Shown in pieces: positions 1 to 64,000 of a DNA stretch of 64,000 nucleotides. A model generated the notes under the pieces. It was not told the origin of the DNA, ran no database searches, and was given only the letters and a program-made list of their open reading frames with translations. A program made the position numbers and the translations under genes. This DNA is from Patagioenas fasciata (taxonomy: Eukaryota > Chordata > Aves > Columbiformes > Columbidae): assembly GCF_037038585.1 (NCBI RefSeq), contig NC_092520.1:189080604-189144603 (forward strand). The letters are read 5' to 3'. Within the stretch, counting starts at the first letter, position 1. Each line of letters starts with the position of its first letter.

Positions 1-218
1 TCTAGTAAATCTGACTGTAAATCCCCACTCCTTTGGAATACCTTTGCTTTTCAACTGCCATTCTCATTGCCATCTTTTGAAATCTAAAATATTATTTGTA
101 CAGGAAGACTCCATTTGTTTAAAAAAAAAAAATCAAGATCATGTGGATCAGGGTGGACTTTTATCTTTGTAATATCTACATACTAAAATAGTAATAGTTC
201 TTCTTTTTGTCATTGACA

Positions 219-551
219 TCACTGGCAACAAATGATGGCCAGTGTAGAATGACCTTTCTGAAGGGAATTCCCTGTACTCAGTGCAGAACAGGGCTGTTTG
301 AAGATAACAGAGCCCTTTGCCTTGAGTAAGCACTGCGAGATCAGACTTTGGCTCATTTCAGGCTGATGCCTATTACGTTGATTAAACTGCATCTCCATTT
401 CTTCTATCTGCTCCAGCCTTTTGTATCCACTGTTATCTCCCATTAAATGTGCAGATGGTGAGGTTCTGGGATAGGGCATGCTTTTTGTTATAGATGTGTA
501 CAGTGCATGCCAAGTAGGGGCCCTTATCTCCAGTTGGAATTGTAGACACCG
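219..551 (-). other. Candidate (weak) terminal coding exon
   Basis: On the minus strand a pyrimidine-biased tract ending in TTTGTGTTGCAG (acceptor AG at 553-552) leads straight into 110 open codons closed by TGA at 221-219. The translation is mixed and protein-like: a Ser/Pro/Tyr-rich start (residues about 10-32), then a charged stretch with the short motif GYKRLEQIEEMEMQFNQ (about residues 40-56), then a polar tail. No domain or family is recognised. No AATAAA-type signal is seen between 218 and 1 on this strand, so any 3' end would lie outside the window. In 64 kb of DNA several open frames of this length are expected by chance and AG acceptors are common, so this may not be coding at all. 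Confidence 0.18.
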
Positions 552-621
552 CTGCAACACAAACAATATTATTTGAAACAAATATTAGCTCCAATAAAAA
601 TAATGGATGTTTTCTTCTCAA

Positions 622-3600
622 GTCAGAAGAAATAATAACAATTCATTATTTTTTTCTCTTCTTTTGTTTTCTCTGCCCATAAATGCACACACAGAGATAC
701 ACACGCATATAAAAACACATTAGTCTAGATGAGGATAATACCTTCAACTTCCATAGGTTCTGTATTTCATTAACCTATGTAATCAGATATGAAAGGCTAA
801 CCTTAATAAACCATAAAAGCAAAGTAAACACATCAGGAAAAAGTGGTCAGGATGCTACAGAAATAAAATGAAACTCTCAAGTCCCCAAATACATATAGAT
901 CACATTTTGCTGTTATTCCAACTACCACCACGACAATTTTACCTCTTTGCACTGATGTAAAATGTCTCTCATCACAGAACTTAAATGCGGTACCTAGAAT
1001 GTGAAATGAGACTTCCTAGAAAGCCAGTGAAATACCCCATCCTACTCATCCATCTTCTTGTGTCCTGGTCTTCTGAGTAATAGCATGTCAAAGAGATGAA
1101 TCTTAACGTGATTTGGAGACAGAAGGGCACAGGCCTTTTGTGGGGGCTCTTACAGAACACCATGCACGCTGCTGGGAAGCCCTTGCTCCCAGCTCCTTTT
1201 CCTGCCCCTCTGCTCTCTGACTACATTTCCCAGATGTCCAGCTACCAGCAGGATCTGGGTATAGGCTACTTATCTTGCCAACTTCAGGTTTTGAAATGTC
1301 TCTTTAGATCGCTCTTTGGTTCTGCAGAGATAAAAGCTTCTCCTGTTTCCAGAGAGAGAAGTTAGACTTGCAGAAAACTGTTTTGAAGGCTGTGCCTTCC
1401 AGTACCCAGTGCAGTCTTGGAGAGACATGAATCTTCAGGTCCAAGTCTCCAAGCAGATTTGAAAGGAAATTGGATCACTGCTTGCTCGTGACATATATCA
1501 TATTGTATTAATCCTGTGCTTCAGGGCATTCACTGGCTGCCTTTGAGCCAAGAAGGATTTTTTTTTTTCTCTCTTGATGTATAAATTGGCTCATAGTTTT
1601 TCGGGGTTTTTTTTGGTTTAACTTTCGTTCTGCTCCTCTAATGACCAGCCAACTGGAAATAGGCCACGTGTCTAGACAGGATGTAAGAGCACAGTGCTGC
1701 ACTGCTCCTGGTGCCACTTGAAGTAAGAGTATAGCTGAGCTAGTAGCCAGATTTACGATCAGGCAGAATTTTTCCCCTAATCTAAGCGGAATGGTTAGGG
1801 TTTGGGGTTTTTTTTTCCTGTTTTGTTGCATTCCTCTACATTGAGGGACACAGGCTTTGTCCTAGATGCTCCATGAATATGCAAGAAAAAAAGCCTACTA
1901 TGCTGGAACCTGCAATAGCAGCACTATCTTTTATTTATCCTGCTTCCTTTCTGTAGGTCATTATAGACCTTTTGTTTGTTTGGTTGGTTGGTTGGTTGCT
2001 TGCTTGCTTGCTTTTTTTCCCCCTGTAGATATTGTTTGTTCTCAATAAATCTTGGGCATTATTATAGCAGGAAGTAGATATTTTTCAGCCTGATCAGGAC
2101 TCAGCTGCCTACAAGTACAGGGAAACGGATGTGTTGACCTAGGCTGCCATTTCAGACTGATGTTCGTATAGAATTTGAATCCCACTTGCAGCACCATCAT
2201 CACAATTCGCTTTAGATCCTTTTATTGCAAAAGTGCGCAGCAGAGCAGAATTCAGGCTCTCCACACATAGGTGTAAAATGGCAATACGTTTTTAAAGGCA
2301 CGAGAATGTAAGTCCAATAGCCAAGCTGATCACCTTTCTATCAGGTTATTACTTAGAGAGACTGAAGGACATTTCTGTAAACAAATGATCACGAGCATTG
2401 TCAGATGAGACATCGAAGTAGTTAAGAAAGAAACATTCAAAGGCATGTTCAGGTTTGTTGAGACCTTATATTTAATCCAGGCAATTCTTTAAAAGTGTGT
2501 TTTCTGAATTGTAAGAAGCATCTAGCAAATAGCATGGACTTTTATAATTTGGAAAGGAAAAAAACTCCAGCATGTGAAACATGCGAACCTTGCCCTGTTC
2601 AAAATAAGCTTCTCTGGTTTGTAATCCTCTTGTGCATACACTTACAGCTCTGTACTGGGTTTTTTTCAGCTTAAGGAAGATTTCTGCCTTGGAAATTCAG
2701 TACAACAGAAATGGCAATATAGCTTCTCAAAAGATATTTAGTACATGTGGATTTTTGACATGTGAATGTCCCAATTTTGAACACGCAAGGTAACAACTAG
2801 AATCAGTCTGAAAATAAGATCTTTCTATTATGTTTTTGCTTCATAAGCATATATATTTTTCATTCACAGTCTTCATCTGAATTTATGTGAAGTCTGGAAA
2901 TAGTACAAGTAAATTCAACTAAACAAAGAAATAACATTCATTTCAGATAAACAGGGATTTCTGCTAATATCAGTCCTACGCAGTCTCTGACTGGGACACC
3001 AGTCATTGTGTCTCTTTTCTTCAGAGAATGTCCATACAAACTCCTGGCAATTGCATAAAGGTGTGATATTTTAAAAAGTCTTGTAGCAGAGGAATAGAAT
3101 AATTAACATCAGGCACTTTGGTGTTGTGTCACTGGAGTTGCAGACAATCTCAAACATTAACCAATACATTAAGTGGACAGATTTGTTTAGTAAAAACTAG
3201 AAGTCCATGACACTTTAGACTTCATTGAGGTATGAATCTTGCACTATCCAGACTCTAATTGCTGTTATTCTAATTTTTAATGCAATCTGTAAAAATATGA
3301 GGTGTCTTTTGATTTTGTAAAGAAAGGTGCAGATCTCTCATTGTGAAAAAAATGGAAACTTACACATGCTGCTAACAGTACTACCCTAGTTTTGCTTCAG
3401 CCATGACATGGAATATAAAAGCTGTCTCAGTCCCTTAATACTACAGCACAAAAAGCTGTATCAGAACAGTGATCTGAACCTTCGATGCTAGTGCCCAACT
3501 TCACATCAACAGAAAGGGTGGACAGTAACAACAATGAGCCATATGCTTTATATTAGAAACCCCTAAAAATTTCTCTTGGAGCCTGTCACCTATGGCAAGA

Positions 3601-3899
3601 ACCTGCAGACTGGCCTGGCAGGGAATGGGAACCTCTACCCGCTTCCTCATGAGGTCAGCACAGTGTGAGATCTGAGTACACTTTTTCTTCCTTTAGGTGC
3701 TGTGACATTCTCATCCCCAGCTTTGCTATGGCAGAAGTCTGCCTTTAAAAACACTATTTGCCACAACCTGTCATCTTTCAGTAAACCGTCATGACCTGCA
3801 ATGCATCTCCTTTTTGGTTCCTGAGTTCTCTAAAATGGATGGCAAGCCTGGCACTGCCTCTTGTGCAGTGTGAAACAGAGCACATGGTGCATCACGCTA
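622..3899. other. Noncoding DNA, no gene recognised
   Basis: AT-rich single-copy-looking sequence. No coding frame with exon-like features, no CR1 tail and no RNA gene was recognised, apart from the small microsatellite listed separately at about 1970-2012. Confidence 0.6.
1970..2012. repeat. Compound tetranucleotide microsatellite
   Basis: The tract runs from (TTTG)n into four copies of GGTT and then four copies of GCTT, followed by a T run. Each tract differs from the last by one base, which is how compound microsatellites evolve. Confidence 0.85.
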
Positions 3900-4140
3900 T
3901 GCTAATATGGGGCTATAAATCTGCATTTGCCCAGTAAATCCATGCCTGGCTAATAGTAGATATTATCCATAATATTTTAGGATGCCTGTTAGCATGACTA
4001 GTTGCGGGCCTCATAATGGCTGGTAGGAATACTATTTATGTAAATATGTCATTAGCCTGAAAAGTGTTTATCAGAAGTGATTAATAGGAATAATTACCTG
4101 TTAGGTAAACAAGAAGTTGCAGTAGCTTATGAACAGATTT
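3900..4140. promoter_or_regulatory. Possible conserved noncoding element
   Basis: A low-repeat block rich in AT homeodomain-like and GATA/TTAT motifs (TTATCCATAATATTTTAGG, AGTGATTAATAGGAATAATTACC). It lacks the simple sequence and decay typical of its surroundings. The call rests on composition and motif texture only; conservation cannot be measured here. Confidence 0.2.
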
Positions 4141-5239
4141 CTAATGATGCACAGCTCCTGCACATGCAGACACAAAGCCAGAGATCAGACTAACGTGGTG
4201 TCAACAACAGCCTTTACATGTTTTGTGATGTTCTAAAATAATTTAAAAAAATAATGCAGTAGGAACATCCCTTCTCACTTCCCTGCTCCAGGTCACAGAG
4301 CTCCAGAAGCAGCACAGGGAAACAGAGCACTGAACATCACTGCCTGTGCCCCACTTCAACCTGTGAACCCAAGTATCGCTTTCAGCACATACAGTCTCCA
4401 GATGCCCTGTTTTGCTCCTGGGACAGGATCGTTCAGAAACTGGAGACCCACGAGCACAGGTAGTCCAGATGTGAACTCGGGCCTAATGCATCCACCACCA
4501 CCACTGCTGAATCGTTTCACAGCTTCTCTTTCAAACCTGGCTGCATCAAGCTGCTCCCTCCTTGGAGACCACCTTAGTGACGTTCTTACCAGGGTTCAGC
4601 CTTCAAATGGCCAAACTGCAGGTGACTAACTCTGTAAGGACTGTCCAGTATATAGCTAATTTGTATTTAGTACCAGAGGGCAGCTGGAGTTTGCATATAT
4701 AGAATACTTAAGTTTCTTTATTGTAAAAAATAAGTTAATATCCAGAATTGTTACAAGGATGAACAATGGTCAATATGATGTCCCACTTCCTATTATGACT
4801 TTGCCTTTGTTTAAACTTCAAGCACCTGAAGTTCGATCCTCCAGTTACAACATTTTAGTCCCACAAAATTCTGAAATCTAGCTAAAGGAAATCAAAAATA
4901 TCATCTTAAATTCTTCATTTCTGTCCGCACTCTCTAAGCTGTCATTTCAAAACTGCCTAGGGCAAGCCCCTTAGGAAAAGCAGACTGGGAAATGACCAAG
5001 GTTTCTTTTTGTTCTGATTAAAGTTAAGTTTGAAAAAGGTGTTGTGTTCTACTTTGTCAAGAGCAGGAGCTAGACATTAGGGTGTGTATTCATCAGAAAC
5101 ATCTATTTGTCTTAATTGCGGCCCAGCTACTTTAAAGGACATCTGTTCTAATCCATGTGATGGAACATTAGGATTTTCCTGACACTGTATTTATGATGAG
5201 CACATTAATCATCACAAAAAGAAGAGAAAACAAAGAGTC

Positions 5240-5330
5240 AGATTCTGATTTCCATTGCAGTGAACATAAATCTGCAAAAGCTAATGGAATTACTGTAGAT
5301 TTATGCTCTGGTGAGTGCAGGATTTAGCCC
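5240..5330. repeat. Old palindromic amniote repeat fragment
   Basis: The segment begins AGATTCTGATTTCCATT and ends GTGCAGGATTTAGCCC, with a core containing GGAATTACTGTAGATTTA. It resembles the widespread degenerate amniote repeat whose copies read 'attctgat..tttacac..gtaaat..gagtaactcc..gaagtcaatggagttac..gatttac..', recalled from other bird and reptile sequence. The class name is not given because the exact family could not be verified. This copy is heavily diverged. Confidence 0.35.
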
Positions 5331-8300
5331 AACAGCTCTATAATTTCTCTAGTTTTCAGCATAGCAGGACAGTTATACACCATGTGAGTCCTGAACCATC
5401 TGGTTTCTCTGAGACTGCAGGAGTTTTATAGGGAGTTCTTTCTGGCTCTAATTGAATATGGTTAGTTATTTCTTTCCCCATTCCTGCCATTGACTACAAT
5501 GATCCTTTCTTACAAAGTTTAATTACTTCATGAGCTGTACAGCACTTGACTGGATGTTACTTCATTAAATTGAAGTGACTATATAAAAGGTTGAATTGAT
5601 TGCATCTCATGTGAAGAGAAGGAAGCAAAGCCACAAGATGTTCATTCAGCAAAATGGAAGAAAGATTTGTGGCAGCCAGGGACTGCTAGCAAAGGAAGGT
5701 CTTCGGAAGTAAAGGTGAAACGCAAGCTGAGATTGAAATTCTTGGTTGTTGAACATCAGGGAAGTGATAGAGTCTAGCAGTAATGATTGCTGAGAGTAGG
5801 CACTCCCTTTTAGGAAAAACATAGCTGTATAGATCACATATAACCTAAACTACAAATACTGTCCCCTTTTGTGCAAACATATAACCAAGGCTGCACAACT
5901 GTCAGGGTTAAGAGAACGGGGGGAAAAAAAAAAAAAAAGAGGATCTTTTACAACAGATGTTATTTCACAGTCATGTGAAGACCACACGACTTTCCAGAGG
6001 TTCTTTGGGGAAGCAAAGACTTTTTTTCAAGTAGTTTACTTGTCTTAGAAAGTTTTTTGTCAGCTTGAGGAAGTGCTAAGGTTTAAAGGGCACTGAGCAG
6101 TATTTCAGAAATATTTGCCTCGTTTGCAGTTACAACTGTAGCAGAACTCCTGATGTGTGTCGTTCTTTCATGGTTACAGTCATGCGGGGAGGCTGAAGGG
6201 ATTGACAAGTTGTGGAAAGTCAATATAGTGCTATAGCATGTCAGCCAATGTTCAGTCAACCAAACTCTTCGATTAGCTCAGCCTGCCAGTGTTCTTTTTC
6301 CAGGATAAATTATTTGATGGCTCTGAATGGCTTTAACCTTACTTTACCTTTAGGATAACTTTACCCTTCCATTGTCTATCTTCTAAAGAAGAAAAGCTCT
6401 TTTCAGAAAGGATACCTGCTTTTTAGAATAATCAAACATCATCCTTTATTAAGGAAAATCCTTCATGTCAAAGGCAGTACTCATGTGCTCACTGTCATAT
6501 TTGTAATATATGAAATATACAAAATAAAGCCTTTGCATGAGCGTTTCACACAGCATGAAGCAAAGAAACTATATGTTCATCTTGTTTGCCCTTGTGAAAC
6601 ATTACAGATTTGAGAAGTATGTCGTGGTTGAGACGGACAAATGGCATAGACCGAGTTCTTTCGGGATGACAGTAGTAGACACCACAAGTGCATTTTTATA
6701 CAGTTTTACCAATTCATGTGTCTCTTCACTATTGGTTACAAGTTACAGCAGTATCATCTCATTGGCTATTTTTGCTGTCATCAATGTTATTTTTCTACTC
6801 CCTTCTCTCTCACAGGTACACCTTAATATCTGCGGATACTCCTTTACTCCCATCTTTCTCACGGGTAGGCCTTAGTATCTTCAAGGGTAATTTCTGTTCC
6901 CATGCCCTCCATCAGGGAATCCATGGACCCACTGTAGTCCCCTACAGCAGTATGATATAAAAATAAGAGCAGTGATTAGCTCAAAGTCTTTGGCATATCT
7001 TGTACAACAGTTTATGAAACTAATAGTTTTCCTTTATAGAGCAACTTGCACCAGTCTTTCATAGCATCCATACAATAGTTGGGTCTTTTAGCCTCATTTT
7101 GATTTCCCTTAATCTTTTGTCACTACAACATTATTCTAAATCTCACAAATATCAAGTCTTTATTTTGAAAGCATACTTCAGTGAATTCCAGCAGCGCTAC
7201 CTGTCCCAGTCAGTGCTGGACCTTCCTTTCAGGGAGTTTGAAAGGAGTCCACTGTTACTGTGTATTGAATTAGGCCAGAGTATATGAGTGTTTTTCACAG
7301 TGGTACGCACTGGTAGACTAGAAATACTCAAGAGAGATTGCACAGGATATAATTAGGAAATATGCTGATTAGATGGCAGTGTAACTTTGAAGTCAAAAAT
7401 ACAACCTTATCTTTTTAAAAACATCATGTGGCGACCAGCATAGATACATCTGGTTCTCAGTTACTTGTGGGCAGATGACACAGTTGCTAATCGAATGCCT
7501 TCTGTCTTTTCTCAGTCACCCTCTTCCTCTCCTCCAGAAGGACAATGCCACACCTTCCTCTTTGTGACAAAACTGAAGGGTACAGCTGCCCACACACAGC
7601 CACAGTCTGCCCACTACTGCCTACAGCTTCATGTCTTGTGTTCAGACACCTATATAAACATTTTTCAAAAGTAAATACACTACATACGCTGCTATAGATT
7701 AATTTGTGCTTCTAGATTATCCATGCCTTTGCTGAACACAGGTTTTCTTCTCTGCTGCTCCTTTATGCTGAACTATTAATATGCACCCACTGCCCATAAT
7801 GTATGTTGGTGTCTCAGTGAACAGTGTAGTCTCTCAGGGAGCAAATGGGGCTGTACAGAATCAGCATAAAGCGGGAGGCCACAAGGAACCTCTGTGCTCC
7901 TTCCTCTGGGGGCACTCGCCCATGGCCCCGTGTCTCCCTCATCTCTGGAAAGTCACAGCACAGATTAGCCATGACATGTGGGAGATTTCAGCCCCTGGTT
8001 TCATGGTGGTACGTTTTTATCCATTTGTATTTGTGTAAATGTTAGAAGTTGAGCAATGTTAAAGAGGAGTGTTTGAAAGCACTCCAAAAAGGTGCTGGCA
8101 AATGATGAGCCATGCGCTTTATCGCTTAGCTATTTTGAAAATGTCCAAGGCTTTTTGTTTCTCATTTTGGAAATGTAATATTGCGTTATGTTTGTTATCT
8201 TGACTTTTCCAAAACACTTTCCTTCTTCATCTTATTTTTGCTAGGATTTAAAATTTCATAGCTTTGTTTACATATTGTGTTTCTGCCACTGAATATAAAT

Positions 8301-8999
8301 CTTATTCTGTCACTCCCAAGATACTTCCAGATCAGATTTTATGCAAAACAGTTTTTATCCTCTGATTTACTTTGCAGATATGATTAGCCTAGAAGAGTTA
8401 GAAATATTTTGAAAACAGAACAGAAATATTTTCCTTTGCCAGATCCTTTGCTTTGGTAAGATGTGTTGAACTGACTGCAGCTGAGGAGGGTATCATCTCT
8501 CCCCTCACACGCTCACAGATGCTCAGCTCTGATCTGTTGGCATCATGTCATAGACAGTTGCACCCTAACCTGGTTCTGTCAGTGTGACTTGGGTTAGAGG
8601 AAACACTATATTTAATCACTTTTTTTTTTTTCCTAACCTGGATCACTGAGATTGCATCAGAGAACAAGGGAGCAACTCCTTGCATGATCATATCATTAAC
8701 TGTTTAATCCAAGCTTGCTACAGAAGGAAACATTCAAGCAGCTGGGCTCATTGAGCCAACCTGAGTTGCTCTAGCCCCTACAACAGGGAATCTGTTGGAG
8801 GCAAGGAGAAGATAAAAAAGCTACTCAGCTCGGTTCTGGACTAGGTTAGAAAGAGTTTTGCTCCACAGGAAAACAGCAAGAGCACATCTGATATCATAAT
8901 GCTAAACATGCTTTTTTGCAGGTTGTTCTTGTTTGGTCAGTTTGTTTTTTGTTTGTTTGGGTTCCCCCCCTCCCAATTTCAGTATGAATAAATAATCAA
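5331..8999. other. Noncoding DNA, no gene recognised
   Basis: Mostly AT-rich unique sequence. It contains a G6-A15 run (about 5918-5938), a two-copy tandem duplication (6808-6905, listed separately) and a slightly GC-richer patch near 7780-8010 whose short open frames show no recognisable protein. Confidence 0.6.
6808..6905. repeat. Two-copy 49-bp imperfect tandem repeat
   Basis: Unit 1 (6808-6856) opens TCTCACAGGTACACCTTAAT and unit 2 (6857-6905) opens TCTCACGGGTAGGCCTTAGT. The two units stay aligned to the ends, which both carry 'tcccat'. By hand count about 19 of the first 23 bases agree after the initial T. A third, weaker upstream copy is possible but not convincing. Confidence 0.5.
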
Positions 9000-9960
9000 A
9001 TTACCTTTGCAGAAACCGATGCAAAGAAATCTGAGGGGAGATCTGCCACATCCCTCTCAATAACCCTGCATTGTAACAGAATTTAGTGCCAGCTTTAAAT
9101 ATGCAACAATTACTCCTGTTTATTAAAAGACAGAGCTTGAAATACTGTTATCTGCATCAACACATTTATTCAAATGAAGAAGATTTTGTGTCACTGTTTT
9201 CTATATGAGATTCAAAGGGGTTTTTGTGACTATGCCAATGTGTTTTCCACCTGGGGAACACGGTCTTAAACAAGAAACAAATAGAAGGCACATTTTGAAG
9301 ATTGTAGTATCCTGAAACCTACTGATCTGCTAATTAAACATTTAGTTTGCACTCTGTGTTTTTGTTAAATCTCTCTTTATTTAATCTCTCTCTACATAAA
9401 TCCTCCTCATATTAAGTAATTATAAATAGTGCAATTGACTAGTCTCTAATTAGAGGAGGAAAATGCTTAGTGATGCATGAACTACAGGTTAATGTAGAGC
9501 AGTCTCTAAATCGCTCTGCCAAGGGCTCAGCAGATTGTATTATACTCCTTAGTCAATGGCTTTAGAAAGCCTGTGTAACATAATGAAATCAAAACAGTGT
9601 ATCATTACATGTATATTTGTAATTAATAAGAACAAAGCAAACATTAACTGAGCAAATCAGTGAAGTGATATGCTGTTAAAACACCACATGCCTGAGGTTT
9701 AGGAGAAGTTTTTTACAATACCGAATATATATTGTGTGCAAAATGAATGTGCAAATGAGCTGTAAACAGCAAAGAAACAAAGGATTTATAACTTTAAGTC
9801 TCCCATTGTATTAAGACAAGATAATTCAAGTTACATAATAATTCCTGGGGAATAGCTACTTCATTATTTCACCAATTAATTGAATCTTATCAAGGGAGAA
9901 ATAATTGCATGTTAAAAGAAATCAGTAAAGCTTGCACATGAATGTTACATCTTACATGAC
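9000..9960. promoter_or_regulatory. AT-rich CNE/enhancer-like block
   Basis: Nearly 1 kb of evenly AT-rich, repeat-free DNA dense in homeodomain-type sites. It holds two perfect palindromes built on TAATTA/TTAATT: CTCTAATTAGAG at 9444-9455 and CAATTAATTG at 9873-9882. Also present are TAATTATAAATA near 9417, a SOX-like GAACAAAG near 9631 and a forkhead-like TGTAAACA near 9760. Long open frames are absent. This texture is typical of vertebrate developmental CNEs in gene deserts, but function is inferred from motifs alone. Confidence 0.3.
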
Positions 9961-12900
9961 TAAAATGCCTCATTTCACTTCTACTCTCTAAAGGGCTAAA
10001 ACCAGAATCTTAAATTGTGGCTATAATTTGGGGGGAAATGGTTAAAAACCATTTGTGTTTTGTTACTGGGATCCTGCTTGCAATAATGCGTGAGATGAGT
10101 TCACGTAGGAGTGGATTTTGTGCACCAACCTGGCAGCAGCTGAACCAGCTAATGGGCTGTATGCTTTGTTTCTTCTTTCAGGATGACGATGTTGGTTTTA
10201 TTTTGTTTTACTTTAGGCTATTTGATGGGTATCATGCCCTCCATATGTTTTTTTCGCTAAGAAAACTCTCCTTTACAAAATGAGGAATTACTCCAGTGCC
10301 TCAGTTTCCCTTTTGGTAATAATTTTCTTCCAGCATTTTGAGATTTACAGCCAAATTTACAGGTATTGTTCCCAGGGACTTGATTCCTGCGACTGGTTTA
10401 CAGAGGTGGGGCTTGTCCAGCCAGCTGGGGGGCATCCAGTGAACTGTGAGCAGCTGGGGCAAATTACTTATGACCTTTGAAAAGAACCCTTGTTGCCAAT
10501 AATAATTCCTTCCTTGGTTTTCGCCTGCAAAGCTCTGTCAGAGTTGTCACTGTGCCTCCTTATTTGCTATAACTGTTGATGTTTCCATCATTCATTTAGC
10601 ATAAGATTAATTATTTTCCTTTTCTATTTTTCAGTCTTGATTTAATGATGACTGGTGGTGATGAGTTCCACTGGTGCTTGTGGTGTCACTGACCCAGTTT
10701 TGAACCCTTCTTCTTCCTGTTTATATCTCTGCTGAGGGAAGCTGAGCAGAACTGAACACAGCATTCCAGGAAAGATTGATTTACACAATATTAGGTTACT
10801 TTCAGTTGTATTTTCTGCTCTGTTTCTACAACATTCTAACTTTCTCTGCTTTTTAGGACCTCACATTGGGTAGCAGTGACTCCACTAAGGTGTGTCAAAT
10901 GCCTTTTTCAGTGCTGATACAATTCATATAACATTCAGCCATGCTGTATGAATAGATAAATACCTTTCTTTCAATATATATTGCATTTCACTTTCTAGCT
11001 TTTTAAAATGTTATGGCTCCAAAGTGTTGTTGTTTTTTATTTTTTTTTTGTGTGTTTATTACTTAATTTTAAACCACAAATTTTGCTATCTTATTTTGCT
11101 ATCTGGAAAAAGAAATTTGTTAACTGTTTCATTTTATGCCTCTTATCTGATTTCCGATTCGGGATAATACTTTCCTTTTGCTTCAAACCATAGCGTACTG
11201 ACCATATGGCATATTTACCAGGGATTTCATTAGAGAATATGTGAATCCCCACGCTGATTATAAACAACAGGGTGTTTAGAGTCTGCACACAGGGAATTCT
11301 ACTGTATTACAAAGGTACATTTTTTGAATGCATCAGCTTTTCCTCTATTGGGCATTTATAATGCCAGTACTAAAACATATTACAGACATTCAATATTTTG
11401 CAGCTTGAAATATTTTATTCAGTTCACCTGGCACTGAAGCAAAGCTTATCCTCAGATAATCTATTATGCTTTCCTTCAAATGTTTCCTACACCCCAGCCC
11501 TCCACATCACTGAAGTACCACAGTAGCTGATTCTACTGTAAGTTCAACATTCATTTTGAATTCCTGGCTGTGCTCCCAGTGGAGCTATGTTAATTTGCAG
11601 CAGCTAAAAATATAGCCCAATAGTAATGTTTTCCTGCATATCCTTTCCTCCCCAAACAAAACAAAGTATTTCGACGCTTAGAGAACACATTTGTCATATA
11701 TGCAACACTATTTAATAACACATTGACAGAGAACATGATGATATCTAGAATGCTGTGCTGAGTGCCTTTAATCTGTTTCAATAATATCTTACAATGCACT
11801 GAAATACCTGTTTGATTTTATATCAAGAATGTTAATAACACTTCCTGAACTAATTTTAATAGCATTCTGTTACTTCTGGCTTTTTTTTTTTCCTATTGCT
11901 TCAGAAGCAATAGTAGAAAACATTAGATATACCATCTCAGCATATCCTATTATGTTTTCCAAAGTCAAAATAATGTTAACAAATGGGAAAATTTCACCTA
12001 CTGAAAATCACCTTGCCAGGAAAGGTTCATCATTGTGGTAGGAGCAAAGCAGCATCCTAGTGAATTACAAAGAAAGAAAACCTGGGTCAGGAAGCAAAAA
12101 AAGAGTAAGGCTGCCCATTACCTGTCTCTACACAGGGCAGCCCTCAGTGCTGTGAAGACTCACTGTGTTGAATGGATGCCACCTCTGTGTGGGACCTGCC
12201 TAGTTGGAGGATACGTATTTAAGTACTTCTCAAACCATAGACAAGTATAAAACTCATGAGTAAAATAAAAAAAAATATTTATGAGAACCAGAAAGATAAT
12301 AAGACAAAGAACTTCACAATTAAAATAAATACATACACTTGGTTTTCAAAAATAGACAAGAAGAAGAACAATAAATCTAATTATTTTGGGGAGTAAACTA
12401 TTCCCAGTGTGGACCATTCCTATTCATTGGTTAAAACTTTGTACATTCTTCCCATTGATGGTCTTGTGATTTAGACAGATGCCTGAGTTCCCTCCTGAGC
12501 AGGACAGTCTTCTTGAACTGGAATTGAGTACGTCATGTTGATATGAAATGAGATCTTTAATGGACAAGATGAAGCAGTATTTAGCTTAAACGTATTGAAT
12601 TGTGACATAGGATGACTGTCTGTTAAATATCAGAAGGTGCACTATTAAGGAAAAATAGCACAATTATAAAAAATATACTCTGTGCGCATTGGCCGACACT
12701 TGACTCAAAACCCTCCTGAAGTTCACTCTACCCAGGTCTTGGTGGTGAGCACGGGAAACTCCCAAAGCTGAATAGAAAGCAGAAGGCCCAAATGCCTTTA
12801 TGTAACAGTTTTGCAGTTGGAAACAGCATTAGAGAACAAAATGAATCATTCAACCTACATGGAGAGAGAAGCAGAGAAAAATTCAGGTTTTTAGGCTAAG

Positions 12901-15900
12901 AACTTTAGGCATCTATGTCATTAGAGGTAGAGGAGGAAAATGCCTCACGGGTTTCTGTGTTGGCGGTAAATCTTCTGTATTAAAGAGGAAGAGAAGCTAA
13001 TTCCTGCAGTTCTGGCTACAAAATCTCTGCCTCAAGGTCAACATCATGTCTAAATCCTGCCCTTTGGTCAATCCGTGTAACACAAAGTATTACAAAGAGA
13101 GGTTGGTTTTAGCCTATGAAGTGTATGTGAAGAAGAGCCTAAACCACGCATTTACTAAAACAGACTGAAAAGGTACTCCAACAAGCATTCAAACTAGGCT
13201 AACCCGATCCTTGCTTACATTTTCTTTCTCACCACCTGTCATATACCTATTTCCTTTGGCCATTTGATAAGTCAGGGCACTCTTTCAGGGCAGTACTCTG
13301 CAGTCTACCTCAAGAGAGATTTTTGCCTGATTAAAGGTAAGATCTGCAATACAAAGAACTGACATGCTGGAGAAAACATAGTTATTCTAAATCTGGTTGC
13401 TTGTTGCAGAACAGTGCACAGCTCCTTATTTGTATTAGAAAACATGCATATTGACTTAGCAAGGGTCTAAAGTTCAACAGTGGTGTAATCCATGTACACT
13501 GAATTGCAATGCTCCTCATTTTTCTTGCATTTCTTCACAGCATCGTGGGATAACTACAGTGCTTAGCAGGTGCTCTCTCCACACTTTGCTCACCCTCACA
13601 GAAGTTTGTACTGCTGTTTATATTCAGTCACTGCTCTTCTCTCTAATACTGCCCTTCTCACTCACCAAGTAGTATTCCATCTTTCTCCGCAGACTTCTAC
13701 AAAACTCTTCCCAACAGACTGAAATCTTTGTTCTTCAGCTGTTCTTACAGTTTCATGCTCTTCCTCCAACCTTGTAGATGATGGCTTATTAAAGTGCCTT
13801 ACCTGATTCTTATGCTTCTTTATGATACCACAGACAAAGTAAACCCTTCTGCATTTTGATCATATTAACCACTTATTGGTTCTTTTATATTCTGGAGAAA
13901 TTTAACCGCTACTGATTTGAAAGATCCCTCTTTTCTTTTTCTTCCTTCTGCATCTCATCTTCATCAATATTTCTTCTTTTGTCCTAAACTCATTTACCTA
14001 GGTCATCCTGGTACAACTGCCTTCCCCCCTGGAGTGTACAACAGAGCTCACAGGTTTCACCTTAACTCTTCTACAGTCCTGACAGTATATAAGGTCCTAA
14101 CAGACTTTAAAAAAAAAACTGTAAATACGTACACATAGTGTGAAAGTATTCAGTCGTGTCTCTGATGGTATTTGGAGATTATTTGAATGGTATAAAAACG
14201 AGTTGGGATATGGTGCCATTTCCTGGAGTGTTGCCTACATATTTTTCTCCAGATGCAGCTATATTGCTGAAACTCGCATTCATGTACAAGCCATCTACAG
14301 GGTATATCATTACCTGAAAATCTCTAAGTTACTTATTAAAGGAAGGTTCAAAATTCAGCTGGTCTGTCACGTTTATGCAGATAAGTCAAGAAGAAGCTAA
14401 AATTTGTTTCAAAAACTTCTACAAATGCTGACAGGAGCAAAGACTCCTCAAAGTGCAGTGAGAGCTGGTGGAGAGATAAAAAGCTGATCTCCATTCAGAA
14501 CTGCATATTAAGATATTAATGAAAGAGTTTCACCTCATACTTAGTCCTAGATCCAGCACCCACAGTGGCTACTGAAACCTCCTAGAAGAGTTTGTTCCAA
14601 TATTATTTGATGTTTTTATGAAGAAACCTTAGAACATATGGTTCGTATCCATGGAATAGAGATGCCACCAAGATGAGTGAGACAGTAAATAATGAGATTA
14701 GGGACAAGTTATTAATCACAGTCCAGGAAAATGTACTCTAATACATGCAAGTGCTGTGTAGTGTATTTGGGTACAAAGAACACCAGTTGTGCTTACAGAG
14801 CAGAGACTTGTTGAAGCAGTCACTAAAAAACCACAAGTTCCTCTTCACTGACCTGTTTCAAAGTTGTGGCCGTGGCATTTAATAAGATGTTTGCATATGC
14901 ACCAAGGGTAATCCTAGAATAATCAGGGAAGGCACTTTGCTTCTGAACACAGAACTGCTAGGACCATTACTAGAACCCTGTTTCTGACTCTAGGCAAACC
15001 CATTTAAGTAAGGATGTGAAAACTGCAGAGCACACAAAGGGGCCCATAAATAATTCAGGTCATGAAAGACACAATTTGCAATGTGGAGACTGAGGAGTAC
15101 TACTGGATTTTTTAAAGATCTGATCCATGAACAAAGCTTTTGTTCACATAGTGGTGGGTTTTCCAGTCTTGCAGGCAAAGGCATTGGAATATCCAATGGA
15201 TGGAACTGAAGAAAAAGGGGAAGAAACCAACTTTGAACCCTAAAATGAGATGTAATTTCCTAACTGTGAAGGTAGTTAAACGTTGCTTCTTTCTTTTGTT
15301 CGTGAGAGTGATTACCAATTCCACAGAGAAGAGTTTACAGTAAATATGAAGAAGAGCTCAGCAATAATAGTTTAAAGCTAAAGTATCATTTTACTATAAA
15401 CAGTACAGAGCTTGTGGTGGAATTATGTCATTTGGAACAAGTAATGCCTATAATCCACTTACTCTCTTCATTTTTTGGTTCCTTTTAGTATCAACTCAAA
15501 CTTTAATAGTATTGGAAAAACACAGCTGCTTCTTGTTGGAAAGCTAGTTATTTTCTCTATATTTACAGAAATAATTGATTCAGTGAGATGTAATCTATAA
15601 ATCTGGTTTTGAAAAATGAAATTATATAGTGAACCATGTTTGTCCAAGCTGTTTCCAGAGAAGATGTGTCATTAACCCTTTTTCTCACCCTGTGGATGGT
15701 TTTGTTCCCAATGTGATTAAAAGGCTACTGTCAAGATTTAGACATGAGTATTAATCTTCATACAAATTGCTCAATTCCATTGCGGAAGTTTCCCACAATG
15801 TGTTCTGTGTGATCTGGAGCAGAACTTTTACTGATAGATGTTCATGCAGTGACTATTAAGGGGCATTTGTGAACAAAATTAAAGCCTAAAACAAGAGAAG

Positions 15901-18900
15901 AAATACATGCATACATATGTGTACATCATAGCTATTTTTTCAGAGAAGTTATTAAGGACTTTGTGGTTCGGTATAAAACCATCTGTATTTCAATATAAAA
16001 TTATCTGATGACACATATAAGTAAGATCAGCAGGATTTTGGATAGTTATCTACATGTAGGTGGCAAACCATGAATCAGTTACATAATTCATACAAAACTT
16101 ATGTATACAAAATTCTCACACCCCCTTCAGAACATTTGATGTTGGGAGGTGTCATGGAGGGGGAAGGAAAAGCACAATATTTTAAGGGAATTTTTAGAAA
16201 TGCTACTGGAGCTACTTTTCATATCTTTCTCCTTATAAATTGAGATGATTTATCCATAGCAGTATTGCACAAAATACCTGAAAACAACCTACATTGTGCT
16301 TTCTGAATGCATTATCTCGAGACCTAGGCAGCCAACTAGCTATAGGTTCCATTGGTAGACTGAAGATTTCTTGTACTCAAAAGAATAAAGCTTCTATTTC
16401 TGGGCCTGTAATGTCATGAGACATTACACTTTATCCATGGAAAAACTGTTGTAATCTTATGTACAGAATATCTGCTACTAAGATGATGGTATTTGCTAAG
16501 TATCTTTTAAAAAGGGGGTTTTTAGGGAAAAGTGTTTGCACTGGAAAGAGTTGTTGCTGGCTAATACCAGAAACAAGCTAAAATACATGTGGCTACATGT
16601 TTGATTCTCATATTTACTAAGGCTGCAATGTAAGCAGATATTATTTACATTTTTAGGTATGCATCTTTGGGATGACACCATGAAATACTCTTAAAATTCC
16701 TCCCGTGCATAAACTCACTAACATCTATTCTAAATAGAACAACCTTAAAGAAGACCAATGTATTTTGTGGCATCCACTGCTGTTTTACAACTAAGTTCTG
16801 CTACACAGTAGAATGAAACTAAAACTTTTCGAAGAGATTCATTAAAGTGTAATTGAGTGAAAATATCTACAATTACATCAGGAAGATGGATGTCTAAATG
16901 GTTATGACATGGCCCAGGATATGGGCCGAGGCTTGTAATAAAGATCTACATGCAGCGACCAAAAATTCTTTAACACAGCTAATCTCAAAGCAATCAAGAG
17001 GCCTTTGCTGGGCACTTCCCACTTCATAGGCCAGTATTTTAGTGACCACACTGCTAAAATCTTTTTCTTTCTTTCTCTTTTCTGGTTAAAATTCAGTTGA
17101 TATATCTTTGTGAAATATTTACATTTGATAAATTATTGTTTATTCATAAATGTCACAGGCAGTTCCAATACAAATTTGCTTCATAGAGTCTATCAGCAAC
17201 AACAAAGAAATTCCTCTATGCTGCATTAAGCATCTCCCATGAACACTTAAATTACATACACGCCCTCTTCCAAGACCTGCACTAACATCAGTGATACTTG
17301 CCCAGGAGCATGAAGATTTTGCAGTACCCATCCTTTTTAAAGACAGAACAGCCATTTCACCTCGTGTTGCAAAATTCAGGGAACTAAATTAATTGATGAT
17401 TGTCAGAGAAAAAAGGAGGGATTCAGAGAAGAAAAATAAAAAATTCATTTGTATGATTTTTATTTTAAATTACATAACAGCAATAGTTTTAAAGTATTTC
17501 ATATATAAGATATCAAAAAATGATTGGAAACTATCTGTATCCCAACTTCGCCATCACAACGGAACACTATATGAAAACACAGTGATCAATATTAATTAGT
17601 AGAACACCAGTGGGCGCAAAACATACCAAGCCCAATACTGTGACAAAAAATCCATACAAAAAGCTTCTAGAGGCACTCCAAAGGCAAAATGAAAGAACCT
17701 GTGAAATCTAAACAACTTTTGCCAGTCTAATTCAACAGGGGACTTTGCTACTTCGCACAGGTCTTGGAGGAATTCTCCAGAATATAGGATCTTCTGGTGA
17801 GGGAACTGTCCCCCTGATGCCTCTCATATGTCTCCCTGTGCTCTCAGCAGTCGCAGCAGCAATGCTGGGGATTTGGGAAACTGGTACACACAAGATCAGC
17901 CCCAAGGCTAGTGTGTTGAAACTAGAAAATAGATCACCATACAGCTGGTCTAGAACCAAGCAGCACTGATGTGGCTTAGGGCCACCACTGCAAACTGTTC
18001 CTGAATTATACTTCTGCCCTTCAGATACCAGAAGCAGATTTGGGCCATTAGCCCCTATTCTGAGATAATCAAGCTGGTTAATAGATAAATTTCCCAGTCT
18101 CAAACATCAGAATTCTTAAAAATATTGCTTTATAATTGAAGAGACATTTGAAAGCAACAGTTTCTACATGAACTAAGTACATGATCCCCTTCCCCTGAGA
18201 CATTAAACACATTATTTTAAAGTACCTTTGCATATCCTTTTAAGCTATGAAAACTATCTGTTAATAATATTAAATACTATCCAAAGAGCTAAACTGAAGT
18301 AAATACAGCTATTCCTAATATGGCAAGATCCCTCTTCTTTAAGCAGCATTCTTTCCATCTTTATGGTACGGTAACTCTCAGTCTTTGTATAATAGCAAGT
18401 GTATGAGATCTGGTTAAATGCCACAAGTAAGGCTTCAGTGGAAAAGATAGTATAATCTCACAGTGCCTCAGGGATGAACAGCTTATGCAAGTGGGGTATC
18501 ACTTTGCCTTTGAGTAAATCATTACATTCTTTCAGTGTCCTACATATGTATAGATGCATAGTTATATCTGGAGAGTGTTGTAAAATACCCTCTTGTAAAC
18601 TTCAAACGCTGCAAAAGCTACAACCACATCATTTCTCCTTCGGGAGAGTCTCTCTGTTGTGTGTGCTAATGTGTAGATCCTGGAACACCATTTTGCCCAT
18701 TTTCTTTCAACTTCCATCTAACTCAAATATGAACATGCTGGCAGGGCTCAGTACTTTATTATCCGATATATATATGGAATCAGTTCTGATGGATTATTAA
18801 CCAAAAGCTCCTCAGAAAAATTAGCAGCTGTGCACTGTCAATTTGGTAGGTAGTAGGCACTGAATACTGTCCACTGTGAATCATATACAGACTATAGTGG

Positions 18901-19084
18901 ACCATATTCTGATGGAGTACTCTAGAAATGAATGATATCCTGCTCACGTTGGCCCACCTAAAAATGGAGATCCAGTCGGAATTAATGATGTAATCTCCCT
19001 AAGAAATTACTGCAGAGAGACAGGCAGTTGCAGAGGCAGGTTCAGATTGCACTAAAACAGATACCTGAGATAGATGAGAAGTAC
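9961..19084. other. Noncoding DNA, no gene recognised
   Basis: AT-rich sequence without CR1 tails, RNA genes or convincing exons. A patch near 10,290-10,350 (GTGCCTCAGTTTCCC, then CATTTTGAGATTTACAG about 30 bases on) recalls the core and tail of MIR-type SINEs but is too short to call. The open frame at 17,732-18,103 minus (123 codons) has no recognisable protein character. Confidence 0.55.
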
Positions 19085-19124
19085 CCTGGAAGATCCTGGA
19101 AGATCCCGGAAGATCCCTGGAAGT
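19085..19124. repeat. 10-bp minisatellite, about four copies
   Basis: Consecutive units CCTGGAAGAT (19085-19094), CCTGGAAGAT (19095-19104), CCCGGAAGAT (19105-19114) and CCCTGGAAGT (19115-19124). The first two are identical, the third differs by one base and the last has an extra C before it truncates. Confidence 0.85.
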
Positions 19125-22100
19125 ACCTATATGCCATCCCTGCACATAGAGAGAGCTGAAATGATTTGTCAGGACCGAGTATTTATTTTCCAGATCGTCT
19201 AATGTGGGTGAGATGAATCCAACTCTCACCTTCCAATTCAGATGTTGAAATTATTAAAAGACAAATACTTCAGTGTAACAAATAGAGAGGTACCTCAGAT
19301 GGCATCTTTAGCTCCTTCTCCTAACTCTGTAGGGTGCTGAGAAACTTGCACGATGGAGTTATCCTGAATGTGCAGGGAGATGCCAAGGACTAACCCACAG
19401 GTAACCCCAGGCACAGGCTGTGTCTGAACAGGTTATTCTTTGATGTCTTGGGGGAATAGATGCCAAACAAGAAATAAATTAGAGGATAGGAGGCACCATT
19501 CACTCAGCCTGGTAGGATAAATATTTGGTCTGGAGAGAGCTCTGTTCTAAGCTTTTTTCAACCTAAATAGTTTCCAATCCACCTCCTGACCGTGGGTGGT
19601 GGCTCTAATGACACAATTGTGGTGGGGTTATTTTCCAGCTCCATTCTTAAGATAGGCCAATGTGCAGATAGGAATGCAAGATGTGAAGGGGTAAAAGGAA
19701 TCTAAATAAGAGGAGTACTGACTTAACCATGTCTAAGTCGTAGTTCTGTCAGCTAAGATCCAATCCCATCTCTGTTCCCAAGAGCCTTCACGCGTTTTCT
19801 ATTTAAGTCACTGGAGGAAATACAGGCACAGAACTGAGAGCTTGAATCAGAACTGATACTCCTGGTGTCTAAGATCAGAAACAAAACAAAAGTTCTCTCA
19901 GACCTTCTTTACACAGCTGGAAGGTATCAAAAAGAACAATTCTATGACAATTATCACACACTTGGTAAAATTCAAACGGAACTGAAATAAATATTTTTTT
20001 CTTATCGTTCTTTTGTGTTCAGGACTCACTTTGGGCCCAGTAGTCGGGCTTGAAACAGGGATATCAGCTGCTTCCTGACCCTGTTAAACATGTATGTTTT
20101 TGGCATGTAAATCCCTTCAGTAATGTGGGAAGCACCCAGATTACTGGGTACTAAATCTTTCCCAGCTGCATTTGCCTGAGTCTTCTCCCACCTCACCACT
20201 TTTCATCCCATTTTTCCTCCAGGTCTGGCACTGGGAGCACACAAGTGCTCTACCATCTTTTTTTCACAGAGAGAGGCAATATGGCCACTGATATGGGAGC
20301 CCTAATGGTCTCCTCATCCTGTGTCATGGCCTTGTATGCATGGCAAAACAGAAAATTTCAAAAAAGACAACAGAGGAACCAGGAACGCGTTTTGCTTGAA
20401 ACAGTGTCCTGGGACCTTTCGGAAAATTAATAACCCAGAAGTATACCATCATACATGACAGCCTGTCAGATAAGTAAAATGATCCAAAAGATACTAATAT
20501 AACAAAAGACAATTAAATGAAAACAGACTCCCAAGCAAATCAACAACCAGAGCTTTGACCCCAACTCCTCTGATGTCTTTGAACCTCAGCCCCTATTTAG
20601 CACTGAGAGGAGGTGGCACTTCAAGGAGAGACCCTAAGCTTCTTCACCAGATTTCCCAAGAGGGCACTGTGGAGCACTACTGGCAGTAAGATGGTGCTTT
20701 CCGGGACACATCATAAAGCATGTGCTTTAGGGTGTTTGCCTTGTGCTCTTTACATTAAGGGACAAAGCAGACAAAGTCTTCAGGGCAAGATGATGTTTGA
20801 ATGTGTGTTGTATCATGCCTATTGCTTTAGGACCTTAAGAATGATATATCATCTTTACCATTTTCTTCCCACTGTGACCCTGACCTCCCTCTTAAAATAG
20901 ATTATTACTAGTCTGTTATAAAGTAGCTGACCATTTCAAGCATTCATCTCCCTCTGTTGATGGATTGCAGAGCTTGTACCCAGAACAGGGCCCCACTGTG
21001 AACCAGCTCACCTAAGGTAACGTGACTCATTTGAACCCATCTTACTAAACATTAGAGGCTGAAGAACCAGCTCAGATGGAATTATATTCTCAAGACCTTA
21101 GTACCACTTGTTTTACTCCTTGCCAGCAGGACCAACAGAGACTTGCTCTGAATCTGTAGCCCTTTGAAGAGCTAATTTGTGGAGTAAACTCAGGTGAAAA
21201 CAATATTTCTTTCAGACATCATATCATCTTATTCAAAATAAGAAGTACACTTTGGCCTGAAGGACAGAGGAGGTTTCCAGGCACAGGAAGGAAACAACTG
21301 AAATAGAACAGTGGGCTTTTAAGTCACACTGTGCTTGAGCAGGATTATAATGTTGTCAGGGCCATGTCCTGAATCTCTTCTTTGAACACTTCAGCATAAT
21401 CAGCTTTTTAGGCCTTTCAGCTCCATGCCAAATGACAATAATGCCAGCGCTATGTACATGAGCCAAATCACCTCCAAATAAGAAATAACAATATTGTCAT
21501 CATACCACCCCAATAACACACTCTGCGGCAATAAGGAAATGGGTGGTTTTGTTTTGTTTTGTTTTGTTTTCATTGCGGAGCATCTATCATAATTTTCCTG
21601 TTAGAAGCAGAGTTACTAAAACCACAAGGTGAAAAAACAAAAATGGGAAATAAGCTTTTCCTGTTGTCAAAGACCAACACCCCTGGCATAGGAGATCCTG
21701 ATATTTCTTGATACAGCGGTATTAACAGAAAATTACCATGTGGCATCGTGACACTCTGGAACCCACTGTTCTTGCTGGGTGGATGCACAGGGAATGGGCA
21801 GAAGTTTTATCCTGAAGACCTCAGTACAGAGATAACCTAAAAAGCTTCCCTGTCATTTCATCCTGAGGTGCAGTAGTTGATTATGTTGACACTCCATTCC
21901 CTTCAGGGCAATATTAAACACTATGGTGGTGTAAGCTGAGCTGTTAGACTTCTCCCTGGAGTATTCACAGCTAGCTAAGAGATGAAGAGATAAGAGACTG
22001 GTTTCTCAGATATAACTGGGAAATACTCTGGTCTTAAAACTTCACTGCCAGCTCACTCAGTTGCTGGTATTGTTTAGGGGGCAACTGAAAAATCAGTGAC

Positions 22101-25100
22101 TTCTGGTGCTGCCTAGCTGAGGCTGGTGACCAGCATCCTGAACTCCTCTGTTGGGCTGTTCTCCACTGAGAGCTTACACTTGCAGGACATAGACAGCAAT
22201 GCTTCACGTAGCTAATTACTGGCTCTAAGCTGGCAATCAGCTACTGAAACAGAGTAAAAAGATCAGCAGCATGAACCTTGTCTCAGCTGTCACTGGGACT
22301 TTAGCCATGAACATTTTAGCTGCCAACAGCCATGAATGATTCCATATGTATGGTAAATTTAGGGTGTCAAAGGCTCTGTCATGCTTTAAAACAAGTGTAT
22401 TACTGGCATTGGAGGCAAGAAAGGACCACCTGGACCACGACTAACAATACCATGGCTACCCTGGTAATTATAATGGACATTGACAGTTCATTGTGAGAAG
22501 GCAGTCTCTTTACATGGTGCATGTTGGAGAAGTTTGGACTACAGAGCTCCATCTTCACATCTTGGGCAAGCATGAGGAGAATATTTGGCTGTGACTATGA
22601 AGACAGGCTTTCCATAGCTTGCTACTTATGGATGAAAAGCTGACATTTAAACAAATGTGTTCTGATCAAGCCTGAATTAGCACTCAGCCTCATATGTTGT
22701 GAAATTACACACACCTATAGACTTCAGGAAACCAATGCAGATCAATTCTCTCTTGTCTTTTATCTAGATATCTGTGAACTGACCACCATATTTGTGCAGG
22801 GTACAGCCATTTTATAAGGAAAAAAAAAATTTAGAAAAATACCAGCTCATTAGAAACTCAACTTTTCCTAGGAACATATCACTTATGACAAATTTCTTGC
22901 CAGAAAATATTTGTGGGGTTCTTTTTTTATTATTTTTTTTTCCCCCAAATCTAGAACGAAATTCCTTTTCAAAATGAGGGAAAATACAGAACTTTCTCAA
23001 TACTGTAGCATTATTAGCCTTTTTGGGACAAGTCAGCAGCCTGGGATCAAGTTTGCCTTCTGCACAAAGCATGGGTCTTCAGCATTAGACTTTGCTGGGA
23101 TGGTTTATTTTACTTAGACAAAATAGCTTTCAAGAGATTTGGGTTTGTTGTGATACAGAAGAAGAACATTTTATAAATGTGGAAGAGTTCTGAAGAATGA
23201 ACAAACAACTCTCAGCCAGCTCTAGTCATGCAATTCAGGTCAACAACTCGTTCACCAGAGCACTGCCAGGAAAATAAAAAATACTGGAGAATAAAAAGAT
23301 GTAAGTGACCCTCTCTGAAGAGTTCTTGGCAATTTGAGCTGAATCTCAGTACACTATCTTCATCACAATACCATCTTCCCTCTCTGAAACTGTCGCTGTC
23401 ACTATAGTAACTGGCATATTAAAAAAAAAAAAAATCCCCTGCTAATCTTGAAATATGAACATATACCTAAAATAACCATGCTTACTGTACCAGTAATATC
23501 ACCCATGGATTTTGCAGTGCTCTCAGAGAGATCATAAAAGGTACAATGAAGAAACATTTTGTGTTTGATAGAATAAGTCTGCTAGCTGTCGTACATGGAG
23601 TTATGTTGCTTCATCTCCTTCATGAATTAAGATGTTCATACAGAACAAATAATGGAAGAGAAAGAAAAGATGGAAATTACTTTAGAAGGGAGAGATGGCT
23701 AGATTAGTGAAAGACAAGCTAGAAATTCTTTCCTGCTTTACAGCTGTTAAAAGAGAAAGCAGCAGCCATGCTAATATGCAATCTCTTTTCATGTTGCTGG
23801 AAGATAACCTAACTGTATTGCCATGACCAGACACAACTCACCGTGTCCTGTTTGCCATTGTTCTCCATGCTGAATTGCTCCTGGATTCTGAAAATCACTG
23901 GGAAGTACTGTGAAAAATTGCGTGTCACATAGAGACAGCCAAGGGATAAGGCAGATCCCTACTGTACAATATATAAGGATCAGCATAAATTAGAGCTAGC
24001 ACATGATCTGTCCTTCTGTGTGCAAAGAAGGATTTTCTCCCAAAGTAATTAGGCTTTATGTGCAAAAAGCTTTTTTTTTTTTACATTACTTGTTTATAGA
24101 TGCATGGTCAGATACTAATCGCTTTATCTTTTTCCTTAACCTAAATTTCCTTGCTGTTGTCTAGGGTTTTTAACGTGGTAGCGGACACAGAAAACATTCA
24201 ACAGGCAAATGTATTTCAAATTGATAGTTTTTGTTTCTTTCTTTAGTTGTTTCATTACAAGTTGTGATATAATAATTATAGCCAGTTAACCTTCTTCGGA
24301 ATGCGAACACTTAAAAATGGTTAAAACTTTTATATATGAAGGACCAAGCTCTGTTTTAAATGTTACTGAACTTCCTTTTGTTGATTGATATGCCTATAAA
24401 AAGTATACTGCAGGAAATGCTGGACATGAAATAGCATTTTTTAGCAATATAAAAAAAGATATTTGCAGACACAGAACCAAATTTCCATGTTGTTTGTCCA
24501 ACTTATTCTGAATTACAAGCATACACTATGGAAGCAAGGAGGCAGGCTGAGGACCATTCTGTAAGGGTGAAATAGAAGTTGCTTCTTATCTCCCCAGCCA
24601 CTGGCTTCTCAGTTGAAAAGGTCAAAGAAAAGGAAATATCTGTGATGGCTTTACAGTCAAAATAAAAGGATCAAAACTGGAAATGGATTGAAATCACTTA
24701 GTTGATTGAACTCAGGAAATATTTATTACGTGACAATGGCCTTCAGACTATAACTGTCCTGAAAATCGGATAGAGTGAGCAACCTAATCCATGGATGGCC
24801 CCTGGATACGCAGAGCCACGCTGCAGACCTTCTGTGTGGCGAGGGGTCCGTGCAGCATGTTGTACAAGTCTTCGTGGTGCCTTGGCCTGAGCCATTCGGT
24901 GCTTCCTTCCTGCTGAGGTACAGAAAGCCCTGTTTATTCTTCTGGCTTAGGAAGCAAACAGTGGGAAGGCATGAGCTGCCTGTCAGATGTTATGTGGCAT
25001 TGTGCACGTGTGTCTTTGCTACGAAGTGGTTTGTTTCCTGGTCCAAGTGAATTTGCAGTCCAAGTTGTAGCTCAGCCTCCAGCTGTGTCAGTTGGAAGGG

Positions 25101-25312
25101 CCACTGGAATGTCAAGCAGCAACGTTTTGTGTGTGGATAGAAAGGGCATGAGCAAGATGCCTACCTGTATTGCAATGTCCTTAGTGGTTTTAGTCCTCTC
25201 CTGTTTTCTGTACATGATCTGTCCCATTGCCCGCACATATCTGTGGTTCAGGCTGAGTCTCCTTGCACATAAAACTAACAAAAATTAAAATAGCCTTATA
25301 CTCCTGTTGCAG
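19125..25312. other. Noncoding DNA, no gene recognised
   Basis: Unique-looking AT-rich DNA. Only simple sequence is identifiable: (TTTTG)n at about 21,547-21,570, and short A or T runs near 22,820, 22,922, 23,421 and 24,071. Confidence 0.6.
21547..21570. repeat. (TTTTG)n microsatellite
   Basis: Nearly five perfect pentanucleotide units in a row inside unique sequence. Confidence 0.85.
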
Positions 25313-25483
25313 GCAATGAAATATAGAAAACTTGAGAAGATTTTGCAGGATTATGAGACCAAGATGAGGAAAGAAGCTTCCAAAATTCAGAACATTTGTT
25401 CAAGAACAGAACTTGAAGTGGTCCTTGTCTGTCTGTTTCAAAACCAAAATAACAAACTGTCCCCTCCCCAAAAAGAGTACTGA
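25313..25483 (+). other. Candidate (weak) coiled-coil exon
   Basis: An acceptor-like tract, ATACTCCTGTTGCAG (AG at 25311-25312), is followed by 56 open codons and TGA at 25481-25483. The first 33 or so residues read as a charged helix, including KYRKLEKILQDYETKMRKEA, with a rough heptad spacing of Leu/Ile/Tyr. After about residue 35 the translation turns hydrophobic and less protein-like, which would fit an exon ending near 25,411-25,420. However, the available GT donors there (for example GAA/GTGGTC) are weak. In purine-rich DNA, Lys/Glu-rich peptides arise by chance. No gene is recognised; it could be a true exon, an exon relic or coincidence. Confidence 0.2.
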
Positions 25484-25489
25484 AGTGTA

Positions 25490-28400
25490 TTCCATATCTT
25501 TACTGAACAATTTATTGCACATCGTAACACCAGGACATACACTTAATTAAAAGTACTAAAATGTCAGAACTCTATCAAGAAGCTGGGAGATGTTGGCCTG
25601 TGTCCCAATTAGTTCTTTTATTAGATACTCTTGTAGAATAATTTTTAATGAACTGGGGATGGATTTGATCAGGAACTGATTTAAAAGAGCAGGTTATAAA
25701 CAGTATATTGTTGCAGGGTAGGAGATCAGGTTATGCCCCAACAGAATTAGCTGCGTTAGCCTAAGACACTCTTATAACCTCATTTGTGTTAGGAAGAACT
25801 TTGTTCCTTAAGTGGAATTTTTAAAATTATTGTTTTTTTTTCTGTGCATTTGCTTTAGACTGACAGAAAGATGCATTTTTGAGGATTTTGGGTTTATTAT
25901 GTACTTTGAGGTTTGCAAGGGAAGGGATAATGATATGGAACAAAGACTGTGTAAGTTTACGAAAACTTTACAGATATGGGTGTTAGACAGAGGCCTCAGA
26001 AATTTGGACTTAGTGGGAAAATTTCCTCAGCCTTAAAAAGACATTAATTGTCTCATTGTCTGTTGCAATCTCTTTCTAGGTCAGCATGGCTCATCAGAGC
26101 TCAGTTCTGTAAGATGCTGATAATGTGGATGGGATGATGTGCACCATCTTCCCTGCAGGACCTGGTGGGAGGGGAGGGTGTTCCTGACTCCACCAGAGCA
26201 CTTCTGCACTTCAGGAGAGCCATCCTTGCTTCTGGTTACTTTATTTTCTGTGAAAACATAACCTAAACTCCAGGAGTCAAACTGACATGTGTCAGCATAA
26301 TAGGCCACGTACAGCCTTCTCTTATTTTGTATTAAGACCTTATCTGAAAAGAACTGAGAACACACTTAAAATTAGATACAAGTTTAATTGTTTTTCTATC
26401 TCAGGGGCCAAATTATCTTTGATTTCACTACATTTTTTTTCTTTAACTGTGAACTAAATTCTGTAAATGCAATCTGGGATCTGAAGCCTTCTCAGGTTCC
26501 TCTCACAGGAAGAAGTAAACTAATGATTCTGCAGCTGAGTTTCTAATTACTAATCATACTAATAATCCATGGACCAGGACATGACCCTACCTGTCCCACA
26601 GATATTCTTGTTCTCCAGTGCCTATAGATATTAAAAGAAAATGGGTCTACTGAGAAAAATGGTTCCATTTTTTTCTGCATTAGCCATTTTACTGACCACT
26701 TTAAATAACATTACCGTGTTTAATTGAGTAAACACTGTACTCATTCTATCAACCTCCAGTGATCCACCATGTTTTGAAAATAGCTTTGAAGCCTCTTTTG
26801 CTTTTTTAAAAAATGTTTTATTTCCAGAACATTTCTTGGAGATTTGCCATTTCTTTGACAGCTTGGAGGGAGACCTATCAAGCAGTGTCTCTGGTAATGC
26901 ATATTGAGAACAACTCCACATAAATCCTGCCTTTTCTCCATGGCTGAGATAGAATTCAACTTATTATTTAATATCATTACAGAAAAAGTCTGCTTTTCAC
27001 TTGACTTAGATGATTTAATAATTTAGTGCTGTGGTAAGGAAGAGGGTTTTTTTTGTAGGAAATAGATCCAATCCTTAAAAAAATCAGTAGGGCAACTGAA
27101 ACACCTCCTTTGCTTCTTGAAATCAGAATCACACTATTTTTTGAAGATCGTGTCAATAATAAAGTCTAATTTGAGGGCAGATATGATCACATTTATTTTG
27201 TCCTCTTTTTGGTGTAAGATTTATCAGGCTTTGGCAGAGTTATGCATCTGAGTCAGCCTCAGCATAAATGAGTATTGTTCTACCTACGTAATACAGCCTA
27301 GTAGTTCCCTGTCTTATAAAGCCCTGGAAGAATAATCGAATCATGGTCTCATAATGCCATGTGCAGATTTCAAGTTAATCCTTATCTTCTCTCTGAGTGA
27401 AATGGGATAAAATACCTGTTTCACTGAACTCAGTCTAATAGATTCATTCTACCGAGGGAAGCTAACGCTAACGTTCATTTCCATGGAAACGGAGCTTGCA
27501 GAGGCATCTTACATGCTGTGTTTTGGGTTAAGTGAAGCAGAGTTTGGGTCTCACTTTCCACACAGTCTGATGACGTACTGCAAATATGCAGTGTCAATCT
27601 CCACATTATGACAGTTGTCTTTCTTTGGGGACTCAGTACCCCCAGCAAGAAGCATCCCACCGACTGACGCCTCTGTGCTTTCCGCAGGCTCTGCCCCACC
27701 CATGCTTGCTGCAGAGCACCAGCTGCCAGCTCCTGCTTGCCTTTTTATCAATGAATTTATTTTTAGTGGGTTTGAAATTAAGGGAAGCTGAACTGCATGC
27801 TGCCCAGTGCCTGTGCACTGGCTGGGGTAGCAGGGAGGGGGAGGATGCAAAGGCAGGGTAGTGTTCCCACCTTTTTAGCTGCAGTTTGGCATTGCAAGCT
27901 GGACCACAGTGCAGACCAGCTCAGCTACACATGTGGCATGTCAGCACAATGTGGTTTTTTGTGAGCAAAGAATGCCTATCCTCTGCATTTCAGGCATCTT
28001 ATATTTTGCAAGTGCTCTAATCTCGTTTGAACTCCAAAGTTTCTCCATGTGCAAAGAGCCTGAGTACGTGAAACCATCACTGTAGGCAGCTGCTTAGGAA
28101 TCTCCTATTTGTTGCCATAGTGGTTATTTTGAAAGAAAAGAAAAATAATTGAGTTCTGGTAGCTGAGTGTGTCTAAATTACTCAAAAAGGACCTTGTGAA
28201 AATCCTGTTATTCTTCAAATAGAAACCAGATTACATTCTTCTCCTTTGAAAAAAGAAAAAGCACGATATCTTTCCTGAGTTTCTTTCTATTCTGTCTGTC
28301 TGACTGAATTTAGTTTAAATCCTCCAGGCTTTGCTGGTCATTTCTCATTCTGTTTGAGTGCATTATTAGTGTGTTCACTTTTCTATTGTTGTTTGTTTGT

Positions 28401-31400
28401 TTGTTGTTTGTTTTTTTGTTGTGTTTTTTTATTTTATTTTATTTTAGAAATTTCTTTTTTTTTATTATTTTTTTTTAATTTGCATTATCTTAGTGCATAA
28501 GGACCAACATTCCTTTGTCTGATGAGCTGGATAATTCACCAAACAAAGCAAAACAAAAAAAAGCATGTGATAGAAGTAGAAGACTGCAGACAGCAGTCTA
28601 ATTCAGACAGGCAGAGAAATCCTAACACCACAACTGTATTTGTCAGCATGACAGGCAGGAGTCTTAGAGCACCATCAGCCTAAACATTTAAGTTCTTATG
28701 AAGCAGGATCGCAAAGGAGACTTTGACAGGCAATTTTCCATAAGAGACCTGTGTGACAGATTAAGACATTTTTGAAACGGATTTACATTTGCAAAGGGCC
28801 AGCATCAGACCTATGCACAATCTTTATCTCAAATGAGCTCTTTAAGCAAAGCGGGTGTGGGAGGAGGAGGGCTGGACTGCAGATAGCATCATTAGGTGCT
28901 GGAGTAGGATCTTTGGCTCTTGGTGTAACAAGCTATCTAATGTACACATACACGATTGCATACATGCACAAAGAACATCACATACAGATGCAGACAAGTT
29001 TAATCCAGGGAATACATTATTTTCTAGAATAATCTGGATGGTTCAACTTCATCTTTCTTCACTGTTGTCTAATATAAGAAATCCAGATTCATATGAAAAT
29101 GACATTGTTTTCCCAAACGGCATTACACTTCACAAAGGCAAATATTTGTAGGCTGAAAGCAAGCATGGTCTGTTTTCCCTGCAGTAATTTGTTGGAGGGG
29201 AGAGCTTCCCATTTCAGAGCTCTCAGGCACTCAGCGCTGCAGAATACTAAGCACAGCTCCCCCCATGCGCTGTTTCCATGGGGTATTGCATAGAGAGGGA
29301 AGGGGCATGGGCTGACAGAAGAAATACATTTACCAATGTCAAGGACAATTTATTCTGTCTTTACAAGCTAGCCTAAGGAAAAAAATGTAAAAAAATACCT
29401 CAGCATGAGAAACTGACCTGTAGTCAGTCCCTTGGTTTAATGTATCAGAAAAATATATGCATCTCAAGCTGATCCCTCCATGATCTCTCCATCTGTGGCA
29501 CATCATTTATTCTGGTAGTGTATAAGCTGCATTCATTAATACAATATTCTCCCAGGTTCATCATAAATGAGTGTTACAGGTATGAACCTAGGGCCATGTT
29601 TGAATTTAAATCTAGATTGTCATTATGCTATTCTGTCTTTCAAAAAATCACACTTGACTTGGGCATTTTTCAGATTGCTGGGCTGACACAAATGCATATA
29701 GGCTATACAAACTTGAATTTTCCTTAGGGTTACGTTTTAATCAACATGCATTTTTTTCCTGATCTTTACCACATCCAACTGTAAAATGAATTTGTATTTA
29801 TAATATTTCTTCGTTGTGTTGCAAGATGGTCCCAGACCCTGGAAGGGGCTTCTGTAGTAGGAGGCAATATACTAAACCTGAGCTAAGGCACAGAGGCTGC
29901 TTCAAATTTTACAAGGTTTTAGTTTTCTTTCTAGAGAAAATTGTATCATATCCTGCTAACACTGATAACTTGCATCTGTGTCCCATGAAGCCACCTGTAA
30001 CAACGGACCATTTAGTTACAAGACCCAGGAAAAATCTAAAATAGCTCCAGTAACCAGTCACTCTTAATAGGATTTTGCTGTGTATCCTCCTTTGCTGTGC
30101 CCAGAGGAAAGTTCATTTCATGTTGTGTACAAGCAGTCTGGATGTCTGGTGCTGCTGCCAAAGCAAGAGCTGGTGCACTTGCCCCCCAGCACCTGCCTGC
30201 ATCGCGAAATCTGTCAGTGGGAATTCAAGCTCCACTGGTGTTACCCTTCTCTCACAGCATGCTGCAACAAGGAAAGACCACAGAGGGGAGCAAACCAAAG
30301 GCTGATTTTGGCAGGGATGTGGTGCAGAGGTGGGACTGCTGGAGAAGTCCCAATACCTCCACGGGGCCCAGTGCTTCTCCCAGCCTACACCTGGTTGAAG
30401 GCTTCTCCCTGCCAGGCACAGGAGGCTGAGGAGAGAGGCATGAGGCCAGCTAAGGGCACGTCCCTTGGGGCAACCAGCCTGGTGACTTGATGCCTGTGTC
30501 CATGCAGAGGACTCGTGGCACCTGTGCTGGGACACTGACCCCCTGCACCACAACGAGGAGCGTTCTGTGCATGCACAGCCCTCCTCTGTTCTCTTCTTTG
30601 CCTACCTAACCCCTCCATTCTGCTCACAACTTTGTGCATCAATTTCAGTCCACAGCTGCACCTCCCCTGCCCTTTTCTACCTAGAACATCACCTTTTTCT
30701 TTCCATTTACTTGTTACTCTGCTGTGCAATCCACTTGAAAGTGCTTAAAGAGAACTAAATGACATTGAAGCATTACCTTGTTGATTTTCACATTACATGC
30801 TTTCCCTACATCTATTTCACTTTTAAGACTCTTCAAGACAGATCTTATGTATTCTTCTGCATCCAAATGGGGTCCTAAGTTAGTCCTTAGGTACAGCTGC
30901 ACCAAATGTAACTAATAAATAAATAACAGTATTTGTGGACTGTGAACAGCTAAGTCTCTAGATTTTCTACAAAGCTATTCCACTGTGTGTGTCATTCAAG
31001 AAATCTTCTCAGCTCTGTGAAAGCCTTTGGCTGACAACTGCTCTTGGTTTTCCAAGTTCCATCTTTGGATATCTAACACAACCGCTTGTTCTGGTTTAAA
31101 ACTATTCTAATACTATAAATACTTCTACTTTTTAGACTCTCAGACAAATTACATCCATGATAGTGATAAATGATGGTTTGCAAAGTTCTCAAGAGGTCTG
31201 AATGATTACTTTGCTTTTTCCTATTTCCTACTTCATTATGCAAAAGATTATTTTTTTAAACAGAGTTAAATAGAAACCACCAATGTGTTTGAGAGAGCTG
31301 ACAAATTATAATTGAGAATTAATATTTTTACATAAATTAAATTCCATATGGTAAAGGGCATGCCTGATCATTTAGGATATGGAAAAGTGATTTTAATTTT

Positions 31401-33290
31401 ATAAAACAGTCAGAAGTTTTATTTACCCTGTTTTTAAGGCAAATTAAAAATATGGGCCACGGAATAAAAGAAATTATACTGGTAGAGGAAAAGGTTGTAG
31501 TTAATATGGTATTCTCAAAATCTGATGTCTTTGCTGGATGTATGATCTCAGATTTGCATTGACATACTGGAATCTCCGTCACACATGCCAAAAATCAAAG
31601 GACTTAAGCTTGACACTGATCTCAAACTAGGCTGATCTTCCAGTCTCCGGGGATGGGCTGGAAACTGGCTGGCGCTTTCAGCTGGTGATGACTGCACGCT
31701 TTGAAACGGAGATGTAAACTAAATCATACAATTGCTGATAACTTTCTGGAGTATTTATTTTCTTTGCCAACATACCCAGAAAGACAGGCATTTTTCCTGG
31801 TCATCCACCACGGAAAGAGTTGCAAAGCTCCTTAACCCACTACAGCACATGGACTGTGAGGTCTCCTCCCAGACAGCCTGGGGATACACACGTAATTGTG
31901 GCGTCAGTGGGGCCAAATGAAAAGAAATGAAATCTTTTTTTCAAAGGTTTTCTTCAGAAAACAACCTGCATGCTCTCCATAAACCAGTGGGAAGGCAGTT
32001 TATCCTTCATAAATTAGGGACCTTGGAGACCTGAAAGTCTCTAAGGGAATCTGTCATCTCTATAGCAGTTCGGGCCTGAATTTCAAACCATGAACATTCT
32101 TTGGATAAAGACTTCTCTTCCTTATTGCTTTTGCTACTCTCAACCACTTATTGTGTTAGTAAGCCCAAAGTCTGTTCTCAAAATACTGTGCCTGGAAGAA
32201 GTTATTTTTAAGCATGATTTGCTGCATACAATAAAGTTTATTGTATTTACTATGACTAAGCAGAAACTTTCTCAAAATGTCCTTTCTTTTTCTTTTCAGC
32301 ATTTCTACCTTCTTCTTAGCCCATTCCATTGAGTTTGGTACTCAGAAAGGAAGAATATATATACTCCAGAATAACTTCCAAACCATACATTTATGGCATA
32401 ACATGTAGACTACAGTAATGTGTAGATATCCCAACTAAATACATCATTACTCAGTGCTGAAAAATTTAGCAACCCTGTAGTGTGTACCTGTCCCTGCCCA
32501 AAGCAATGTACGGTCCATATTAGCAAAAACATTAATATATTTCTTACATTTCAAGATTTTCCCTAATTTTGATTTGATGCAAAGGAGAAAGGGGAACTGA
32601 CCACTGTGAAATGAGCAGTTCTAGCAGAAAAAGAACAAAGAATACACCTAATTCATCCTGGCTTTAAGGCACTAGAAAACTGCTGGAGTTTAAAGAATGG
32701 AATTGAATAAAGTGCTGGGCCAGAATACAGCACTGTGTTGAAACTAAATACACTTTTTAGGTCTCCTTAATCTAACTTTTTGGAGAGTGAAAAACACATT
32801 TCTAGTGACTCATATACTTCCTCCTCCTCATGGTGACTGAGGGGATACATAGGACTAGGAAAATAGCTAGGCTCTATTTCTTATAAAGATTTGAATTGCA
32901 TTAACTGTATCTGGGGAAAGCGTTTATACCCAGTATCAGTGTGCTTATATAAGTAAAGTGTATTCTGAAACAGGAAGGGAATAGACTTCATTCCTGAAAA
33001 CATTTTCCTACCAATATTCTTGTATTTAAACCAGGAATTTCACAGAGGTTATTATTTCAGTATATGTATAAGAAAATCTGCAGTGCAAAAGCATTGTTTG
33101 TCTAATGATGGGTTTGTTAAAGGTTAAGACAAAACTTTGAGATGTATAATTCAGACAACGACAAAAAGGTCTTTGGTTCCTTGGTCTCTCATGGAAAATA
33201 CTCTACTGGAAGCATACTTGTTTTATCCTGCCCTTTTCACTAAACTGAAACTAATTGCATCTTAAGCCTTAATCTTCCTTCAGAGATAAT
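25490..33290. other. Noncoding DNA, no gene recognised
   Basis: Mixed AT-rich sequence with a T-rich simple tract at about 28,386-28,480. A GC-richer patch at about 30,080-30,560 has overlapping open frames in several frames on both strands (110-146 codons). That pattern reflects low stop-codon density in GC-rich DNA rather than a gene. Confidence 0.55.
28386..28480. repeat. T-rich simple sequence
   Basis: Blocks of GTTT, then ATTTT units, then runs of T interrupted by single A or G bases. Low complexity throughout. Confidence 0.85.
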
Positions 33291-33297
33291 AACATGG

Positions 33298-33352
33298 GAC
33301 TAAATTCTGCTCTCAGCTATAGCAGTATTAATCTGGAGTAAGGCCTTTGAAG
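33298..33352. repeat. Old amniote repeat fragment (same family as 5240)
   Basis: GACTAAATTCTGCTCTCAG is followed by TAATCTGGAGTAAGGC and TTTGAAGT. This matches, with decay, the half of the palindromic amniote repeat that reads 'aattctgctctcagttac..gtaaatctggagtaactcc..tgaagt'. Recognition is by recall of the consensus texture, so the family name is left open. Confidence 0.4.
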
Positions 33353-33639
33353 TGGGATTCATTTTTCTACAACATACTTTTCAATGTATTCACTGTTCAC
33401 AGGTTTTATTTGGAAATCCCACTTTCATCAGCTTAAAGCATCACACTGACAATTAAAATACTAAGTAATAATAACAATAGCTGGCAGCGCAAAAACATAC
33501 TGCTCTCTGAGGATCTGACTGCTCCTCAAAAAGGTGAATGATTGCCAGCTCAGAGAAGGACACTGCCATGCACAAGACTGATACGAATTAAAGTGTAGAA
33601 ACCACCTCCACAAAAGCATCCTAAGATGTTCCTGGGGTA

Positions 33640-33990
33640 CCACAGTGCAGCTCCCATGGGGCGTGGGAGGGCAGTGGGGCTGTTCTGATGATGACCTGTA
33701 TTTTTTCTGCCTCTGCCTTTCCTGAGCACAACATGGGAGCTGCTGGCATCTACCCCTGCCTCGAGCTACATGGCACGGTGTGCAGGCACGCAGCACTTTT
33801 GGGAAGGAGCTGAGGGTGCTGTTCCCGCTGTGGTGCGGGAAGGAGCATGGGTGGCCCCTGGAGAGCTGCATCACTCACCTGTGTGCAGGGCTGGGCAGTG
33901 CTGCTGCCTCTGATGGCATTTACCCTTCCAAAACTCGCTTTGGGGCTGATCTGAGAGAACAGCGAGGCAGGGTAAGAGCTGCCAAGTGAG
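33640..33990. other. GC-richer patch, no gene recognised
   Basis: A local rise in GC with a handful of CpGs, bounded by AT-rich DNA. It ends in CAGCGAGGCAGGGTAAGAG, which looks donor-like, but the open frames are inconsistent between strands and no peptide is recognisable. It could be a small unmethylated island or simply a compositional patch. Confidence 0.3.
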
Positions 33991-35102
33991 ATGGTGTATC
34001 ATTATCACTGGGGGAGTTCAAATGCTGGCTGATAAAAGCCTACAGGGATTAATGTAGTGCAAGAACCTGCTTGAAGGGGCTGGTATGGGTAATGTAACAC
34101 ATTTTTCTATCTCCTCCTGCCCCCCACCCCACTCTTTCATGTATTTGCTTATTTGATTTGCGTATTAACCTGTGATTTTTTCTGCTTTTATCCTTCTCTT
34201 CTTTCTTCTGTTCTAGCATTTGAAGTCTGAAGCAAATACTAATTAATAAAAATTTGCTAAAAAAATCTCATCACTGCAGATAACATCTGTTTCTTCACCT
34301 CTTAAGATAACCTTCACACTTTTTGACATGCTTAGTCTGTGCTGTAGTTTTTGAAAGCAGCTGCAGTCTCAGGTCAGGCATCTTCTGCTGCTGTTTGCCC
34401 TCCGAAATGTCTTCAAGCCATGGTCAGGAACCACTTGCTGGCACACCGACAAGCCACCATGCACACAATAATTTTGGGTCTGTCCTTGCAGAGTAAGCTA
34501 TCTTGAAGGGAAGGGGCACAATTACAATGCTGCTCTCCAGCTGCCAGCTGGGACACACCAGGCTTTGAATCAGTCCCTGTAACGCCAAGCACACAGCCAA
34601 GATGCCTCAGGTAGGAACATCCTTACCCCGTGTTTCCTCTTAGCTGTCACAGAGGTCCCTGCTGTCCTTCACTGTGCACACAGCGAAGGCAGGGAGACAA
34701 GCTTCCCAGTTGAGGTACCTCCATTGAATGCTTTAAATGAGCTTCTGCGAGATCCCTGCAAGCACAGGAGCATCTTCTCTGCTGCTGTGCACACCTGGTC
34801 TTCTCCAGTCACTAGCAGAGACAGAGCAGCCTGCTATCAAGCCTGTGATGGCAGCTTCATGTGTCCCTGAGGCCATTAACCTACATCCTGAATATGAAGG
34901 CAAAAGGGATTTCTTCCTGCTGAATGTGGGTCTCAGATCTGGAAACATGTGGGAGTGGTTGGTGGCAGTGCTGTAGAGAAAGGCTGGTGTGCACAGGAAA
35001 GGGGAATGGTGGCACAACTCCAAAAAGTGATCAAGATCTTTGTATTTGCAGAGTGGCTAGGTAGTGAGCAGACTGGAGACCTGCCAAGCAGGTTGTGCTT
35101 AG
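33991..35102. other. Noncoding DNA, no gene recognised
   Basis: Unique-looking sequence between the GC-richer patch and the CR1 nest. Overlapping frames near 34,733-35,023 on both strands mirror each other and show no protein character. Confidence 0.55.
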
Positions 35103-35645
35103 AGTCACAGAATAATTTAGGTTAGAAGGGACCTCAGAGGTCACCTAGTCTGAACTGCTCCTCAAAGCAGGACCAGCTTCAAGTTACAGAAGTTGCTTAA
35201 GGTCTTCCTCACCTCCAAGGGTGAAAATTGGGGGATTGGACTAGATGATCTTTTGAGGTCCCTTCCAATCCCTAACATTCTGTGATTCCACTATCTCTTG
35301 AAGAAGCATGACCCAGTTCTTACCTGTTCTCAGTGAGAGGATGTTTTCCCATACATATAGTCAGAATAGACCATCCTCTAACATGTGATTGAAGCTTCCC
35401 TTCCTTTGTTGTGCATCTCTGAGGAGAACTTTGCTCTCCCTTTTAGTTGAAAAGAGCAGTAAGATCCCTCCTTCACCTTCTCCTTAACCTTCTTCTCTGC
35501 AGTTGAGCAAGCCCACATCCCTCACCCTCTCCCCACACATGTTCTCCAGCCACTGAACTCGCTTCAACTTGTGAACATCTCTCCTGTATGCGGGAGGCTA
35601 AAACTGGACACAGTACTCTGAGTAACGGATTGAGGAGAATGATCA
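35103..35645 (-). mobile_element. Old CR1 LINE 3' end (minus strand), interrupted
   Basis: Read on the plus strand it starts with the reversed CR1 terminus TCACAGAATAATTTAGG..TTAGAAGGGACCTC..AGGTCACCTAGTC. It continues after the nested element (about 35,225-35,287) into reversed ORF2 sequence: AAGATCCCTCC..CTTCTCC, then GTTCTCCAGCCAC, then AAACTGGACACAGTACTC near 35,600. That last segment is the antisense of the avian CR1 protein region around 'LEYCVQFW'. The reading frame is destroyed by indels and stops. CR1 is a non-LTR retrotransposon that usually inserts 5'-truncated, and this copy is one such fragment. The 5' boundary near 35,645 is approximate. Confidence 0.75.
35225..35287 (+). mobile_element. 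CR1 3' tail nested in the older CR1
   Basis: The segment GGATTGGACTAGATGATC..TTTTGAGGTCCCTTCCAATCC..AACATTCTGTGATTC is a textbook CR1 3' terminus in plus orientation, with one and a half ATTCTGTG octamers. It splits the minus-strand CR1: sequence left of it aligns to the tail side and sequence right of it to the more internal part. It is therefore the later insertion, severely 5'-truncated to about 60 bp. Confidence 0.75.
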
Positions 35646-37657
35646 GTTTTATCTGTCTGTAACCATTCTCAAAGCCACTTAATTGCCAACTACCATACAA
35701 ACCTATTTGGCTTATTTATAAGCAAGATTGTCCTGGATTTTATCTCAGTATTCCTGAAAGTTCCAGCAGAAGCCAGGGTTAGACAGACTTGCTTGTCTGG
35801 GTGAGGGAGGTAGATCTAATAATAGGTTTCGTGGAATAGTCCTTTGTCTTGCTTGTGATTCCAAAAGGATGTTGCCAGAGCTGCAAACAGTTTTGTTCAT
35901 TTCCAGGGCCATCTCACAATGCCCAGACTCACATTTTTTAGCCCTTGTATAGCACAGTTCCATTTTCTCCAGAGGACTAGGAGGGAGATGAGACAAGCAG
36001 TCGAATGAATGCAGATTGCATTAAAAGGTACAGACTGCCAGCACAAAGCAGGAGACATCAAAGAGGCTCATGAAAAACTTGTTGACTGATGTTGAGCAGC
36101 TGTGCGTACAGGTCAGGCAAACAGCTGGCATGATGGCAAGGCAGGGAAAGGGTGACATGAAGAGGGTGGCCCTGGAGAGAGAGGGCAGAGGTGAACCTCC
36201 ACTGACTGAGACATGCAGGAGGACTTGTTTGGATGGCTGCTGGCAAGGACTGCAACCAGCACAGCCACCAGTTAGCCAAGTTTTATCCTGTTTCCTATGT
36301 GTCCTCCAAGCCAGGAGAAGCAGTTATACAGTTTGTGCTTTGCATCAAGACATGTTGGTTTTGCACACTTCCTGACTGCGTATCTTTCAGTATAAGCAAA
36401 CTTTCCAACTCTTTGCCTGTGCAGCTGGTGTCACTGCAGCAGCCTCTGGCCTCCATCAAGGTTCGGCTGTGGTTTCACAGCGCAGAGTGCTCAGCAGCCA
36501 TGGCAGCTCCAGGGACCCTTGTACTGCCTGCTGCTCAGTTCCTGCCATGGTGGCTGCCTCCTCATCACACTCAGATGACAGCTTGTGCTATAAAAACATC
36601 CCCAAATTACTCCAAAACTGCTGTATCATGGAACCAGAGCCTCACTCCTCTAGTCAGGGCAGCAGCCTCCATTGTGTCCCTTCTCCTGCCACTGTGAGAG
36701 TCTTTTTCCAAACTTCAAAGGTTTTTACTACCATGCTGTGGTGTGAATGTGAAACCTTCCTGCAATATCTGGCAAGTTTCTTAAAAGTCATTTGTCAGTC
36801 CATCTGCGGAAACACAGCTGTCATGGCCATGTCATCGCTTGCTGATTAGATGGAGTCAACCTTAGTGATTGACAATCATGTCAGAGACCTTGCACCTTCC
36901 ATTTTTGACTTGAAATGATCCTCTGAAATAATTTCATGTACATCAGGTTTCCAGACTTGGTATTAAGCACTAAAACACCCCCTCATCTGTCACTCGTCTT
37001 CTCACCTAGTCGAAGATAGGTGGCCATGTGCTAGTAAACAGAGACAGGAATATGGTCATTGCCCCCAGATAACTCCTTTGCCCCAGAAATTCTGCTACGT
37101 CAATATCAATAAATGAGGCAGACCCAGAAACTTTGCTGTCTCCATTGCTAATTCTTTAGAGCAATCCCTTGGACAGGTTGGCCTGAGCAAACTGCAACAC
37201 ACAATTAATGGATTTCAAAGATCTTCCAGGTATGGTTCAGGAACTAGCAGGCACTATCTGCAATATACGATATGCATATTACTACCCTGTTTTGGAGAGT
37301 AAAAGAGTTTAATATGGATGCAGGGTCTTCTGTGCCATTTGGCCTCAGAGAAAGGCCCTGAGGATCTCTAAAATAATTGCCATTTCTGTTTCTGGAACTG
37401 GGATCTGATGCTGCTACTGCCTCCTACAATTTGACCTTCTCAATTTCCTCTTCCCCCAGTTTTCCTTCTGATGTTTTGGTATTCATGCCTTCCTTACTGT
37501 CACTAGTAGGGCTGCTTGCTACTATTTTGTTAAGAGTTTCACACTGTAGACATCTTACTAAAAATATCAGATGCTTAAACTAAGAAACTATATGAAACTC
37601 ATACTTTTCCTATTTAAGAGGGAATAAGAGTCAGAGAAACAAAAATAAGAAAAACAG

Positions 37658-37662
<5 letters not shown>

Positions 37663-37688
<26 letters not shown>
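37663..37688 (+). repeat. 26-bp poly(A) tract
   Basis: An uninterrupted run of 26 A, flanked by A-rich sequence. A processed pseudogene tail was considered, but no AATAAA lies just upstream and the preceding frames are not protein-like, so simple sequence is the better call. Confidence 0.85.
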
Positions 37689-40600
37689 GAATGAAAAAAA
37701 GCTGGACCTAAATGTTTCCTTACAGTAAACCAGCAAACCAGCAAACTTTGAAAATATGACGTAGCTGGAACTTAAAGACTCAGAAATCTAGAGGTATGCA
37801 AAATAGATTTCTTAAAAACTCACTGTTATTTAACCAAAATTTTGGAAGATGTTACATTCTGTTTTTAGCAACAGGATTGAAGGAACAATTCTGATCCCAA
37901 AAACTCTCACCTGAACAATGGTTTCACTCTTTTCTCAGGTTTACCAGTTCTATACTGAGGAAAACCTGATCCTTGCTAGTATCACTGGAAGGAGAATGAG
38001 GGTCAAATTGAGGGCCCGTATTTCAGTGAAAGTGATGGGTGTATGTACATTTTTTCTTCCAGGAAACAATATAAACAAATAAACAATGTTTGGGACAAAT
38101 GAAAAGTTGACATCTGAAGGCCAGCTGACCACAACAGTTAGCAGTCCAGATTTGCTTGTCTTCCAGAAATAACAGAAACAGATTCTCTTTGACAGCTACA
38201 AAGTGACATGATTGCAGATGGCGAACATTAAAGTTTTGAAAGTTTAATCTTCACTTGGAAATATTTTCTGACTGTTGTCTGTGCTCAAATAAGCTTTTCT
38301 CAGTAATACTTCAGCTTCTTCTGTGTCTTGGCCTGGAGACTGAAACTCTGAGTTTGCCTGGTGCTCCCAAGAACAGGCGTGTGGATGCTACCTGCCCTGT
38401 AAACACATTGGTGATGTGTTTTAATACAGTTACTGGAAGCCAGGTATACTTTATTTTTCTTTTTTCACAGTAATACTTTTTATCAGCTCTAGTGAAAATT
38501 AGATCTCCAGTTACTCCACGGTTTTATGTGGCTAGAGTGACTTGGGATCATTTGCTTACTTGATTAATATACATATATATTAGTAAATAAGAATCCTAAG
38601 AAAACCTATTTGGTGATTTCCCACAAGATATTTCAATGGAGCCAGGACTTCACTCTTCAAAGTGACTTGCAGAGAAAGTGTTTGTTCTATGAAATGTTTG
38701 TTGTTTTGGCTAAAATTTTAGGTGGGGACATTGCTTTAAGAATGGCTACAGGACTAGTCTACTTTATTCTGTACTTGGTGGTGAGAAACAATCTGAGATT
38801 TTCATGAAAGAACAATGCCTTCTCATGCCATATTTCTGCTTGAAAGAGGCATCTGCAAAGATTAAAAAAATAGTCTTGACATTTATTATGTTCTTTCTAA
38901 GCTTTGGTAATCTTTTATACATTAAAATTAATTGGAAGTTTGAAGAAATCTGATGATCAGGTACTGAATACTGTGAATGTCATCTTAGTGTCACCTCTTT
39001 CCTTCTAAATAAGATCTTATGACTACAAATAAGTAGGTCTGTCTGGCTTTCAGCAGGAATACGGGAAGTGACAGACTGGTACTGTGCTCACTGACAATGC
39101 ATAGGAATAACAGAAGGTTGATTCATTTTGTTACCAGATGCTCTGCAAATGGAGAGGATAGTACACGTACCCTGTTTGTGCTAAGCCTATTAATGTAGTC
39201 ATTAATTGGAGCCTCCTGCTCAAACAACATCCTGACTGTAAAATACATGAAATGTTATTGAAGGGATTGCTCTTAGTCTGACCTGGTTTTTGAACAAAGA
39301 CTTATAGAGCTGTATTTCATGCTTGATAATCATTACGTAGACAGTGTCACTGTGTGTATAGCACCTTGACAGAGACAAAACAAGGACCTGCAGCTTATTT
39401 GTTTGCTGAGAACATATTTCTGAATTATTTTCTTTAGAGTGGCTGGAAGTGCAAAACTTCCCAGAGAAAAGCTTCATCAGGCTTATACTTCAGTATCTGT
39501 GGTGTCATTTGGTAGCTCAGGCAGGTACATTTTTCCTTGTTTAACACAACATTGTTGTCTTGGGCTTAAAAATACAGACTTAGATGTTGTGCTTTTCTAT
39601 TCAGTGCTTGACACAAAGGAATCAGATATACCATTATTTCTGTGATCCTTAGGGGAACCTGAGATCAGTTCTGGTTGGCAATGCAAGATACATGTACTTT
39701 TCAGGCTGCTGCAGTTCATGGACCAAGATGCTCTTATTCATGCCGTTCTTCATCCTTGAGATTATTTTTACTCCAACAGCCATGACAGGTTGTATGCAGA
39801 TCTGCTTTGTCAGATGTGGCTCAACAGAGAATTAGTGAGAAGATGAACCCCTAGATAGCCAGTAGAGCAGAGTCATGCCAGCTGTCTTTCTTGTGCAGTA
39901 TCAAGCAGCTACATCAGAAAAGGACTATCTTGTGGATCCTATTCTACTGAAGAATAAGTGCATTTTTGTGCTTCCCCATCTGAGATACATGTTCTTGCAA
40001 GACTGGGAAGCCTGACACATGGAGAAAACGGAAATCCTGAAACTTCACTTTTTTTTTTTTTCAAATTAGAAACACTTTCTGCCTTCAAAAAGTTTGAAAT
40101 CTTCCCTGAAGGAAATCTATGCAAAAAACATTAATAATTGCAGTGGAACAGTCTTCTGCCTCAATTTCAGCTTCTTAAAACTTGTATTTTGGTAAGCAGA
40201 TATAACACTCTGCAGGAATAATATGTTAATATTAGTATATTTTTGAAATTATCTTAAAGTTCATCTTGAATTGGAATGCTTTGTTCTGAGAAATACTCCT
40301 GAATGTTTTTCCCTCAAAGCTGACAGTTTCAGAAGGTGCTTACCTCTCATGGGACTGAATTTTGCAAGGGGAAGCAAGTCTCTCAGAGTTCCACTCTAGT
40401 GGGAATCTGATGCTCACAGGTACTGAGGTAGGCAAATTATTGTAATAATAAGCCTATTGGCTTAGTCAAAATGCTACTAAATGTCTATGGGATAAGCCCT
40501 TTAACAAGAAGTATCTGTCACAATTATCAGTCATACTTTCTATTCCTCTAACTTTTTCAAAAACAGGCAAATCCTTACTTAGCCCCAGTTCTAACAAATC

Positions 40601-43600
40601 TCTGTCCCATCTGGACACCAACTTTTTACCAAGATGAGCTACATGACACCAGGCAAGAAGGAGAAGGAGAGATTTGTTTCCGTAATTGTTAGCACAGATT
40701 CAGCCACATTGCTCCCTGTGGTGTGGAGATACCACAGATGACCTTCGTTGTGGCACATGCCCAGGAGTGCCTCGCTGGAGTTCCAGATGGCTCATAATGT
40801 GCAGGACAGTCACTCAGAGGCTTTCCTGGAAAGGCCTTTCATTGTCCATCTCATCGCACTTTGGGGATGTCTCCTTTCCTTTCTGCGTGACAAAAAGAAA
40901 CTATCTTGTGTTGATGAAACGTCATGGTGATGCACACGAGTGGATGGACACAGGCTTGATGGTTCTGAATGAGAAAACTCAGCTAGACATCACGCCACAG
41001 TGCACACCTAATACCTATCTAGAGGCAGATAGGCTGGTAGCAACCTCAATACTTCCCGCCCTGCCATGTGATGCTGTCACTTGGATGGATACTGATGTCA
41101 CCTACTGCAGTGGTGGATGAGATGTGCAGGCTGCCCAAGGTGCAAAAGCCCTCCTGACATGCCAAGACAGGTCAGGAAGCATGTCAGACTTTTCACTATG
41201 CATCAGTCCTGGCATGTAAAGAAAATTTACGCGTAGTCTCTGGGTATTCTGATCATCAAACTGCAAGTTTTCATGCTGCCACAATAGGGATGCATGGGAC
41301 GGCAACATGGTCTGGCCTACCCAGCAGGTATTACAGACTAACCTCTGAGCCCAGCTCTCTATAGAGCTTACCCTCTCACCATCATGTACCTTTGAGCAGA
41401 GTCACCTGATTAACTAACCCACAGAGCAGCGCTAACAGTGATTACCTTGGCAGAACTGAGTTATTTTCAGTGCCTGCAATTCTGTTCCCTCCAGGTGTAA
41501 TTACAAGAGTGATCAAAACCAGCCAACTGTCTCCAAGCATTATTTCTTGAAAAAACAGGTCTTGAAACAGGCTATATATACTCTTCTATCTAAACTGTCG
41601 TTCAGGATGGCCTCAAAGCACTCTTACACAGCCCCTCTGTGTTTCTCTCCCTAACCTGGCAAACCCCAGCCCCTCCGTTTTTTGTGTTATTACTGGTTAT
41701 TAACTGTAGAGTGGTTCTCTGAAGTTTTCATTCCAGCTCTCTGGCTATGTGCAGGACCTCCAACATGTAGTGTAAATGGCCTCCTCCCTCTTCACTCAAG
41801 GGCTGGCTCTCAACAGCTTGCTCAGTGCTTCCCTGGTTTCCCCCCAGCCATAACCTCCAGTTAGGCCACGACTATACATCCATCAAGGAAAAACTTGTAG
41901 TCTAAAAACTTCACTGGGTAGGTCATATACAATTTTCATGAGACTGCTTCTCCGTACTCCCATGCTGTTACACAAAATTGTCAACAGACCAAAACTACAC
42001 AGCAAACAGCCTGCTGTGGGCAAAGAAGTGAGCAGATGCTTTTAATTTAGTCAAAAGTAGGATAAAAAGAAAAACTGGAACACGTGAAAAAATTGGTTCA
42101 AGAGGTGATGAACAGCTGGAGTGCCTGACCGTGTAAGTCAGTCAGAAATGAAGGTGTCCTTTTGTCTAATGTTACCTGAAGCTGAGCAGTTTTGTAAGGC
42201 AGCCTCTCTCATAGTATTTATCTTACAGTATCTCTTACAGAGATACTTAAATTTCCAAACTGCATCATTAATATGCTTTTTGTGGCATTACAGCTTCTCA
42301 GAAAAGTGAAAAAATAGATTTTGGCTAATATTGCAATTATTCATACTTTAAAAAAGAAATGTTAATGGGGAAACATTCTTTGGGTGCTGAAGAAGTCCCT
42401 GAGTGACAAATTTGTGTCTTGCCAAACAGTATCCATCAACCTACAAAGCACCGAGGAGATCCCAAATGGGCTAACACAAGAAGGTGCAAAACCCCTTGCT
42501 TTCACCGGTGTACCTGTGAACTGAAATGCAAATCCTAGCTGTCTTACATATGCCAGCATGAGAGCCTTCTAATAAAAACACGCCAATTGTATTAAAAATT
42601 ATGACCAGGGAGATTGTGCAGAAAGACCACAGATTGGTATCTTTGTCTGTTGTTGCACAGTGCCTGATAAAGTAATTTTCCTCATATATATGCAGGTAAC
42701 AAGAAACACTTTCTAATTCCAAACACTTAGATCTGTATTATACCTGTGGCTCCAGAGACGCTTTCTGTTCTTTGAAGCTTTCACCTCAAATGTGTTACCT
42801 GATTTTGTGAAAGGTACTGTCATTTTATTGGAGGGAACTTAATTTTTCACAATTGTAAAATATCAAATACATTTTCTTTGAGCAAAAAAACCTCACTTTA
42901 AGGTAAAAATAGAAATACCGAGAACTGCAAGTGCCTTCTTTGCCTGTGGATAGATTAAAGCAGTTTCTGAAATACATTTGCAAAGGGAGAGTGAGCAAAT
43001 CGGTCATTTTTGTGTTTAATTGCTGTGACAGCCATGCCTTGTTTGCCTTTCATTATCTGAAGTCTTGGCCATAAAATGAAACTGTGGATTAGGAAGCACT
43101 GCAAAAAATGGAGGAAAGACAAAAAAATGAATGAAAATATTTGTGAAGCAGTTGAAAGATGGTTGCATGCCAATGATACTGCTCAAAGCATCTAGAGTCT
43201 GACTGGCAAGAATGATGAAACTCCAGGAGCAAGCTGATTAAAGAGAGAAAGCAGAGGGCCTAACACGACCAAAAAGTTGTGGGTTTTTTTCTCCAGCTGC
43301 AGAATAAAGCAGTTTGAAAAGACAGGAAGGGGAGGAAAATAGTGTCTTTTTGTGTACATAAAGAAAGAATCAAGCTACTGCTCAGGCTAGACAGAAGAAA
43401 TGAGCTAAATAAAAGTAAGTATTATCATATGTGCCTCAAATCTGGACTAATAGTTTGTTGAGAGCAACAAAATAACTGAAAAAAAAAAACCCTCAGGGAA
43501 ATTCTCCTCTACCCAGATTAATGTTGAGTGGGGTAATTCACAGATTACTGCTGCCCCGATGAGCTATCCCTGCTCTGTGCTCCTGATTGAAGGAGGGTTC

Positions 43601-46600
43601 ATTTGTTCAAAGTACTATATGAAGGCATGAGAACAGTCACCATAGATCCACACTTATGTGGTACTACATTTTAGCTAATACTCCTGAACAGATTTGAGAT
43701 GGCCTGTGCAAAACTGCCTTGGGTATGTTAATAGTATGCTGCTTTCATTTACTTGTTAATTCTCCTATAGGGATTTATTTTTTATGTTTTCTCTTTGTGA
43801 TATTAATTTGTGATATTATAGGTGGGAAAGCAGTAAAGTCATTAATCATAGGAAAATCACCAGTGCCAAAAAATTGCAGTAACCCCATTAGTCATTTCCT
43901 AAATTTCAAGCATATGTTTTTTGCTTCCAACAACAGGAAAATGAGACATGACCTGGTTAAGAATATTTTTTTCGCTCTTCCCAAAAGTCTCAAGAATACA
44001 TGCCACTAAATTATTGAAATACTGTGTACTGTTCATCGGGCAGTTATTTTAATTAAGACTTCCAGTGCAAAAATATCTGTATTGCAAACTTGTGTTATAC
44101 ATACTCTCATCCAAGTCACCATGCTATCTATTTGGCAGTTTGGGCCTCAGATGTGCAAAGCAACAATTATGCAGGCTATATAAGTTAGAGCACAATCCAT
44201 TGTCTGACAAAGATCTCAAGACAACATGTTTCCAATTTTATTGTCTAGCTGCTGATTGGGCGTTATTGAGTATGCCCTGCCTGAAAACGATCTGAGGAAA
44301 GTATACAATTTATGGTGCACCTATCATGACTTGTATGTCCCGTAGTCATACCCTTATAAATCTTTTTCACCACTTCTCCATTCTTCAGAAGAGTCTTGTT
44401 ACACTTCTAGACTGCACAATCTCTTCTTAACCCCACCGCTATCACCATAACAGAGATTGATAACAATGTTTTGTCATGAACAAGTTTTTAATAGTCCCTG
44501 CTTTATAAAATCCAAATTAATCAGACTTTTTGTGTATCAGACTTTCCCTTGCTCCAAATCAGTTAATCTATGTCAGGAAAGGCACAGCTGTTGAGTGACA
44601 ACTAACCGTGGCCAGCTGCCCCTGCAGCCTCTTAGAGAATGGGTATGTGCAGCCTCTGGGGTGGAAATGATTGCATGCGCTGTACATGCACCCATGCCCC
44701 TTTGTTTTTTTCCTTTTTCTGATACAACCAAAGCATTGAATCCTTACTAGCTTAGCTGTCAACTTTTTACTTTTTCATCTTTGGACTCAACAGGAGTGAT
44801 GAAAAACCAGTTTTCTGAGCTGTTTGTCCTTGAGCTTTTTTTCTTATTTTCCAGAGACATTATTTATAGCACTTGCTGGCCAGTTCTGTTCTTAGTTTCA
44901 GCTCCTCGCACATGAGGTTTATGACACTTAGCAGCATTTTCTTTGCTTGCAGGGGTATAACTTGTAGGCAAGCACTACTGCTTGGAATGATTTTCACAGA
45001 GGCATTGAGCCATGTAGGCAGGGAACCAGCTTCTTTACTCTAGTGTTCAGGCTTCTAAGAAGAACAATGCCACAGCTAGAGGTGAGCATCCCTCTCCTAT
45101 TTTCCACCCCAAGATCTCAGTGTTGTATGATGTACTGTAGAAAAAGAACTTGCCACCAAATTTGCATCATATTCAGCTTGTTGCTACCCAGTGTTGTTAC
45201 GTTGAAGGAGAATGAATATATGACAAGGGAAAGTGCACGAACACAGTGATTTCACCAGAATCTGTCTCCCAGCCCATGAGTGGAGGAAGGAAATACAGAT
45301 GTCAGACCTGGCAGGTAGCATGGCAGATGACATTGTGGCCTCAAAGGCAGTGGAAGTTGGGCACAGGGACTCACAGCTGCGTGACAGAAAATTGGGGGAG
45401 AACTCGAACAGCTACAAAGCCAGTACTGTGGCTGGCTTGGAGGAGATGAAAACACTTGACTGGAGAAGCAGTACCAGGGCAGGAGAGAGAGCACAAAAGC
45501 AGCAAGGTCAGAGGGTAATGTCATGGTGAAGACAAGGGTAACTGGGGAGCTGCTTTTGAGGAGTGCAGAAGGCAAAAGAAATGGCAGTATCAGGAAGAGT
45601 GTGAAACAGAAATAGCAAGCACTTCTCAGGTTTTATGGAAATTAGAGTCACTCACTTGGTGGATTTGTATTCGAAGAGGTCTGGAAAAGCCACCTCTATT
45701 GCCACCGATTCTATTAATATCTGCCTTTATATCCCTTTAAATACCCATTGAAAAAGAAACATGGAATAATATCTGAACCTACCTCATCACATCTCAATAT
45801 TTTCATTAAAAATAGCTTTAGTAGCTCAAAGTACCATAATCCAAGGCAGAACAAAGCTGAAGATTGGTTTGTTTGGTTGCCTTTCCTACCACATATCTGA
45901 CATTTAAGATCACAATGTACTCTGCAAGTCTTCATGCTTATTGTGCCAAGTTCTCCAAGTAAGCAGTGAGGGTTACTCTTTGTGGCAGTCAGCTCTTCTT
46001 TCACATTCTGCAGTTTTAAGATATAATTTAATAGCTGATCATGGACAACAGATGAACATCAGAAAAAAATGTCAGTGTTGAGAAGTGGGCAAACACCATA
46101 TTGAGAATGGGAAACAGGCATATAAGCTGCAAAAAGCAAGGAGTAATCTGTCTCCTCTTTGAAAGTTGCTTATTTGGGCAGTTCAGCTGTGCCTTGCAAC
46201 AGGTTCCACTCTTCAAGAAAGACATAGCTTCCCTCAAGGCAAACAATGCAAATAATCAGGTGGATAGTAAATTTGGCCTTTGAGAGAAAAGAAAAGAATG
46301 AAAATGAAGTTCACCTGATGCAATTGCAAAGATGGAGATGTAAACTGTCCTGTGTCTGTGACAGAAATTACAAAGCTGCAGTTGATGACTCAAGTCACAC
46401 TCTGGGGCAAAAAGGAGACCTGAGGGGCTGTGGATCCTGGAAAATACTGTCCAGTAAATACTGTCTGAGCAGTCTTTGTCACTGGAAAGACTGAATAGTT
46501 CAGACGAGAGATATGTCCTAAATAAATATATTTAATCTTCTGTGGTACAGATATGCAGAAGAAACCTATTGATATATACTCTGGGCTCAGTTTTCAGGAG

Positions 46601-47364
46601 TAATAAACAAAGCATATTATGCTGTACAAATTATGCACTGACATGACACTATGCAGACAAAACCTCTACATCTACTATCAAGTGTACGCACATGATTTGT
46701 TCTCTTGACAGGCACTATCTATTCATGGAAAACAGAAAGAAGTAGAGGAGGTCAGACACAATCTTGGTATGAGGCAACTCTTCCTCTTACAGTGATTGCA
46801 ATCTGGGGTTTTTCTGAGCTGTACAGGGTGGAATGCCACTTGCCAACACTGATGGGTGAGAAATCTGGATTATATTAGTAGATGTTTTTGTAGATGATTA
46901 ACTCAAAGGATTGTCTGCCTGTGCCTGGATTATTTTCATTCTTTGTATATTAATCTATTTTATTTTGCCAAATAGAGGTTTTTGTTAACATACTCCATTG
47001 AGATATTAAAAAAAAAAATTCATAAACTAGCTATTCCTTCTGCAGGTCTATACAACAGCTTTCAAGTTTCCTGTAAATGTATTTCTACTTTACAAGCTTT
47101 AGATTCAAAGCAAAGCAAAACAAAACAACCGAAAAACCCAAATCCCTTATACCAGTGCTATATCATATGGGTTTTTTCCTGGTTGCTTGGCAATAGAAGT
47201 GTAGGCATGTGACGACTCCTCCATCTCCCCAGTACCACTTGCAGATATTTTGTCTTGGCCTTTCTTCTATTGTTCTTACCTCTCTGTGGGAGTGTTAGTT
47301 ACAAAAGGGTTTTCAGCCTGATTTTTTTCTCTGAATTCATATCTCACTGTTTTCTTTAAAAGAC

Positions 47365-47367
<3 letters not shown>

Positions 47368-47405
<38 letters not shown>
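47368..47405. repeat. (TA)n followed by (CA)n microsatellite
   Basis: Fifteen TA units run directly into four CA units. The perfect TA array suggests it is still length-variable. Confidence 0.9.
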
Positions 47406-50400
47406 AATATATCTATATAAAAGCGTGACAAATGGCTGATGGGGATTAGAAGGGACAGAGCTGTTGGAGTTCGATGTCACCCAAGTTTAGGCAAATGAGC
47501 CACCTAAGATCATCTGCGGCAACCTGTGTCAGTTAGGAGACAAAGACATCACCAGAGGACTGTTCAGTGACCAGGGAGGAACCTGAATCACCAGCTAGCA
47601 CTATTTCTCCTTTGCCCACTGGCCTCAGAAGAAGACCCTCAGGGGAGAGGGTCTCACCCAGGAACCTCAGCTAGTCATTGGGAGTCAGGTGGGCTCCCCA
47701 GCTCAGAAAGTGCAACTACCAAAGGTGCCTATCACAGGCCTTTCTGCACAGAGAGGCAAGGTCTTCAAGCAGATAATGCTTGTGTTCATGAGGATCTTCA
47801 CTGTAGAGTCAAGAGGCCATCCAGTTGTTAGCTCCTGGGTTAGACTAGTGTCAATGAGATCATTTCCACATCTCACTCACTCTGCCCTCTCCGTGAAGGC
47901 AGTTCTTCATAGCACTTGGACCACTCTGCTCTCCTTTCTACAGCCTTAAAAAGAGTTTTTGCTCCATACCAGTTTCCCAAGGAACTTGGCTGCCCTTCTG
48001 AGTACAAAAAGAGTTGTACAAAGGCAGGCAGGGGTTTACCAGCACCTGTGTGACTTGTCCTGCAACCTCACTGCAAGGTGAGTGAATAGCCAGTCCAAAG
48101 AAAAGCAATTCTTCGCCTCAAGCTTATACATACATATACATAACCTAGTGAAAACACCTCATGAGTAGGTGAATGGAAGAGTAGGAGCAACAGCTGAGAA
48201 AGCAAAGGGCTCCAACTGCACTTGAGGCAGGAGGGTCAGGGCACAAAACCAGCAGTGAAGACAGACCTAAGGGATCATGGAGATACACATTGCCAAGCAA
48301 GTTAAATCCTGACACTTCCATTGTTTAATCCATCATGTATAAATGGTTGCCTTTCACCTCTTCCTCTGAGAAATGTGTGCAGGCAGATTGCGACATCCTC
48401 AGCTATGCTCATTATTCAAAATTATTTCCAAATTGGTTTGCAGAATGTTTCCCAAGTGCAGAGCCTGGGAGTGTTTTGTAACAAAGTGCTGGTTATCTAG
48501 GCTTTGTTCATTGAGTAACTCATGCATTTCTGGGTTTGCTTTGGGATTAGAGGACACAGTAGAAGGCAAATAGTAAGCTCTCATTGTCATCATCAAATAT
48601 ACCACTGGAAATTTATTGCCAGCTCAAATATCCCTCTAGACTGAGTGTGCAAGTTAATAGCCTGTCTTCATTTAGATGTGTATGTGAAAGTGTCACGAAC
48701 TCAGAACTTGGTTTGGGATTCACATAATTATTTATAGGCATGTGTTTTGACTGTTCACTCAGCTCTGGTGATATATCTGTACAAGTGTTCAGTTAGGTGA
48801 CAATGCATGTGGCAAAGTGGCAGCTCTGTAGCCTTAATTTATTCATCACAAGGTGCATTGGTTTCTTGATCCAGTTTCTGGAGAAATATTTAAACCTCCA
48901 GCTGGCGCAATGTAAAGTAACATTCTAAAATAGAAAGGTGACATTAAAAGAAAAAGTAATGAGTAGTCTGGAGTGAAGCTGACTGCACACAAAACCTTGA
49001 CATAATGCAGAATAAAGAGCCTCTCAGGCAGCGTGTAGCTGAATCTGGCCAAGACACATGCAAGAGAACGGGAGTGATATCACCCCTAGACCTGGTGTTT
49101 CAGTGCAAGCTGCTGAACCCCTCTCACAGAGTGCCCGGTGCTAAGTATGGGCAGAAGAGGAGATCAGGTGTCAGTTTACCTCGCCGGTGAATTTGAATTG
49201 TCATTTCCTACTTTTGCAAGTGTGAGCACGTGCTTGCTTGCAGTCCAGCATGGTGATTCTCGTGCTCCTGCAGGAGCCAGGCCAAGTACAGCCTCAGCAC
49301 AAGCTGCTGTGCATGCAACAAAAAGCCATTTCCTCCAGAGCCGAAGGACACTCAGAGATCCACAAACACTGAATCAGGCCATGTGCTTTCATTATGTCCC
49401 TTGTATTGGTCAAGTTGTGGTGGTTTTTTTTAACAAAAGATACCTCAAATGGCTCATATTTATATTAAAGATGTAGAGCCTACATAGTTTAAAATTATGT
49501 TAAAACCAGATTAAATAAATACTGCAATAAATACAATCATATATTTAAAAATGCCAGCATAGATAAAAAGAAGCTTAGGGTAAACCAATGATCTCAAAAT
49601 ATTGAATTCCATAGTGCTTCTTAAGAAAACTCTCCCTGAGTCAAGTTGTTTAGTGTTTTAATAACCATTTTCTCAATGTTACTAATGCAACTTCCAGTGA
49701 GTCACTAAAGGACTCAGTTTAGAAATTATTTCCAAAAGATCTTTTGAAAATCCATCTTGGTTTACAAGCTCCATCTTTTGATTATTATTACCTGAGAGAA
49801 GCATTATCACCTCCATCCCACAAATTCTAACTAATAATCTGCTTTCATACCCCAGTATTCCACATCATCATGGAATAAAAATTGCTCCGGTTTGGCATCT
49901 TTCATTTGAAAAAGTTTTTACTGCAGCTTAATACAGAGCCAAATATAGGGGTGATACACAAATAGAAAGGGTTTATTCCATAATGCATATAGCCGCTTCT
50001 GCCTCAAGAAAGGTTGTGGTGCTTTTCCGTGCTTTTCTTTCATCATCCCTGGGGTTTTCTGAGGGTAGCATTGGACTCAACATGGTGTTGGACACATCAC
50101 AGTACTTTTATCACTATGGCCTTCTATGGGGTAGCTTTGAGCTACAGGAGGTGGTCTCTAGCCATAACAGTCCTGTCCATGCACCTTCAGCCTTGTCTGC
50201 CTGCCTGGGCTCCTGGCCTGCCCCTCAGGATGGTGACAGACAACCCAGCTCCACCTCCAGGGTATCCCATCAACATGTGTAAAATGTGAGAGCTGCTTAA
50301 TAAACTTCTGTGCCAGCTTTTAGAAAAGGGGAGATAATTGTTCTTACCAACGAGACAACAGGTGCCTCATTAGTGTAGTATATTAACCCAGTTTGTAATT

Positions 50401-50719
50401 TGGGTAGAGCACCTCCTCTAACCCAAGCACGTCCTGGGACCTGGTAGAACAATGACATTGTTGTCACATTATACGCACAGCACATGGTCATTTTCACGCC
50501 ACATTGCAGGCTCCAGAATAATCCCCTGGGACTATAATATTCCCCAGCATGTACTTGGGCATAATATCAAAACGAAATTAAAAAGATGATCAGCACTCTC
50601 AGGTTCTGCAGCACTTCTTCCTGCAGCACTATGGGATTGCTATTGTCTTCACATCCCGTTCATAATCAGATGCTCCTGGCTTTTCTGGCACAGGGAGATA
50701 CAGAGAAGATGGTTGTTAA

Positions 50720-51710
50720 GTTGTGTGATTAAAGGCTAATCACCAGGAAAACAAAGGCCTGGCGAGGAGCAGATGAACAACAGAGCAGAGGAGCCCTAGC
50801 GACCCAACAACCAGGAAAACAAGGCAGGCAGAATTGGCTGCTCTGAACACTGTCCAAGAAGTATTCACCCATCATGACTGCTGTCAAACCCACCAAGATG
50901 AGTTAGCCAAAGAAATCACCTCCTCAGAAAACCTTGCAGACTGCCAGGGGTTATTGCCTACAGGGGCACAGGGCTCACTACCAGAGGTTGGGAAGGGCAT
51001 TTGGGGATTATATGAAGTTTACTATGTGAAGTTTTAAAGAGATTGCAGAAATGTATGAGATTTACAGGATATTTAGGGTATGGAGCAATGATGTGGAACG
51101 GGAGGCATCAAGGTGGATTGGAGGGGAACAAGCAAGTGAAAACAGAGTTAAAAGGGGACAAAAGTGGCCGGTTGTGTGTAAGCAGGTTGCTAGTCAGTGC
51201 ACTTGCCTGACTGAGCCCTGTGCTTCATCACCACAGTCTAACTGATATTCTGATTAAATCCTATTTATAATGCTCTTATTTTCTCAGTAGAAATGTGTGA
51301 ACGAGTAGGATAAGAGGTGGGTGTGCCAACAACAGGAGCAAGATTGTGAACATCCACATCTGGTACATATGGGTGTCAGCACCTGGGGAGACCAGGGAAT
51401 CTGGGACCCACTACTGGAATGATCCATACTGTGTTTTTATAGATATACATGTATATAAGTATATATATACACACACATATGTATATTCACACACACACAT
51501 ACTTTCCACTAGTGGACTTCAATCCTGATCAGTTGGAGAGGAGGAACAGCATCGGGCCACCTGTGCTCTCTGTGGGTGCTGTGTCCATGTAGGTGCTGGT
51601 GAGGTGCCTGTTTCTCTCTGTGGGGCTGGGCACGTGTGTTCATATATATGTGTGTGAGCACATGCGCACCTTCCCCACTGGCTGGACTTCACTATCAAAA
51701 TGCCTTTAGG
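50720..51710 (+). mobile_element. Probable old solo LTR / ERV-related repeat
   Basis: The roughly 1 kb segment has the texture of an avian endogenous-retrovirus LTR. It has a TGTGATTAAAGGCTAATCACC-like start, a purine-rich middle (GGAACGGGAGGCATCAAGG) and a polyadenylation-type ATTAAA at 51,253-51,258 after a CTGAGCCCTGTGC block. A GT-rich 3' part with microsatellites follows. Neither gag, pol nor env-type frames flank it, so if correct it is a solo LTR. Exact termini and a target duplication could not be fixed; the resemblance is recalled, not searched. Confidence 0.35.
51434..51502. repeat. (TA)n/(CA)n compound microsatellite
   Basis: ATACATGTATATAAG is followed by TA units, CACACACA, a short TATGTATATT bridge and a second CA run. 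It lies within the probable LTR. Confidence 0.8.
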
Positions 51711-52165
51711 ATTTCAGAGCTCAAAGAAAAGGAAGAGTATGTCAAATGTATATAGATATCTGGAGATACATCATGCATACATAAGCTTTGAGAGATCACA
51801 GTAAAAGCAGTACCATAAAGCAGACTCCTCTGGTTGGTGCAGGGTGCATGATGCCAGTGTGTATGCTGCTTTATATTAGCAATTTTCTTCTGGCCACCCT
51901 GGTTCTGTGACACTTCACAACATTTTGGAAAGCTTCCTTGGTAGAAGGAAAATCCTTTGAACCTTCGGCAGGGTTCAGGTGGGCTCCTGGGAATGCACAC
52001 GAGCAAACTGCAAACAGAGGATGCCAAGAAGCAGCTCTTCAAAAATATATCTTTGTCCTCCTGCAGAACTATGAAAACCACCTCAATTGCCCATGCTCTC
52101 TTATCCTTATACCTGAGAAATATTCCTCTTTGTGTTAAAAGAGAAACTGGACTCTTCTATTAGAC

Positions 52166-52181
52166 TTTTTTTTTTTTTTTT
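52166..52181. repeat. 16-bp poly(T) tract
   Basis: Uninterrupted T run between unique sequences; no associated element identified. Confidence 0.8.
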
Positions 52182-53126
52182 GCTGAGAGAAGGCTTGCTT
52201 TTCAAAAGGGAATTCATGCCTAGTTTTGTGGATGGAGATGCGGCTCTGACATGATTGTCCACTAGTTATATTCATCAAGTATTAACTCACAAGAAAAGTA
52301 TCACAATCCCGTGATAACTTTTCCAGGGCTGGCAGCCTTGTTCAGTGATTTCTTATTACAGTGAAGTCTTTTGAAATAAGGGTGAGGATTCTCCCCTCTG
52401 CATCCAGCCTCCCCATCTTATTTTCACATTTTTAGCAATTTTTCTAAAAAGGTAGAATAGGGAGTGAAGCCTGTTCTTGGGGTTTCTCAGAGAGGCAGCT
52501 TGGAAGATGTCTTTTGAAAACTGTCCAGTATTTCATTAATAGTGGAAGCTGTGCAGGAGTAAATCAAAACGTGAGCAACATATATGAAAAACACAATTGT
52601 TTTTCCCCAGAAAAAAATTGAAAGCCTTCTGGTCCCACGCTTGCTTCTCCACTTGCCACCAGGCTCTGCTGTCATACAGTCTGGGCCTTTCGTAATTCTC
52701 AAAGCCAACAAGAAAAATCACATTTCATTTCCAAAATGGATTTCAGCTCAAATCCAGCTCTTAAGATTAGTCTCCATCACTTCTCTGTGAGCACCAGCAG
52801 CACCAGCTTGTGTAACCTTTCCCAGTATTTGTTTCACACATATGAAAGTACACAGATGGCCAATTATGCCAATGACTGCACTGAATTATTATGTATAATT
52901 AGAGACGGGAGCAAGTTGCTAAGCTGAGAAAAAGCCAGGTCTGATTCTATCAGACTTGTGGATTTATGGGCTTGGGGAGGGCAGCTGGTTTGCCCCTTAT
53001 CTGTACATATAGTGCTTCAGTACAGACATTTCATGAGTCATTCACATCACATATGCAGGCAGGGGATGAGGAGGTGATGTGGGGTGCAGGGGAGAGAATG
53101 ATGTGGCGCTGGTAGGAGTGGGCAGA

Positions 53127-53154
53127 GGGGGCTGGGGGTGGCAGGGGCGATGGG
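53127..53154 (+). other. Potential G-quadruplex
   Basis: Four G runs of 5, 5, 4 and 3 at 53,127-53,131, 53,134-53,138, 53,144-53,147 and 53,152-53,154 are separated by loops of 2, 5 and 4 bases. This fits the usual G3+N1-7 rule. It sits at the core of a G-rich patch (53,050-53,230) in otherwise AT-rich DNA. Confidence 0.6.
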
Positions 53155-53164
53155 TGCTCCCTGG

Positions 53165-53204
53165 GGGACAGTGAGGGATAGCAAGGGACAGCTCGGGACA
53201 GCTC
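53165..53204 (+). repeat. 10-bp G-rich minisatellite, four copies
   Basis: Units GGGACAGTGA (53165-53174), GGGATAGCAA (53175-53184), GGGACAGCTC (53185-53194) and GGGACAGCTC (53195-53204). The last two are identical, so the array looks recently extended at its right end. Confidence 0.8.
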
Positions 53205-53699
53205 GGCCTGTGGCCTGGGCAGCTTCAGAGCATGGGAAGGGCGAGGCACAGGACACCAATTTTTTCTCTTCATAACTGTTCTCGACTGCAAAGTATAGAT
53301 TGCTCAGCTTCTTGCTAAATATTTCTGTTCTAGAGAGAAAAATAAACCACTATGAGAAAAGGGAAGTAGAATTATTCATATAAATAAGATGGCTGAGGAG
53401 CAAGCCCACTTCTCCTCCTACCCAATCTTGAGATGAATTAGCAACATTCATCTCTACCCTGCTATGTTCTACAAGAAACACAAGACTACACTTTTCTCTT
53501 CAGGGTCAAGTAGAAAGAGTCGACTGTGAAAAATCAAAGCTTTTAGACAACTGCAAAGTCTGAATTAATGCTAAAAGAATTACATGGAGACTGGTATTTT
53601 CTTCTCTTCTTTCAATTTTATTCTAGTACAAAAGTAATTAGTTCTTCAAGCACAGTTAAACCTTGCCTATTTTATACTGAAATCTGGGTGACTCACTGA

Positions 53700-54560
53700 A
53701 AGTTGCTAAGTTTTTCAAATTCATGAGCATGAAAGCAATGAACAGCACAAATTAATGCTTCTCAAAACATACTTATTTTCATTTTATAACTTCTTTTTAA
53801 TGTCATTTCAGCTAATTTGGAGTTGCTAATCAGTCATCAAAATACAGTTATGTTATATTTTTTAAGCGATGGCTTCTCAATACAAAAGCTTCCAACCCTT
53901 TAAAACATGTCCAGTGTGGTCTTCTACTGAAGGAAGATGAAAACACAATGAAAAATAAGTCATAAGTAATGTGCTCATCACAATTTTAAGATTGCCAAGT
54001 TTAAAAAATCATAGTTATAAGAAATGCAAACCTCAAAAAGAAAGCAATAGGGTGTGGCATGTAATATATTCTAATTAATCTTGTTACTATGTAGCTGCAT
54101 GTATGTAATTCTTTCTGCCATGACAGGTTAAGAAAAAGCAATCGTCTCAAACACTAAACAGCTAAGCATCTCCTTATGATATACATAATGTAATAAGCCC
54201 CCTCCCCCAGTTACATAATATATCCAAAACCAGAAACAAACAAAAGCCCCTAGCCCCCAAAACTCTACAGTGTCAGCATTAGTTTTACATGAGTCTGAAG
54301 CTTGTTAGAAGCCTCCTGCATTGCTACTGTTGCTGAGTATAATCAGTGAGCTCCCCTAACATGGTTTCTGCCTCCATATTAACAATAATCAATTACAGCG
54401 CTGCTATTTTAATGGCTCAGTGTTCTCTCATTCTCTCCTTCCCTCTCTGAGGTTATGAGCATGGATTGTAATACCTACAGTCATGACAATAGCTGCAGTA
54501 ATTATCTGTTCCAAACATCATTAGATCAGTTAAAGAGGAGTGTGACCAAGACAGCTTTAC
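53700..54560. promoter_or_regulatory. Possible conserved noncoding block
   Basis: Repeat-free AT-rich DNA with clustered homeodomain-like sites, such as AACAATAATCAATTACAG near 54,380, and a stretch with mixed E-box, GATA and TAAT motifs through 54,535. Open frames are short. The call is by texture only. Confidence 0.22.
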
Positions 54561-54599
54561 ACTGCCCCTCAAATACTGCATGGCTTAACCTTCTCCTTT

Positions 54600-56612
54600 C
54601 AATGAAACCCTGGAACTGCTAGTCCAGGCTTTCACTGTGACCCACAGAGGTCATTTTAACTCTCTGTGGGCTGGTTTTTCGTACAGGGATGAAAATTTGT
54701 TTCCAAGAGAGCCTAATGCTTCAGGCTCCCAGGTCAGAGTAGCCTGGTGTGTACCAAGGTATGGCCCAAAAAGGGGAATAAAACCAGGGCTAGGCAGAGG
54801 ATTGTCCTTTATTTCAACTTGCTTTAGTTTTGAAATAAAAGTTGTGCTGGCCTGGGACACAAAGTCTAACAATCAGAACATTTTTGTGGGAGGGAAAAGC
54901 CTGTAAAGATTCCATTTTGGAAGGATGGAGACATTTTTTCGGCTTGTTTCCTGGGCTGTCCAGTTCTTCTGGCTGCCTGCTGTGCTGGCGAGCTCCCGCA
55001 GAGCTAAAAGCTGCTCCGCAGCAAGACAGCCAGAGAGCATGAGGGAGAAACCCTGAAGCCTGCAGGCTGCCAGGAGAAGAGACTGCCTGAGGGATCACCG
55101 CTCTCTACTTCCCTGGGCTGGTATGGACAGCCTGGGCAGCACATACCCAGCTAGCTAACAATCTACTCTCCTGGTGACCAAGAGGCTGCTGCCATCAGGA
55201 AAGCCACTATTTGAGATGAGAGCTGCGGAGGCAGCCAGCTGACAGCCCAGGAGCCTGGGCTCTGGTGGAGACTTGTTTTATGTAGTGGTCAGATACCAGC
55301 TACCCCTGCAACCACTGGCTGGGGGCTTTGAAAGCCCAGCCCACCTCCAACTCAACAGAAACAAGCACAGAGAGAAGACTTTGAAGACAGTCAAAGGAAG
55401 GTTGAACTAACAGAAGAGCTGGCTTGAGAAACTCTTTTCCAGCAAACTGGTATTTCTCAATGGAAATTCTTTTCATAAGGAAGATTCTGATCACCCCTTG
55501 TAACATAAACATTAAGGCTGAGTGATAGACTTACCATGTGTACACTTAAGTGGAGAATGAGCTTTGATTAGTTGCAGAGAGCATCACTGTGCCAGATCCC
55601 ACCAGCTGTTCAGTGGCCAAGAATCTCCCACTGAAAGTAAACGTGGGCAATGGGTGTGAAACGAGTCTGGATCAGGGATCCACAACTGCCCATGCTCTCC
55701 TGCCAGCGGACGTGCCACGGTCTGATGAGTTACAAAGTTGGGTTGACCGGTTTTGTCAGTTAGGAACCTTATATGTTCTGGAAGAGTTATCACACAGCTG
55801 GTAGCAGCCTCTGAAAGTTTCAATTAAAGAAACTGGGTTTTGAATGAAAAGGAGATGACAATGTGGCTAGTCATCTAGGTCCTGTTTGAATTAGATTAGC
55901 TGCACCTGGACATTTCAAGATTTAAGGTGCATTTTTTCCTGATGTTATCAACTGCCCAAATGTGGTCCAAGGCAAAAAATGAGACTGAAGCTTCAGATTA
56001 GAAGATAATTAGATTTGCTGCCTGAAAAGAAACCATCATTAATAAACTATCTAGCAATGAGGATACATTCAGCAGCACCCAATATCCTTCTGTAATTTAT
56101 ACTAGGTAACGAGAGCTCTAATCCCCCTTATTTCTTGTTTTATCTCTTTTATATCTATTTTTATACTTTTGTTTCTTTCTTTTTCCTCTCAAAGGGCTAA
56201 GATAAGCATAATCAACAAATGTATTTTTAGCTTAGGCCTCTGATCGCATTCCTGCAGGACAAAAGAATTGTAGATCTGCTTGCAAATATTATGTTACTTC
56301 TTTTAGTTGTCTTTATGCAATTTTGGATTAGGCTTTCAGTATCTACCTGCAGGGAATTCATGCTGAGCCATAAAAGCCTATTACAGTAGTGACTGGTGAG
56401 GTACTAAAAATACCTTAGTCTGAAACAGCTTGTTTCAGCTCTTTATCAGGCACTAAGAAAAGTGTGTTGCATAATATCTAACCGGAGAAGGACGATTTCC
56501 AGGGGACAAATATAATACCTCTGGAAGTAACAGAAGGAGAAAAAAGAGAGTGTGACAAGCTAAGCACTGGATGTTCTCTTCCATAAAAGAGGAAACTCTT
56601 CACAAAGCAACC
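54600..56612. other. Noncoding DNA, no gene recognised
   Basis: Includes a moderately GC-rich patch at about 54,930-55,260 with several overlapping open frames on both strands, none recognisable. The rest is ordinary AT-rich sequence. Confidence 0.55.
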
Positions 56613-56820
56613 CTACAGAGCAGAGGTGTCAGACTCATTTTCACTGGGGGTCCCATCAGCCTCGGGGTTGCCTTCAAAGGATCAAATGTAATTTTAGGAC
56701 AGCATAAATGTAGGAGTGGTTACATTTTTACAGTCCTAAAATTACATTTGGCCCTTTGAAGGCAACCCCAAGGCTGATAGGGCCCCCGGCAAAAATGAGT
56801 CTGACACCCCTGCTATAGAG
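56613..56820. mobile_element. Foldback hAT-type DNA transposon (nonautonomous) with TSD
   Basis: The element at 56,621-56,812 is 192 bp. It consists of a 92-bp left arm (56,621-56,712), an 8-bp loop GGAGTGGT (56,713-56,720) and a 92-bp right arm (56,721-56,812). The right arm is the reverse complement of the left with 12 mismatches by hand count, 10 of them transitions. The termini are CAGAGGTGTCAGACTC and, reversed, CAGGGGTGTCAGACTC, a typical hAT end. The 8-bp flanks CTACAGAG (56,613-56,620) and CTATAGAG (56,813-56,820) differ by one transition and fit the hAT target form nTnnnnAn. There is no coding capacity, so mobilisation would have needed a transposase in trans. Divergence of the arms indicates an old, inactive copy. 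The subfamily was not identified. Confidence 0.85.
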
Positions 56821-56869
56821 TTAAGAGAAGATGCCCTGAAAAAAAGTAGCCCCAGTTCAATGTTCTTGT

Positions 56870-57240
56870 TTGCACACTTGGCCTGCACTGGCCATTGTTC
56901 TCTTACTCTTTTCTCTACTTCAGCTTCAGATTTCCTCTTCCTCCTTCTGTTTCTCATCACTTCATTTCTCCATAATTTCTCAGACATTATTTTCGATGAT
57001 TTCTCATCTGCTCTCCTCCTGATCCTCTCTCCTTTGCTCTTCAGCCTGGATTTATTTGTCCTTTTCTCCGATCATAAGACCTTCCGTTTTAACTCTGATA
57101 CCAGTTTCCTTACTTCTTCTCCCATCCTGCAGAACATCCCTAGGACTAGCCTGTCTTCCTCTGCATGAATTTCACTTGATCTATTTTGTTTTAGCCACCT
57201 TCTATCTATCTCTGTTTCTCTGTATCTGTGTTTCAATTTA
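56870..57240. repeat. Pyrimidine-rich tract
   Basis: The plus strand is strongly C/T biased, with many CTTCCTC, TTTCTC and CCTCTC blocks, so both strands carry long but biased open frames (Leu/Phe/Ser-rich forward, Arg/Glu/Lys-rich reverse). These frames are products of composition. The mirror-like polypurine/polypyrimidine sequence may favour triplex structure. Confidence 0.55.
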
Positions 57241-57249
57241 GCTGACAGT

Positions 57250-59040
57250 TGAGCCAACAACAAGAGTACAACATATTTTTACTTCCTAGACCTATTCTCC
57301 AGCAGTCCTGTTGCCTGAAACATAGCTGGGGATTTCTGACACTTCCTTGCCAGTCACAAACCTAGGAAGCTCTTTCTCTCATAATACTGAATTGTTGTAT
57401 GGTTACTTTGGTCCATTGTTTACTAATTCTTAATGTCTATATAGGAGTATTGAGGTGACATATGATGATGGTGTTGCTATTAGAAATAAATCATGCCATT
57501 AGGCTTTAGCCTTTCAGGAATTGTAATAACTCATAGTCAGCTCAAGTGTAGATACAACTCAAGGTCACAGTTCTCAATTTGTGAGATGAAATTCGGAGTG
57601 TTTCTGTTGGTAAAAATAATCAAAAATATTTAGAGATTTTTAAAGAGAAAAGCACTCATGCCTGTCTATAATTTTCAATTCAGCTCTCAAACTTGGGTTG
57701 GGAACAAGATTAAGTGTGAGTCTGTCTACCTTTTCTTGCAATTATTCCTTCCAGAAGTCAGATAGTGAATATAAAATACCATCGGCCACAAAGATCAATA
57801 ATTCTGATACAGAAACATTTTTACCTGTCATTACATGGTGTGACATGATTTAAGCCTGAGTTTTTTGGCTAAGGAGAAACTATTCTACTCATTTTTTCAT
57901 ATAGTCTGATGTTCCTACACTTCAGAGGCAATGTGTTATGCAGCTGATTTTTCACAAAATAAAAGAAATTTAGCAACAACATAAAGGATATCTGATGCAC
58001 TGACTGTAATAATTATTCAGAAACACTGAGTTTTAAATAGCCTAAATCAGTGAGTGCTGAGGAGCTGTTGCTTTAGCACATGCTAGGCCTTTCATTGAGA
58101 AAAGAGTATATTCAATAATTGACATATTATTATTAATAATCTATATTTGTCCAAGTCTTTCTGGTCAGGAAATTGTCTGGGAGAGTTGGAAGCCCGAAGT
58201 TTGCCTGGTGCTGCTCCTTTTCCCTTGGGCTTGAGTGCTGAGCTGCCGCACACAGTGACTTCTGGTTGCTCCCTCTCGGTCAGTAGGGTGGTGGTGGGTT
58301 TTTAAATTCTCCAGCTTGCATGAACTGGAAGCTATTAAAAATCATAAGAAAGGAAATGCCAGAGCTCCACACGAAGTCTACACAAAGTTCAGACTACTGA
58401 AGCTAAACATTGTGCAACACCACCAGCATATTCAGTATATCTTATTTGAATGAAGTGTAAATAGAGTTAGTTAATTTATTAAGTGGAGTCTTCCTTCTCT
58501 GTTATGGATATGTGGAAACATCTTGTTTTCTTATTAAATAGATAAATAAATTATAGACCCTCTCATCCACTGTTTGCAACCATTCTTCCCTCTTCCAAGA
58601 AGGAGCCCCTAAATTAAGACACACTATATCAAGCAGCCCTGTAGAAGGCATTTTTATTTAATACAATAAACCCATTACATGGTATTAGAATGCGGCAATA
58701 GTGGAAGCTCTGATAAAGTGTTACATTATCCATTAAATAAATTAGTAAAAACCAGGGCTTCAGTGTCCATTGTTCCTGCTTATAAGGTAACAACCCCAGA
58801 ATCATCTATATTTAATGCTGCATCTAACTAAAGCAAGTGAAAAAATAAAATTTTAGGGTTTTGGGTGAGCATCAGAACTGAAAAGATTAGCCAGGAAAGG
58901 AACTGAATGGCTTTCTGCCATCAGCTCAGAAGCCCAAAATATTACTTAGTCCTTAACAAAATACCTCAGGAAGCAAAGAAATCACATAATACTTTGTTAG
59001 GAAGTTTGATAGACATTTTATCTCCTCCTTAGATACTCCT
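57250..59040. other. Noncoding DNA, partly CNE-like
   Basis: No gene recognised. The part at about 58,440-58,780 is AT-rich, repeat-free and carries repeated ATTAAATA/AAATTAG-type sites (TTAGTTAATTTATTAAG, CATTAAATAAATTAG), so it may be another conserved noncoding segment. Confidence 0.4.
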
Positions 59041-61200
59041 CCTAAATTGTAAGCCAGACACCCATGAACACAGTTACAGCACGCTGGAAAGTTAGCAGCT
59101 CCCAGAGTAACAAGAGTAGCAGATTTGGCAGAGTCCTGCTAAATTCAATTATAACAATGATCATGTAATTTTCTGATGTCAACATTAAACAACAGCCATT
59201 GTCACAAGACCACAATGAATCTTCTAAAAATAACCAGTTTGTCCTCAGCAACCTGCTCCATGCATTGAACATGGAGATATCTACAGCTACCCATGTGATG
59301 AATCTCATATGTAAGTTTTCATTTAAAAAAGGTTCCTGTGAACACGTATGTTGTGTGGGGTTTAGTCTGATCTCTATGACACACCCCGTCCAGTACTTGT
59401 AGTTGCGACTGGTACTTAAGGGAGTCATTGGACACTTAGTTCTGCTTAATGGTGACATTAGGGTTGTTGTCATTCATCCTAAGGCAATTCCTACAAGCCT
59501 CTTTTGGCTCATCTCAAGCTTTGCCCATTGATAAGAAATTACTTATTTGAGAAGGGGTCCCTGAACACCACATGAATGGTGAGTGAACAGCCGCAGTACA
59601 AAACAGGACAGTATCTGTAAATGTCTAAGACCTTGAGTGAAAGTTACTGAACTATTGTGTAAACGAAAAATCAGTCCTTGATCAGAAGCTGACCAAGGTC
59701 AAATCTCAAGCTGCAGGGCTCAAATGAGTCCAAGAATTCTCAAGATATTTATTGGGCTGGGAAAACTGAGCCTACATGCTTAAGGGTCAATGGGTTCCTT
59801 CTGCTCACTGAGCTTTGTTTGCTTTCAGGAATGCTCTCAAAATGCTTTGTTACAACCTGCCAAGTAATGTTAATCCATGGTCACTGTGGCAAAGCCTTTC
59901 TGTAAAGATATACATCTAACCAGATGAGTCCTTTTAGGACTCAGGAACTCTGAATTTGAGTGTGTATCTTTTGCATGATTTATGAAGGAGGAGGATTTGT
60001 CAAAGTTCCAAGCCATACCTGGTCAAGAAACTGAAATCTTGAAAAAATATTACTGCCAGTTCAGGGTTTTGGCAAATTGTTCTCATTCACAAACCATCTG
60101 ATCACATCCTCAGTACAATTTGGGAACCTACTTTGAGAATTACAATTTATTTTTCTAAAACTTCTCAGAGGATGCCATCAATTAGAAGCTGGCACGTAAC
60201 CAGACATTTTGTCCTAGACCTTTTGTTCACCATCACATACTACATCCATTGCTCCGTTCTTGCAAACCTTAACTGCTTGCAGTGAAGATTTTCAGTGAAT
60301 GTCCTTGGCCAAGACTGACTTATTTTAACTGAACTGGTCAATGATATTGCTAATGTCTGGCCACTTTTCAAGTGTGGCTAGCTCAGAAGACCACAAGTAA
60401 ACTTTTGTGACTGCTTATCAACCACATGAAATATTTTCAGGGTAAGATAACCCGCAAGAATGCAAAGTAGCCTTTTGAGGCATTTTTCTTATTACTTGTT
60501 TCGTTTTAAGCATGTCTTGTGGAGCTACATCTAACCAGAGATCAATGAGTTCCCTGAAAATGCAGTGCAAGATGAATGAGACAACAGGGACTGTTGACCT
60601 GGCATTGTTGGCTACATTGTGCTGCATTTCTCATAATGGGTTCAGCCTACCTAAAGTATGTGAACAACAGCTCTTATAAGACCATTACAGACTACACTTT
60701 CAATAGCCACACTTCCCAAGAAAAGGATGGAAACCATTGAGACCAAAAAAGGAAAACGCAAGAACTTGCTGAGCTGTGAGCCAGGCAGTCTGCATCACTG
60801 ACATGTACTCATGGACTGCCCAATTAAATGCTCTTATCTCTGAGATGGTGTTCTGCCGACTTAGCACATTCTCCATAGAAACGCTGGGTTACCATGCTTT
60901 TCACCAATCAGCTGAGGGGACAATCCAAAATGCTGAGCACAAACTCACCAATATATTGAGGCCACCTCCTTGTTTGACCTCTGAAGCCAGCTTTTCCTTG
61001 CAGCACTTCAATGAAAAACACTTAGGCTTTTCCTGTTATAAGCTGAACTGAGAGTGATCATTTGGGAGACTGAATCTTGAAAGCTATAATTAATTACCTT
61101 CAAGTTGTAGGCAATTAAAGATGTAGATCCTTAACTCTTGAGTAAGCTAATGAGGACATATACTACAAGGCACACTGCATCAAAGTAGTGTAAAATATTA
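59041..61200. other. Unexplained block with decayed-looking frames
   Basis: The segment has a slightly different texture from its neighbours. Several runs of protein-like translation are broken by stops: minus strand 59,473-59,042 (143 codons), minus strand 60,627-60,418, and plus strand 60,776-61,051 (91 codons). No retroelement, viral or host family is recognised, and no CR1 tail or terminal inverted repeat was found. It could be an old repeat, a decayed pseudogene or ordinary sequence. Confidence 0.2.
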
Positions 61201-62019
61201 GTCTGGGAGAAGAGACAAGAAGATAAGAAGTCCTATGCTGATACTTACCTGTACAAGTTATCTCAGCAAAAAGGAGGGAAATACTGCAGGAGCCCTGTCT
61301 TAAAAATCAAGGAGCTGAAAATACAGAACTAGAATGAATATTGTGTCAAGGAATCATTTTTGTCCTTGGTTATATAAGGTAGGCTGGAAGGATTTTGTTG
61401 GGCTGAAGTCTCTTCAAGGACAATGAGCTCCAGATCTTGTGATTCTAACACAGAAAAAAAGAAGAGGTTTCTTTCAACACAAGGAGTGATCTTGCACCAA
61501 ATCACCTGTTTTCTTTCTTTGATCTCTTTATTAAAGGTGGAATTTTCAATTAGGTAAAATAAGACTGAAACCTTTGTCTATATTTGTCTCACTTTATTGC
61601 AGAAATTTCACAAAGATTCCAGTACTGTACACAAGAAATAGACACTATGTATCTGGCAGAACTGGGATGACAATCTGTCTCACAATTCCTTAAGGACAAG
61701 TTCTGAAAAATCCCATTTAGGAATCTAAAGCACTGTCCAAGCAGAAGATGTGAAAGTCCAACACAGTGATTCAAAAAGAAAAATACCTTTCCCCCCTACC
61801 CTCTTCTGATGCCTGAGAGTCTGTCTGTACCTAAAACTTGTCCAGAAAACTTATTTGGGTGCCAAATGCTGTGCTGTCACAAATGGCCAGAGATGTTACT
61901 TTCTTGCTTGACCTGAATATCTGACATGAGCCCATCTCCCATCTAAGATTCCTCGGGACTCAGAAAATAGGCGTGACTTTTAGGAGACCCATCTGGAGGC
62001 CTGATCTGCACATATTGCA

Positions 62020-62210
62020 CACACACTGAATTTAATGAAATGGCAACAGTAACTGCCATTAATGGTAGCGGCAGCAGTAACTGATGACTGTTTATACAAT
62101 ACCTTCGCCATTAGGGCAGTTGCCAAGCAAAGAGGAGGCTAAAAACACAGCTCCACATTTTTCATCTCTCCGCCTGCTTTTAACCACTCAGCTATTATCA
62201 AAGAGATGGA
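62020..62210. promoter_or_regulatory. Possible conserved noncoding element
   Basis: Short repeat-free block with a CAGTAACTG motif twice, and GCCATTAATGG and CGCCATTAGGG flanking a TTTATACAATACC core. GGCAACAGTAACTGCC at its left is partly mirrored by GGGCAGTTGCC at its right. It ends just before the CR1 nest. Confidence 0.22.
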
Positions 62211-62324
62211 AGACAGCCTGGTTTGCCTTTTTGAAGGACTGAGCCACTCCGAGTATCTGAAAAGGGGGGACAGCCAAAACGAGAGGCAGGCATTTCCTCA
62301 CCCCACAGTTCACACCATGTGTCT

Positions 62325-62348
62325 GAAGAGACTGGACAATGCCCTCAG
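62325..62348 (+). mobile_element. Older CR1 3' end, left fragment
   Basis: GGACAATGCCCTCAGA matches a segment that in avian CR1 3' regions lies shortly upstream of 'gtcctatgcagg..ggagttggac'. Here that continuation is found only after the inserted element, at about 62,960. The left limit is approximate, and the join is inferred from recalled CR1 tails. Confidence 0.45.
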
Positions 62349-62876
62349 AAGGCCAATGGTATCCTGTCCTGTATCAAAAATAGCGTGGTCAGCAGGACAA
62401 GGGAAGTGATCCTTCCCCTGTACTCTGCATTGGTGAGGCCACACCTGGAGTATTGTGTTCAGTTCTGGGCCCCTCAGTTCAGGAAAGACATTGAAGTGCT
62501 GGAGCGGATCCAGAGAAGAGCAACACGACTGGTGAAGGAACTTGAGCACATGACCTATAGGGAGAGGCTGAGGGAGCTGGGGTTGTTTAGTCTGGAGAAG
62601 AGGAGGCTTAGAGGTGACCTCATCACTCTCTATAACTACCTGAAGGGAAGTTATAGCCAGGTGGGTGTTGGTCTCTTCTCCCAGGCAGTTAGCAATAGAA
62701 CAAGGGGGCATGGGCTTAAACTCTGCCAGGGGAAATTTAGGCTGGATATTAGAAAGAAATTCTTTACAGAGAGAGTGGTCAGGCATTGGAATGGCCTGCC
62801 CAGGGAGGTGGTGGACTCGCCGTTCCTGGAGGTTTTTAAACTGAGATTGGACATGGCGCTTAGTGCCATGATCTAG
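62349..62876 (+). pseudogene. CR1 ORF2 C-terminus (endonuclease/reverse transcriptase), truncated
   Basis: This is the carboxyl end of the CR1 ORF2 polyprotein, whose full form carries an APE-type endonuclease and a reverse transcriptase used for target-primed reverse transcription in the nucleus. Only the region after the catalytic RT core is present: 175 codons ending in TAG at 62,874. The diagnostic motif [14 protein letters not shown] is followed by the helical segment [17 protein letters not shown], then [38 protein letters not shown] and [16 protein letters not shown], all hallmarks of avian CR1. The YADD-type catalytic box and the endonuclease are missing through 5' truncation, so it cannot act. 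An in-frame GTG at 62,319 extends the frame into older sequence and is not a real start. No internal stop or frameshift was found. Confidence 0.9.
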
Positions 62877-62959
62877 TAAATGGACTGGAGTTGGACCAAA
62901 GGTTGGACTCGATGATCTCTGAGGTCTTTTCCAACCCAGTCGATTCTGTGATTCTGTGA
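62349..62959 (+). mobile_element. CR1 LINE, 5'-truncated, relatively young
   Basis: About 611 bp. It has the last 175 codons of ORF2 (62,349-62,876), then a short 3' UTR with GGTTGGACTCGATGATC..GAGGTCTTTTCCAACC, ending in two ATTCTGTG octamers (62,943-62,958). A full CR1 is about 4.5 kb, so this is a typical 5'-truncated insertion. No clear target duplication flanks it, which is usual for CR1. The intact frame and near-consensus tail suggest it is much younger than the 35-kb copy. Confidence 0.9.
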
Positions 62960-62964
62960 ACTGC

Positions 62965-63048
62965 GGCATTGTCCTATGCAGGAACAGGAGTTGGACTTGG
63001 CGATCCTTGTGGGTCCCTTCCAACTCAGGACATTCTATGATTCTATGA
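62965..63048 (+). mobile_element. Older CR1 3' end, right fragment
   Basis: GGCATTGTCCTATGCAGG is followed by GGAGTTGGACTTGGCGATCC, TTGTGGGTCCCTTCCAACTC and two ATTCTATGA octamers. This is a complete CR1 terminus of a different subfamily from the adjacent one (ATTCTATGA instead of ATTCTGTGA, GTGGGTCCC instead of GAGGTCTTT). Together with 62,325-62,348 it forms one older CR1 split by the younger insertion. Confidence 0.8.
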
Positions 63049-63626
63049 TGTGCCTTGCTACCATGATTCCTGTCCTGAGGTGTCTGGAGGTGTCCAGCCA
63101 GGCTCTGGGTGTCCTCCAGGAGCAGGGGGCCTTAGTTTTGGGTGCTGCAGTGATGGGTGACGTTGCCTTCAGCTTGTCTGGGTGCTGCCTCCAGGATCTC
63201 CTTGCAGAGGGACCGCTCCATTACATCCAGCCATTGAATCACTGGGGGATGGCACCCCAGGGCAGAGGCAACTCAGAGGGGAATGTTGCTGGTAAAAGAT
63301 GTTAGACTAGAGCATCTTTGTGCCTATAATCTCTTCTTTTTCCTTTCTTATGATCACTAGGAGAACTTATGGTTCCACAGCCTCTCAGATATGGTGTGCT
63401 GAGAACAGCCATGCATGGCTGCTGTGGTACCACAAAGGACAATATTGCACCAGCAGGACATTAAATGAGCCTTGGGGTTTCTCGAGTTAGCTGAACTGTG
63501 CTGCCAGAAACAACACTCCTGCGAAAGCCCTGGTGGAATTAGTGTGTCAGAAATCACGGCATTTTCAATATTTCTGATTAAAAAATGTATAGTTGAAGGA
63601 AATAACACAGAAATTGCCAAATATTT
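63049..63626. other. Noncoding DNA, no gene recognised
   Basis: Moderately GC-rich just after the CR1 nest (63,060-63,290), then AT-rich. Short frames only, with no recognisable product. Confidence 0.5.
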
Positions 63627-63700
63627 AAGGCCGAGTCATGTTTCCATTAAAGTCAGTGGGAGATTTGCCACAGACTTTTAAAAGACAAGGATTGAATTCT
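63627..63700. repeat. Old amniote repeat fragment
   Basis: CCATTAAAGTCAGTGGGAG is followed by ATTTGCCACAGACTTTTAAA and AAGGATTGAATTC. It resembles the common degenerate amniote sequence 'cattgaagtcagtgggagttttgccattgacttcaatgg..caggatt'. The copy is diverged. The family name was not verified. Confidence 0.45.
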
Positions 63701-63823
63701 AAATAGCTCATTTATGAGGAACAAGTGATATTTTAATGTACCAGTATTTTTCCAAACTCTTTTAGGAAAATTATTAATAACTGAATAAATCTGAAAAAAA
63801 CCTGAAACCTTGAAAAATGCTTA

Positions 63824-63837
63824 ATTACCATAGAAAC
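63824..63837. promoter_or_regulatory. X-box-like (RFX) site
   Basis: ATTACCATAGAAAC agrees with the RFX X-box pattern GTTRCCATGGYAAC at 11 of 14 positions. A related half-site, CCATAGAAACGC, occurs near 60,875. One short motif match is weak evidence. Confidence 0.2.
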
Positions 63838-64000
63838 GCCTGTCTTTCTTACTGTCGAGTGTCATAACTCCAGAGAGACACAGAGCTGCCATGACCAGAC
63901 GGCTCCTTTTAAAATTTTCTGATTGCTAAAATCAAAGAATTGTACTGTATAATCCTCTTTAAACACAATACAAAAATGAGCTTCTCTTGGCATTAGTCAC

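Follow-up and report, generated by a model that had tools for sequence, protein, structure and literature searches.

A decayed hAT foldback MITE in the genome of Patagioenas fasciata and identical changes in both arms across its family

Within the window, the 64-kb stretch of Patagioenas fasciata DNA analysed here, a 192-bp foldback at 56,621-56,812 is a non-autonomous hAT foldback MITE, and its relatives across the genome carry the same change in both arms more often than expected by chance. We consider it very probable that this element is a decayed copy descended from a palindromic founder mobilised in trans, and that patches of one arm were later copied onto the other in such copies. The element itself is of an ordinary, known kind, and the family may already carry a name in Dfam or Repbase.

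A foldback element and its dispersed family

The initial annotation had described 92-bp arms around an 8-bp loop, with 10 of 12 arm mismatches being transitions, and both descriptions were reproduced for the window copy. The left arm (56621..56712, forward strand, 92 bp) starts with CAGAGGTGTCAGACTC and is separated by the 8-nt loop GGAGTGGT (56713..56720) from the right arm (56721..56812, reverse strand, 92 bp), which terminates in GAGTCTGACACCCCTG; arm limits were set by repeat search and family alignment, and the family consensus loop, GGAGTAGT, is found in 62 of 95 copies. The two mismatches that are not transitions are transversions, and an inverted-repeat search placed the arm length at 94 nt, with 87% complementarity. 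Of the 13 inverted-repeat pairs in the window with arms of at least 30 nt lying at most 5 kb apart, this foldback, which is not a chance structure, is the longest, and no second copy was found within the 64-kb window. Elsewhere in the window, TA/CA-rich simple-repeat arrays at 47368-47419 and 51430-51501, approximately 4 kb apart, form imperfect inverted repeats.

Folding of the transcript, proposed as a check from the outset, gave an RNA energy of -145.5 kcal/mol, compared to a mean of -56.3 (sd 4.4) for 200 dinucleotide shuffles (z -20). The accompanying suggestion that the hairpin could be a small-RNA precursor gained no support. At the gathering score, no Rfam family, and hence no microRNA-precursor family, matched the window. 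Permissive Rfam scans returned 27 and 5 entries, including many microRNA families at low E-values, all of them below the curated score, of a generic hairpin kind, and with several families matching both strands. Homology to microRNAs was rejected because the four alignments shown rest on pairing rather than on sequence, with scores below the curated ones, and a full-text literature search for one microRNA name returned nothing.

The window element is one of a multi-copy family within the host genome, which comprises 1.454 Gb in 359 contigs. Five genome queries (the window copy, L033, L043, L010, and L026), for each of which the best 40 of 2437-2733 candidates were scored, identified at least 118 distinct places including the window, so that the further copies on which the initial annotation had staked its reading do exist. 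All 118 were fetched and aligned; as the nearest relatives of five copies, they are a non-random sample that bounds the family size from below. The better-matching strand of each scored place was 83-89% identical to the query, copies are spread across many contigs, and no two of the 118 aligned copies are identical. In the consensus, the arms are complementary at 90 of 92 pairs for the first 40 copies, 92 of 92 for 95 copies, and 91 of 92 for 118 copies, with a single CpG site of the 118-copy consensus divided between G and A. Since the consensus arms are nearly fully complementary, nearly every arm mismatch arose later. Outside the host, phage and plasmid records gave no match to the element (E up to 1), and viral and prokaryote contigs did not contain an exact 24-base pattern; neither result is surprising for an animal element. 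A full-text literature search with the end sequence returned a single paper, which was unrelated.

The ends and flanks of these copies identify the element type. Short terminal inverted repeats of the form CAG...CTG are hAT-like, and the hAT-type termini noted in the initial annotation recur as the consensus 5′ end CAGGGGTGTCAAACTC and its complement, the 3′ end GAGTTTGACACCCCTG, across both the 95-copy and the 118-copy alignments; we take these ends to be Charlie/Buster-like. Among the 118 copies, the 8-bp flank pairs are perfect in 27, differ at one position in 41, and at two in 21, i.e., 89 copies have at most two mismatches compared to 11% of left/right flank pairs drawn from different copies, which confirms the 8-bp target duplication across the family. 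An 8-bp duplication is given for hAT elements in PMC3942097.

The target pattern itself differs from the one first proposed. The initial annotation had fitted the window flanks to nTnnnnAn, which fits 12 of the 27 perfect duplications, whereas nnnTAnnn fits all 27. Flanks are TA-centred in 159 of 178 cases among the 89 copies with good duplications, position 2 is T in 153 and position 7 is A in 155 of all 236 flanks (118 copies), and the consensus target site is CTCTAGAG. nnnTAnnn is the signature of the Buster group and nTnnnnAn that of the Ac group; the family flanks conform to the Buster-type target, with group assignment itself requiring a transposase. The available text of PMC3942097 states that the Buster and Ac groups differ in target-site selection, and a search of that text for either signature found neither. 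Given the 27 of 27 perfect duplications with nnnTAnnn, the window copy probably inserted at CTATAGAG, the sequence preserved in its right duplication (56813..56820, from flank comparison), and the left duplication, CTACAGAG (56613..56620), has mutated, its central CA probably having changed from TA.

An empty site is available for a sister copy, L044 (C1:163213313-163213504), which sits inside a CR1-like repeat, as judged by its 3′ end. When the L044 flanks are joined with a single 8-mer, alignments to related repeats run through the junction: L005 has an intact single GACTAGAT, equal to the right flank of L044, L045 has a single but diverged site, and L058 and L051 are one and the same place, in which the site is too diverged to judge. 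This junction is a paralogous empty site for the sister copy, and not for the window copy. Taken together, the shared hAT-type ends, the 8-bp duplications, and the paralogous empty site make this a non-autonomous hAT foldback MITE, consistent with its other attributes: 192 bp in length, multi-copy (118 aligned), too short for a transposase, and with inverted repeats and duplications at its borders.

The window also includes pieces at 62235-62876 (+), 62992-63049, and 35230-35288 that we take to be CR1 retroposon fragments (a reverse-transcriptase-like frame and 3′ ends). The 3′ ends of these pieces match the flanks of L044 and L045, and neither of the two window open frames scanned against Pfam, one of them the CR1-like frame, gave a match. 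In another copy, L046 (G000:C1:28354869-28355657), the right end is missing its last bases and a near-copy of the left flank, TCTTAGGG, follows almost directly, which points either to loss of a few bases by deletion or to an insertion that was truncated at its end.

Profile searches of the genome with PF05699 (hAT dimerisation domain) and PF14291 did not recover a hAT transposase with the family ends. PF05699 had seven matches (31 of 31 candidates scored), of which four lie in open frames of 573-1181 aa (C1:117355548, C1:195509776, C1:3913447, and C27:1983834), one in a 131-aa frame, and two in sequences with stops. The four long frames may be host genes derived from transposases, and the only PF14291 match is apparently inside one of them. 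Around the seven PF05699 matches (approximately 4 kb on either side), the family ends were matched at chance level only, and the best end-located match, in L055, spans 11 nt (E 2.1). The autonomous source may have disappeared, have decayed too far, or lie beyond the reach of these two profiles. Since a non-autonomous copy need not encode a transposase, membership in the family is independent of finding this partner.

Identical changes in the two arms

Across the 118 copies, non-CpG arm sites deviate from the consensus at 6.0%, while the window copy deviates at 10.9% of its 192 sites. With a bird neutral rate of around 2 per billion sites per year, the family divergence would place the sampled copies at roughly 30 million years, in a sample that leans to well-preserved copies, and further back if the host lineage is slow. 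Read against the consensus, the 12 single-arm changes of the window copy comprise 8 that are C>T or G>A, 2 transitions in the opposite direction, and 2 T>A. The C-to-T decay proposed in the initial annotation therefore stands insofar as 8 of its 10 transitions run in that direction, but just 2 of these 8 fall in consensus CpG columns.

The same copy carries four further changes present in both arms, undetectable without the family comparison, so that its mismatch count understates how much it has changed. All are given on the forward strand. They are an A->G at arm position 12 (56632, mirror 56801), which is also paired in L046; an A->C transversion at position 33 (56653, mirror 56780), absent from both arms of all 94 other copies in the 95-copy set; a transversion from CpG C to G at position 45 (56665, mirror 56768), also paired in L014; and a change from CpG G to A at position 64 (56684, mirror 56749), a weak case in that the right arm of the 118-copy consensus has the A state. 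Over 95 copies, the two arms of a copy mismatch at 11.8% on average, compared to 14.1% when a left arm is set against the right arm of another copy.

Changes identical in both arms were counted over 84 non-CpG column pairs and compared to shuffles in which left and right arms were re-paired. The 118 copies include 74 such paired changes versus 21.6 expected (maximum 38 in 1000 shuffles), with at least one in 51 of the 118. A similar excess was observed for the first 40 copies (29 versus 9.7, reached by none of 2000 shuffles), for 95 copies (60 versus 15.4, maximum 28 in 1000 shuffles), for the 55 copies after the first 40 (31 versus 7.5), and for the last 23 copies (14 versus 6.3, with 3 of 1000 shuffles reaching 14). 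Sites at which the two arms had changed to different bases, used as a control, showed no excess (21 versus 25.0 expected, 118 copies), so that uneven mutation rates or ages do not explain the paired changes. Paired transversions were also in excess over the 118 copies (31 versus 5.0), and non-significantly so in the last 23 (4 versus 1.8, with 80 of 1000 shuffles reaching 4); transversion share does not differ significantly between paired and single changes (p 0.62).

Decayed CpG sites, which were excluded from this count, behave likewise. At four sites in 95 copies, doubly decayed CpGs were concordant (TG/TG or CA/CA) in 105 cases and discordant in 44, and 118 copies gave 102 and 39 over the three sites at which each consensus arm has a CpG. 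The excess of paired changes extends over every third of the arm (outer 23 versus 6.2, middle 17 versus 3.4, inner 20 versus 5.8). Paired changes do not follow a simple clock, with no smooth rise with divergence: across four bands of rising divergence, there are 0.70, 0.36, 0.50, and 1.13 per copy (Spearman 0.20, p 0.056). In one copy, L033 (G000:C3:47010307-47011104), four non-CpG changes are common to both arms.

Paired changes are surrounded by regions in which the arms are unusually similar. Arm mismatch was 0.055 at 1-3 nt from a paired change, 0.081 at 4-8, 0.084 at 9-15, 0.096 at 16-25, and 0.103 at 26-45, compared to 0.12-0.13 in the same columns of other copies (0.124 at 1-3 nt and 0.126 at 26-45 nt). 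Single-arm changes have no such dip nearby but a slight rise (95 copies). Within 8 nt, the dip is seen both for paired types found in one copy (0.060 versus 0.130) and for those found in several (0.082 versus 0.115). This local loss of mismatches is the trace that copying of short patches between arms should leave, and the profile suggests a patch scale of approximately 10-25 nt. Identical changes in both arms thus occur beyond chance, and in patches. Template switching has a second hallmark, an inverted spacer, but the (almost) exact mirror symmetry of the founder arms leaves the orientation of the loop without a reference.

Paired changes also lean towards GC, with 43 AT>GC and 21 GC>AT, compared to 316 and 490 for single-arm changes, i.e., an excess of paired per single-arm changes of approximately 0.11 for AT>GC and 0.02 for GC>AT. 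The bias persists when copies are bootstrapped (none of 2000 replicates at or below zero), when CpG-creating changes are excluded (p 0.00015), and when CA/TG/CG columns are excluded (p 0.014). Collapsed to types, the counts are closer to even (27 AT>GC and 18 GC>AT, or 20 and 18 once CpG-creating changes are excluded), and the 18 GC>AT types alone are below the shuffle maximum of 21. The local dip is weaker for AT>GC pairs (0.093 versus 0.122) than for GC>AT pairs (0.049 versus 0.128), and so some AT>GC pairs could be older, inherited states. We regard the GC bias as a tentative lead, which, if real, would favour repair.

Origin of the paired changes

In the reading we favour, the founder would have consisted of two almost perfectly mirrored 92-bp arms around an 8-nt loop, and a hAT transposase, acting in trans as the ends and duplications suggest, would have bound the terminal sequence and its complement, inserting copies at 8-bp TA-centred sites and duplicating these. 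After insertion, copies would have mutated independently, and occasionally a short patch of one arm would have been copied onto the other, leaving a change common to both. Such copying could occur when the palindrome, single-stranded during replication, folds into a hairpin, either through a polymerase template switch between arms or through mismatch repair of the extruded hairpin.

The main alternative is inheritance, in which paired changes descend from several source palindromes (subfamilies) that were already perfect, with no copying after insertion. Recurrent types are what this would predict, and 10 of the 48 paired types in 95 copies do recur, each in 2-4 copies, indicating that part of the signal is inherited; some arm copying therefore probably occurred while the family still jumped. 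An A>C at arm position 11, for instance, is paired in four copies and present in one arm of a fifth; any two of these five differ at 19-29 sites, compared to a mean of 27.5 overall. The weaker mismatch loss around AT>GC pairs points the same way. We nevertheless consider inheritance an unlikely explanation for the whole signal, since 38 of the 48 types are private to one copy, compared to 11.9 in shuffles (maximum 23), and since left arms share 22 paired changes with the right arms of their nearest relatives (12-17 for the second to fifth nearest) compared to 60 within copies. The mismatch loss is strongest precisely for the one-copy types, and L033 is 93% identical to its own reverse complement, whereas none of the 39 other scored places exceeds 88%. 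A perfect source palindrome would, moreover, itself require an arm-copying event.

Somewhat less probable again is an artefact of assembly or polishing, in which reads or k-mers from one arm corrected the other and produced spurious paired variants. Near-palindromes are hard to sequence and polish, and the suggested patch scale (approximately 10-25 nt) is near that of polishing k-mers. However, most arm differences persist (mean arm mismatch 11.8%), and the roughly 52 excess pairs in 19,824 non-CpG arm sites would require about a quarter of a percent of wrong bases, or about half a percent if corrections towards the consensus were equally frequent, which is high for so contiguous an assembly. 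We give very little weight to selection for hairpin pairing, e.g., in a small-RNA precursor, which would favour compensatory changes: the fold is very stable, but the arms average the same 11.8% mismatch, copies are scattered over many contigs, and the window has no Rfam family at threshold, the permissive matches being generic long hairpins below the gathering score. That the foldback is an inverted repeat born by chance or duplication, and no transposon at all, would suit its single occurrence in the window, and is hardly credible given that 118 copies, scattered across the genome, have the same ends and 8-bp duplications.

Related elements and significance

As in hAT foldback MITEs generally, the family combines 8-bp duplications, short CAG...CTG ends, a size too small for a transposase, and many copies; unlike in those, no transposase partner was found here. 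The closest parallels are the Drosophila hAT MITE Mar (PMC3517528) and the MITE-like BuT2 copies of D. willistoni (PMC3942097), which are likewise non-autonomous hAT elements, the BuT2 copies having 8-bp duplications and measuring 532-927 bp, and both differing in host and sequence. In birds, the galluhop MITEs (PMC5556988) are similarly old, massively amplified, and non-autonomous, with coding copies undetected, but belong to the mariner family rather than to hAT.

Template switching between inverted-repeat arms is described in yeast (PMC8604942) and for RNA genes (PMC8794818). In these cases, as here, one arm of a near-palindrome templates the other and paired changes result; the published examples concern yeast coding genes and RNA genes, whereas here the signal is statistical and spans one transposon family. 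Arm homogenisation within a MITE family was not described in the titles and abstract openings of the literature searched. The observations thus fit a known process, arm-to-arm copying, occurring in many parallel palindromes.

The element being ordinary, the value of the family lies in its many dispersed near-perfect palindromes, each close to an independent replicate. It is conceivable, albeit doubtful at this stage, that the family constitutes a natural many-copy record of arm-to-arm gene conversion in a vertebrate germline, proceeding in GC-biased patches of approximately 10-25 nt and driven by hairpin mismatch repair over template switching. With such a family one could measure, in a vertebrate genome, how often arm copying occurs, how long its patches are, and which bases it favours. 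Arm mismatch would, in turn, underestimate the age of foldback elements, as reflected here by 11.8% mismatch within copies versus 14.1% between copies.
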